37,533 nucleotides of DNA. Origin: a virus. Position numbers and translations under genes: made by a program. The stretch spans positions 1-37,533 of the IMG/VR virus record IMGVR_UViG_3300038701_001679; one strand, given 5' to 3'. Numbering within the stretch: the first letter of the stretch is position 1; every line of letters starts with the position of its first letter. This document shows, piece by piece, positions 1 to 37,533 of this stretch. Under the pieces are notes generated by a model. That model was not told the DNA's origin. It saw only the letters and a list, made by a program, of their open reading frames with translations, and made no database searches.

Positions 1-127
1 TATGTACTTCGTGGATAGAAAAAATTGAAATAATGAGCAAGAATGATGATAAAAAAGACCAAGAAGTAATAAAAACTATCACTAATGAAGATGAAATATT
101 TAATACATTATCATTAATAAGAAGTAC
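1..127. repeat. Terminal direct repeat, left copy
   Basis: These 127 bases are identical to the last 127 bases of the window (37407-37533). The reading frame of the tail chaperone gene continues through the join without interruption. An exact overlap of 127 bases is what a de Bruijn assembler with k=127 leaves on a circular contig, so this is more likely an assembly overlap on a circular or circularly permuted genome than a true biological terminal repeat. Confidence 0.95.
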
Positions 128-209
128 GGAATTGGCATTGCTGAAAAATGCCGCAGATAAAGCTGCGGACAAAGATGAAGCGGAGGCTGAAAAAAAAACA
201 GACTCTTAA
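1..209 (+). CDS. Tail assembly chaperone, 3' part (gpG-like, zero frame)
   Basis: This is the C-terminal part of the gene that starts at 37232; codons here begin at position 3. Joined across the circle the zero-frame protein is 127 aa and ends at TAA 207-209 after a charged tail rich in Ala, Lys, Asp and Glu. It lies directly between the tail tube gene and the tape measure gene, where long-tailed phages encode the chaperone that coats the tape measure during tail assembly (lambda gpG/gpGT is the model). A run of nine A residues at 190-198 just before the stop provides a slippery site for the longer product. The sequence itself is not one I recognise; the assignment rests on position, size and the frameshift. 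Confidence 0.85.
   Translation, partial: CTSWIEKIEIMSKNDDKKDQEVIKTITNEDEIFNTLSLIRSTELALLKNAADKAADKDEAEAEKKTDS
191..197 (+). promoter_or_regulatory. Programmed -1 frameshift slippery site
   Basis: The zero frame reads GAA AAA AAA ACA with codons at 189, 192, 195 and 198, giving the heptamer A-AAA-AAA at 191-197. Slipping back one base moves the ribosome into an open frame that runs to 433, whereas the zero frame stops 10 bases later at 207. Polyadenine heptamers are established -1 slippery sites, and the gene order (tube, chaperone, tape measure) is the classic place for one. Confidence 0.85.
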
Positions 210-433
210 AAGAGATTCGCAGAGGACTGTCTACGGGTAATAACGACGTACCACAGTCCTATGACATAGAGTACTCCGTAATATGGAAGGTGGCAAAATA
301 CTTCAACAAGCTACCTTCCGACCTAGAAGACCTACCATACTCACAGATTCAATTTTGGTCAAACATAATAGAAGAAGAAGTAAAAGCACAAAAGAAACAT
401 ATGCGTAGACAGCAGCAGAAAATGAAAAAATAA
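191..433 (+). CDS. Tail assembly chaperone, -1 frameshift extension (gpT-like)
   Basis: After the slip the frame reads Asn-Arg-Leu-Leu-Lys-Glu-Ile and continues for 78 codons to TAA 431-433, making a fusion of about 202 aa. The extension is acidic and aromatic (YDIEYSVIWKVAKYF, then LPYSQIQFWS) and ends in a basic tail. It has no start codon of its own near its beginning, which fits expression only by frameshifting. In lambda the T domain contacts the tail tube protein while the G domain binds the tape measure; the same split of roles is inferred here. The tape measure gene follows 18 bases downstream. Confidence 0.82.
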   Translation, partial: KKNRLLKEIRRGLSTGNNDVPQSYDIEYSVIWKVAKYFNKLPSDLEDLPYSQIQFWSNIIEEEVKAQKKHMRRQQQKMKK

Positions 434-451
434 TAAACCCCTTTATAAAAA

Positions 452-3055
452 ATGGTTCAAGAAAACGAAATTGTACTGTCGATAGAGGCGGTTTCCGATG
501 CACAAAAAGCCCTAAGAAAGGTTTCAAAGGAACTTAAAGCGATGGGTGGGCAGGCAGAGAAAACCTCGAAAAAGACACAAAAGTCGACCAAGAAAATAGA
601 CAAGGGATTTAAGGGGCTTAATAAAACCACTAGTAGTTTTTTTAAAGACTTTAAAAAAGACGCGCTACGTTTTGGTACGGCCTTTCTTGCATTTGACGCT
701 GCGGCTGGATTCATATCTAATGCAACAAATGCAGCTGGTGAGTTTGACAAGCAGATGCGTCGTGTAAATACCGTTAATAATCTATCAGAAAAACAATTCA
801 GAGAGCAATCGAAGGCAGTAAGAGATACTGCAAAAATATTTTTAAGGTCTTCTGCAGAAATAGTTGAGGCACAGTTTCAAATAGCATCAGCTGGCTTCGA
901 TGCCAACGAGCAATTGCAAATATTGTCTGTTTCTTCTGCCGCCGCCGCCGCTGGTTACACAGACACTTCAACAATCGTGGCGGGTCTTTCTGCTGTATTA
1001 AAAGGTTTTGGTATAGAAACAACAGAAACAACAAGTATATTAGATAAGTTATTTGTTGTTAATAAGCTCGGACAAACAAGTATTGAGGACTTATCTGTAT
1101 CACTTCAGAATGTAGCGACAAATGCAAACACTGCAGGTGTTACGGTTGATGAAATGCTTGCTGTTTTTGCTGTAGCCACCGGTGTTACTGGTAATGCCTC
1201 AAAAGTATCAACACAGCTTGCTGCAGTAATAAACTCTCTTGTTTCGCCTACTGATGAGTCAAAAAAGAAATTTGATGAGCTAGGTATATCAGTCGGAAGA
1301 GCGGCGATTGAAGAGGAGGGATTTGGGAATGTCATAAAATCTGTTATTGATGCTGTAGATGGAGATCGGGAGGCGTTGAGAAAACTAATACCAAGAGAAG
1401 AGGCTGTTTTGCTTCTTACGGCACTTGGTACGACACAGTGGGGAAAATATCAAGATGCACTAGTTGAGGTAACTGAAGCATCCGGTGATACAAAAAGAGC
1501 TCTTGAGCAATTTGTATCATCAGACGCGTTCGAACTAGAGGCAGCACGAAAAGAATTAGAAGATTTTAGTATTTCAGCTGGTAAATTCTTCACAGGAACC
1601 ATAGCGAATGCCCTGAAATATGAGCGAGGAATGCGTGCCACAAATAACTCCATAGTGAACAGTTTTCAATTGGGAGCAAATGAGATAGGAAATTTCTTGG
1701 GAATTGTTTCCGATGCAGAGTCTAAGGCAACAAAGCAGTCATTGCTAGCAAGAAGAAATGTGTTGCGTGAAATTGCCGAAGACCCAGGAAAGTCAAAGAG
1801 AGACGCCGTAATAAAGCAATACGAAAAAGATGCCGGACTATTATCTAATACCACAAAGACTGCAAAAGAGGAGCTAGAAGATGCAATAAAGGACCAGAAA
1901 GACTCTCTTTTGGGACTATCTGAGGCACTTAAAGATACAAAAGGAGGATTTACAGACATGTCTTCTAATGCGGAAAAAGAAATAGATGACCTGGCAAAAG
2001 CAGAAAAAAAGGCACAAAAGGAGATAGAAGAATCAAAGAAGGAAGCAGAAAAATCACAAAAAGAAAGAGAAAGAGCACAAAAAAAGGCAGACAAAGAAAG
2101 GACAAAGGCCGCAAAAGAGGAGTTGAAATTAGCAAAAGAGAAAGAAAAAGCCGCAAAGAAGCTTGTAAAAATTGCTGAAATGGAAGCAAAGGCACTCGAT
2201 AAATCGTATCAGAAGCAGCAAAAAACTATACAGGATGTTGTTAGTGCACACGTAAAAGGTACGATTAAAATAGTAGGTGAGATACAAGAAATACGAGAAG
2301 AATTATCCAAACTTGAGGGAGACTACAAAAGTGCGGCTGCAGAAGCATCAACAGGACTTGCACAGGCTTTTGTATCACAAGAGAAAAAGGTAAAATCTTT
2401 ACGCGAAGAGTTAAAAGGAACTAGTGATTCGTCTGATCGTAGAGACATACAAAAACGGATAAAAGAAGAAGAGCAGGCACTTCGAAATTTCCAAGCAACC
2501 ACATCTGGTATAGACGAAGAAATAAACGAGGAAAGAAGACGTGATAGCTTGACAGACTTTGAGCGAACCGTCGAAGACATCAAGAAAAAAGAAACGCTTG
2601 CCAAGAAAGAGTTTGAAACACAAAAGATGCTACTCGAAGGTCAAATATTAAACCAAGAGATAGCACTGCAGAAGGAGGTAGATTTGTTTGCAGAAAAGCG
2701 AAATCAATATGAAATAACAGATCTAGCATTTCAGGACTTTGCTTTTAACTTCAAGAATAACTTGTCCGGAATGGTCAATAAGACCGAAGAATCTGTTTCG
2801 AAAATAAGATCTTTCCTTTCTCAAATGCACGAAGGTGGCGGACTCAATGCCTATATTTCACGAGCACAAACAAGTGCAACAATGCAATCATCACCAGGTG
2901 GAGCAGGCTCTACCTCTGTAATCAATGTTGGAAGCACAAACATAAACGTAAGTAATACGAATGTTCGTAATGGCGCAGATGCAAAACAGGTGGCAGACAT
3001 GGCAATAAATGGTATCACGCGACAATTAGAGCGTAAAGTAACCGGAACAATATAA
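452..3055 (+). CDS. Tail tape measure protein (TP901-type)
   Basis: This 867-aa protein sets tail length and sits inside the tail tube until DNA ejection. Residues about 75-300 match the TP901 tape measure core: an FDKQMRRVN segment, then helices rich in Ala, Gln and Ser with phrases such as AAAAAGYTDTSTIVAGLS and TVDEMLAVFAVATGVTG. Residues about 500-690 form long Lys/Glu/Ala coiled coil with runs of AEKKAQKE type. The C-terminus (about 830-867) is Ser/Asn rich. At roughly 0.15 nm per residue the protein predicts a tail near 130 nm. There is no Shine-Dalgarno sequence before the ATG. The stop codon overlaps the next start in a TAATG, implying translational coupling to the distal tail gene. 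Confidence 0.95.
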   Translation: MVQENEIVLSIEAVSDAQKALRKVSKELKAMGGQAEKTSKKTQKSTKKIDKGFKGLNKTTSSFFKDFKKDALRFGTAFLAFDAAAGFISNATNAAGEFDKQMRRVNTVNNLSEKQFREQSKAVRDTAKIFLRSSAEIVEAQFQIASAGFDANEQLQILSVSSAAAAAGYTDTSTIVAGLSAVLKGFGIETTETTSILDKLFVVNKLGQTSIEDLSVSLQNVATNANTAGVTVDEMLAVFAVATGVTGNASKVSTQLAAVINSLVSPTDESKKKFDELGISVGRAAIEEEGFGNVIKSVIDAVDGDREALRKLIPREEAVLLLTALGTTQWGKYQDALVEVTEASGDTKRALEQFVSSDAFELEAARKELEDFSISAGKFFTGTIANALKYERGMRATNNSIVNSFQLGANEIGNFLGIVSDAESKATKQSLLARRNVLREIAEDPGKSKRDAVIKQYEKDAGLLSNTTKTAKEELEDAIKDQKDSLLGLSEALKDTKGGFTDMSSNAEKEIDDLAKAEKKAQKEIEESKKEAEKSQKERERAQKKADKERTKAAKEELKLAKEKEKAAKKLVKIAEMEAKALDKSYQKQQKTIQDVVSAHVKGTIKIVGEIQEIREELSKLEGDYKSAAAEASTGLAQAFVSQEKKVKSLREELKGTSDSSDRRDIQKRIKEEEQALRNFQATTSGIDEEINEERRRDSLTDFERTVEDIKKKETLAKKEFETQKMLLEGQILNQEIALQKEVDLFAEKRNQYEITDLAFQDFAFNFKNNLSGMVNKTEESVSKIRSFLSQMHEGGGLNAYISRAQTSATMQSSPGGAGSTSVINVGSTNINVSNTNVRNGADAKQVADMAINGITRQLERKVTGTI

Positions 3056-3897
3056 TGTACAACAATTTTTCATACAACACACGGCTATACAACCAGGCGC
3101 GAATCGTAGATGATTTGCAAGGTGATGGAGTGCGTATCAATGGGTATTCTCTCGAAGAAAACGGATTGAAGATTTCAGAGTTCGACCCGGCAAACTCTGC
3201 AAGCGTACAAATTATAACGGCAGACATACCGCGGGGAGATGGTGCAACGTTCTTGAGACAGCGTTTTCAGCGCCGTGTATTCACAATACGAGGATACATA
3301 ACATTGGAGACGCCAGAGCTTGTACAGGCCAAAATAAACGAGTTCAAGCGCGAACTAAAAGCAAAGAATATGATTCTTAAATATGACTTTGCTGGAACGA
3401 AACTAAACGCAGTTGTAAATTGGGTCAACTCAAACGACACATTTACGTACCCGCGCCGCTTTAATTTCTGCGAATTTACCATAGAGCTTGAGTCAACAAA
3501 CCCTATTACGTCATACGAGCCAAATTATGAGTTTAGAAGTAATATTGACCAAACAGTAACAACGCTTAACGACGAAGTATCTATCGGTGGGACAGAGAAA
3601 ACAAAGCCTATTTTATTTGTTAGCTTTGCATCGGCAACAAACGTAACTGGGATTACATTCAAGAACAACACCAGAAATGAGACAATAAGTGTAACCGGAC
3701 TCACTGTGAGCGCCGGAGATACCATAATAATAGACCACGAAAAAAACGAGGTAAAGTACAACGGATCGATCGTAAATTACGACGGAGACTTTGTTTTTTT
3801 GGATACACTCGAAAATTCGTATACAATAGAAATTGAAGGGTTAAGCCCAACAGTACAATTTAATTCAACACTTCGTTGGAGAAATAACTACATTTAA
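3055..3897 (+). CDS. Distal tail protein (Dit-like)
   Basis: A 280-aa protein directly after the tape measure, the usual position of the siphovirus distal tail protein that forms the hexameric ring joining tube to baseplate. The N-terminal 150 residues fit the Sipho_tail fold: a G..INGYSLEENG beta-strand, then an R-Q-R-F-QRRVFTIRGYI strand with alternating hydrophobics, then LVQAKINEFKRELK and a strand ending FTIELES. The C-terminal 120 residues are beta-rich, with SVTGLTVSAGDTIIID-like strands that suit a carbohydrate- or tip-decorating domain. The start is ATG overlapping the previous stop. The assignment comes from context plus the strand pattern rather than a strong sequence signature. 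Confidence 0.75.
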   Translation: MYNNFSYNTRLYNQARIVDDLQGDGVRINGYSLEENGLKISEFDPANSASVQIITADIPRGDGATFLRQRFQRRVFTIRGYITLETPELVQAKINEFKRELKAKNMILKYDFAGTKLNAVVNWVNSNDTFTYPRRFNFCEFTIELESTNPITSYEPNYEFRSNIDQTVTTLNDEVSIGGTEKTKPILFVSFASATNVTGITFKNNTRNETISVTGLTVSAGDTIIIDHEKNEVKYNGSIVNYDGDFVFLDTLENSYTIEIEGLSPTVQFNSTLRWRNNYI

Positions 3898-3900
3898 ATC

Positions 3901-6198
3901 ATGACAGCAATACCAGTACAGGCCAAGAACAACGCACAAGGAACACTTATAAGCGCCATTGCAGCAGCAGACACAACAATACCTATGGGGGCTGGAGTAG
4001 CCGCAAGCAAGTTTCCAAAAACAGCAAACGGATCTGCGAATACAGCAGGAGATACAAACACTTTGAATTCTACGGGCATACAAGCAAAGCTTTCTTCTGC
4101 TAGTGCCGGTGTTGGTTCTTTTATTCTAAATACAACAGATGGCAGCTTTGCTGTGATTAGTTCTATTTCTACTGACTCTGTAACAACAACGGATTTACGA
4201 GGGGGTACGGGGGATGTATGGGCGCAAAATGACGCATGGACTGTAAACCCATTTGTCGTAACACTGAATACGAAAAACACGGACACGGTAGGGTCTGTAA
4301 ACGTACAAGAGATTGACGAACTAGAGATTGTACTGATCGATTATGTAGATGGAGACAACCTTGTGTGCCGACAATCAAATCGTGGTTATAACGGAACAAC
4401 GGCCAAGAACTGGTCGCCTTCTGGTCAAAACCCTGTATACGTAGATCTATTAGTTGAACAATCAACCGTGGAAAACATATACAAAATCATGTCTGACACC
4501 ATGATCAATAAGGCGGACGATGACAAAGTGGTAAAACTTGATGGTGCGCAAACGATTACTGGAAACAAAACACATACTGGAACAAACCAGTTCTCGCAGT
4601 TCCCTACAAAAAGTGGAAGTATTACGCCAACACAAGACAACGAACTAACGCCGAAAGAATACGTTGATGCGGTGGGGGCGTCTGGAGGCCAGGTTTCATT
4701 TGAGTTAGGAGAAAATCTTTCTTCTGGTGATTTAGTGAAAGTTATTGACGATAGCGGCGCAAAAGTTGTAGCACCACTGGCTCAAGTTACACAAGATTTA
4801 AATATTGAGACAGTTATAGATGCGGAGGATGATAACTTAAAGATACCAGGAGGCATTGCCTTTAATGATTCAGGGGATACAGCCGTATCAATTTATGTTG
4901 AAATAATTACGAGCAGCAGCCCATCGAGTGTCCGAAGAACAAAGTATGCAGTTGCTGGGTCGGTATCGGGTGGAGACATCACATGGGGGACCCCTGTGCA
5001 AATAGCAACGACTTTACAATCACCAATAGCTGGTAGTAACGATGACAGAGGTTCAACTATTTGTTTCGATTCTAATTCGGGACGTTTTGTTGTGGGTTAT
5101 GGAGACGGTGAACAAGATGAATGTCTGGCAATGGTCCTCAATGTATCCGGTAATACAATAACAACAAATACACCAGTAACCCTATATAGCCAGAGTTCAT
5201 CTGTAGAAATGGATTGTGTATATGACTCTAATTCACAGAAAATAGCATTCTTTCATTTAGAGGGCGCTGTAGTAGGAACCGTTTCTGGTACAAGTATTTC
5301 ATTTGGTACTAATACCACTTTTAGCGAAACTATATCATTTATTTCAGCTTGTTTTGATTCCAGTGAGAACAAGATAGCATTATACACATATGTTTCCGGT
5401 TCACAAGGAAATAGAGAAATATCAGTTCGTGTATGTACAATATCTACAACAAACATATCTTTCGGTGCGACTCAACTTGTGGATAATGCCGGGGGAGGGT
5501 CAAACGATAGATTTTCGGGAATTGATTCATACTATAATGCCAGAGAAAATAGAGTCGTGTGTACTTTCAATCGAACAGGTTCAAATCCAGACTCTCTTTA
5601 TAGTCCTGGCGAAATATCTGGGAACTCTGTTGTCCTTGGAACAGTCACAAGCATCGGAGTAAGCCTAGAAGGTCTAATCCAAGGTGTTTGCTATGATGAA
5701 ACTCATAATGTGGTATACGTGTCAAATGGAAATAATCCGCCCCTTTATGAAGCCGGTCATCCAATAATTTCAATGTTTTCACAGTCTGGCAACACGCTTT
5801 CATTTGTTTCAGAGACTGAAATAACAACTGGGCAAAATAATAGGCAAGCAAGACTAATTCAGTGTGCATCAAAAAATGGATACATAGCTTCTACTTGGCA
5901 ATACGTAAGAAGTCCAAATAATAACCCGGATTATTCAATAGCGGGTACGTACTCTCGTGTTTTTACTCAAAATAGAGACAACAACAGCGTAGTGTACGGA
6001 ATACTGCAAACCACTGGTGTTGCTGGTGATAACCTGCTTGTCGCACCTATTAACTCAACATCATTTGCTCATACATGGACAGCTGCACAAATAAACAGCC
6101 CGATATATATTCAACCAGACTTCACAATCGGAACAACAAGTGCAACAACACAAATAGGTAAAGTGATTGATACGGATAAACTTGCAATAATAGCATAA
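3901..6198 (+). CDS. Tail fibre / receptor-binding protein with beta-propeller
   Basis: This 765-aa protein starts at ATG after the context TTTAAATC. Residues 1-240 are Ala/Thr-rich and probably attach it to the tail tip. Around 200-260 comes a fibre-like segment with KADDDKVVKLDGAQTITGNK and LTPKEYVDA, typical of phage side-fibre repeats. Residues about 290-690 contain repeats of the form strand, then C-F/Y-D-S-x-x-x-K-I-A, then strand (for example CFDSNSGRFVVGYG, CVYDSNSQKIAFFH, CFDSSENKIALYT and CYDETHNVVYVSNG), which look like the blades of a beta-propeller. Each blade also carries an 'ISFGT'-type strand. The place between the distal tail protein and the hub supports a host-recognition role; the ligand is unknown. 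Confidence 0.75.
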   Translation: MTAIPVQAKNNAQGTLISAIAAADTTIPMGAGVAASKFPKTANGSANTAGDTNTLNSTGIQAKLSSASAGVGSFILNTTDGSFAVISSISTDSVTTTDLRGGTGDVWAQNDAWTVNPFVVTLNTKNTDTVGSVNVQEIDELEIVLIDYVDGDNLVCRQSNRGYNGTTAKNWSPSGQNPVYVDLLVEQSTVENIYKIMSDTMINKADDDKVVKLDGAQTITGNKTHTGTNQFSQFPTKSGSITPTQDNELTPKEYVDAVGASGGQVSFELGENLSSGDLVKVIDDSGAKVVAPLAQVTQDLNIETVIDAEDDNLKIPGGIAFNDSGDTAVSIYVEIITSSSPSSVRRTKYAVAGSVSGGDITWGTPVQIATTLQSPIAGSNDDRGSTICFDSNSGRFVVGYGDGEQDECLAMVLNVSGNTITTNTPVTLYSQSSSVEMDCVYDSNSQKIAFFHLEGAVVGTVSGTSISFGTNTTFSETISFISACFDSSENKIALYTYVSGSQGNREISVRVCTISTTNISFGATQLVDNAGGGSNDRFSGIDSYYNARENRVVCTFNRTGSNPDSLYSPGEISGNSVVLGTVTSIGVSLEGLIQGVCYDETHNVVYVSNGNNPPLYEAGHPIISMFSQSGNTLSFVSETEITTGQNNRQARLIQCASKNGYIASTWQYVRSPNNNPDYSIAGTYSRVFTQNRDNNSVVYGILQTTGVAGDNLLVAPINSTSFAHTWTAAQINSPIYIQPDFTIGTTSATTQIGKVIDTDKLAIIA

Positions 6199-6199
6199 A

Positions 6200-7270
6200 A
6201 TGGAAGAAAAAAAGCTAAACATAAAATTCTTCGATAGGTCAAAAAATATATTGAAGACGCTCCAAAATACCGTGAGCCGTAGCGATGTTGGTTTCTCTTC
6301 ACAGATAAACGGAGGGCAGGGAGAATTTAATTTGCAACTCTCTCTGCCGTTCGATGATTTTGAGGAGTACTCAACATCAATACAAATTGGAAACATAGTA
6401 GAGGTGCGAATGTCCGACGAGAACAATCAGCTGGGCCGACTTATTTATACCGGACAAATCACACAGTACCGTGCTTTCGATGAGCAATTTGGGGGCGTAA
6501 CTCTCGTTTTAAGCGGACTTGTAAATATTTTCACACGTGGCATCTTTAGAACTGGTTCGACAGTTACTAGGGCCTATACAGCAACAGACGTTGCCACAAT
6601 CGTTCGAGATGTAATATCGCAAGTAAACACAGAGTACGGAAACTTCTTTTCGCATACAGCACAGAGTATACCAGACACTGGCGTTTCGGTTGACGTTACG
6701 TTTGAGAGTACGACGTGGTTTGAAGCAATACAAAAGTGTATTGAGTTGGCCGGGGCCAATTACTACTGGTATGTGGGGGCCGACGGTGTTTTGTTTTTCA
6801 AAGAATACAGCACAACATCTGACCATGCATTTGATACAAACCGGGACATATCTCAGATCACAAAAGAGGAGGACGGAGAACGTATTGTGAATTCTGTATC
6901 ATTTGTATATAACGGAGGTATAGAAAACGTACAGGATGCTGCATCTATAACGGCAAACGGTCTGCGTCATATTGTTATAAGCGACGACGGTGTTGGTAAT
7001 TCGACAGAAGCCAACCGGATTGCAAGTGAGCGAATAGCGAAAGATAAAAACCCACTAGCCCGTATTACAATGGGTATTAAAAATACGGCTGATTTGGAGG
7101 CCATAAAGGTTGGGGATACATGCAACGTTTTGGGTTACTCTTCCGGTGTATTGCCCGCTGTAATGCGAATACAAAGCATTTCGTACACGCCGGAGCAAAT
7201 ACAAGTACAAATAGGTGAATACCGAACACTTACCAACAGATTGGTTGACCTCATCCTCAATACGCGATAG
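6200..7270 (+). CDS. Tail hub / baseplate hub protein (gp27- or Tal-like)
   Basis: A 356-aa protein starting one base after the stop of the fibre gene. The N-terminal half has SRSDVGFSSQINGGQGEFNL, then strands ending IVEVRMSDE, then GRLIYTGQITQY, a pattern seen in hub proteins of the phage late-control-D / ReqiPepy6-gp37 type. Further on, TTWFEAIQKCIELAGANYYW followed by VLFFKEYS matches the hub helix that precedes the aromatic strand pair. A C-terminal LEAIKVGDTCNVLGY followed by MRIQSISYTPEQIQVQIGEY is typical for these folds. It probably forms the trimeric hub that closes the tail tube. It is the last virion gene before the lysis region. Confidence 0.75.
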   Translation: MEEKKLNIKFFDRSKNILKTLQNTVSRSDVGFSSQINGGQGEFNLQLSLPFDDFEEYSTSIQIGNIVEVRMSDENNQLGRLIYTGQITQYRAFDEQFGGVTLVLSGLVNIFTRGIFRTGSTVTRAYTATDVATIVRDVISQVNTEYGNFFSHTAQSIPDTGVSVDVTFESTTWFEAIQKCIELAGANYYWYVGADGVLFFKEYSTTSDHAFDTNRDISQITKEEDGERIVNSVSFVYNGGIENVQDAASITANGLRHIVISDDGVGNSTEANRIASERIAKDKNPLARITMGIKNTADLEAIKVGDTCNVLGYSSGVLPAVMRIQSISYTPEQIQVQIGEYRTLTNRLVDLILNTR

Positions 7271-7295
7271 AATAATATTGTTTAAAAATTAAATC

Positions 7296-7529
7296 ATGCA
7301 ACAAAATAAATCTGGTTTCGGAAAAATTAACAAAGACGAACTGCGAAAGTCACTGCGGGACGGCCTGTTGTTTGTACTTGCTGGCGCTGTGGTTTCTACT
7401 ATTGCATTCTTGCAAGACATGGATTTCTCGGCTTTTGGAGATTACGCGTTTTTGGCACAGAGTGTGGCGACTGCGTTCATCATACCACTACTAAACAGAT
7501 TCTTGCGTGATGGCAATACAAGTCGATAA
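7296..7529 (+). CDS. Holin-like small membrane protein
   Basis: This 77-aa protein has a charged N-terminus (residues 1-21), one hydrophobic segment at about 23-40 (LLFVLAGAVVSTIAFL), a short loop with acidic residues, and a second at about 50-66 (LAQSVATAFIIPLL), then a basic end. Two membrane segments with this size and charge pattern suit a class II holin, which opens the inner membrane to release endolysin. It starts the lysis cluster and overlaps the next gene by 20 bases. Sequence alone cannot distinguish it from another small membrane protein. Confidence 0.6.
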   Translation: MQQNKSGFGKINKDELRKSLRDGLLFVLAGAVVSTIAFLQDMDFSAFGDYAFLAQSVATAFIIPLLNRFLRDGNTSR

Positions 7530-7794
7530 AACAGTGAGTGTCGGAACCATAATAAGTATAATTGTTGTTTTTTCTAGCTTTATTTTTGGGTACGCTGTTT
7601 TTACGAGTAAAGTCGAATCCAACGCACAAAAGATAACGCAGAACACGGAACGAGATCTTCGCTTTCAAGAACAAACAACGGAAGACATAAAAGAATTGAG
7701 AGATAAAGACACACAGCTTTTAATAATTACTACCGAAGTAAAAACAATGATGGACATATTACTAAAGCATAACGGCATATATCTAGAAAAATAA
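7510..7794 (+). CDS. Single-pass membrane protein with coiled coil (XhlA-like)
   Basis: A 94-aa protein read from ATG 7510 inside the end of the holin gene; GTG 7507 is an alternative start. A hydrophobic segment covers about residues 8-28 (VSVGTIISIIVVFSSFIFGYA), followed by heptad-like helices with many Gln, Glu, Lys and Asp (TQNTERDLRFQEQTTEDIKELRDK). This arrangement resembles XhlA-like haemolysin-associated proteins or an inner-membrane spanin, both accessory lysis factors. Its stop overlaps the next start in a TAATG, so translation is coupled to the cysteine peptidase gene. Confidence 0.5.
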   Translation: MAIQVDKTVSVGTIISIIVVFSSFIFGYAVFTSKVESNAQKITQNTERDLRFQEQTTEDIKELRDKDTQLLIITTEVKTMMDILLKHNGIYLEK

Positions 7795-8450
7795 TGAAAA
7801 GAAAACTTAGCAAAGTAGAAATATCGAAATACACAAATAAGCCGTTCAAAGTTGGAAGCGGTATTTTTCGTATTCTTGACCAAAATATAATCGACCGAGA
7901 GTTGGATAATGAGGGCAGTTGCCAGGTGTGCGCCCTTGCTTCTGCTGTTGAATGGAAATATAAGGTTGCTACGCCATACAGGCAGTTAAAGACGTTCTAC
8001 ACCACAGGAGACACAGCATACAACGGTAGAATAGAAAAGGTGGGCCGTGTGATGTCCTTTTCTTCTGTTTATGGTCTCAAAAGTAAATCTAGGGTATTTT
8101 TTGCAAAAGATATAGAAAGTCTGGGACGTACACAGTGGAACTACGACAGTATACTAAATGCAATACGGTCGAAAGACTGTGTGATTATAGGACTATCTAG
8201 AAACTCTGCTTTCTTCTCTGGTAAGACTGGGAAGTTATACGATCAGATTCGCATACCGTATGGTCATGCAATGCGTCTAATTGAAAAGAGTGGGGTAATA
8301 TATGCAGTAAACTCTTGGGGGGAAGACTGGGGCATGTCTGGTTTAGGTGAGATACCAAGAAACAAGTTCAATCTATTGAAAGTATGGGAGCTTAAGGCTT
8401 GTAACTTTAGAGAAGAACAAGACCTATTATCTTTGTATAAAACTAAATAA
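7794..8450 (+). CDS. Papain-like cysteine peptidase (C1A fold)
   Basis: A 218-aa protein with all three parts of a papain-type active site in order. The nucleophile segment NEGSCQVCALASAVEW aligns with the papain segment QGSCGSCWAFSAV, giving catalytic Cys46 and a structural Cys43. The histidine segment PYGHAMRLIEKSG gives His158. The asparagine segment YAVNSWGEDWGMSGLGEI gives Asn173, and NSWGxxWG is close to invariant in the family. The spacing matches papain (25, 159, 175). One oddity is that the oxyanion-hole Gln of papain is Glu40 here. There is no signal peptide and no propeptide, so the enzyme is made as a mature domain. It lies between holin-like genes and the amidase, suggesting cleavage of a host envelope or wall peptide at lysis; a cytoplasmic host target is the alternative. 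Confidence 0.85.
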   Translation: MKRKLSKVEISKYTNKPFKVGSGIFRILDQNIIDRELDNEGSCQVCALASAVEWKYKVATPYRQLKTFYTTGDTAYNGRIEKVGRVMSFSSVYGLKSKSRVFFAKDIESLGRTQWNYDSILNAIRSKDCVIIGLSRNSAFFSGKTGKLYDQIRIPYGHAMRLIEKSGVIYAVNSWGEDWGMSGLGEIPRNKFNLLKVWELKACNFREEQDLLSLYKTK

Positions 8451-8461
8451 TACTCTTTACA

Positions 8462-8494
8462 AGAATATAATTTAATATTATTCTAAGCTTTTTT
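8462..8494 (+). terminator. Possible weak terminator after the cysteine peptidase gene
   Basis: An AT-rich hairpin, AGAATA (8462-8467) with TATTCT (8479-8484), lies just upstream of a run of six T at 8489-8494. The stem is weak and a four-base spacer separates it from the T tract, so termination would be partial at best. Confidence 0.3.
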
Positions 8495-8644
8495 GTTATT
8501 CCAGAACCAGCTCTACTTCACGCTGTAAGCTTCCGTTGTTTGCAAGCAATTAAAAATGGGGATATTGACGCACTACTAAAACACATACTCACCCAGCCGA
8601 TGAATAATATATTTATATATAGATTGTGTTTGTCAAAGAACAGA
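8471..8644 (+). other. Start-less open frame, possible gene remnant
   Basis: The frame beginning at 8471 stays open for 57 codons to TGA 8642-8644 and its middle looks protein-like (VIPEPALLHAV, then CLQAIKNGDIDALLKH), but no ATG, GTG or TTG occurs before the last third. It may be the decayed 3' end of a gene lost from this intergenic region, or chance. It lies in front of the structured segment at 8665-8925. I do not recognise a family. Confidence 0.25.
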
Positions 8645-8658
8645 TGATGTTATAACAT
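8630..8658 (+). promoter_or_regulatory. Candidate promoter for the 8.7-8.9 kb RNA
   Basis: TTGTCA (8630-8635, five of six matches to the sigma70 -35) is followed after 17 bases by TAACAT (8653-8658, four of six). A perfect 12-base palindrome ATGTTATAACAT covers 8647-8658, overlapping the -10, and could be an operator. Transcription would start near 8665. Confidence 0.4.
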
Positions 8659-8664
8659 AATAGC

Positions 8665-8925
8665 TAGTTGCAAGTGGTGCTGGTTTATTCCGTCGCCAGT
8701 CCATCCACGTTCTCCCATGCTTCCCTTTCGGTAGTATAATTCTATGCTTGAGAGATTAAGTCGGCATAGTACTACGGAGTGTTGATTCACCCTTTAAATC
8801 CTAAATAGGACTCGGAGTGTGCATCAAAAATAAAAACCCGCTATATATGAAGTGTCGGTGTAGCCATGATACAAAGAGCATGAGACACCCCATATATAAA
8901 GGGCTTTTTAGTGGCTACACGCACA
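8665..8925 (+). ncRNA. Candidate structured RNA with pseudoknot upstream of the amidase
   Basis: No complete gene fits here, yet there are several long complementary arms. Helices: 8674-8677 and 8680-8683 with 8705-8708 and 8696-8699; 8731-8736 plus 8742-8747 with 8764-8775 (12 bp, five-base bulge); 8842-8849 with 8891-8898 (8 bp), extended by CCC/GGG and A5/T5 arms at 8832-8839 and 8901-8909; 8852-8856 with 8884-8888; and 8858-8866 with 8912-8920 (9 bp). The last pair joins the loop of the 8842/8898 helix to downstream sequence, which makes an H-type pseudoknot. GGAGTGT occurs twice (8776, 8814). The T5 tract at 8905-8909 after a GGG arm is terminator-like. It could be a free small RNA or a regulatory leader for the amidase gene, which begins at 8948. 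Confidence 0.55.
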
Positions 8926-8947
8926 ATATAGCTCCATTCTTAAAATC

Positions 8948-9502
8948 ATGCAAATATTTTATGAAGTTTTTTTGAAGTCGTGTACAATACAGCTGATGAC
9001 AATACGAAGATTTAAAACAGAATCAAACGGAGAATGGGCAGGGCGTGGCGTACAAGAGGTTGTACAGCATCACTCGGCCGGCCGAACTTGTAATATAAGT
9101 AAAGAGCATTCAGAAGAAGAACTGCGATCAATTGACCGATTCCATAAGGCGAAAGACTGGGGGCTTGGCGCACGCGCTCCAAAAATAGTTTATCACTATG
9201 CCTACGACCTACTGGGTAACGTATGGATAATAAACGACCCAAACGACCTAACGTGGCACACAAAAGGACACAATGAATACACGGTAGGTGTTGTTGCCTT
9301 GTTTAACGGTGAAGAATACAAGCCAACGGCCGCCGAAGAAAAAAGAATACTGCGATCTATACGGAAGATACACAATAGATTATTTAAGAAATATCATTTG
9401 TATCCGTATGACTGGAACCCGCACAAACACTACAATCCAACGGCTTGCTGCGGAAAGTATTTGATTCCAATACTAGATAAATTTAGAAAAAAAGAGGTAT
9501 AG
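8948..9502 (+). CDS. N-acetylmuramoyl-L-alanine amidase (Amidase_2, PGRP-like)
   Basis: A 184-aa zinc amidase that would cut the bond between muramic acid and the peptide stem of peptidoglycan. The first zinc ligand lies in EVVQHHSAG (His41), the substrate-groove segment is YHYAYDLLGNVWIIND, and the second half carries LTWHTKGHNEYTVGVVALF. The C-terminal ligand pair lies in HKHYNPTACCGKYL (His159 or His161, and Cys167), equivalent to the usual TACPGK with Cys in place of Pro. There is no signal peptide, so it needs a holin for export. ATG 8948 is preferred because AAAATC precedes it, as at many starts here; ATG 8996 would remove 16 residues. Its upstream leader is highly structured. Confidence 0.9.
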   Translation: MQIFYEVFLKSCTIQLMTIRRFKTESNGEWAGRGVQEVVQHHSAGRTCNISKEHSEEELRSIDRFHKAKDWGLGARAPKIVYHYAYDLLGNVWIINDPNDLTWHTKGHNEYTVGVVALFNGEEYKPTAAEEKRILRSIRKIHNRLFKKYHLYPYDWNPHKHYNPTACCGKYLIPILDKFRKKEV

Positions 9503-9504
9503 AC

Positions 9505-9571
9505 TTGTATTATTTTATTGTTCGTGTTACAATGTCGTTGTATTTCTTATTTCATAAACAACAACATCATG
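9505..9571 (+). promoter_or_regulatory. Early-type promoter/leader, copy A
   Basis: TTGTAT (9505-9510), 17 bases, then TACAAT (9528-9533). The -10 begins a 15-base palindrome TACAATGTCGTTGTA (9528-9542), followed by TATTTCTTATT and a leader ending ACAACAACATC-ATG at 9569. Compared with copies B-D, the C-G pair in the palindrome has become A-T, a compensated change that keeps the symmetry. Confidence 0.7.
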
Positions 9572-9934
9572 AGCAATACAAATGTAATTCGTTACGATTT
9601 CGCACATCAACACACGGGAGAACCGCGGGTTGTATTTTTTGACTTTGAACAAGTCGAGAATGGTTCTATGTACGACATCGTAGAAACGATAGAAAATACC
9701 GGGTACTTATTTCAGAAGTCGGCCGCATGCACGGGCTGCGTCGACGCAAACGGGAACGAAATATACGTAGACAGTAAAATATACTTATCCGGAACAAACC
9801 ATCTATACGAGGTTGAGTTTGCGGGAGGTACAAAATACTGGATCTTCAACGAAGACGTTCCAAAATCAGACCTTGCGGCATGCTCGCATCTATTTGAGGT
9901 TGCGCCGACAGATTATTTACAATTTGATGATTAA
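9569..9934 (+). CDS. Hypothetical protein, YopX-like pattern
   Basis: A 121-aa protein whose ATG at 9569 directly follows promoter/leader copy A, which fixes the start. Residues about 55-85 read CTGCVDANGNEIYVDSKIYL, resembling the 'DKNGKEIYEGDIV' core of YopX-like phage proteins, with further strands (LYEVEFAGGTKYWIF). Family membership is weak by eye. It is the first gene of a transcription unit that goes on to the muramidase and spanin-like genes. Its function is unknown. Confidence 0.8.
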   Translation: MSNTNVIRYDFAHQHTGEPRVVFFDFEQVENGSMYDIVETIENTGYLFQKSAACTGCVDANGNEIYVDSKIYLSGTNHLYEVEFAGGTKYWIFNEDVPKSDLAACSHLFEVAPTDYLQFDD

Positions 9935-9937
9935 AAC

Positions 9938-10054
9938 ATGGACAATACAATAAAAAAAATTCAGGAGTGTATAGATGAATTGAGAAAAGTAGAGGTCAAA
10001 ATAGTCAGAATAGAGAGGACTACCAGATACCTAAAAGATATATTTAATAAATAA
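9938..10054 (+). CDS. Small helical protein, 38 aa
   Basis: The ATG lies three bases after the preceding stop and the frame ends six bases before the next gene, which fits a real gene in a tightly packed operon. The product is a single charged helix (IQECIDELRKVEVKIVRIERTTRYLKD with a cut-off heptad pattern) and may self-associate or bind a neighbour. No family is recognised. Confidence 0.5.
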   Translation: MDNTIKKIQECIDELRKVEVKIVRIERTTRYLKDIFNK

Positions 10055-10060
10055 TAAACT

Positions 10061-10387
10061 ATGAAAAAAACATTACTTACAATCGGGCTTACACTACTAT
10101 TTGGTAGCGTGGCATTTGCGGCGGTAAAGGCAGCATTGCCTACGGAACAGGAGCGGCGGCAATCACGTTGGGAGAAAGACCAGCAGGCTATAGAGCTACA
10201 GATACAACAACACGAAACAATGCTTTCGTTGTTACAGCAAAACGAAGAGGATTCTTTCTGTGATTTTGCACGACACAAAATAATTATTGGTGAACGCTTC
10301 CAAGAAATGAAGAGTGTCCGGCGCTATAAGGAGGTATGCCCGCAGATCGAACCGCAGGTTGAATCAAAAGCGGGGGCGAGCCAGTAG
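10061..10387 (+). CDS. Secreted or membrane-anchored helical protein, unknown
   Basis: A 108-aa protein with a clear N-terminal signal segment (MKKTLLTIGLTLLFGSVAFA, then AV) and probable cleavage near residue 20. The mature part is a charged helix (ERRQSRWEKDQQAIELQIQQ, then HETMLSLLQ) and contains two Cys (SFCDFARHK and EVCPQ) that could form a disulfide outside the cytoplasm. No lipobox is seen, so it is not a clear outer-membrane spanin. Its place before the muramidase suggests a role at the envelope in lysis. Confidence 0.75.
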   Translation: MKKTLLTIGLTLLFGSVAFAAVKAALPTEQERRQSRWEKDQQAIELQIQQHETMLSLLQQNEEDSFCDFARHKIIIGERFQEMKSVRRYKEVCPQIEPQVESKAGASQ

Positions 10388-10401
10388 CCCAACAAGCTGG
10401 T

Positions 10402-10833
10402 TTGACAAATGATGATGTGATTGATATTGCAAAATACATTGAGTCATTCGAGAGTTTTGAGCCAAATTGCTATGAAGATGGCGCCGGAAAAAGTATTGGT
10501 TATGGTTTCGCATGCCGGGGTCGGTCAAATATGACCCGCGAAGAAGCAGACCTAATTATACGCGCCGAGGTTCGTCGTATAGACACAATTATACCTACTG
10601 GGTTATATACCGCGCAGGAAAAAAAGGCTATTATATCGCTTATGTATAACGCGCCAAAGCTACAAGTAAATAAATACTTCTTGCGTGATTTGCGCGAGAA
10701 GGATAAAGAGCAGTTGGCGGCATACTTTAATAACCGAACCAAAGCATATAACCCAAATACGGATACATGGCAGGTTATGGGTGGTCTCAAGAAGCGCAGA
10801 TACTCGGAGTTGGTACTATTTTTTAATAATTAA
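10402..10833 (+). CDS. GH24 muramidase (T4-type lysozyme)
   Basis: A 143-aa glycoside hydrolase that would cut the beta-1,4 bond between MurNAc and GlcNAc. The family core is FESFEPNCYEDGAGKSIGYG: Glu17 as catalytic acid, Asp26 nine residues later, and Ser31 where Thr is usual, with one residue fewer between Asp and Ser/Thr than in T4 lysozyme. The helix KKAIISLMYNAPKLQVNKYF and the C-terminal WQVMGGLKKRRYSELVLFF (usually GL..RR..E..L) are also characteristic. There is no ATG: the frame opens after TGA 10360 and the first plausible start is TTG 10402, so reinitiation from the preceding gene (stop at 10387) is likely. There is no signal anchor. Confidence 0.88.
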   Translation: MTNDDVIDIAKYIESFESFEPNCYEDGAGKSIGYGFACRGRSNMTREEADLIIRAEVRRIDTIIPTGLYTAQEKKAIISLMYNAPKLQVNKYFLRDLREKDKEQLAAYFNNRTKAYNPNTDTWQVMGGLKKRRYSELVLFFNN

Positions 10834-10836
10834 AAC

Positions 10837-11064
10837 ATGACACGATTTACAGCATATTTACTGGCGGCATGCCTTATAGGACTTACTTGGTATCATATTG
10901 CCGAGTCCGGGAAAATGATTGCGCAAAACGTAAAAATTATACATAGAAATGTTCAACTAGAATACGAGTTGTCGCAACAGAAGAGCAAAACAGATAAGTG
11001 TATAAAAACACTTACACGAGAGGAAAAATATTTTAACGATGTTCTTAAACGTATACGACGATGA
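10837..11064 (+). CDS. Inner-membrane spanin-like protein (Rz-like)
   Basis: A 75-aa protein with an N-terminal membrane segment (TAYLLAACLIGLTWYHIA) followed by a coiled-coil helix (HRNVQLEYELSQQKSKTDKC, then IKTLTREEK). The size and order match inner-membrane spanins, which bridge to the outer membrane in the final step of lysis. It overlaps the next gene by four bases (ATGA). No partner outer-membrane lipoprotein with a lipobox was seen, so a role as a simple membrane accessory protein remains possible. Confidence 0.6.
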   Translation: MTRFTAYLLAACLIGLTWYHIAESGKMIAQNVKIIHRNVQLEYELSQQKSKTDKCIKTLTREEKYFNDVLKRIRR

Positions 11065-11249
11065 TTTTAATTAAAGGAATTCTACGGCGAATAATGCCGT
11101 TTCTATGGCGATGGCTTTCTGCGTACTTATTTGTTTCGCTTATGGTTTGGTTTTTGCAATCAGAGCGGGGCCTAGATATAAATATAAACGCAGCTGCAAC
11201 CTCGTTCTTTTTGGCAATATCTTTTATAGTTTCAGAACAAATACGATGA
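11061..11249 (+). CDS. Second holin-like membrane protein
   Basis: A 62-aa protein with a basic N-terminus, a hydrophobic segment at about 13-32 (FLWRWLSAYLFVSLMVWFL) and a second at about 42-58 (AAATSFFLAISFIVSEQ). It overlaps its neighbours by four bases at both ends (ATGA), so the three genes are probably translationally coupled. Its position in the lysis cluster suggests a holin, antiholin or pinholin working with the 7296 gene. Confidence 0.55.
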   Translation: MILIKGILRRIMPFLWRWLSAYLFVSLMVWFLQSERGLDININAAATSFFLAISFIVSEQIR

Positions 11250-11758
11250 AAAAAACAATCATACTACTATTGGCCCTACTTGTAACGGCCGAAACTTACG
11301 CAATAACGCCCGTAAGAAAAGAGATTAACAGGATAATGTCCGAACATACGTATTTAGGCGAAACGGTTATTACAACGCAACCTCGCAATAAAATGCGAAA
11401 CGATGCCACAATAGGTGAGCACTTCATGGGTACATCACAAATTCACATCGCGCAAGACTTGCGAGTGGAAAAGGTTTGCTACGTACTGTTTCATGAGTAC
11501 GGGCACTATGTTTACGATAACTTGTCAGATCGTAAAAAGCGACAATGGGTGATTATCGTAAAAAACAATCCAGTCGCACCGACGGAATATGGGTATAAAA
11601 ACCACCTCGAAGCATTCGCAGAGTTTTACGCAATAGCGAAAGGTTGTCCTCGACTCCGTTCTTATTACTACGACTCGCTAGATTCTCGCAATTATGAGTT
11701 TGTAAAATCAATAGCAAGTAGGACTGCTGACAAAAAAACAAGAAATAAGCTTGATTAA
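11246..11758 (+). CDS. Secreted zinc metallopeptidase (HEYGH, gluzincin-like)
   Basis: A 170-aa protein beginning at ATG 11246, which overlaps the preceding stop; a longer upstream frame is only the extension of the same frame through the holin-like gene. Residues 1-19 form a signal peptide (KKTIILLLALLVTAETYA) with likely cleavage after Ala19. The zinc motif is His83-Glu-Tyr-Gly-His87, and a downstream helix NHLEAFAEFYA offers Glu122 or Glu126 as third ligand, as in gluzincins and ATLF-like domains. The mature protein is about 150 aa. Because it is exported it probably acts on envelope or surface proteins at lysis or on neighbouring cells. The substrate is unknown. Confidence 0.82.
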   Translation: MKKTIILLLALLVTAETYAITPVRKEINRIMSEHTYLGETVITTQPRNKMRNDATIGEHFMGTSQIHIAQDLRVEKVCYVLFHEYGHYVYDNLSDRKKRQWVIIVKNNPVAPTEYGYKNHLEAFAEFYAIAKGCPRLRSYYYDSLDSRNYEFVKSIASRTADKKTRNKLD

Positions 11759-11809
11759 TAGAAAAACCCGTGTTACACTATCAGTGTATTTCTTATTAAC
11801 AACAACATG
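11751..11809 (+). promoter_or_regulatory. Early-type promoter/leader, copy B
   Basis: TTGATT (11751-11756, overlapping the upstream gene's stop codon), 17 bases, then TACACT (11774-11779) opening the palindrome TACACTATCAGTGTA (11774-11788). The leader TTTCTTATTAACAACAAC leads straight into ATG 11807. From TGTTAC to the ATG, copies B, C and D are identical except for one base in the centre of the palindrome. Confidence 0.8.
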
Positions 11810-12121
11810 TGTAATAAACACGAAAACCAAAATATAGAAGCCACAGACTTGTCTGCGGCTTCGAAACTGTGTTCAGATAAAGGCATTGTGTATATGAAGG
11901 ATGAAAACAAAAATTCAGTTATGCTGAATGCCATAGGACATAATAAAGTAATTCTAAAAACAGCATCGAATAAGGTCTTGGCAAAAATGATCCGAGATAA
12001 TATTGCTTTTTTAGACCAGCAAATGCAGATCAAAAACGACTGGTATACAAGCCCAGACTTGGCAAACGCATACGATGCTATGTGTGCATTTATTAATGAT
12101 GAAAAAACAAAATGGAATTAA
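11807..12121 (+). CDS. Hypothetical protein, 104 aa
   Basis: The ATG is fixed by promoter/leader copy B directly before it. The protein is mixed alpha/beta and soluble; the middle (VMLNAIGHNKVILKTASNKV) looks like a beta-hairpin and the end (DWYTSPDLANAYDAMCAFIN) like helices. I do not recognise a family. As the first gene of an early-type operon it may be a host-takeover or regulatory protein. Its last 10 bases overlap the next gene. Confidence 0.8.
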   Translation: MCNKHENQNIEATDLSAASKLCSDKGIVYMKDENKNSVMLNAIGHNKVILKTASNKVLAKMIRDNIAFLDQQMQIKNDWYTSPDLANAYDAMCAFINDEKTKWN

Positions 12122-12288
12122 AAAACATCATAAACGAGACACGCGAAACGATAATGGAAAAGCGTGGATTTTCAAACCACCAAATACAAAGGGTTGCACG
12201 ATCGGAAACTAAAAACATGTGTTACCAGTGCCACGTAGTGCCAGCCCAAAACAACGGCATGTGCTATAATTGTGAAGAATACTATTAA
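12112..12288 (+). CDS. Small zinc-ribbon-like protein, 58 aa
   Basis: A short gene whose ATG lies inside the end of the preceding gene (10-base overlap, different frame). The C-terminal half has two CxxC knuckles, CYQC and CYNC, separated by 12 residues, a typical zinc-ribbon spacing. The N-terminal half is a basic helix (ETIMEKRGFSNHQIQRVARS). Small zinc ribbons of this sort are often nucleic-acid or polymerase-binding factors in phages; the function here is unknown. Confidence 0.7.
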   Translation: MELKNIINETRETIMEKRGFSNHQIQRVARSETKNMCYQCHVVPAQNNGMCYNCEEYY

Positions 12289-12297
12289 TATATAATC

Positions 12298-12624
12298 ATG
12301 GAAAACACGAAAGAGATATCAGAGGCGGTAGTAAAAAAATACAAGTATGAACTGGGAACATCTCCCGAAAACGAATACTTTGACACGCTAGCTTCGGTTA
12401 TATCAAGTAGTTTAGACGAAATAAGCCGCGAACATAAGTCGTATGTATCGTTGATACAGTCAGAGGTAGGCTCTCTTGAATCGGAAGTAAGTAGTCTTGA
12501 GTGGAATATTGATGATCTTAAAACTAAGCTTTCTGCTCTAAAAAAAGAATACGAACTAGAACGAGAAATCGTGGAAAATTTAAATTTACACATACGTAAT
12601 AATGCACCTAAAAATGACAAATAA
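12298..12624 (+). CDS. Coiled-coil protein, 108 aa
   Basis: The ATG follows the recurrent context ATAATC. Residues about 45-103 form a long coiled coil (SLESEVSSLEWNIDDLKTKL, then a Lys/Glu-rich heptad stretch). The N-terminal 40 residues are globular and charged. No family is recognised. The last codons overlap the left copy of a 21-base direct repeat that brackets the next gene. Confidence 0.75.
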   Translation: MENTKEISEAVVKKYKYELGTSPENEYFDTLASVISSSLDEISREHKSYVSLIQSEVGSLESEVSSLEWNIDDLKTKLSALKKEYELEREIVENLNLHIRNNAPKNDK

Positions 12625-12641
12625 CTACAAACTGGTATCGG
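12621..12641 (+). repeat. 21-bp direct repeat, left copy, flanking the NTG-repeat gene
   Basis: This segment (ATAACTACAA...GTATCGG) is identical to 13298-13318, which encodes the first codons of the next gene (NYKLVS). On the left side the same bases sit in a 17-codon frame from ATG 12613 that begins MTNNYKLVS, like a cut-off copy of that gene's start. The gene between them looks inserted. Confidence 0.85.
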
Positions 12642-12668
12642 CAAATAAATTTTTTAACAATAAATAAT

Positions 12669-13292
12669 ATGACAACATCTAACACAGGAGAACGTAACAC
12701 AGGGAACTGTAACACAGGACACTTTAACACAGGGGACTTTAACACAGGGAACCGTAACACAGGGGACTGTAACACAGGGTACTGGAACACAGGGGACTGT
12801 AACACAGGGGACTTTAACACAGGGAACCGTAACACAGGGGACTGGAACACAGGGTACTGGAACACAGGGGACTGTAACACAGGGTACTGTAATACTATTA
12901 CACCAAACATATTGGTATTCAATAAGGAACTCTCACGAGAAGAGTGGGATAATGCGGATAAGCCAGATTGGATGTATTTTAGTATGACTACATGGGTTTA
13001 TGAGCAGAATATGAGTGATAAGGAAAAAGAGGCATATCCATCATATACAACTACAGGTGGGTATTTGAAAGTATTTAGCAGTTATCATCATGCAGCAATT
13101 AATTCATGGGAAAAAGCAACAAAAGAAGATAAAGAACTTACTCTAAAGCTACCAAATTTTGATGTAGAAGTGTTTAAAGAGATATTTGGATTTGCGCCAG
13201 AAATCAAACAAACAAAAACTATAACAATAGATGAGAAAGACATTGAGATATCTCAAGAGAGTTTCGAACAGCTTAAAAAATCACTTACATAA
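12669..13292 (+). CDS. NTG-pentapeptide repeat protein
   Basis: A 207-aa protein. Residues 5-74 are 14 perfect five-residue units, Asn-Thr-Gly plus two variable residues (NC, HF, DF, NR, DC, YW, DW and YC). Such repeats fold as a beta-helix, related to pentapeptide-repeat proteins, and the variable positions point outward. Residues about 80-207 form a separate globular domain (LSREEWDNADKPDWMYF, DKEKEAYPSYTTTGGYLKVF and WEKATKEDKELTLKLPNFD, then VFKEIFGF) of a kind I associate with phage pentapeptide-repeat proteins of unknown role. Its function might be DNA mimicry or binding of a host protein; neither is shown here. The gene is bracketed by 21-base direct repeats, suggesting acquisition as a unit. 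Confidence 0.88.
   Translation: MTTSNTGERNTGNCNTGHFNTGDFNTGNRNTGDCNTGYWNTGDCNTGDFNTGNRNTGDWNTGYWNTGDCNTGYCNTITPNILVFNKELSREEWDNADKPDWMYFSMTTWVYEQNMSDKEKEAYPSYTTTGGYLKVFSSYHHAAINSWEKATKEDKELTLKLPNFDVEVFKEIFGFAPEIKQTKTITIDEKDIEISQESFEQLKKSLT
12681..12890 (+). repeat. 15-bp coding minisatellite, 14 units
   Basis: Fourteen tandem 15-base units of the form AACACAGGN-NAC-NGN encode the NTG repeats. A five-unit block (DF, NR, DC or DW, YW, DC) occurs twice in succession, giving a 75-base higher-order repeat, which indicates growth by block duplication. Copy number could change by slippage or unequal recombination without breaking the frame. Confidence 0.95.
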
Positions 13293-13293
13293 A

Positions 13294-13572
13294 ATGGATA
13301 ACTACAAACTGGTATCGGAGGAGATATACAAATTGGTTCCTAGGCTGCTTCATTTTGACGGAGATGACCCAGTGCCTTATGTATCCATGATTACACTTGA
13401 GGATGTGTTGGAGGCATGGCTAAACATGAAAGACCCAGAGTTTCCTTTAAAAATTAATGAGAGAAAAAGCACTTTGTTTTATTTGATTTTAAAATGGGAA
13501 TACGGAAAACACCTATCCAAACAGCCCGAGGAAGTCTTACTATTTCTTAAGAAAATACTGTGTGATGAGTAA
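13294..13572 (+). CDS. Hypothetical protein, 92 aa
   Basis: The ATG at 13294 comes two bases after the preceding stop; an upstream in-frame start inside the NTG gene is rejected because the 21-base repeat marks the original gene start. The protein is mostly helical (LEDVLEAWLNMKDPEFPLKI, then STLFYLILKWEYGKHL) with no motif I recognise. It overlaps the next gene by eight bases. Confidence 0.7.
   Translation: MDNYKLVSEEIYKLVPRLLHFDGDDPVPYVSMITLEDVLEAWLNMKDPEFPLKINERKSTLFYLILKWEYGKHLSKQPEEVLLFLKKILCDE
13298..13318 (+). repeat. 21-bp direct repeat, right copy
   Basis: Identical to 12621-12641. It lies in the first codons of the gene starting at 13294, which is presumably its original location. 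Confidence 0.85.
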
Positions 13573-13774
13573 TACAATAAAATGCTTACGGAAATGCCTT
13601 GATAAATTATACTATGAACGGGAAAAAAAGCAGGACATATTTGATAGTAGAACAGAATCGTGGCAAGAATCAGAAAAGGGGAAACAATACCAATATATGA
13701 TTGACGCTATTGATGAGGCTGCTGATGATGTATATAGACACATAGAAGAATTGGAAGAACTTTATGCAAACTAA
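13565..13774 (+). CDS. Small helical protein, 69 aa
   Basis: The protein starts at ATG 13565 inside the end of the preceding gene; GTG 13562 is one codon upstream. It is almost entirely helical and charged (CLDKLYYEREKKQDIFDSRT, then YMIDAIDEAADDVYRHIEEL), suggesting a coiled-coil dimer. No family is recognised. Confidence 0.65.
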   Translation: MSNTIKCLRKCLDKLYYEREKKQDIFDSRTESWQESEKGKQYQYMIDAIDEAADDVYRHIEELEELYAN

Positions 13775-13825
13775 AACCAAATAGCACCGACTATTCAAAC
13801 GGGATAATTTATAACTTTTAGAGAA

Positions 13826-14014
13826 ATGGACCAAGCAACAAGTTGTATAGCGTATTGTGGCAATTGTGATTGGGTAGAAGAGAATTATGATATTGCTAAA
13901 CAAAAAGGAAAAGAGCATGCTATTTCACTCGGTCATAGTGTTGCAGTTCAAGAGGTTATTTCAACTGTTTATACAAGAAATGTTTGTACCTCAATTGATA
14001 ATTACAAACCATAG
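13826..14014 (+). CDS. Small C2H2-type zinc-binding protein, 62 aa
   Basis: This short protein has Cys-Gly-Asn-Cys followed by Trp (YCGNCDWVEENYD) and, after about 15 residues, two histidines in GKEHAISLGHSV. The C-x2-C ... H-x5-H order suggests a single small zinc finger. The remaining C-terminal third is a beta-rich tail. A regulatory or nucleic-acid-binding role is plausible but unproven. Confidence 0.6.
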   Translation: MDQATSCIAYCGNCDWVEENYDIAKQKGKEHAISLGHSVAVQEVISTVYTRNVCTSIDNYKP

Positions 14015-14042
14015 CCCCCGACCTATGTATAAAAAACTCGGG

Positions 14043-14131
14043 AAACATGTAACATATTCGTATATTATGGTGCATAAAATAAACATCGCTCGAAAAAAAA
14101 CATGTAACAGCGATTAAAAAAACATGTAACA
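14043..14131 (+). promoter_or_regulatory. Three copies of AAACATGTAACA, candidate operator
   Basis: The 12-base motif AAACATGTAACA, with a palindromic ACATGT core, occurs exactly at 14043-14054, 14098-14109 and 14120-14131. The last two start 22 bases apart, about two helical turns. No convincing gene covers the stretch 14015-14150, and the third copy is followed by CTTATTAAC as in the early leaders. It looks like a repressor or activator site controlling the genes from 14151 on. Confidence 0.5.
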
Positions 14132-14150
14132 CTTATTAACTATTCACAAA

Positions 14151-14339
14151 ATGCAAAAGCTAAAACAGCAACTTTCGGAATGCACGGAAAACGTGCGTAT
14201 AAAGGGCGCAGAGATTATACGCGAAGCAGAGGAGGCAAAAAGACTTGCCGAGGAATCTATGGCATACTACGAGCTTAAAATACAAGAGCTTGTGTGTCTT
14301 ATGGAGAGACAGAATGATGTACTTGATTTACCACAATAA
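14151..14339 (+). CDS. Short coiled-coil protein, 62 aa
   Basis: An all-helical protein with heptad character (LKQQLSECTENVRIKGAEII, then EEAKRLAEESMAYYELKIQE). It begins 20 bases after the triple AAACATGTAACA motif and ends two bases before the nuclease gene, so it probably shares that operon. No family is recognised. Confidence 0.65.
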   Translation: MQKLKQQLSECTENVRIKGAEIIREAEEAKRLAEESMAYYELKIQELVCLMERQNDVLDLPQ

Positions 14340-14341
14340 AA

Positions 14342-14779
14342 ATGAAAATAGGGCCAGAAGACATGGAGCAAATGAACCTTGTTCGGTTTCTCGATAGAAA
14401 TAATTTACTTTTCACGCACATACCAAATAGTACCTGGACTCCATCTTGGAGCCAGAAGCATAAAAACAAACACATGGGTGTTCGTAGGGGGTTTCCAGAT
14501 ATGGTTATATGTATACCAAAAAACAAATCAAAGGACGGAGAACCGTGGTTGTTGTTTATAGAACTCAAAAAGAAAAGAAAAATGCTCAAGAGTGGTAAGC
14601 CGTCAAAGTCTCGTCCGGGTACAACGCCAGAACAAGACGAATGGCTTGAGTTTCTAGGAGGTGTTCCTGGTAATACTGCCGCCACTGTTTCGTGTGGTGC
14701 ATACGAGGCGAAGCAGTTTATAGTAGACTACATGAGGAATCCAGCGGGGTTTGTGGATGCGAATACATGGCTTGATTAA
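14342..14779 (+). CDS. VRR-NUC-type PD-(D/E)XK nuclease
   Basis: A 145-aa protein with a complete VRR-NUC core: GVRRGFPDMVICIP (Pro52-Asp53) and, after a loop, LLFIELKKKRK (Glu74-Leu-Lys76). The C-terminal helix TPEQDEWLEFLGGV followed by a strand and SCGAYEAKQFI also matches (family pattern: Q..w...L...G......v..........). Phage members act as structure-selective or general endonucleases. Here it precedes the annealing protein and the nuclease-motor gene, so a role in resolving recombination intermediates is likely. A terminator follows its stop. Confidence 0.88.
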   Translation: MKIGPEDMEQMNLVRFLDRNNLLFTHIPNSTWTPSWSQKHKNKHMGVRRGFPDMVICIPKNKSKDGEPWLLFIELKKKRKMLKSGKPSKSRPGTTPEQDEWLEFLGGVPGNTAATVSCGAYEAKQFIVDYMRNPAGFVDANTWLD

Positions 14780-14788
14780 GAAAAAACT

Positions 14789-14820
14789 CAGAAAAGGACT
14801 TGATTGTCCTTTTTTTTCTG
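14789..14820 (+). terminator. Terminator after the VRR-NUC gene, with a -35 in its loop
   Basis: Stem AAAAGGAC (14792-14799) with GTCCTTTT (14806-14813), then T to 14817. Outer CAG/CTG arms (14789-14791 and 14818-14820) make it work in both directions. The six-base loop TTGATT (14800-14805) is also the -35 of promoter copy C. Confidence 0.85.
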
Positions 14821-14857
14821 TTACACTTTCAGTGTATTTCTTATTAACAACAACATG
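14800..14857 (+). promoter_or_regulatory. Early-type promoter/leader, copy C
   Basis: TTGATT (14800-14805), 16 bases, then TACACT (14822-14827) opening the palindrome TACACTTTCAGTGTA (14822-14836), then the conserved leader into ATG 14855. The -35 occupies the loop of the upstream terminator hairpin. Confidence 0.8.
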
Positions 14858-15610
14858 AACGATACAAAAAAAGTTGTGCCAGTGAAAGACTCTGGCGAAA
14901 CATTCCAAGAGCCAATCACGAAAGAGATTGCTCTTTTTGAGCCTACCGGCTATAGCGGGTACACAAACAAGGAGATTGCTATATTAAAGTCTACCGTTTT
15001 TAAAGATTGCCCGGATATGAATACGCTTGCTATGGCATGTCACCTGGCAAAAACATACCAGCTCGACCCATTCGCAAAAGAGTTTTGGGCGGTAAATCTA
15101 GGAAAGAAAGATAATCCAAATATGATTTATGAGGCGTCTGGTGCTGGTTGGCGTAAGTTAATACGTCGACAAGATAATTTCAAAAAAATGGTTGTAAATG
15201 CGTTCTATCCATCGGATACGATCGAATTTGATATGATCAACCAGAAGGTGGTGAAGCATACAACATCTATCGAGGCAGCAACAGAGAAGCCGCTCGGTGC
15301 TTATGTTTACTGTGAGTATATAAACGGAGACACAAACCTTGCTATTGCATGGTGGAGCGAGTATGGAAAAGAAGGAAAGGGGAAAAACAAATGGGACAAA
15401 GAATATGAAACCCCTTGGAAATATGCACAGGAGATGATAAAGCAAAAAGCCTCTGCTGTATTTGGTCGTACATACTGTGGTATGTCTGGACTTTATGCAC
15501 AAGGTGAAGTAGTTACGCAAGAAGATGAGATAGAGATAAAAAAGAAGGAGATGCGCGAGGTTGAAAATGAGGCTGTGCTAGAAGAACAACCCGCTATTCC
15601 TCTTCCATAA
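14855..15610 (+). CDS. recT: RecT/Bet-family single-strand annealing protein
   Basis: A 251-aa recombinase that would anneal complementary single strands made by a partner exonuclease. Family features are NTLAMACHLAKTYQLDPFAK followed by EFWAVNLG (usual pattern F...c...gLnPf..qIy.v), YEASGAGWRKLIRRQDNFKK, and TPWKYAQEMIKQKASAVFGR near the C-terminus (usual W.....dMi.KtA..ra). The tail (about 215-251) is acidic. ATG 14855 is fixed by promoter/leader copy C; an in-frame extension upstream runs through the terminator and is rejected. The stop overlaps the next start (TAATG), coupling it to the nuclease-motor gene, as RecE and RecT or lambda Exo and Bet are paired. Confidence 0.9.
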   Translation: MNDTKKVVPVKDSGETFQEPITKEIALFEPTGYSGYTNKEIAILKSTVFKDCPDMNTLAMACHLAKTYQLDPFAKEFWAVNLGKKDNPNMIYEASGAGWRKLIRRQDNFKKMVVNAFYPSDTIEFDMINQKVVKHTTSIEAATEKPLGAYVYCEYINGDTNLAIAWWSEYGKEGKGKNKWDKEYETPWKYAQEMIKQKASAVFGRTYCGMSGLYAQGEVVTQEDEIEIKKKEMREVENEAVLEEQPAIPLP

Positions 15611-17724
15611 TGAGTAAAACAATACCGCATACGTATAGAGATATGGCCCCAGATAAATACGAGGCCATATTGAGCAACTTCCTGATTTCTTATTGGAGCT
15701 ATAGTGCCATCAGTGCATACCAAGGGAATCAAAAGAGGTTCGAGAAAGAACATATATATAGGGAGCGTGGGGCGTCGCCAGCGACTACTATTGCTGGTAG
15801 CGCATACCATTACGCACTAGAACAATACTTTAAATCAAAACAAAAAGTTTTAGAAGGGAAGTATGAAAAAGAGCTTGATGTTTTGGAGTGTTCAGATATT
15901 GCATTTAACTTCATAGATGAATACCCAGCGCACAAATGGAAGACACAAAAGACACTTCCAACCATAGAAGAGTGTAAAATTGCAGCAACAAAATCCGTTA
16001 CGGCGCTTATAGAGAATTTCTTTAAAGAAATAGACATATACGGCGATATAAAGCGCGTTTTGTTTGTAGAAGAACTGATGACACAGTTTGTAACAATAAA
16101 CGGCGTAGACATACCTTTGCCGTGCGTAGGCTCCCCAGATCTTGTTGTTGAGACAATGGATGGTAAAATAGTTATTATGGATCACAAGAGCCTGAAGGAA
16201 TTCACGGCAGATGAAGACGTGCAATATAAATATGGCGTTCAGTCTATAAATTACTTCAAACTTGTTTCAGGTGAAATAGGAAAGAATGTTGATGAGGTCT
16301 GGTTTATTGAGAATAAATACTCTAAAAATAGAGATCTCTCAAGCCAGTTAAAATGCCACAAGGTGATTATGGATGAAGACACTGTGAAGGTTTACGAGGC
16401 TATGTTGTACGAGCCATTGCGGCAAGTCCTTATGGCTACATCAGACCCCGACTTTGTCTATGTGATGAATCCTATGGATATATTCATGACAATTTCAGAG
16501 ATGGAGGAGTTTTGGGCAAAGACAATGATTGCGGAAGTTGAGGACTTCAATATACCGGATGACAAAAAGCCCATTATAGAGAAGCGACTCAAGAAGATTA
16601 GAGACGCAACAACAGCAAATATAAGTCCAAGAGTGATAAAAAATTACCGGGCAAATGCTTCAAAATTTATTAAATATGATTACACCAATAAAGACATGAC
16701 AAATGCAGAAAAAATCGAACACATATACAAGACACTGGGTATACCAGTGCGTGTAGCCCACGAATTTGATGGGTTTTCATCGGACAGTTACTTGTTAGAC
16801 GTTGCTGCCGGAGTAGAAATAAAGAAAGTATACAAACATTCAATGGATGTTGCAAAAGCGCTAGGGGTTTCGTCTGTGCGTATGCCAAGCGATCTTGTAG
16901 TTGTGGATGGTTCTTCGTATGTAGCCGTTGAGGCAAACAAGGATGGGCGAAGAACTCTTGAATATAACGCAGATGATCTTGTGGATTCAAGAATCCCACT
17001 AGGTAAAGATAACTACAACAATGTAATTTACTGGGACGTAGACAATCCATCTACGCCGCACTTGTTAAAATGTGGCTCTACTGGGAGTGGAAAGTCTATG
17101 TCTATTAAGTCTACGATTAAATATGGTTTACAGGGGTTGTTTGAAAGTTTTGTTATTTTGGATTCTAAGTTCTCGGATGAATTCTTGGATCACAAGAGCG
17201 ATTCTAGGTTTGAGATACACAATGAAATATATGATATTGAGAATAAATTAAAAGATCTTGTAGAAGAGATGAACAACCGTGTAAAGAACGGTATCGTCAA
17301 AAAAACACTTATTATATTCGACGAGTTTTCGGATGCAATAGAGAACGGGCGAAAAGGTAGGGCGCTTGATGTTCGAGCAGATGTTCTTGATGGAGTTTCT
17401 AAGTCTGGGGCGCCCAAAATAAAGAACGTTGTTGTTGGCCGTGAAAAATCAATCGAAGAAAACCTAAAGCTACTACTACAAAAAGGACGATCTTGTGGGT
17501 TCCGGATATTGGCCGCAACACAGCGTGCATCTGTAAAAGTTATTACCGGAGACGCAAAGGCAAACTTCCCAGTACTTGTATGCTTCAAGGTGCCAAAATC
17601 GGTAGATAGTAAGGTTGTACTTGATGAAGAAGGGGCAGAAAAGTTGCTTGGTAAAGGAGATGGCCTTATGATTTCACCAGACTTCCCATCAACCACGCGG
17701 TTCCAAGGGTACTATGTTCAGTAA
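15610..17724 (+). CDS. RecB-like PD-(D/E)XK nuclease fused to an FtsK-type DNA motor
   Basis: A 704-aa protein with two clear parts. Residues 1-320 are a RecB/Cas4-like nuclease: a Gly63..His67 segment (ATTIAGSAYHYALEQYF), Asp177 in GSPDLVVE, Asp191-His-Lys193 in VIMDHKSL, and Gln211..Tyr215 in GVQSINYFKLV. Residues about 375-704 are an FtsK/SpoIIIE motor: the beta domain (LDVAAGVEIKKVYKHSMDVA, then KALGVSSVRMPSD), PHLLKCGSTGSGKSMSIKS with Walker A at 489-496, TLIIFDEFSD with Walker B Asp571-Glu572, LAATQRASVKVITGDAKANF, and DEEGAEKLLGKGDGLMI. No FtsK gamma (KOPS-reading) domain is present. Coupled to RecT, it occupies the RecE position. I infer an ATP-driven end-processing nuclease, like NurA-HerA in logic but in one chain. 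Confidence 0.9.
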   Translation: MSKTIPHTYRDMAPDKYEAILSNFLISYWSYSAISAYQGNQKRFEKEHIYRERGASPATTIAGSAYHYALEQYFKSKQKVLEGKYEKELDVLECSDIAFNFIDEYPAHKWKTQKTLPTIEECKIAATKSVTALIENFFKEIDIYGDIKRVLFVEELMTQFVTINGVDIPLPCVGSPDLVVETMDGKIVIMDHKSLKEFTADEDVQYKYGVQSINYFKLVSGEIGKNVDEVWFIENKYSKNRDLSSQLKCHKVIMDEDTVKVYEAMLYEPLRQVLMATSDPDFVYVMNPMDIFMTISEMEEFWAKTMIAEVEDFNIPDDKKPIIEKRLKKIRDATTANISPRVIKNYRANASKFIKYDYTNKDMTNAEKIEHIYKTLGIPVRVAHEFDGFSSDSYLLDVAAGVEIKKVYKHSMDVAKALGVSSVRMPSDLVVVDGSSYVAVEANKDGRRTLEYNADDLVDSRIPLGKDNYNNVIYWDVDNPSTPHLLKCGSTGSGKSMSIKSTIKYGLQGLFESFVILDSKFSDEFLDHKSDSRFEIHNEIYDIENKLKDLVEEMNNRVKNGIVKKTLIIFDEFSDAIENGRKGRALDVRADVLDGVSKSGAPKIKNVVVGREKSIEENLKLLLQKGRSCGFRILAATQRASVKVITGDAKANFPVLVCFKVPKSVDSKVVLDEEGAEKLLGKGDGLMISPDFPSTTRFQGYYVQ

Positions 17725-17744
17725 TTTTTAACCACACATAATCC

Positions 17745-18212
17745 ATGAAGAAAAAAAATAATCCAAAAAATATGCCGCCATTGCAGACCTGGGAGGCAGA
17801 CCCTACATATTTACATAAGACGTGTGTATCTTTGATTGAAAAATCAAACCAAAACACACAGTCCATACAAAACAACCTAAATACTTTTGGGTTTAAGGGT
17901 GTGCTATTTGTACACAGGATGACAAAAAAGTATGTATTAGACACGTTAACAAGAGACATACTAACACTGGGTTCTACGCAAAAAAATTGTACCTATAATT
18001 CTATCGCTGAACACATGGGGTTTGACCCGCAGCAAATCAAGATTGCCATTAATAATGCCTATGACAAGATAGAGGATGAGGACATTAAAATGCTAGAGAG
18101 AGACTATCAAAACTTACAGATGCGTCGGCGTGCCATACTATTTTTTAGAAAGGCTGCTGAATATATCGCAATAGGGGCCGTTCAATACTTTATAATTAAT
18201 ACATTCTTATGA
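17745..18212 (+). CDS. Helical protein with hydrophobic C-terminus, unknown
   Basis: A 155-aa protein. The centre (NCTYNSIAEHMGFDPQQIKI) has the look of a helix-turn-helix, with a helix ending in an acidic stretch (KIEDEDIKMLERDY). The C-terminus (AAEYIAIGAVQYFIINTFL) is hydrophobic and could anchor the protein in the membrane. It overlaps the next gene by four bases, and that gene encodes another HTH-like protein with a C-terminal membrane segment. No family is recognised. Confidence 0.75.
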   Translation: MKKKNNPKNMPPLQTWEADPTYLHKTCVSLIEKSNQNTQSIQNNLNTFGFKGVLFVHRMTKKYVLDTLTRDILTLGSTQKNCTYNSIAEHMGFDPQQIKIAINNAYDKIEDEDIKMLERDYQNLQMRRRAILFFRKAAEYIAIGAVQYFIINTFL

Positions 18213-18625
18213 TTAATTTTCACGACATAGTTGCCAAAACAAAGGTAGTAAAAAAGGCACAGATGGATGCCATACGATATAGCTTAATCCTTGATATTTT
18301 AGATAGGGAAGGTAAGACAATTCATGATCTACCAGATAAGGGACAAGTAAATACTCACGAAGCCTACGTAGTAATTGGATACACAGACGGGAAAAGTGCA
18401 AAAGAGATTGCAGAAGAGAAAGGGATGTCTATTAAGAATGTATATAACTATCGAGCGTCGTTCAAAAACAAGGTGCGCTTCCTAGAAAAGCACTACAACA
18501 TACGACCGGACGACATACGGCATCATCAGGTTATTTTAGATGCTGTTCGTAACGAGAGATTGTACATATTTATATTTTTGACCTTTTCATTAGTTCTTGG
18601 TTGTTATATACTGTTTGCGTCGTAA
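18209..18625 (+). CDS. Tail-anchored HTH protein (LuxR/GerE-type HTH)
   Basis: A 138-aa protein. Residues about 52-82 (VIGYTDGKSAKEIAEEKGMS, then IKNVYNYRASFKNKV) follow the GerE/sigma-region-4 pattern in which a turn 'G.s.keIA...g.s..tV.n'. Residues about 117-136 (LYIFIFLTFSLVLGCYILFA) form one membrane segment at the extreme C-terminus. The result is a DNA-binding domain tethered to the inner membrane. Its four-base overlap with the preceding gene suggests the two products act together. Confidence 0.75.
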   Translation: MINFHDIVAKTKVVKKAQMDAIRYSLILDILDREGKTIHDLPDKGQVNTHEAYVVIGYTDGKSAKEIAEEKGMSIKNVYNYRASFKNKVRFLEKHYNIRPDDIRHHQVILDAVRNERLYIFIFLTFSLVLGCYILFAS

Positions 18626-18634
18626 TACGCAAAA

Positions 18635-19030
18635 ATGATAAAAACAAACACACCCGTGCCATCTTGGCATAAAGATCGCTTACTTGAAAATACATGGAAC
18701 GCCGAGTGCGTCCAAACATATATCGGTAAAAAGTGCGCGGGTGATGTTTCTATTGTATACGCATTCAAATTTAATGGTACAAATATCATAGAAGAGTGGA
18801 ATGCCATACCTGTTTGCTCGAAGTGTGAAGACTTAATGAAAAAAGACCAATATTTGTTTGCAAAATGGTTAGCTTTAAATAGAATACAAATGGCTGAACT
18901 GTACAAGTTCTACCCAACGAAAAATTGGTTTCAAATACGAAACACAATTGAGCCGATCTTTAAAAAACGGTATTCAATATCTAAGATATTGCTGCACGAT
19001 ATGTACTCGCTATCCAAGCGAATAATGTAA
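18635..19030 (+). CDS. Hypothetical Cys-containing protein, 131 aa
   Basis: The gene starts nine bases after the preceding stop. It has a cysteine set (AECVQTYIGKKCAGD and IPVCSKCEDLMKKD) with an intervening WNAIPVC, reminiscent of a treble-clef zinc domain of HNH type, but no clear catalytic His pair is visible. The C-terminal half is basic and helical (NWFQIRNTIEPIFKKRYSIS). Its function is unknown. It is the last gene before the long structured region at 19.1-19.5 kb. Confidence 0.7.
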   Translation: MIKTNTPVPSWHKDRLLENTWNAECVQTYIGKKCAGDVSIVYAFKFNGTNIIEEWNAIPVCSKCEDLMKKDQYLFAKWLALNRIQMAELYKFYPTKNWFQIRNTIEPIFKKRYSISKILLHDMYSLSKRIM

Positions 19031-19067
19031 TAAGAAATACAAGCTATTGCATGTTGTTTCGCTTGGA

Positions 19068-19095
19068 TTGTGGGTATAGATATTGTAGATATACT
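19068..19095 (+). promoter_or_regulatory. Candidate promoter for the 19.1-19.5 kb RNA
   Basis: TTGTGG (19068-19073), 16 bases, then TATACT (19090-19095, five of six matches to the -10). The -35 is weak. Transcription would begin near 19102, just before the first stable hairpin. Confidence 0.35.
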
Positions 19096-19101
19096 ACACT
19101 T

Positions 19102-19510
19102 ACATTATAGGTGGCAAACTGTATGTGGCACAACCATACACGAGACCATCGGGGCTTTACAAAGTGTGCCATTAAAACACTTTGTCTATTAACGCCTTGC
19201 GCCTTCGCTATATGCGGAGGGTTAATAATTGCTCTTACTCACATGAGAACCACTTAAATATCATGTGGTGAGGGCGTAGGGTGTTGTTGGTTCGTCCCAA
19301 ATTCAACAACCTTCGATAATGAATGCCCTTTTCATACAGGTAGTATGTTCTTGGGAGAGTGGGGTAAAACTCTCCGATAAATGCGTTGCGGCGTGCAGCG
19401 TTTAACATACACACGCCCCTTTGACAGTGTTACCAAAAAGAAAGACTCTCTCGCTTCGATACCGTTGGGAAACTGGTGACACTGTCAAGGGTAGCCCGCA
19501 CTATCCTTTA
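19102..19510 (+). ncRNA. Candidate large structured RNA, about 400 nt
   Basis: No gene fits here, but at least nine helices can be drawn: 19120-19125/19135-19140 (6 bp); 19159-19167/19177-19185 (9 bp, perfect); 19189-19197/19218-19225; 19234-19246/19261-19272 (12 bp, one bulge, 14-nt loop); 19273-19277/19413-19417 (long-range, enclosing the next three); 19283-19289/19304-19310 (7 bp); 19354-19360/19369-19375 (7 bp); 19378-19389/19395-19404; 19421-19434/19475-19488 (14 bp with one G-U); and 19489-19494/19501-19506. ACTCTC at 19445-19450 could also pair with 19355-19360, which allows an alternative fold. It is not a tmRNA (no tRNA-like ends or tag frame) and not RNase P RNA by conserved motifs. 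It may be a free RNA or the leader of the gene at 19533. Confidence 0.65.
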
Positions 19511-19532
19511 TGTATTTCTTATATTTTACCAA

Positions 19533-19928
19533 ATGGAAGACTTAAAAACTATGGAGGACAAACTTCAGTCAATGAAGGAGGCATCAGAAATTAGCAATCT
19601 TGTTTCTGTTGCACGTAATGCAGTTGTTGTTCGAGAGGAGCTCGCGCCGTTGTCGGAATCAAAAGAGGTTTATCTTGTAGAGTCTCACTCTGAATCTGGA
19701 ATGATTGAGATTAAAAAACAGACTCCAGATACTACTGAAACACTATTGGTTTTGCCATCAGCAATTTGTATCTATCTATCGCAAATCATTCAATCAATGT
19801 CTGATTTAAACCTACGAGAGCTTGCCCAGGCAACCAGCTTTTATGAACAAAAGGTTGGACAAGCAAAGGCTATGGAAGAAGCTAAGGCGAAGAAAGAAGA
19901 TGCACCAGAAGAAGAAACTGAAGCCTAA
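19533..19928 (+). CDS. Acidic soluble protein, 131 aa
   Basis: The start is ATG 19533; an in-frame extension upstream would run through the structured RNA and is rejected. Residues 1-30 form a charged helix, residues 50-85 beta strands (EVYLVESHSESGMIEIKKQT), and the C-terminus is a Lys/Glu/Ala tail ending EEETEA. TATGTATTTCTTAT before the start repeats part of the early-leader sequence. No family is recognised. A strong terminator follows 25 bases after the stop, so the structured RNA plus this gene may form one short transcription unit. Confidence 0.8.
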   Translation: MEDLKTMEDKLQSMKEASEISNLVSVARNAVVVREELAPLSESKEVYLVESHSESGMIEIKKQTPDTTETLLVLPSAICIYLSQIIQSMSDLNLRELAQATSFYEQKVGQAKAMEEAKAKKEDAPEEETEA

Positions 19929-19952
19929 TTAAGGCACGAGTATAACGCAAAG

Positions 19953-19974
19953 AAGCCCCGAAAGGGGTTTTTTT
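19953..19974 (+). terminator. Rho-independent terminator
   Basis: AGCCCC, GAAA tetraloop, GGGG and T7 (19968-19974). It ends the unit containing the structured RNA and the gene at 19533. Confidence 0.92.
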
Positions 19975-19986
19975 GTGAAAAAAGAT

Positions 19987-20045
19987 TTGCTTTTGTTAAA
20001 AACCCGTGTTACACTGTCAGTGTATTTCTTATTAACAACAACATG
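19987..20045 (+). promoter_or_regulatory. Early-type promoter/leader, copy D
   Basis: TTGCTT (19987-19992), 17 bases, then TACACT (20010-20015) opening the palindrome TACACTGTCAGTGTA (20010-20024), then the conserved leader into ATG 20043. It follows directly on the terminator. Confidence 0.8.
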
Positions 20046-20255
20046 AAAAAACAACTGGAGACAGTCTGGCTTTACGTATTTACACTTTTTGGAGTGTTTG
20101 GATGTGTAATGGCCTTTTTAGCTTTTGATGACCAGTCTTATATGGATTGGCTTATTTCAAATAGAGGAAACTTTGCACTGGCAAACCTATTAATACTACT
20201 AATAGGTCTTTTAATTGTTAACTTACCAGAAAAAAAATATGGAAAACGATATTAA
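20043..20255 (+). CDS. Two-span membrane protein, 70 aa
   Basis: The ATG is set by promoter/leader copy D. Two hydrophobic segments at about 8-28 (VWLYVFTLFGVFGCVMAFLA) and 43-60 (FALANLLILLIGLLIVNL) flank an acidic loop (DDQSYMDW), and the C-terminus is basic. As the first gene of an early-type operon, a superinfection-exclusion or host-membrane role is more likely than lysis. It overlaps the next gene by 17 bases. Confidence 0.75.
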   Translation: MKKQLETVWLYVFTLFGVFGCVMAFLAFDDQSYMDWLISNRGNFALANLLILLIGLLIVNLPEKKYGKRY

Positions 20256-20523
20256 TCGGCTACTGCCTGATTTTCGGCGTTCAATAGAATCAGAAGGCAA
20301 AACACAAGAACAAATCGACAACGAGGTTATGGCGCACGAGTTTTTGGCTATGCACCAACAACTAGGGCGAAAAATACTTCAGGTTGTACACTTTTTCAAT
20401 GACATTAAGGGCGGTAATCCAACAGAAATGACAAAGAAAGTCTTTCACGCAACCGCAATTGAGTTTCAAGAAAGAAACATGGGTGGCATAGATCTTAACA
20501 AACAAAGCGATGACAACGAATAA
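20239..20523 (+). CDS. Hypothetical protein, 94 aa
   Basis: Read from ATG 20239 inside the end of the membrane-protein gene; an upstream TTG is in frame but would overlap more. The product is helical (MAHEFLAMHQQLGRKILQVV, then HFFNDIKGG) with a charged N-terminus (DFRRSIESEGKTQEQID). No motif is recognised. It overlaps the next start by 14 bases. Confidence 0.65.
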   Translation: MENDINRLLPDFRRSIESEGKTQEQIDNEVMAHEFLAMHQQLGRKILQVVHFFNDIKGGNPTEMTKKVFHATAIEFQERNMGGIDLNKQSDDNE

Positions 20524-21661
20524 AACAATACAACCGTGCAAGATAAAAGTAACACCTAAAGAGTTAAAACAGATTCAAGAGGTTTGTTTTGCGAATGGGA
20601 TTAAATACGAGCGAATTACTCGTGCTCGAAGTGATCGTTATTTTGCGTATTTATATATTCAAGAAGGAATAGGCACAGGGCTTGTATTGTTGTTTGGTGA
20701 GGATGATTATGTATTTGAACATAACTCATCACCAGAAATAAAAGCCCAAGACTTCATAGATATGTATGGGGGAAAAGAAGAATATTTGGAAGAAGAAATA
20801 ATCACAATCAACTCACCAGAAGACTTTCCCACAGAGGGGGAGTGGGTATGGAAATATGCAAGTAGTAAATTACGAGCTTTTGGGTTCGATAAAAATCCAA
20901 ATGATAATTCCACCTTTCTCTGTCTAAACGAAAACGCTAAGTCATTTGATTGTCATTCTTGGGGCGCTAAATTCGAACGAGTAGATAAACCATTTTCCAT
21001 GGGACTCCTAACAGTTGACGAAATGGCGCGCAATATTTCTCGCATAACTGATAAAAAAGAACCACAAAAAGAAAACAAAGAAATCGTAATAAACAACTTT
21101 GAAGACCTCAAGAAATACGAAGGGAGAAGATTTAGAATTACGAAGTTTAGTGATAAGGACAGTCTATATGTACCTAATACGATATTATTTAATGGGGATA
21201 TTGAAAATCGGTTTCATGATAATTGTATCTGTCATTCTGATGAGGGTGTGGCATGTTGGCCAGACTACCCTTTTACTATTAAACTTGAGGATGAACGAAA
21301 ACAAGACAAGATAGATGTTGAATTTGACGAATACAATGCGGCAATTATAGATGGAGACGATAACAACAAAATTCACTTTGGAGGACAAAATGCAAAAGAT
21401 GTATTTAAAGAAGTTATTCGGGATTCCCGAACAACTGAAGAGATAGAGCGGCAAACAGGGTATTACATCGGAACACATAAAAAGCATTCTCCTGTTTTAT
21501 TTATGACCAAAGCTGATATGGGGAAATATGTTTTTGCCTTGTTTGGTGATGCAGAAATAGAAGATGTTTCTATTGAATCCGCAAAAATAGTAGTAGAAAT
21601 CAATCATTATATTAAATTTGAAATACCGTACTTTGCGGCAACAATTATTATTAACAAGTAG
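20510..21661 (+). CDS. Multi-domain protein of unknown function, 383 aa
   Basis: Three parts can be seen. Residues 1-90 are alpha/beta (VTPKELKQIQEVCFANGIKY). Residues about 95-170 and 190-260 look like two copies of one small beta domain: INSPEDFPTEGEWVW ... LCLNENAKSF ... F.RVDKPF against INNFEDLKKYEGRRF ... CICHSDEGVAC ... WPDYPF. The C-terminal part (about 265-383) ends in long beta strands (AKIVVEINHYIKFEIPYFAA). This suggests an internal duplication, but no function can be named. The ATG overlaps the preceding gene. It is the largest unexplained gene in the early region. Confidence 0.8.
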   Translation: MTTNKTIQPCKIKVTPKELKQIQEVCFANGIKYERITRARSDRYFAYLYIQEGIGTGLVLLFGEDDYVFEHNSSPEIKAQDFIDMYGGKEEYLEEEIITINSPEDFPTEGEWVWKYASSKLRAFGFDKNPNDNSTFLCLNENAKSFDCHSWGAKFERVDKPFSMGLLTVDEMARNISRITDKKEPQKENKEIVINNFEDLKKYEGRRFRITKFSDKDSLYVPNTILFNGDIENRFHDNCICHSDEGVACWPDYPFTIKLEDERKQDKIDVEFDEYNAAIIDGDDNNKIHFGGQNAKDVFKEVIRDSRTTEEIERQTGYYIGTHKKHSPVLFMTKADMGKYVFALFGDAEIEDVSIESAKIVVEINHYIKFEIPYFAATIIINK

Positions 21662-21667
21662 TGATAT

Positions 21668-21982
21668 ATGAAAAACAAGCAAGAACGTTTCGAGGATGCC
21701 GTAAGAGGGGTTTTAGTACATCACGGTGTATCACATATCTTTCACGAGCTTATGGCGGCCATAAAGGAAGCTGTACGCACTCCTGCGCCAAATACTCCTG
21801 CATACAGAATGCTTGTAAAGTACATTGCCTCAAAAAGTCATCCCTCTGTCGCCCACGATAAGGCGAAGAGGTTGTATGATAAATATGGGGAGAAGATATG
21901 CTTGCGTGCGTTAAAAGATAATGCCTGCACCTCCGAGTTTAAACTAAAGGAGATTTGCGAATACTTAAAAAGTAAAAAATAA
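21668..21982 (+). CDS. Basic helical protein, 104 aa
   Basis: The gene starts seven bases after the preceding stop. The protein is Lys/Ala/His rich with several short helices (MLVKYIASKSHPSVAHDKAK, then RLYDKYGEK) and a C-terminal helix (LKEICEYLKSKK). The composition suits nucleic-acid binding. No family is recognised. Confidence 0.65.
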   Translation: MKNKQERFEDAVRGVLVHHGVSHIFHELMAAIKEAVRTPAPNTPAYRMLVKYIASKSHPSVAHDKAKRLYDKYGEKICLRALKDNACTSEFKLKEICEYLKSKK

Positions 21983-22030
21983 CAATACAAACTATGATTA
22001 AATCAATTATAAAACAGAATAAAAAATAAC

Positions 22031-22582
22031 ATGACACCATTTATACAACTAATTACAGAGGCAGTAAGATTTCTCTTTGATGCAATACCGCGCGTAGAAA
22101 TTATATGCGCAGACGAAATGGCAGTTCGATTTATGTTTGGTAAGCGAGTGCAAGTTTTATCTCCGGGCGTATATGTATATGTACCTCTTATATCGAAGAT
22201 AGAAAAAGCCACAGTTACATTGCGGAGCCTTGGGATGAAAAAACAATCTTTATCTTCAAAAGACGGGCAATCTCTAATGATCGAGGCAGCATGCTTTTAT
22301 GAGATACGAGATATAAAAAAAGCTATCGTAGAAAATCACGACATAAGGGACATAATAGAGGATATAGTAATGTCGGAGATAAGAACGAAGGTTGTGAGTG
22401 TTTCTTTTTCAGAATTACAAGGCAGCGTAAAGCAGATAGAGGAAGACGTTTGCAGGTACTCAAGGGAGTACTTAAAGAGTAAAGGTGTGATTGTATCTAC
22501 TGTTCGTCTTTTAGACATAGCAAAGTGCATACACCTAAATAATATAAAAAACATAACCTACTCAAAGTCAATAATAGATTAA
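22031..22582 (+). CDS. SPFH / band 7 domain protein (stomatin-prohibitin-like)
   Basis: A 183-aa protein with the SPFH core: an N-terminal hydrophobic patch (IQLITEAVRFLFDAI), then EMAVRFMFGKRVQVLSPGVY, VYVPLISKIEKATVTLRSLG, QSLSSKDGQSLMIEAACFYE followed by IRDIKKAI, and a C-terminal alpha/beta stretch up to VIVSTVRLLDIAKC. This order (V..rfGk....l.pGl...iP.i..v..v......) is typical of the family, which includes HflK/HflC and scaffolds membrane microdomains. It is short, lacking the usual long coiled coil, so it may bind or poison host SPFH assemblies such as an HflKC-FtsH complex, or act at the phage replication site. It lies just before terS and is followed by a terminator. Confidence 0.85.
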   Translation: MTPFIQLITEAVRFLFDAIPRVEIICADEMAVRFMFGKRVQVLSPGVYVYVPLISKIEKATVTLRSLGMKKQSLSSKDGQSLMIEAACFYEIRDIKKAIVENHDIRDIIEDIVMSEIRTKVVSVSFSELQGSVKQIEEDVCRYSREYLKSKGVIVSTVRLLDIAKCIHLNNIKNITYSKSIID

Positions 22583-22586
22583 AATA

Positions 22587-22607
22587 AGCCCCCGAAAGGG
22601 GGTTTTT
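22587..22607 (+). terminator. Rho-independent terminator after the SPFH gene
   Basis: GCCCCC, GAAA tetraloop, GGGGG and T5 (22603-22607). It separates the early region from the packaging genes. Confidence 0.92.
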
Positions 22608-22671
22608 GTTGCACATCCTAGACAAGACAAACAAACCGTTGTAGAATACGACCGACAATAATATTTTATAC

Positions 22672-23151
22672 ATGGCAGAAACTGTAAAGAAAACTACAAA
22701 GAAATCACCAGCCAAGACTATAAAGAAAACAAAGAAGAAGGAGGCTAGAAAACCAAATGGAAAACTACACCGTAGACCTACTGTTGTTACCGGAGATGTA
22801 CTTAAGAATTTACGACAAGCGTTTACTGTTGGCGCTACAAACCTAGAAGCATGTTGCAGAGCGGGAATATCAGAGCCTACGCTCTATAAGTACTTCAAAG
22901 ACAATCCTGAATTTTCAGAGGAAGCTAGGCGCCTCAAGCAGAGCCGTAATATACAGGCTAAGTACAACGTGTTACAGGCTATAAAAGAAGGAGACATGAA
23001 AGTGTCGATGTGGGCGCTAGAGAAAACATCACCAGAGTTCTCAAATCGTATTGATATTTCAGCCAAGCACACCGTAGTACATGAGCTATCAGAGGAGGCA
23101 ATAAAGCATATACGTAGCTTACATCAGCTTGAGGCAGAATATATTGACTAG
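22672..23151 (+). CDS. terS: Terminase small subunit
   Basis: A 159-aa protein. Residues 1-35 form a very basic Lys/Thr tail. Residues about 43-78 are an HTH typical of small terminases (FTVGATNLEACCRAGISEPT, then LYKYFKDNPEF), and residues 80-115 the following helix and strand (AKYNVLQAIKEGDMKVSMWA, then LEKTSPEFSNR). It would recognise the packaging site and load the large subunit. It is separated from terL by about 830 bases carrying three small genes, which is unusual. The start ATG has no ribosome binding site. Confidence 0.88.
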   Translation: MAETVKKTTKKSPAKTIKKTKKKEARKPNGKLHRRPTVVTGDVLKNLRQAFTVGATNLEACCRAGISEPTLYKYFKDNPEFSEEARRLKQSRNIQAKYNVLQAIKEGDMKVSMWALEKTSPEFSNRIDISAKHTVVHELSEEAIKHIRSLHQLEAEYID

Positions 23152-23189
23152 GAATTGCACCGAAACACGAGAAAAAGTGCAATAAAGTA

Positions 23190-23218
23190 TTGACTTTATT
23201 TAAAATGAGGAGTATGCT
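23190..23218 (+). promoter_or_regulatory. Sigma70-like promoter between terS and terL
   Basis: TTGACT (23190-23195, five of six), 17 bases, then TATGCT (23213-23218, four of six). Transcription would start near 23225 and reach the 39-aa gene at 23258. Confidence 0.65.
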
Positions 23219-23257
23219 TTGTTTGTAGATACCTAATAACCCCCTATAAAAATTAAA

Positions 23258-23377
23258 ATGTCAGAAAAAGCAATCACACTTAGAAACTCATGGGCTAAAA
23301 AAGATTCAGAATTTTGGAATAAATTAAAACCAGAAGAAATACAAGTACTTAATTCACTAGCACAATCCCTTTCATAG
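23258..23377 (+). CDS. Small protein, 39 aa, between terS and terL
   Basis: The ATG follows AATTAAA and the frame reads MSEKAITLRNSWAKKDSEFW, then NKLKPEEIQVLNSLAQSLS, ending at TAG 23375-23377. It has its own promoter upstream, and its stop codon lies inside the stem of a terminator, as expected of a short stand-alone cargo gene. It is predicted to be helical; the function is unknown. Confidence 0.55.
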   Translation: MSEKAITLRNSWAKKDSEFWNKLKPEEIQVLNSLAQSLS

Positions 23378-23387
23378 GGGGTTTTTT
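23364..23387 (+). terminator. Terminator after the 39-aa gene
   Basis: CCCT (23367-23370), a five-base loop and AGGG (23376-23379), with an adjoining T-G pair, then T6 at 23382-23387. The stem is short but the T tract is good, and it overlaps the end of the small gene. Confidence 0.6.
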
Positions 23388-23409
23388 GTAGCGACATTCG
23401 TGTCGCTAC
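23388..23409 (+). other. UUCG-capped perfect hairpin in a 5' leader
   Basis: GTAGCGACA, TTCG, TGTCGCTAC: a nine-base perfect stem with a UUCG tetraloop, immediately after the T tract of the terminator and 21 bases before ATG 23430. It could stabilise the 5' end of a processed transcript or be an RNA-binding site. It is not followed by T, so it is not itself a terminator. Confidence 0.75.
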
Positions 23410-23429
23410 CACATTTTAAAATATAAAAT

Positions 23430-23810
23430 ATGAATAATAAAAAAGGATTCGAGAAAGCACCAAGCCCTTTTAGTGGTAATTTGTTACATGCTTTTGGCTT
23501 GTGTGAATATAAAAGGTCAAAAGACTTTCTATCTGTGCTGAAAAACAATTGTAGACAGAATGTACAAGCTTTTGTTTATAGCACATTGCACAATAAATGT
23601 TGTAGTGTTTATACTCGTATATTTGAATATGAATGCTTAAAACTGAGTTATAAAGGAGGAAATAGTACAGAGAATATCCAAAGATTAAAAAGGGCTGAGG
23701 AATTGGCACACACAAAATACGAAGGAATGCTTGCAGACTTAGAAGAGTTTATGTGGGAATTTAAGAAGACAAATGATATTTGTTTTAAACGGTTTTATTT
23801 TATAGATTAA
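23430..23810 (+). CDS. Hypothetical protein, 126 aa
   Basis: A Cys/Phe/Tyr-rich, mostly helical protein (SGNLLHAFGLCEYKRSKDFL, then a helical region with STENIQRLKRAEELAHTKYE). The DNA of this gene is AT-richer than terL. No family is recognised. It lies between terS and terL, in the second half of the small cargo segment, and is followed within two bases by the HTH gene. Confidence 0.7.
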   Translation: MNNKKGFEKAPSPFSGNLLHAFGLCEYKRSKDFLSVLKNNCRQNVQAFVYSTLHNKCCSVYTRIFEYECLKLSYKGGNSTENIQRLKRAEELAHTKYEGMLADLEEFMWEFKKTNDICFKRFYFID

Positions 23811-23812
23811 AA

Positions 23813-23968
23813 ATGATTAAAGTGAAAATAACGGATTTGGCAAAGTATTACGGTCTAAGTAAGCGCACAGTTCAGTATGCCTGTGAGGAATATGGAAACC
23901 TTAAGGGTATGGATTTTGATAATCTAAGAGATTTGTTGGTAAAACTCGAAAAAAAGCGCAAGAATTAA
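23813..23968 (+). CDS. Small HTH protein, 51 aa
   Basis: A single helix-turn-helix makes up most of the protein: KITDLAKYYGLSKRTVQYAC followed by EEYG, of the MerR/excisionase or AlpA kind, with a Lys-rich tail (LVKLEKKRKN). It ends 16 bases before terL. It could control the local promoter at 23190 or bind phage DNA near the packaging site. Confidence 0.7.
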   Translation: MIKVKITDLAKYYGLSKRTVQYACEEYGNLKGMDFDNLRDLLVKLEKKRKN

Positions 23969-23984
23969 TACGATTACCCCGTAA

Positions 23985-25571
23985 ATGCCAAAGAAAAAAA
24001 CAATGATCGATCACTACTTGGACATATTAACGTCTGGGCAGGCAGAAAGGAAAGCCTTGTGTGAGGTAAGCTTTTTTGCGTTCTGTTTGTTTTACTTCTC
24101 GCACTATACATTCTTTGCCAGTCCCAAGTTCCACCGGCAGATGATGAAGGACGTTGAGTATTCGGACTGGAATGCTGTAGTGTGGATTATGTTTCGTATG
24201 AGTGGGAAAACCGCCATAGCGCGGATGTTTATCGTGTGGTGCATACTGTATAAGAAGCGTTTAAATATAAGTTGGGTTGGGTCTACGATGAAGAGCGTAG
24301 AGGGTAATATGCGGGCCATACAGGACGAACTCAAGGCAAACGAACTACTTATACGGGACTTTGGGCAGCAATACTACGACGAGGATAACAAAAAGAAAGA
24401 AGGGAAGACCAGCAAGCCCAAAACACAAATGGTCTTTAAGACCGAGAACGGCGTGTATGTTCGTGGTATCTCTACCAGTATATCTACTCGGGGGAGCCTG
24501 GAGGGAGCGGCGCGTCCAGATCAGTACGTGTTCGATGATATTGAGAACGACGAGACCAAGCGATCTATAAAGAAAACAGACCGTACGCGTTCGTTTATCG
24601 ACGAGGTATTGGCTGGTGCCGCTACAAACGCACGGTTCTTGTTCCTGTGTAACTACATCACCAAGTACGGTGTGGTAGAGGATGCCAAGCGTCGTTGTGA
24701 GAAGAGCGACAAGTGGCGTCTACGTATGGTGCCGATTATAGATAACAAAGGCGAACTGGCATGGCCTGGGCGCTATGTATACACACAAGCCGAAGCGGAT
24801 GCCATAAATAAGACCATAGAGGACGAAAACAAGCACGTTGAAAGCATAGAAGCCCTACAGGAGAAAATGAACAACCCTCGCCTGTTTCGGCAGGAGTACC
24901 AGAATATACCAAATGAAGACGAAGGGGGACTTATACGTGATTCTTGGATTAAGTATTACAACAAGGCAGACCTTGAGATTACAGACCGTTGGGTTAAGTA
25001 TCGTGGTGTTGTGGCCCGATGTGTTATGACGGGGATAGATCCGGCATACTCACAAGCCAAGACGGCCGATGACCGAGCCATAGTAACTATAGGTTGTTTT
25101 GATATGCCCATGGGAGAAAGCAAGAAGCGTACCATATACCTCGTGCTTAACTGCCAAGCCGACAAATGGAGTATGGACGAGATGGCGAAGCATATTGTGT
25201 ACGATAGGGATAAGTACCGGCCGCGTATGATTGGTGTGGAGTCAAATGCTGTACAAGGGCTGTTCCGTGAGTTGTTTGCCTATTACGGCATAAGTTCTCA
25301 AGCGCTGAACCCAGACGGAGACAAGGTACGGCGTCTCATGCGTCATTCTGCGGACATAGAGTTTGGGCGTGTAATGGTTCCTACGGACGGTTCGGCAGAT
25401 ACATTGGTTGCAGAGCTTGTACGGTTTACCGGTGAACACGGAGGGGAGGACAATAGAGTGGATGCCTTCAGTTATGCTATGGAGATGTGTAAGCGCGGCG
25501 GTACTCATAAAACGCCTAACGTTAAAGCACGACCAACGAGAATGGGACACATTCGCGGCAAAACGATGTAA
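23985..25571 (+). CDS. terL: Terminase large subunit
   Basis: A 528-aa packaging motor and nuclease. The ATPase part has Walker A FRMSGKTAIAR (residues 70-80, a phage-type deviant loop), Walker B YVFDDIEND (Asp184, Asp185, Glu187) and the coupling segment LFLCNYITKYG. The RNase H-like nuclease part has TGIDPAYS (Asp352), IGVESNAVQG (Glu419) and NRVDAFSYAME (Asp493). A protein with both domains intact should package into proheads and cut DNA. In contrast with the capsid gene, its arginine codons are mainly CGT and CGG. Confidence 0.95.
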   Translation: MPKKKTMIDHYLDILTSGQAERKALCEVSFFAFCLFYFSHYTFFASPKFHRQMMKDVEYSDWNAVVWIMFRMSGKTAIARMFIVWCILYKKRLNISWVGSTMKSVEGNMRAIQDELKANELLIRDFGQQYYDEDNKKKEGKTSKPKTQMVFKTENGVYVRGISTSISTRGSLEGAARPDQYVFDDIENDETKRSIKKTDRTRSFIDEVLAGAATNARFLFLCNYITKYGVVEDAKRRCEKSDKWRLRMVPIIDNKGELAWPGRYVYTQAEADAINKTIEDENKHVESIEALQEKMNNPRLFRQEYQNIPNEDEGGLIRDSWIKYYNKADLEITDRWVKYRGVVARCVMTGIDPAYSQAKTADDRAIVTIGCFDMPMGESKKRTIYLVLNCQADKWSMDEMAKHIVYDRDKYRPRMIGVESNAVQGLFRELFAYYGISSQALNPDGDKVRRLMRHSADIEFGRVMVPTDGSADTLVAELVRFTGEHGGEDNRVDAFSYAMEMCKRGGTHKTPNVKARPTRMGHIRGKTM

Positions 25572-25576
25572 AAAAT

Positions 25577-25605
25577 TTGCTTTATATTCATTTTAAAAAT
25601 AGACT
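25577..25605 (+). promoter_or_regulatory. Promoter before the portal gene, near-leaderless
   Basis: TTGCTT (25577-25582), 17 bases, then TAGACT (25600-25605). The portal ATG lies only seven bases after the -10, so transcription would start at or next to the start codon. The same AATAGACTTATA stretch occurs in the promoter at 27818-27847. Confidence 0.55.
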
Positions 25606-25612
25606 TATAGCG

Positions 25613-27814
25613 ATGCCTACAACAAAAAATTACGGATACTCGGGAACAGAAATTATTTCGGGTCGGATACTCGAAGACTACAACCCGGAGTTGTTATTTC
25701 CAAATAGTACGCATATTTACGATAAGATGCGTAAGGGTGATGCGACAGTTGCCGCTGTTATGCGTGTAATGAAACAACCCATCATTCGGGCCAACTTCTT
25801 TGTCGAGCCATACGATGATAGTGCAGAGAGTGCAGCAGTTGCTGAATTTGTAGACGATGTTTTCTTTAAGCGTCTAGACTTTGTTCAATTCATGACAGAT
25901 ATGTTGTTGTGTCTTGATTTTGGGTTTATGGTCTTCGAGAAAATATACAACCTAGAGGAGAACGTTTGGACGTATAAGGCACTTGCGCCGCGTCTGCCAA
26001 AGAGTATTGACTACTGGATACCAAATCCAAATGGCGACACTCCTGGTGTTGTACAGAACATATCTGCGCCAAAGGCTGCCAGCTCTGGTCAAGCAAATAT
26101 ATATGGGAACACTACTCACTACGGACAAATAACCATACCATCAGAGAAAATATTTCTTGTAAACTTTAACCGAGAGGGGGACAACTACGAGGGTATTTCT
26201 ATTTTGCGTCCCGCATACCGAGACTGGTACTTTAAAGACCAGTACTACCAAATGCAAGGTGTTGCCGCAGAGAAAAACAGCCTCGGTATTCTTATTGGGA
26301 AGCCACGAGAGGATATGGTGGGTAATATTACACCAGAAGAGCAGGAGACGACAGAGAAATCTCTTGCATCTCTACAAAGCCATGAACAGCAATACTTCTA
26401 TTCAAAAGGGCATGATATAGAGATTTTAACACCAAGCCACCAGTGGGACTTTGACCCAGGTATTTTGCACCATGACCGTCAAATATCTAAAATGGTACTT
26501 GCACAGTTCCTAGAAATAGGGGTCTCAAAGGGTGGTAACTCGCAGAGTGATTCGCAACAATCGCTTGCATTACAAGCATCGAGTGCCATAACAGATGGAC
26601 TACTTGGACATGTTAAAGATAAACTCATCAAGGAGATTGTAGACCTAAACTTTGAGAACGTAGAAGGATATCCAACAATTAAAGCCAGTGGGATTGAGAA
26701 AGACGACACGCAAGACAAAGCAAAAATCATACGTGATTTGAGCCAAGGAGCTGGTATGGATTTTACAGACCTAGAAACACAAAACTCTTTCAGACGAGCG
26801 CTTGATCTACCAGAAAAGAAAGAGGAAGACTTTACAGAGCCAACACAGGAGCCAGAGTCAACAGAAGAAGACTTGGCGCTAAAAAAAAAACTCAATTTAC
26901 AAACTTTTACCGGTAAGCACGAAGAATTAGTGCGGGCTGGTATCATACCAAGTGATTTTCGCCCCCTCACACTCCAAGAGGAGCGCGTAGATTTTATTTC
27001 CTACAAGAGGGAGCTTGAACGAGGGAAAAAGCGTGTAGAGCAAGCCACTACGTCATACGCTAGAAAGCTTGCCATATTTGCACTACAGCAATCTATACGA
27101 AAAATAAACGGAGAGATATTCCGGCGTACAGATGATGACCTAACCGCCGCAGCCGCAAAACTAAGACGTGAGCTGAACGCCATCATGAACTCCCTTGTTG
27201 ATTTTGGGAAGACAGCCGCAAATAATGAGATAGGACAAAAAGGGCGAGTGGCAACACCGCCAGAAGTTCGTAGCTCTATTAAGTCGAGCGCCTCTGTTTT
27301 CGTGGAAAAAATGCGACGTGATGTATTAGACGAAGCCTTGCTTACTACAAATAGCGCCATACAGAAACAGTCTACAGACGCAGAAGCAAAGAGCGCTGTT
27401 CGTGAAACAGTAAACAAGAAGCTTACGCGATCTATCGCCGCATTCGTATCTGTAGCCGTTAATGGTTCAGTCAACCAAGGGTTCGAGTCTACCTTCGCAC
27501 AAAACAAAGACTTTATTTGGGGATACCAGTACTCGTCTATACTAGATTCTCGTACAACAAACGTTTGCCTGTCTCTCGACGGCCGTGTATCTAGAAATTC
27601 TAGCGACATACCTATCCCACCGGTTCATGCAAACTGCAGAAGCCGACGTGTTGCAATTCTTAAGACCCAGACTATTTTGCCAAAAGAAAATAAGCCACCA
27701 AAAACAGTAGTGGAGAAAATATCACCAAACCCCTTCAACACTCAACAACCGAATACACCGCGTACTGGAAAATCTACGCCAGCAAGAGGTGAGATTGAGT
27801 CAAGAGAACAATAA
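25613..27814 (+). CDS. Portal protein fused to MuF-like head morphogenesis domain
   Basis: A 733-aa protein; the ATG at 25613 is preferred over TTG 25577, which lies in the promoter. Residues about 20-410 are a DUF935/Mu gp29-type portal (MRKGDATVAAVMRVMKQPII, LLCLDFGFMVFEKIYNLEEN, YEGISILRPAYRDWYFKDQY). Residues about 470-620 form a helical linker rich in Ala, Lys and Ser. Residues about 630-680 match the MuF/SPP1 gp7 core (WGYQYSSILDSRTTNVCLSL, then DGRV ... PPVHANCRSRR). In Mu and most relatives these are two genes (29 and 30), so the fusion places the portal and the minor head protein in one chain and in fixed stoichiometry, unless it is later cleaved. Confidence 0.9.
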   Translation: MPTTKNYGYSGTEIISGRILEDYNPELLFPNSTHIYDKMRKGDATVAAVMRVMKQPIIRANFFVEPYDDSAESAAVAEFVDDVFFKRLDFVQFMTDMLLCLDFGFMVFEKIYNLEENVWTYKALAPRLPKSIDYWIPNPNGDTPGVVQNISAPKAASSGQANIYGNTTHYGQITIPSEKIFLVNFNREGDNYEGISILRPAYRDWYFKDQYYQMQGVAAEKNSLGILIGKPREDMVGNITPEEQETTEKSLASLQSHEQQYFYSKGHDIEILTPSHQWDFDPGILHHDRQISKMVLAQFLEIGVSKGGNSQSDSQQSLALQASSAITDGLLGHVKDKLIKEIVDLNFENVEGYPTIKASGIEKDDTQDKAKIIRDLSQGAGMDFTDLETQNSFRRALDLPEKKEEDFTEPTQEPESTEEDLALKKKLNLQTFTGKHEELVRAGIIPSDFRPLTLQEERVDFISYKRELERGKKRVEQATTSYARKLAIFALQQSIRKINGEIFRRTDDDLTAAAAKLRRELNAIMNSLVDFGKTAANNEIGQKGRVATPPEVRSSIKSSASVFVEKMRRDVLDEALLTTNSAIQKQSTDAEAKSAVRETVNKKLTRSIAAFVSVAVNGSVNQGFESTFAQNKDFIWGYQYSSILDSRTTNVCLSLDGRVSRNSSDIPIPPVHANCRSRRVAILKTQTILPKENKPPKTVVEKISPNPFNTQQPNTPRTGKSTPARGEIESREQ

Positions 27815-27817
27815 ATT

Positions 27818-27847
27818 TTGACAGACAGTTGTATTATGCAATAGACT
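27818..27847 (+). promoter_or_regulatory. Promoter for the capsid operon
   Basis: TTGACA (27818-27823, perfect -35), 18 bases, then TAGACT (27842-27847). It starts three bases after the portal stop codon and drives the protease/scaffold, decoration and capsid genes. It shares the AATAGACTTATA stretch with the portal promoter. Confidence 0.7.
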
Positions 27848-27869
27848 TATACTGTAACATACCCCGCAC

Positions 27870-29033
27870 ATGCCAAATAATACTAGATATTTAGTATCAA
27901 ATACTACCGAAGTAAACCTACAGGAAACCGATGGATTCATCGACATTATTCGCGTTGGCGATTGGACAGAGAGCGCAAAGAACTTTGAAATAACAATGGA
28001 AACATTGCAAGACTTTGTGGCAAACTTTCAGTCTAATGTGCTGCGTTATGGTAAAGGCAGCGAGCCTGAAATACCATTGAACTACTCGCACGAGTCTTGG
28101 GCTAAGGCCGCAGGATGGTTTAAGGAGCTGCGAATTGTAGGGGATACGCTACAGGGTAAGCCGGAACTCACACCAGAGGGTCGACGTACCATTAAAGATG
28201 GAGAATTTAAATACATTTCTGCCGAGATTGACTTTCGTTGGCAGGATAGAGAAAACCAGAAAGTCTTCAAAAATGTTTTATTGGGTGCCGCATTAACAAA
28301 TATTCCCTTTGTACAAGGCATGAGCGCAGCCGTTGCACTAAGCGATGATTTGCAAAAGGCGAACCCGGATAAAAACCAAAATCCTATTTCTTTATGTAAT
28401 CGTAACATGGATATGTTTCAAAAATTCCTCGCACAACTGCAAGGACAAAACACGGTCGCTTTGAGTGCCGTTGAAGCCCTGAAAAGCACGATGGTTTCAC
28501 TTTCTGACGAAGAGAAAGCCAAAGTAGAACCAGAGGTGGAAAAACTCGAAGAAAAAGCAAAAGCAGACGAAGCCGCATCGGCAGAAGAAGCTAAAGCAAA
28601 AGAGGCCGAACTAGCAGCAGCCAAAGCACAAGCAACTCTTTCAAGCGACGCAGTGTCTCGACAAAACGAGGCCCTTAAATCGCAAGTTACTACGCTTTCT
28701 ACTGCTATGGAAGCTATGCAAAAAGAACGTGCAGAAGCCGCTCTTGATGCAAAACTAGACAAACTGTCTACAGAAGGAAAGATCGCACCAGCACAACGAG
28801 AGAAAACAAAAACATTGCTTTCATCTCTTACAAAGGAGCAACAAGATGCACACATTGAATTGCTGTCGTCTATGGCACCACAAGTTGTTGATGGTAAAAT
28901 TGGTAGCACTGCCGACACTACGTTGGATGCATCAAGCGAAGCCGCTAAATACCAAAACAAATTGGTTCTTGCAGCAGAGATGTACGCAAAAGATCCTTCA
29001 AAATCAGTGGATGAATACGCTTCTTCACTATAA
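27870..29033 (+). CDS. Prohead protease / scaffold (Mu I-like)
   Basis: A 387-aa protein. Residues 1-155 look like the Mu I-like protease: GFIDIIRVGDWTESAKNFEI, PEIPLNYSHESWAKAAGWFK (His74) and GEFKYISAEIDFRWQD, then LLGAALTNIPFVQGM. Residues about 170-330 are Ala/Glu/Lys-rich coiled coil, as expected for a scaffolding domain that fills the prohead and is cut out. The C-terminus (about 350-387) returns to short helices. The order protease/scaffold, decoration, capsid is that of Mu-like heads. Confidence 0.82.
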   Translation: MPNNTRYLVSNTTEVNLQETDGFIDIIRVGDWTESAKNFEITMETLQDFVANFQSNVLRYGKGSEPEIPLNYSHESWAKAAGWFKELRIVGDTLQGKPELTPEGRRTIKDGEFKYISAEIDFRWQDRENQKVFKNVLLGAALTNIPFVQGMSAAVALSDDLQKANPDKNQNPISLCNRNMDMFQKFLAQLQGQNTVALSAVEALKSTMVSLSDEEKAKVEPEVEKLEEKAKADEAASAEEAKAKEAELAAAKAQATLSSDAVSRQNEALKSQVTTLSTAMEAMQKERAEAALDAKLDKLSTEGKIAPAQREKTKTLLSSLTKEQQDAHIELLSSMAPQVVDGKIGSTADTTLDASSEAAKYQNKLVLAAEMYAKDPSKSVDEYASSL

Positions 29034-29055
29034 TATTTCTTTACTATAAATAATC

Positions 29056-29457
29056 ATGGCTATTACAGGACTTACTTCGCAAGAAGCTAAAACACGTACG
29101 GTTACGGTTGACACCGACCTATCAGGAAAAGCCCTACACTTCGTTACGTACGACACTACGGACGACAACACAGTGAATTTGGCTGTTGGTGCTACATTGC
29201 CGATTGTTCTTCTTGGACAAGAGGCAACAGGTAGTGCATCAGATAAAGTAGAATCTACTGTTATTCTTCCAAATTCAAGCCCGCAATTAGTTATTGCTGG
29301 TGCCGCTGTTACACCTGGAGCCTTTGTTACGGCAAATGCTGCCGGACGAGGTATTGCAACAACTACAGCTGGCGACAATTACTACGGATACGCTATTACA
29401 GCGGCAGCCGCAGACGGAGACTACTTCGTGGTACAACCACAAGGTGGGCGATACTAA
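29056..29457 (+). CDS. Head decoration protein (DUF2190-like)
   Basis: A 133-aa beta-rich protein, rich in Ala, Thr, Val and Gly, encoded between scaffold and capsid. Phrases such as GQEATGSASDKVEST, VIAGAAVTPGAFVTANAAGR and GDNYYGYAITAAAADGDYF are characteristic of phage capsid cement proteins that trimerise on the head surface. The start follows AATAATC. An alternative is a minor capsid protein of the same fold. Confidence 0.8.
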   Translation: MAITGLTSQEAKTRTVTVDTDLSGKALHFVTYDTTDDNTVNLAVGATLPIVLLGQEATGSASDKVESTVILPNSSPQLVIAGAAVTPGAFVTANAAGRGIATTTAGDNYYGYAITAAAADGDYFVVQPQGGRY

Positions 29458-29480
29458 ACTATTTTTTTACAACATAAATC

Positions 29481-30479
29481 ATGACACCTCCAATTAACGT
29501 AGAAACGGGTCGAATTAATGAGATTATGTCGAGTTTATTGCTTACGCGAGGACAAGGAGAGTACATCAATGAGATGATTCTTCCAGTTGTTAACGTAACT
29601 AAAGACGCGGCAGACATCCCAGGAATCGGAAACGACCACAAACGGATCTACTCAACGAAACGATCATTGAAAGACACAGGACTGAAACAAATGTCTTTCT
29701 CTCTAAATCACGACAACGAGTACAAAATCAACAAGCACGACATCTCAATCCCAATTACGGATGAAGAGTTGAACTTACTTGATACAGAAGCATTCAATCT
29801 AGAACAAGTAATTGCAATGACATTGAATGAAACAATGCAACTTCAAATGGAGTACGTATTGGCTAACATGCTTACTGACACATCTGTAATCACACAGAAT
29901 AGTACGCCTACAAATAAGTGGGATACTACAAACGGTACACCAGTTGCTGACATTAACGCTGTTATTACGACAGTTCGTGTTGCCAGTGGTGCAAAACCAA
30001 ACTACATCATCTTTGGTGAGCGAGTTATGAACTCACTTTCAATCGCACCAGATATTGTAGGGCGAGCCTCTGGAGTTACTACAGATGTATCTCGAAGTCT
30101 TGCAATGAACATTATTAGCTCTGCGACTGGTATTCCAGTATCAAATATGCTAGTTGGTTCTGCGCAATACATCACAACAGATCAAGCCGCTACAGAACAA
30201 TTCGGGGACGTATGGGGAGAAAACGTAATCGTTTACTACCGACCAATGCAAGCCGGACGAATTCAAACTTCGCTTGGTTACCGGTTCATCAGTACGCGAA
30301 TGGCTGGACGACGAATGTCTATGCCAAATCGACGAATCGGTGCCGCTATGGGACGTGTTGCTTGGGCTATCGAATACCGACGAGACCACCACACAGACTA
30401 CGAGGTAAACTGGAAATACGTTGACACACTGGTAAACACATCTTGTGCATACCTATTCACTGACGTACTATCTACTTAA
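29481..30479 (+). CDS. Major capsid protein (HK97-fold type)
   Basis: A 332-aa protein placed after scaffold and decoration genes. It has an N-terminal helix with EIMSSLLLTRGQGEYINEMI, then strands and the DISIPITDEELNLLDTEAFN segment with its following long helix (EQVIAMTLNETMQLQMEYVL), the order of the HK97 E-loop and spine helix in Mu-like capsids. The C-terminal half has RIGAAMGRVAWAIEYRRDHH. Fifteen of the 19 arginines use CGA, a strong bias compared with other genes here. The start follows ATAAATC. A hairpin terminator follows, with a promoter folded into it. Confidence 0.85.
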   Translation: MTPPINVETGRINEIMSSLLLTRGQGEYINEMILPVVNVTKDAADIPGIGNDHKRIYSTKRSLKDTGLKQMSFSLNHDNEYKINKHDISIPITDEELNLLDTEAFNLEQVIAMTLNETMQLQMEYVLANMLTDTSVITQNSTPTNKWDTTNGTPVADINAVITTVRVASGAKPNYIIFGERVMNSLSIAPDIVGRASGVTTDVSRSLAMNIISSATGIPVSNMLVGSAQYITTDQAATEQFGDVWGENVIVYYRPMQAGRIQTSLGYRFISTRMAGRRMSMPNRRIGAAMGRVAWAIEYRRDHHTDYEVNWKYVDTLVNTSCAYLFTDVLST

Positions 30480-30483
30480 ACCC

Positions 30484-30513
30484 TTGACGAGTACTTATAT
30501 GCTGCCCTATAAT
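30484..30513 (+). promoter_or_regulatory. Promoter with its -10 in a terminator loop
   Basis: TTGACG (30484-30489, five of six), 18 bases, then TATAAT (30508-30513, perfect). The -10 is exactly the start of the loop of the terminator hairpin at 30492-30530. It would restart transcription for the head-completion and tail genes. Confidence 0.75.
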
Positions 30514-30536
30514 GCGGGCAGCTATAAGTATTTTTT
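30492..30536 (+). terminator. Strong terminator after the major capsid gene
   Basis: Stem TACTTATA plus GCTGCCC (30492-30499, 30501-30507) with GGGCAGC plus TATAAGTA (30516-30530): 15 bp with one bulged T, eight-base loop, then T6 (30531-30536). It ends the capsid operon while a promoter shares its sequence. Confidence 0.92.
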
Positions 30537-30551
30537 AAACCAACACATACG

Positions 30552-31058
30552 ATGGCAAAATTAACAAACGCACAGAAAAAAGCGCGTGCAGCGAAAGCCG
30601 CAGCAACTCGTGCAGCAAATAAGGCGGCAGCAGAAGCAGCAGCACAGCCAAAAGATGTAGAAGTAACTACAGCACCTGCTGAAACACAGGAGCAAACAAA
30701 CGAAGAGGCAGCAAAGGCAGCAGTTATGGCACAAGCCGGTGTAGCAGCTCCAGAGACTCCAACTACAGCACCTGCTGATGACACAGAGGAGGGTGTAGAC
30801 GAAGACGCACTCGATCCAAACAAGCCCGTTGATTCTACGTGGGCAGAAATCATGGACAAAGACCAGCCAGAAATCACATCTCAAGACTTGATCAGTAACC
30901 CAAATATTTTGGAGGAACGAAAAGCAGCGCTTGGACTACCAAAAAAAGGAAACGGTAAACTCCTAACTCGGAACGTTTTCCATAAACAAGAGCAAATCAA
31001 CGCTGGTACAGACGTATCTAAGCACCCAGAATTTGATATTCTAAAAGAATACTGCTAG
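30552..31058 (+). CDS. Ala-rich structural protein, 168 aa
   Basis: Residues 1-75 are a low-complexity helix of Ala, Lys, Arg, Thr and Glu (KARAAKAAATRAANKAAAEA), followed by a Pro/Thr/Asp-rich linker and a folded end (ITSQDLISNPNILEERKAAL, then TRNVFHKQEQINAGTDV). Similar Lys/Ala-rich tails occur in head-tail joining proteins of Mu-like phages. No specific role can be named. It is the first gene after the capsid terminator/promoter and abuts the next gene. Confidence 0.75.
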   Translation: MAKLTNAQKKARAAKAAATRAANKAAAEAAAQPKDVEVTTAPAETQEQTNEEAAKAAVMAQAGVAAPETPTTAPADDTEEGVDEDALDPNKPVDSTWAEIMDKDQPEITSQDLISNPNILEERKAALGLPKKGNGKLLTRNVFHKQEQINAGTDVSKHPEFDILKEYC

Positions 31059-31511
31059 ATGACATTTACAAATAGCGACCTCGTTCGACTCGATTCTGGT
31101 ATGGATGACAACAATTTCATACAAGATGAGAATGTTGATTTTTTTGTCGATGCAGCAGACGCGGAAGTTATGCAAGCAGTGGGGCAACACTACGTTGTCC
31201 CTCTAGATACTGCTAACCCTACAAACTGGGACGGTTCGCCTGCACAGGCAATCCTAAAGCTTATAGCGACGCAAATCGCATCCTGTGAGCTTACGAAGCA
31301 GCAATTTGAGAATGCAGGTGGTAATTATACCGACCTTGCCTCAATGAAATGTAAAAAGGCGCGATCAAAACTGAAAAAGATTGTTATGCGTGAATTGCGT
31401 CTGTATGGTTCTGATGGTTCAGAGTTGGCAGTAATACAGGCCACAAACCGTGGTGTATTCGGGTGTCCGCAAAACCCTAAATTTGCGTTTAAACGTAACC
31501 AAGTATTCTAA
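31059..31511 (+). CDS. Head completion / adaptor protein (Mu gp36-like)
   Basis: A 150-aa helical protein in the position of the DUF1320/Mu gp36 family (MTFTNSDLVRLDSGMDD..., VDFFVDAADAEVMQAVGQHY, AILKLIATQIASCELTKQQF, with an R-L-Y-G turn near the end). Such proteins form a ring below the portal. It begins at the base after the preceding stop. Its own stop overlaps the next gene's ATG by one base (TAATG). Confidence 0.75.
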   Translation: MTFTNSDLVRLDSGMDDNNFIQDENVDFFVDAADAEVMQAVGQHYVVPLDTANPTNWDGSPAQAILKLIATQIASCELTKQQFENAGGNYTDLASMKCKKARSKLKKIVMRELRLYGSDGSELAVIQATNRGVFGCPQNPKFAFKRNQVF

Positions 31512-31645
31512 TGAGGCAACACATGGTACAGGACGGACAACCTATGCAAAAGTTTGAAGTTGCACCGGGGGTATGGATGGAGGCTGAAAACGAAAAAGAG
31601 GCACTCGCTGCATACAAGAAAAAACGGAATTTGCAACAAACGTAA
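31511..31645 (+). CDS. Small protein, 44 aa, with V-x-AEN motif
   Basis: A short gene overlapping the preceding stop by one base. It ends in APGVWMEAENEKEALAAYKK, which resembles the second half of the 46-aa protein at 36098 (NCVVKAENSADALKKAIKLN). Both lie in the tail-assembly region next to completion genes, so they may be small paralogous assembly factors. A hairpin with T tract follows. Confidence 0.6.
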   Translation: MRQHMVQDGQPMQKFEVAPGVWMEAENEKEALAAYKKKRNLQQT

Positions 31646-31660
31646 GCAGTGATGTAAAAT

Positions 31661-31683
31661 AGGGGTGTAATAACCCCTTTTTT
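31661..31683 (+). terminator. Hairpin and T tract abutting the next start codon
   Basis: AGGGG (31661-31665), eight-base loop, CCCCT and T6 to 31683; ATG 31684 is the very next base. It has the form of a terminator, but a strict terminator would cut off all downstream tail genes, so partial termination or translational control is likely. Confidence 0.7.
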
Positions 31684-32106
31684 ATGGTAGCCATTAATAT
31701 AGGCGTTCAAGGAGTAACAGAAGTGAGCGCCTACCTTGAAGGGGTATCCAAAAAGCTTACTGATTATTCGCAGCCACTACAAGAGGCTACCGAATACATG
31801 CAGGAAGAAATACAGATAAACTTTACCGAAAAAGGAGATCGTCTCGGCAAGAGATGGAAGCCACGAAAGAAAGATTACGACTGGGAGATACTACAGAGAA
31901 CGGGACACATGCGTGATTCATTTAAGGATAAACAAGTTGGAAAGGGAACTAGTCAAATATACAATACTGCGCCATACTTCGTCTTTCACCAGAGTAATCA
32001 ACCTCGAAAGAAACTACCACGGCGTGTAATGCTTCGTATTGGCGCCGATCAACAGTCGGAAATATACAGAATATTTAATAAGTACGTTGGTAAATCAATA
32101 CAGTAG
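31684..32106 (+). CDS. Tail/virion completion protein (Mu G / P2 gpS-like)
   Basis: A 140-aa protein with the phage virion morphogenesis pattern: a helix (LTDYSQPLQEATEYMQEEIQ, then INF), then GKRWKPRKKDYDWEILQRTG and a strand, then HMRDSFKDKQVGKGTSQIYN, and TAPYFVFHQSNQPRKKLPRR. The 'W.p......iL..tG.l..s....Y...HQ......pRR.f' order is that of gpG/gpS. It should finish the head-tail joint or tail end. The ATG directly follows a hairpin's T tract. Confidence 0.82.
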   Translation: MVAINIGVQGVTEVSAYLEGVSKKLTDYSQPLQEATEYMQEEIQINFTEKGDRLGKRWKPRKKDYDWEILQRTGHMRDSFKDKQVGKGTSQIYNTAPYFVFHQSNQPRKKLPRRVMLRIGADQQSEIYRIFNKYVGKSIQ

Positions 32107-32107
32107 A

Positions 32108-32605
32108 ATGGACAAAATAATACTAGAAATAATCAAGATACTAAAAGAGAACGCAAACAAATTGTGCGTAAAAAAGGTATTAAACGGCGATCCGTACTAT
32201 ATACCGGTATCAGTTATGCCATGTCTTGTTGTAGATAGCCAAAGTACATCTATCGGAACCATAACAAGTTTTGAAGACCAAGACCGATACTCAATAGCAA
32301 TCACCATTGTTGACAACGCCTCAAGTTATTTTGGCGATAAGGCCTCGACTGCGGGCCTTAAAAACTCAATTGCTATAATGGACGCAGAAAATACAGACGG
32401 CAGCTCTAAGGCGGACTCTGTGGCCCAGATTGTGCGAAAGCACATACATGTGGCAAACAAATCCACAATTCGTACAGAAAATTTCAACATTTCTTACACA
32501 TTTCGTGATATTCGGGAGATGCCAACATTTGAAGTTCGGCTGACATTTGATGTCATAACCGCGCCTTACTTTTGGCAAATTAATACTCCACGTGATACAA
32601 TTTAA
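32108..32605 (+). CDS. Tail terminator-like protein, paralogue 1
   Basis: A 165-aa protein read from ATG 32108 just after the preceding stop. An N-terminal helix (LEIIKILKENANKLCV) is followed by GDPYYIPVSVMPCLVVDSQS and beta strands, with a C-terminal FEVRLTFDVIT. The protein at 35585 has the same layout (EIIKGYIEEYVSKE, GDPFYIPSSKMPAIVIEPIS), so the two are paralogues. Position after the gpG-like gene suggests tail terminator or tail-to-head joining function. Confidence 0.72.
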   Translation: MDKIILEIIKILKENANKLCVKKVLNGDPYYIPVSVMPCLVVDSQSTSIGTITSFEDQDRYSIAITIVDNASSYFGDKASTAGLKNSIAIMDAENTDGSSKADSVAQIVRKHIHVANKSTIRTENFNISYTFRDIREMPTFEVRLTFDVITAPYFWQINTPRDTI

Positions 32606-32625
32606 TTAAATATTCATACCCGCAC

Positions 32626-32964
32626 ATGGCAAACATTAAAACACCTATCGAGATATACCAAGGGGACACGTTCAAGCGTGATCTTACTTTTAAGAATCAA
32701 GACGGAACGCCGGTAAACATTACCGGTGCCACCATTAAACTCACAGTTAAAGCAAAGGCTACTGATACAGCTGTAATCATAGAACAAGATGCAATAATTG
32801 TTGATGGGCCAAATGGTACGGCGCAGCTGGTTGTTGCGGATACAGTAACGAAAGATATAACAGTGGATCAGTATGTGTATGACATTGGGCTTGACCTAAA
32901 CAACGAAAAAACAACCATACTTATTGGTAATTTCAAAGTACAACAACCAGTAAACAACGACTAG
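32626..32964 (+). CDS. Baseplate/fibre adaptor-like protein, 112 aa
   Basis: A beta-sandwich protein with an N-terminal IEIYQGDTFKRDLTFKNQDG, then TPVNITGATIKLTVKAKA and TAQLVVADT, a pattern seen in the first domain of BppU-like and similar phage upper-baseplate proteins. It could attach the fibre encoded next. It ends three bases before the fibre gene. Confidence 0.6.
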   Translation: MANIKTPIEIYQGDTFKRDLTFKNQDGTPVNITGATIKLTVKAKATDTAVIIEQDAIIVDGPNGTAQLVVADTVTKDITVDQYVYDIGLDLNNEKTTILIGNFKVQQPVNND

Positions 32965-32967
32965 ACT

Positions 32968-34800
32968 ATGGGAAATATTAATGTGGACATACAAAAGCCA
33001 AACATCAATGTTACCACAGACCCAGGTACAATAGAGGTACAAAATGTGCAAAAACAGGTACAAACAACTCTAAATGGTGCGTTTGATGTAGAAATAGGAG
33101 GCGAAACAATAATCGTCGAGTTTAACGGAACCACGGCGCAGAAGTTCACCGGCCTCACGGATACGCCAAACGCATACACCGGCAGTGGTGGGTTTGCTGT
33201 TTTTGTGAACGCACCACAGACGGGTCTTGAGTTTTTACAGCTTACCGCCTCTTCTGTGGGACTCGGAAACGTAGACAATACGAGCGATGCAAATAAACCT
33301 GTTTCTATTGCTACACAAAATGCCTTAAACCTTAAAGCAAACACGGCAGACCTAGGAACTGCGGCGGCGGCCGATACTACAGACTTTGCAACCGCAGCAC
33401 AAGGCGCCACAGCAGATAGTGCACTACAATCAGTTGTAGCAGGTACAAATATAACTGTGGATGACACAGACCCACAAAACCCTATCGTGGCTTCTACGGC
33501 ATCTGGGGGAGACCCAGAAGGGGCAAACCAACAAGTACAGTTCAATAACAACGGTGCGTTTGGTGGTGCTGATATGTATTGGGATAACACAGAAAAATCA
33601 CTTGTTGTTGGTATGAGTAGAAATGCTCGTGAGTTGATCGATCTTGAGGGGAACATCAACATGGAGCAGGTAGCAGATAGGTCTACAAATACGGCAATAC
33701 CCTTTACAATTCTTGGGACAGGTAATGTTCCGGTACCAGTAAATGCGTACCGCTACTTCTTGCGTTGGCGTGTTTTGGTAGATGGCCAAATACGACGTAC
33801 TGCGGCCGTACAAAGAACAAATAATGTAGCAAACACGGTTCCATCCCAAATACAGCTGGACATACCAGTACACCCAAACCCAAAGGTTGTAGGTGTAGAT
33901 GTTTACCGTAATCTATCAACGACACAGTACCAGTTTGGAACTATTTTTAGAGCCACAACAATTAATCACAATAATGGTGGTGCATGGATTGATAATTTAC
34001 CAGATAGTGCACTCGACCAAACAGACAACGGTTTCCGTTCGCCGAATCAGACCGGAGGGGCAATATACATCAATGGAGACATTGCTATGCAGACAACAGA
34101 GTTCCTCACGATTCTTGGTGATGGTGCCAGTGGTAGTGGTAACAGTTCTGTTTATATTGGTTCGCGTGCCGGGGAGGTTTCTACTGGTAGTAATCAGGTT
34201 ATTATTGGGTATTCTGCTGGTCTAAGACTCACCACAGGAGGTAATAATACTCTGGTTGGTAATACTTCAGGACTACAAATAACAGTTGGGGGTAATAATT
34301 CAGGATTTGGAACAGCTACGCTTCGTGTTGGTTCACTTATACACCGTAACAGCGTGTTTGGTGTGGAGGCAGCACGTCAAATAGTAGACCATAGTCACGA
34401 CAACTGTTTCTTCGGATACCGTTCAGGTCGTGGTTCTTCTGGGTTCTCTGCAAGCCGTAACGCATGCTTTGGTTCATACTCACTACAAAATGGATTGAGC
34501 GTACAGGACACAACAACACTTGGATACCAGGCAGGTTCTAACCTGCGTACTGGTGCGTTCAATATACTTATTGGGAGTGGGGCACAAGCACGTTCTACGA
34601 CAGACAGCCGATACCTTAACATAGGTGATATAATCACAGGAGATATGAATACGAGCCAGCGATGGATTGAATTTGACGGAGGTGTGCGCGTAGGTGATTT
34701 CGGATCGTCTCATACCCCAGAAGCCGGCGACATAAGATATAATTCGACAAGCAACACACACGAAGGGTACAATGGAAGTACATGGAACGCTTTTTATTAA
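32968..34800 (+). CDS. Tail fibre with YadA-like head repeats
   Basis: A 610-aa fibre. Residues about 90-135 are a typical phage fibre repeat (SVGLGNVDNTSDANKPVSIA, then TQNALNLKANTADL). Residues about 180-210 are Gly/Asn-rich and lead into a beta domain (about 215-370). From about 380 to 555 there are recurring G-N-x-x-I-G-x-x-A-G units (SVYIGSRAGEVSTGSNQVII, then GYSAGLRLTTGGNNT), as in YadA-type trimeric beta-rolls. The end carries GDIRYNSTSNTHEGYNGSTW, a common fibre C-terminal motif. It is probably a trimeric receptor-binding fibre. The next gene could supply its chaperone. Confidence 0.88.
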   Translation: MGNINVDIQKPNINVTTDPGTIEVQNVQKQVQTTLNGAFDVEIGGETIIVEFNGTTAQKFTGLTDTPNAYTGSGGFAVFVNAPQTGLEFLQLTASSVGLGNVDNTSDANKPVSIATQNALNLKANTADLGTAAAADTTDFATAAQGATADSALQSVVAGTNITVDDTDPQNPIVASTASGGDPEGANQQVQFNNNGAFGGADMYWDNTEKSLVVGMSRNARELIDLEGNINMEQVADRSTNTAIPFTILGTGNVPVPVNAYRYFLRWRVLVDGQIRRTAAVQRTNNVANTVPSQIQLDIPVHPNPKVVGVDVYRNLSTTQYQFGTIFRATTINHNNGGAWIDNLPDSALDQTDNGFRSPNQTGGAIYINGDIAMQTTEFLTILGDGASGSGNSSVYIGSRAGEVSTGSNQVIIGYSAGLRLTTGGNNTLVGNTSGLQITVGGNNSGFGTATLRVGSLIHRNSVFGVEAARQIVDHSHDNCFFGYRSGRGSSGFSASRNACFGSYSLQNGLSVQDTTTLGYQAGSNLRTGAFNILIGSGAQARSTTDSRYLNIGDIITGDMNTSQRWIEFDGGVRVGDFGSSHTPEAGDIRYNSTSNTHEGYNGSTWNAFY

Positions 34801-34810
34801 CAAACAATAG

Positions 34811-35233
34811 ATGACAGACTCAGAAAGAAGCCTCGTCTTACAGATGAAGGATAACTCGCGACCGATAACTGACATACATGGTATAATCATACCAGCGCCT
34901 GTATGGGCTGTGGAATCGTACACAGTACACTGTCATAATTCGGTAGAGCTTCGTATTGGTATGTACAATAGCCGTCAAGACTGGGTGAATGACAAGGAGC
35001 CAATAACATATAAAACCTTTGTGTTCTACAAGGATGGACTACCAACACTTATAGACGAACAAACACAGGAAGTTACACAGCTTGGACATTCGCCAGCTCC
35101 CGATGTAATTGATAGTCTAAACTTGCGTTGGGACGGCGTGTTTAATTTGAGCCAAGCCCACCGGGACTGGATATTAATGCAGAATGACCAGACCGGCGTG
35201 CCGTTTAGTGAACATTGGGAATTTGAAGAATAA
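34811..35233 (+). CDS. Possible fibre-associated protein, 140 aa
   Basis: A beta-rich, acidic protein with Trp and His clusters (IIIPAPVWAVESYTVHCHNS, HRDWILMQNDQTGVPFSEHW). It follows the fibre gene by 10 bases, where many phages encode a fibre assembly chaperone, but no chaperone signature is visible. Its stop overlaps the next start (TAATG). Confidence 0.7.
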   Translation: MTDSERSLVLQMKDNSRPITDIHGIIIPAPVWAVESYTVHCHNSVELRIGMYNSRQDWVNDKEPITYKTFVFYKDGLPTLIDEQTQEVTQLGHSPAPDVIDSLNLRWDGVFNLSQAHRDWILMQNDQTGVPFSEHWEFEE

Positions 35234-35583
35234 TGAAGTTTTCACCCGCAACAAGACAGATCGGAACGAAAAAGAAGCCATACATACGGGAAACCGTAAA
35301 AGACTTTGAAATTATGTTGTCTAACGGCGACAAAGTAATCGTGCCAGCAGGAACCCAGACGGACTTTGCAACCGTGCCGCGTCTGCTGTGGTCTTTTGTG
35401 TCGCCCTATGGGTACGACGAAGTATCGTTCATAGTACACGACTACTTGTACGACAATCGAATGTATACACGCAAGTTCTGCGACGAACAGATGCTATTCT
35501 TGCAGCTCACATGCGGGGCTTCATATTTGCGTGCGTTCGTGATGTTTATGGCGGTTAGAATATTTGGTAAAAAATACTGGTAA
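35233..35583 (+). CDS. DUF1353 family protein
   Basis: A 116-aa protein with the DUF1353 core: VPAGTQTDFATVPRLLWSFV (usual TDFASVPR..W), GYDEVSFIVHDYLYDNRMYT (usual VHDyLY) and the final helix with CDEQMLFLQLTCGASYLRAF. The family occurs in many phages near tail fibre genes and its role is not established; the conserved Asp and His suggest a metal-dependent enzyme or binding site. It overlaps the preceding gene. Confidence 0.88.
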   Translation: MKFSPATRQIGTKKKPYIRETVKDFEIMLSNGDKVIVPAGTQTDFATVPRLLWSFVSPYGYDEVSFIVHDYLYDNRMYTRKFCDEQMLFLQLTCGASYLRAFVMFMAVRIFGKKYW

Positions 35584-35584
35584 A

Positions 35585-36067
35585 ATGGAAAGAATAATTG
35601 AAATAATCAAGGGGTACATAGAGGAATATGTATCGAAAGAACATAAAATAAAGCAGGTTTTTTTTGGAGACCCATTCTACATACCATCATCAAAGATGCC
35701 TGCTATTGTAATTGAGCCTATCTCTACAGATATAAAATACCGAGAATTTGACACAGAACAAAAAACACACCGTGTCCGTGTTTCGATTATATTTGATGCT
35801 CGGCAGTTTTTTAAAAGCCCAGATGACAAAGCAGCCTTCCCTTTCATGCGAAAGGTTCTAGAGGGTCGAGATGATTGCGGACGACTCCTTGAGACAACCA
35901 TATCACATACGCTTCGGAATAGACTTATGGGAGACTACGAGGCAATAAACGTACGAAACGTGAATGTTGCGTACGGAAACTTTGTTATAACAGAAAACAA
36001 TAGAAATTTCCCCGTACAAGTAGGTAGTGTTACATGTGATATTGATGCAGGAATATTTAAATTTTGA
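35585..36067 (+). CDS. Tail terminator-like protein, paralogue 2
   Basis: A 160-aa protein starting one base after the DUF1353 stop. It parallels the protein at 32108: helix EIIKGYIEEYVSKE, then VFFGDPFYIPSSKMPAIVIE and beta strands (THRVRVSIIFDARQFF), ending FPVQVGSVTCDIDAGIF. It directly precedes the tail tube region, which is the standard place for the tail terminator, so this copy is the better candidate for that role. Confidence 0.72.
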   Translation: MERIIEIIKGYIEEYVSKEHKIKQVFFGDPFYIPSSKMPAIVIEPISTDIKYREFDTEQKTHRVRVSIIFDARQFFKSPDDKAAFPFMRKVLEGRDDCGRLLETTISHTLRNRLMGDYEAINVRNVNVAYGNFVITENNRNFPVQVGSVTCDIDAGIFKF

Positions 36068-36097
36068 CGGATGACATAAAAATACGATAAACTTTTA

Positions 36098-36238
36098 ATG
36101 ATGAGTTCACAAAAAAAACCGGCATCGGCAAAAAAACCCAAGCTAGATACTTTCTGGGTTGGTAAATACAATTGCGTAGTAAAGGCAGAAAATTCTGCTG
36201 ACGCACTAAAAAAAGCTATAAAACTTAACCTTACATAA
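36098..36238 (+). CDS. Small Lys-rich protein, 46 aa
   Basis: The gene starts at ATG 36098, with a second ATG at 36101. A Lys/Ser N-terminus is followed by FWVGKYNCVVKAENSADALK, then KAIKLNL. It shares the V-x-AEN...AL pattern with the 44-aa protein at 31511. It ends five bases before the tail tube gene. The function is unknown, possibly an assembly factor. Confidence 0.6.
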   Translation: MMSSQKKPASAKKPKLDTFWVGKYNCVVKAENSADALKKAIKLNLT

Positions 36239-36242
36239 TACC

Positions 36243-37232
36243 ATGGCAAATGAACAAATTGGTAGATTAAAATCTACGGCGATCGCTCTCGAATCTACAT
36301 ACGGAACAATCGGTACAACACTCCACTGGATTTCTACAACATCTCGGGCGATTAATCCAACGCCAACACATGTAAAGCAAGACGGTTCTTTTAATTCTAT
36401 TTCGGATAGCTGTGCAACACACCTGGTAAAGAATATGAGTTCTCCAAGTATTGGCGGGTATCTCGATTACCGTATTGCTGCGCATATGCTTAATGCAGCA
36501 CTTGGTACACACTCTGCAAGCGCAGATGACCCAGAATCAGGTGTAACAACTCACACATTCACTTTAAACGAATTGTCTGTTACTCACCCATCATACACGA
36601 TTTACACAGCGCAGACGGCAGCAGGAATTGCAGACCGAGCCGTTGCAGGTTGTCGAATGAGTAGCCTTACTATTGAGGCCGCACAAGAAGCACTTGTAAC
36701 ATTTACATCTGAATGGATGGGAAAACAAGATAAAGCAGAGTCTTCTACGGCGGCATACACAAAAGTACGAGACTTCCAGTCTTCTGATGTTACGGTTAAA
36801 TTTGCATCTACGGTTGCCGGTCTTGCCGGAGCAACAGCACAACCCATGGATCGTTTCATGGTTAATATTACAAAGAATGCTGCTGAGCGTACAGAACTTG
36901 GTAGCATAGAAATTTCAGAAGTGTTCAATGGTACATTTAACGTTACTGGTGATTTTGATCTAATACAACGGAATGATACGTTCAGAGATTACATTGATAA
37001 TGACGTGCTTGTTGCATGTCAATTTGAAATGACAATGGCAAGTGTAACAATCGGAGCGTCAACAAATCCAAAAATTACAATTACAATCCCAAGCATGAAG
37101 GTTGAGTCATGGAGTCCGACCGATGGTAACGACGATCTTGCCACAGAGACTTGTGGATTTACAACGGTTAATGATTCATCGCGAGGTGGACACATTACGG
37201 CAGTAGTTATTAATGATCAAGCCCTAGCATAA
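36243..37232 (+). CDS. Major tail tube protein
   Basis: A 329-aa protein with a beta-sandwich pattern: an N-terminal RLKSTAIALESTYGTIGTTL, then KQDGSFNSISDSCATHLV, a middle region TIEAAQEALVTFTSEWMGKQ (a tube-protein strand pair) and a C-terminal VTIGASTNPKITITIPSMKV. Rich in Thr, Ser and Ala. The position right before the frameshifted chaperone and the tape measure is decisive. The stop overlaps the chaperone ATG (TAATG). Confidence 0.88.
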   Translation: MANEQIGRLKSTAIALESTYGTIGTTLHWISTTSRAINPTPTHVKQDGSFNSISDSCATHLVKNMSSPSIGGYLDYRIAAHMLNAALGTHSASADDPESGVTTHTFTLNELSVTHPSYTIYTAQTAAGIADRAVAGCRMSSLTIEAAQEALVTFTSEWMGKQDKAESSTAAYTKVRDFQSSDVTVKFASTVAGLAGATAQPMDRFMVNITKNAAERTELGSIEISEVFNGTFNVTGDFDLIQRNDTFRDYIDNDVLVACQFEMTMASVTIGASTNPKITITIPSMKVESWSPTDGNDDLATETCGFTTVNDSSRGGHITAVVINDQALA

Positions 37233-37533
37233 TGTACATAAAATCAATCAACGCGGAGATAGTACTAAAGGAGTTTCAAAACGTAAAAGGACAAATGTAT
37301 TATTCTAGGTTTCATAGAGAATCCAAGTGCGCAGAGAAAATAAAGAAAGTAGACAAAAATAATATAAATGAAAGCGGTGGCCTTCTTGTAGAGTATTATT
37401 TAGGCCTATGTACTTCGTGGATAGAAAAAATTGAAATAATGAGCAAGAATGATGATAAAAAAGACCAAGAAGTAATAAAAACTATCACTAATGAAGATGA
37501 AATATTTAATACATTATCATTAATAAGAAGTAC
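37232..37533 (+). CDS. Tail assembly chaperone, 5' part (crosses the join)
   Basis: The gene starts at ATG 37232, overlapping the tail tube stop, and runs off the end of the window. Because 37407-37533 repeats 1-127, the same frame continues at position 3 and ends at 209, or via -1 frameshift at 433. The N-terminal part is basic (INAEIVLKEFQNVKGQMYYS, then RFHRESKCAEKIKK). The full zero-frame protein is 127 aa. Confidence 0.85.
   Translation, partial: MYIKSINAEIVLKEFQNVKGQMYYSRFHRESKCAEKIKKVDKNNINESGGLLVEYYLGLCTSWIEKIEIMSKNDDKKDQEVIKTITNEDEIFNTLSLIRS
37407..37533. repeat. Terminal direct repeat, right copy
   Basis: Identical to 1-127. Removing one copy gives a circular sequence of 37,406 bp with an intact chaperone gene. 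Confidence 0.95.

Follow-up and report, generated by a model that had tools for sequence, protein, structure and literature searches.

A phage nuclease-FtsK motor fusion coupled to exchangeable annealases that share a candidate docking tail

Exonuclease-annealase pairs, the SynExo modules, are textbook recombination systems. Phage recombination enzymes are also the basis of recombineering, the transfer of which between hosts is limited in part by the matching of annealase, exonuclease and host SSB. In RecBCD, AddAB and AdnAB, the motors are SF1 helicases, which unwind DNA. In lambda, loading of the annealase onto the strand exposed by Exo, by way of the Red-beta C-terminal domain, is presumed (PMC8303780). 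HerA and NurA, a hexameric motor and a nuclease, resect DNA ends to 3' tails (PMC9960219). The initial annotation of the DNA analysed here took translocase and nuclease to occur as separate proteins in known systems; DndH and related defence proteins nevertheless carry a nuclease and a HerA/FtsK motor in a single chain (PMC10853773). We compare with these systems a gene pair from a 37,533-base IMG/VR virus record (the window, meaning the whole stretch of DNA that was analysed), which also carries tail, terminase, portal and capsid genes (Table 1).

Table 1. Features of the recombination locus, in window coordinates
Feature	Position	Strand	Remarks
VRR-NUC-like protein, possible junction resolvase	14342..14779	+	upstream of RecT; Pfam VRR_NUC 6e-4, below cut-off
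RecT/Bet-like annealase, partner gene	14804..15610	+	268 aa; Pfam RecT 9e-19; PHROG 2780, 252
RecT C-terminal tail, IKKKEMREVENEAVLEEQPAIPLP-COOH	15536..15607	+	common to unrelated annealases adjoining the fusion
Nuclease-motor fusion gene	15610..17724	+	704 aa, ATG start, frame open throughout
RecB-type PD-(D/E)XK nuclease domain	15694..16317	+	residues 29-236; H67, D177, D191-x-K193, Q211, Y215
Helical region between nuclease and motor	16318..16662	+	residues about 237-351
Low-confidence linker	16663..16683	+	residues 352-358; sole weak segment in the AlphaFold2 model
FtsK alpha and RecA-like motor	16690..17721	+	residues 361-704; Walker A 489-496, Walker B 571-572

The second gene of the pair encodes a nuclease and an FtsK motor in one polypeptide, as the initial annotation had read it, and its ATG and the TAA that ends RecT have one base in common (TAATG; cttccaTAATGagt), which bears out the coupling to RecT that had been pointed out there. 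Relatives were gathered in three rounds of IMG/VR searches (loci L002, L003, L007-L010 and L091-L170), and a search of species genomes added one more fusion, in a Saccharibacteria MAG (L011). The whole profile is spanned by 78 ORFs, 73 of them distinct and the window's own included; the 73 distinct full-length sequences have a median pairwise identity of 54% and a minimum of 23%, and every one holds both halves in one frame. Since all of these carry both halves, an assembly error is excluded and the fusion is confirmed as real. The idea that a frameshift or assembly error merged two genes has nothing but the unusual architecture in its favour, is set against 73 distinct sequences from independent assemblies, and has a negligible probability. 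The two weaknesses foreseen at the outset, a sequencing error joining two genes and a loss of nuclease or Walker residues in homologues, are thus both dispelled by the same 73 sequences, which are open in one frame and keep those residues. Among further relatives, one is interrupted by in-frame stops (L159:5923-7929), possibly in a stop-codon-reassigned phage, and another lies in two overlapping frames, split near profile position 563 by a frameshift or error (L138:2104-4213). In the window itself, the VRR-NUC-like protein (PHROG 824, of unknown function, 3e-16; PHROG 5702, Holliday junction resolvase, 1e-4) is a possible further member of the module, and a pentapeptide-repeat protein (Pfam 2e-18) is encoded upstream of the recombination genes at positions 12669-13292.

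The nuclease half is recognized by Pfam as PDDEXK_1 at residues 29-222 (2e-7) and not as YqaJ, placing it outside the lambda Exo/RecE/YqaJ family. It contains the H...D...DxK...QxxxY active-site motif of RecB-type nucleases, and the residues first proposed for it (D177, D191-H-K193, Q211...Y215) are correct: in the 73-sequence alignment, D177, D191, K193 and Q211 are each found in 73/73 sequences, H67 in 72 and Y215 in 65, and the domain ends in a likewise invariant E234-x-K236...N240...Q246 motif. Decay of the active site is excluded by this invariance. In Foldseek, the nuclease half matches Cas4-like ACE1 (TM 0.58), AdnA and Dna2. The conserved Cys quartet that goes with the Fe-S cluster of AddB, Cas4 and Dna2 is absent, only two N-terminal Cys columns exceeding 40/73, so that the fusion nuclease probably has no such cluster.

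The motor half is matched by Pfam FtsK_alpha at residues 361-441 (7e-5) and FtsK_SpoIIIE at 461-501 (8e-5, narrowly below the cut-off), by FtsK motors of E. coli and Pseudomonas in a phmmer search of the PDB (3e-25) and, in Foldseek, by the dsDNA-bound E. coli FtsK motor (6t8o; TM-score 0.70 by target length, E 2e-24). Its Walker motifs had also been placed correctly (A, G489-S496; B, D571-E572): G489, G492-K495 and E572 are present in all 73 sequences and D571 in 72, while R627 and R639 are invariant. FtsK_alpha stands where HerA has its HAS-barrel, matches to DUF87 (HerA) being weak and confined to some members, and the N-terminal FtsK membrane domain is absent, the nuclease occupying the N-terminal half. 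An AlphaFold2 monomer built with 72 aligned sequences has a pLDDT of 91.9 and a pTM of 0.55, so that the model does not fix how the two halves are arranged; the best viral models in BFVD score no higher than TM 0.40 by query length, that is, they cover one half.

A motor of this type could alternatively act in genome segregation, dimer resolution or DNA transfer, the fused nuclease being incidental or regulatory, and closely related motor-only proteins do stand beside a tyrosine recombinase (L155 and L156), in the manner of FtsK-XerCD. However, the nuclease residues are invariant (73/73), the constant neighbour of the fusion is an annealase rather than a tyrosine recombinase, and the gamma domain that orients FtsK was not detected, there being no PF09397 match and the chain ending with the motor; we regard such a role as very unlikely. 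The motor-only proteins themselves (L155:6016-6972 and L156:5998-6993; 318 and 331 aa) are 45-47% identical to the fusion motor, and their genes lie directly upstream of one whose 320-aa product resembles a tyrosine recombinase; this pair looks like a phage FtsK-Xer and may include the nearest stand-alone relative of the motor. Pseudomonas phage phi297 (NC_016762) was considered as a case of nuclease, RecT and 'FtsK' in separate genes and was set aside, as its 'FtsK' lacks a motor. This 'DNA translocase FtsK' near RecT (L335:3437-4408) has the gamma domain only and is possibly a misannotated DNA-binding recombination accessory.

The constancy of the annealase neighbour holds across the family. 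Directly upstream of the fusion, 65 of the 73 loci carry a gene from one of eight annealase clusters, three of which (c3, that is PHROG 3657, c17 and c48) are counted as such though they have no assigned function, and in 44 of these 65 the partner overlaps the fusion by 4 bases (34) or 1 base (10). At locus L107, no gene from these clusters appears in the stretch read upstream, and L133 begins at a contig edge. The Saccharibacteria MAG holds a distant fusion (L011:9980-12932) with the order inverted relative to the other loci, RecT lying downstream and being followed by a 156-aa gene that is VRR-NUC-like by eye. Pfam and PHROG assign partners to RecT, RecT2 (PHROG 561, RecT-like), ERF, Rad52/22 (PHROG 1097) and a Sak4-like group (AAA_24; PHROG 1366, a weak Sak4-family match). 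Unrelated families of partners number at least five, and probably eight, and what had been taken for a RecT-specific system is considerably wider. The 73 fusions were placed on a maximum-likelihood tree, obtained by a quick search and having some long branches, on which partner class has to change 26 times, the minimum being 7. In one pair of loci (L103 and L109), the fusions are identical at 687 of 697 positions and the flanking DNA is 92-98% identical, yet the annealase genes are unrelated, each with its own KK..M(K/R)..MP tail. Judged by this comparison, the pair is a recent annealase swap, a clean exchange made by a phage that retained its nuclease. An ORF upstream of the L109 annealase contains repeats with 24-base spacing (L109:2606-3429), whose copy number is unlike that in its close relative L103.

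In fusion-free phages, a YqaJ exonuclease often follows c3 (six sampled loci) and Sak4-like proteins (one sampled locus); RecT followed by YqaJ is reported likewise for Firmicutes phages (PMC8093625). Because YqaJ comes after the same annealase families where the fusion is missing, we infer that the fusion fills the exonuclease slot of a SynExo module. The c3 family (L008:4481-5275 and 17 further loci) holds the annealase position both by the fusion and, in other phages, by YqaJ; its model has a pLDDT of 85.7, its top PDB match is lambda Red-beta, though weak (E 0.03), and it is probably a family of annealases not recognised so far. An annealase as constant partner and a position equivalent to that of YqaJ indicate recombination and speak against a role as a weapon or in counter-defence, in which the fusion would degrade host or competitor DNA as HerA/FtsK-nuclease defence proteins are proposed to do. 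Such a role would agree with the joining of nuclease and HerA/FtsK in DndH-type proteins (PMC10853773) and with matches of the motor half to the PADLOC profiles mad8, SspH and HerA, but the strong matches are limited to that half, no PADLOC match covering both, and we hold it to be very unlikely as well. Neither an action against host DNA nor a replacement of missing replication genes, both of which had been raised in the initial annotation, found any support.

A further feature, which that annotation had overlooked, is a C-terminal tail of the annealases. The partner C-termini, when read, show an ending that recurs in unrelated proteins: often KKxx(L/M)(K/R), separated by a short variable segment from a final (L/M)-P-COOH. 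Among 61 main-clade partners, 43 end in (L/M/I)-P versus 4 of 1017 other ORFs of the same loci, and 54 end in (L/M)(P/L/M) versus 17 of these 1017, all counts being taken over related sequences, which inflates Fisher p. At position -2, 57/61 have Leu or Met, and 37/61 contain KKxx(LMIV)(KR), versus 2.2 expected from shuffles of the same residues; this element was found in none of the Sak4-like, Rad52 and ERF partners. Within a single family, the tail is present in 13/14 Sak4-like proteins beside the fusion and in 0/53 elsewhere, and a looser form of the ending is present in 3/3 c3 proteins beside the fusion and in 1/64 of those not beside it. When the profiles of c3 and RecT are compared, they align over the tail only, at a low probability (5%). 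By these computed counts, the tail is restricted to annealases beside the main fusion clade; it was seen in one of ten partners of distant-clade fusions, and docking of this kind is thus not universal. We considered and rejected start-codon context as a nucleotide-level cause, given that only 1 of 163 background ORFs with an ATGA overlap ends in (L/M/I)-P, that codons vary (position -2 uses ATG besides six Leu codons, and position -1 uses four Pro codons, with CCA dominant), and that the tail is retained where the fusion lies 523 or 1589 bases away with other genes between (L007 and L134). The varied codons and the persistence across intervening genes argue that the tail is maintained at the protein level.

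We put at about 0.55 the probability that one motor-nuclease takes at least five, and probably eight, unrelated annealase families by means of an independently acquired docking tail. Its strongest rival leaves the motor-driven SynExo standing and has the tail bind something else, as a signal for a host factor such as SSB or for self-assembly. Another protein of the same phages or hosts could indeed be the one bound; the tail nevertheless tracks the fusion and not the annealase family, and in the Flavobacterium phages FL-1 and FCL-2 the annealases, of the Sak4-like and RecT2 types, lack the tail and no fusion occurs among the genes read, although this host control is a partial one. We consider this rival a doubtful explanation. 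Many fusion-free Sak4-like proteins (L211-L251) have acidic ends with Phe (DDPFA, EEF, DVF), like the C-terminal tips of SSB. Should the tail dock on the fusion, the helical region between nuclease and motor is a speculative candidate for its site: residues 251-350 rank with the segments that hold the most main-clade-specific residues (F301, W302, R326), and the distant clade often lacks 326-350.

Given the two folds, the conserved active sites, the gene coupling, the repeated exchange of annealases and the tail, we think it likely that the gene pair is an ATP-driven SynExo, in which a RecB-type nuclease and an FtsK dsDNA motor replace the stand-alone exonuclease and the annealase is docked by its tail. 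First of all, the motor halves would form a hexameric ring, which would load on a DNA end and track along the duplex with ATP. Second, the tethered nuclease domains would cut one strand, presumably the 5' one, leaving 3' ssDNA. Third, the annealase would be held at the enzyme through its tail, by KKxx(L/M)(K/R) in many cases and then (L/M)-P-COOH. Finally, it would be loaded onto the ssDNA as this is exposed and would then anneal it to a homologous strand. The motor-driven end-processing recombination envisaged in the initial annotation is therefore retained as the most likely reading, and its tie to RecT alone is given up.

Neither a full-length fusion nor a match to the nuclease half was found among the 50,697 phage records of INPHARED, and its best partial match (MT837090) was discarded as an ordinary FtsK-like ORF on a contig with chromosomal-type genes. 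In PLSDB, matches were to the motor half only, and among 287 genomes of the Saccharibacteria MAG's phylum, the fusion occurs in that MAG only. Its absence from so many deposited phages marks this as a family of uncultured and prophage-derived viruses. Tyrosine integrases on 9 of 12 contigs tested suggest that the fusion phages are temperate, and the scarcity of Shine-Dalgarno motifs, seen at only 1 of 34 window genes, would fit a Bacteroidota host for the window phage.

In the open-licence papers searched, neither an FtsK-nuclease as partner of phage annealases nor the tail common to the annealases was described, which agrees with the earlier remark that no phage RecT system of this form had been described. 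If the docking reading is true, an ATP-driven processive nuclease into which annealases are plugged by a tail would amount to an end-resection mechanism of a new kind, with a simple rule for matched pairs. The tail would also be a marker of annealases readable from genomes, and it flags c3 (phrog_3657) and two other unassigned clusters as likely annealases.

Compared with cellular FtsK and SpoIIIE, the fusion has the same alpha and motor domains and Walker motifs but no membrane or gamma domain, a nuclease replacing the N-terminal part. It shares with RecBCD, AddAB and AdnAB a nuclease of the same superfamily supplied with its own DNA motor, which is, however, a dsDNA translocase and not an SF1 helicase. 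HerA-NurA likewise couples a dsDNA motor of the FtsK/HerA class to a nuclease, but as separate chains with a HAS-barrel HerA and with RecA/RadA as partner, whereas the presumably hexameric fusion is a single chain with FtsK alpha-beta and a RecB-type nuclease and has a phage annealase as its partner. DndH and other HerA/FtsK capture proteins also hold nuclease domain and motor in one chain; they are, on the other hand, large defence proteins whose nucleases come from different families and whose partners differ as well, and coupling to an annealase is not described for them (PMC10853773). The SynExo modules (lambda Exo-Red beta, RecE-RecT, YqaJ-RecT and DUF3799-RecT) resemble the present locus in having a PD-(D/E)XK nuclease gene beside an annealase and in the interchangeability of annealase families. 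They differ in that the nuclease of the fusion is RecB/Cas4-like and joined to an ATP-driven dsDNA motor, and in that the unrelated annealases here share a short C-terminal tail rather than a folded, family-specific domain. Relative to SynExo, what appears to be new is thus the architecture of the enzyme together with a candidate adaptor peptide.
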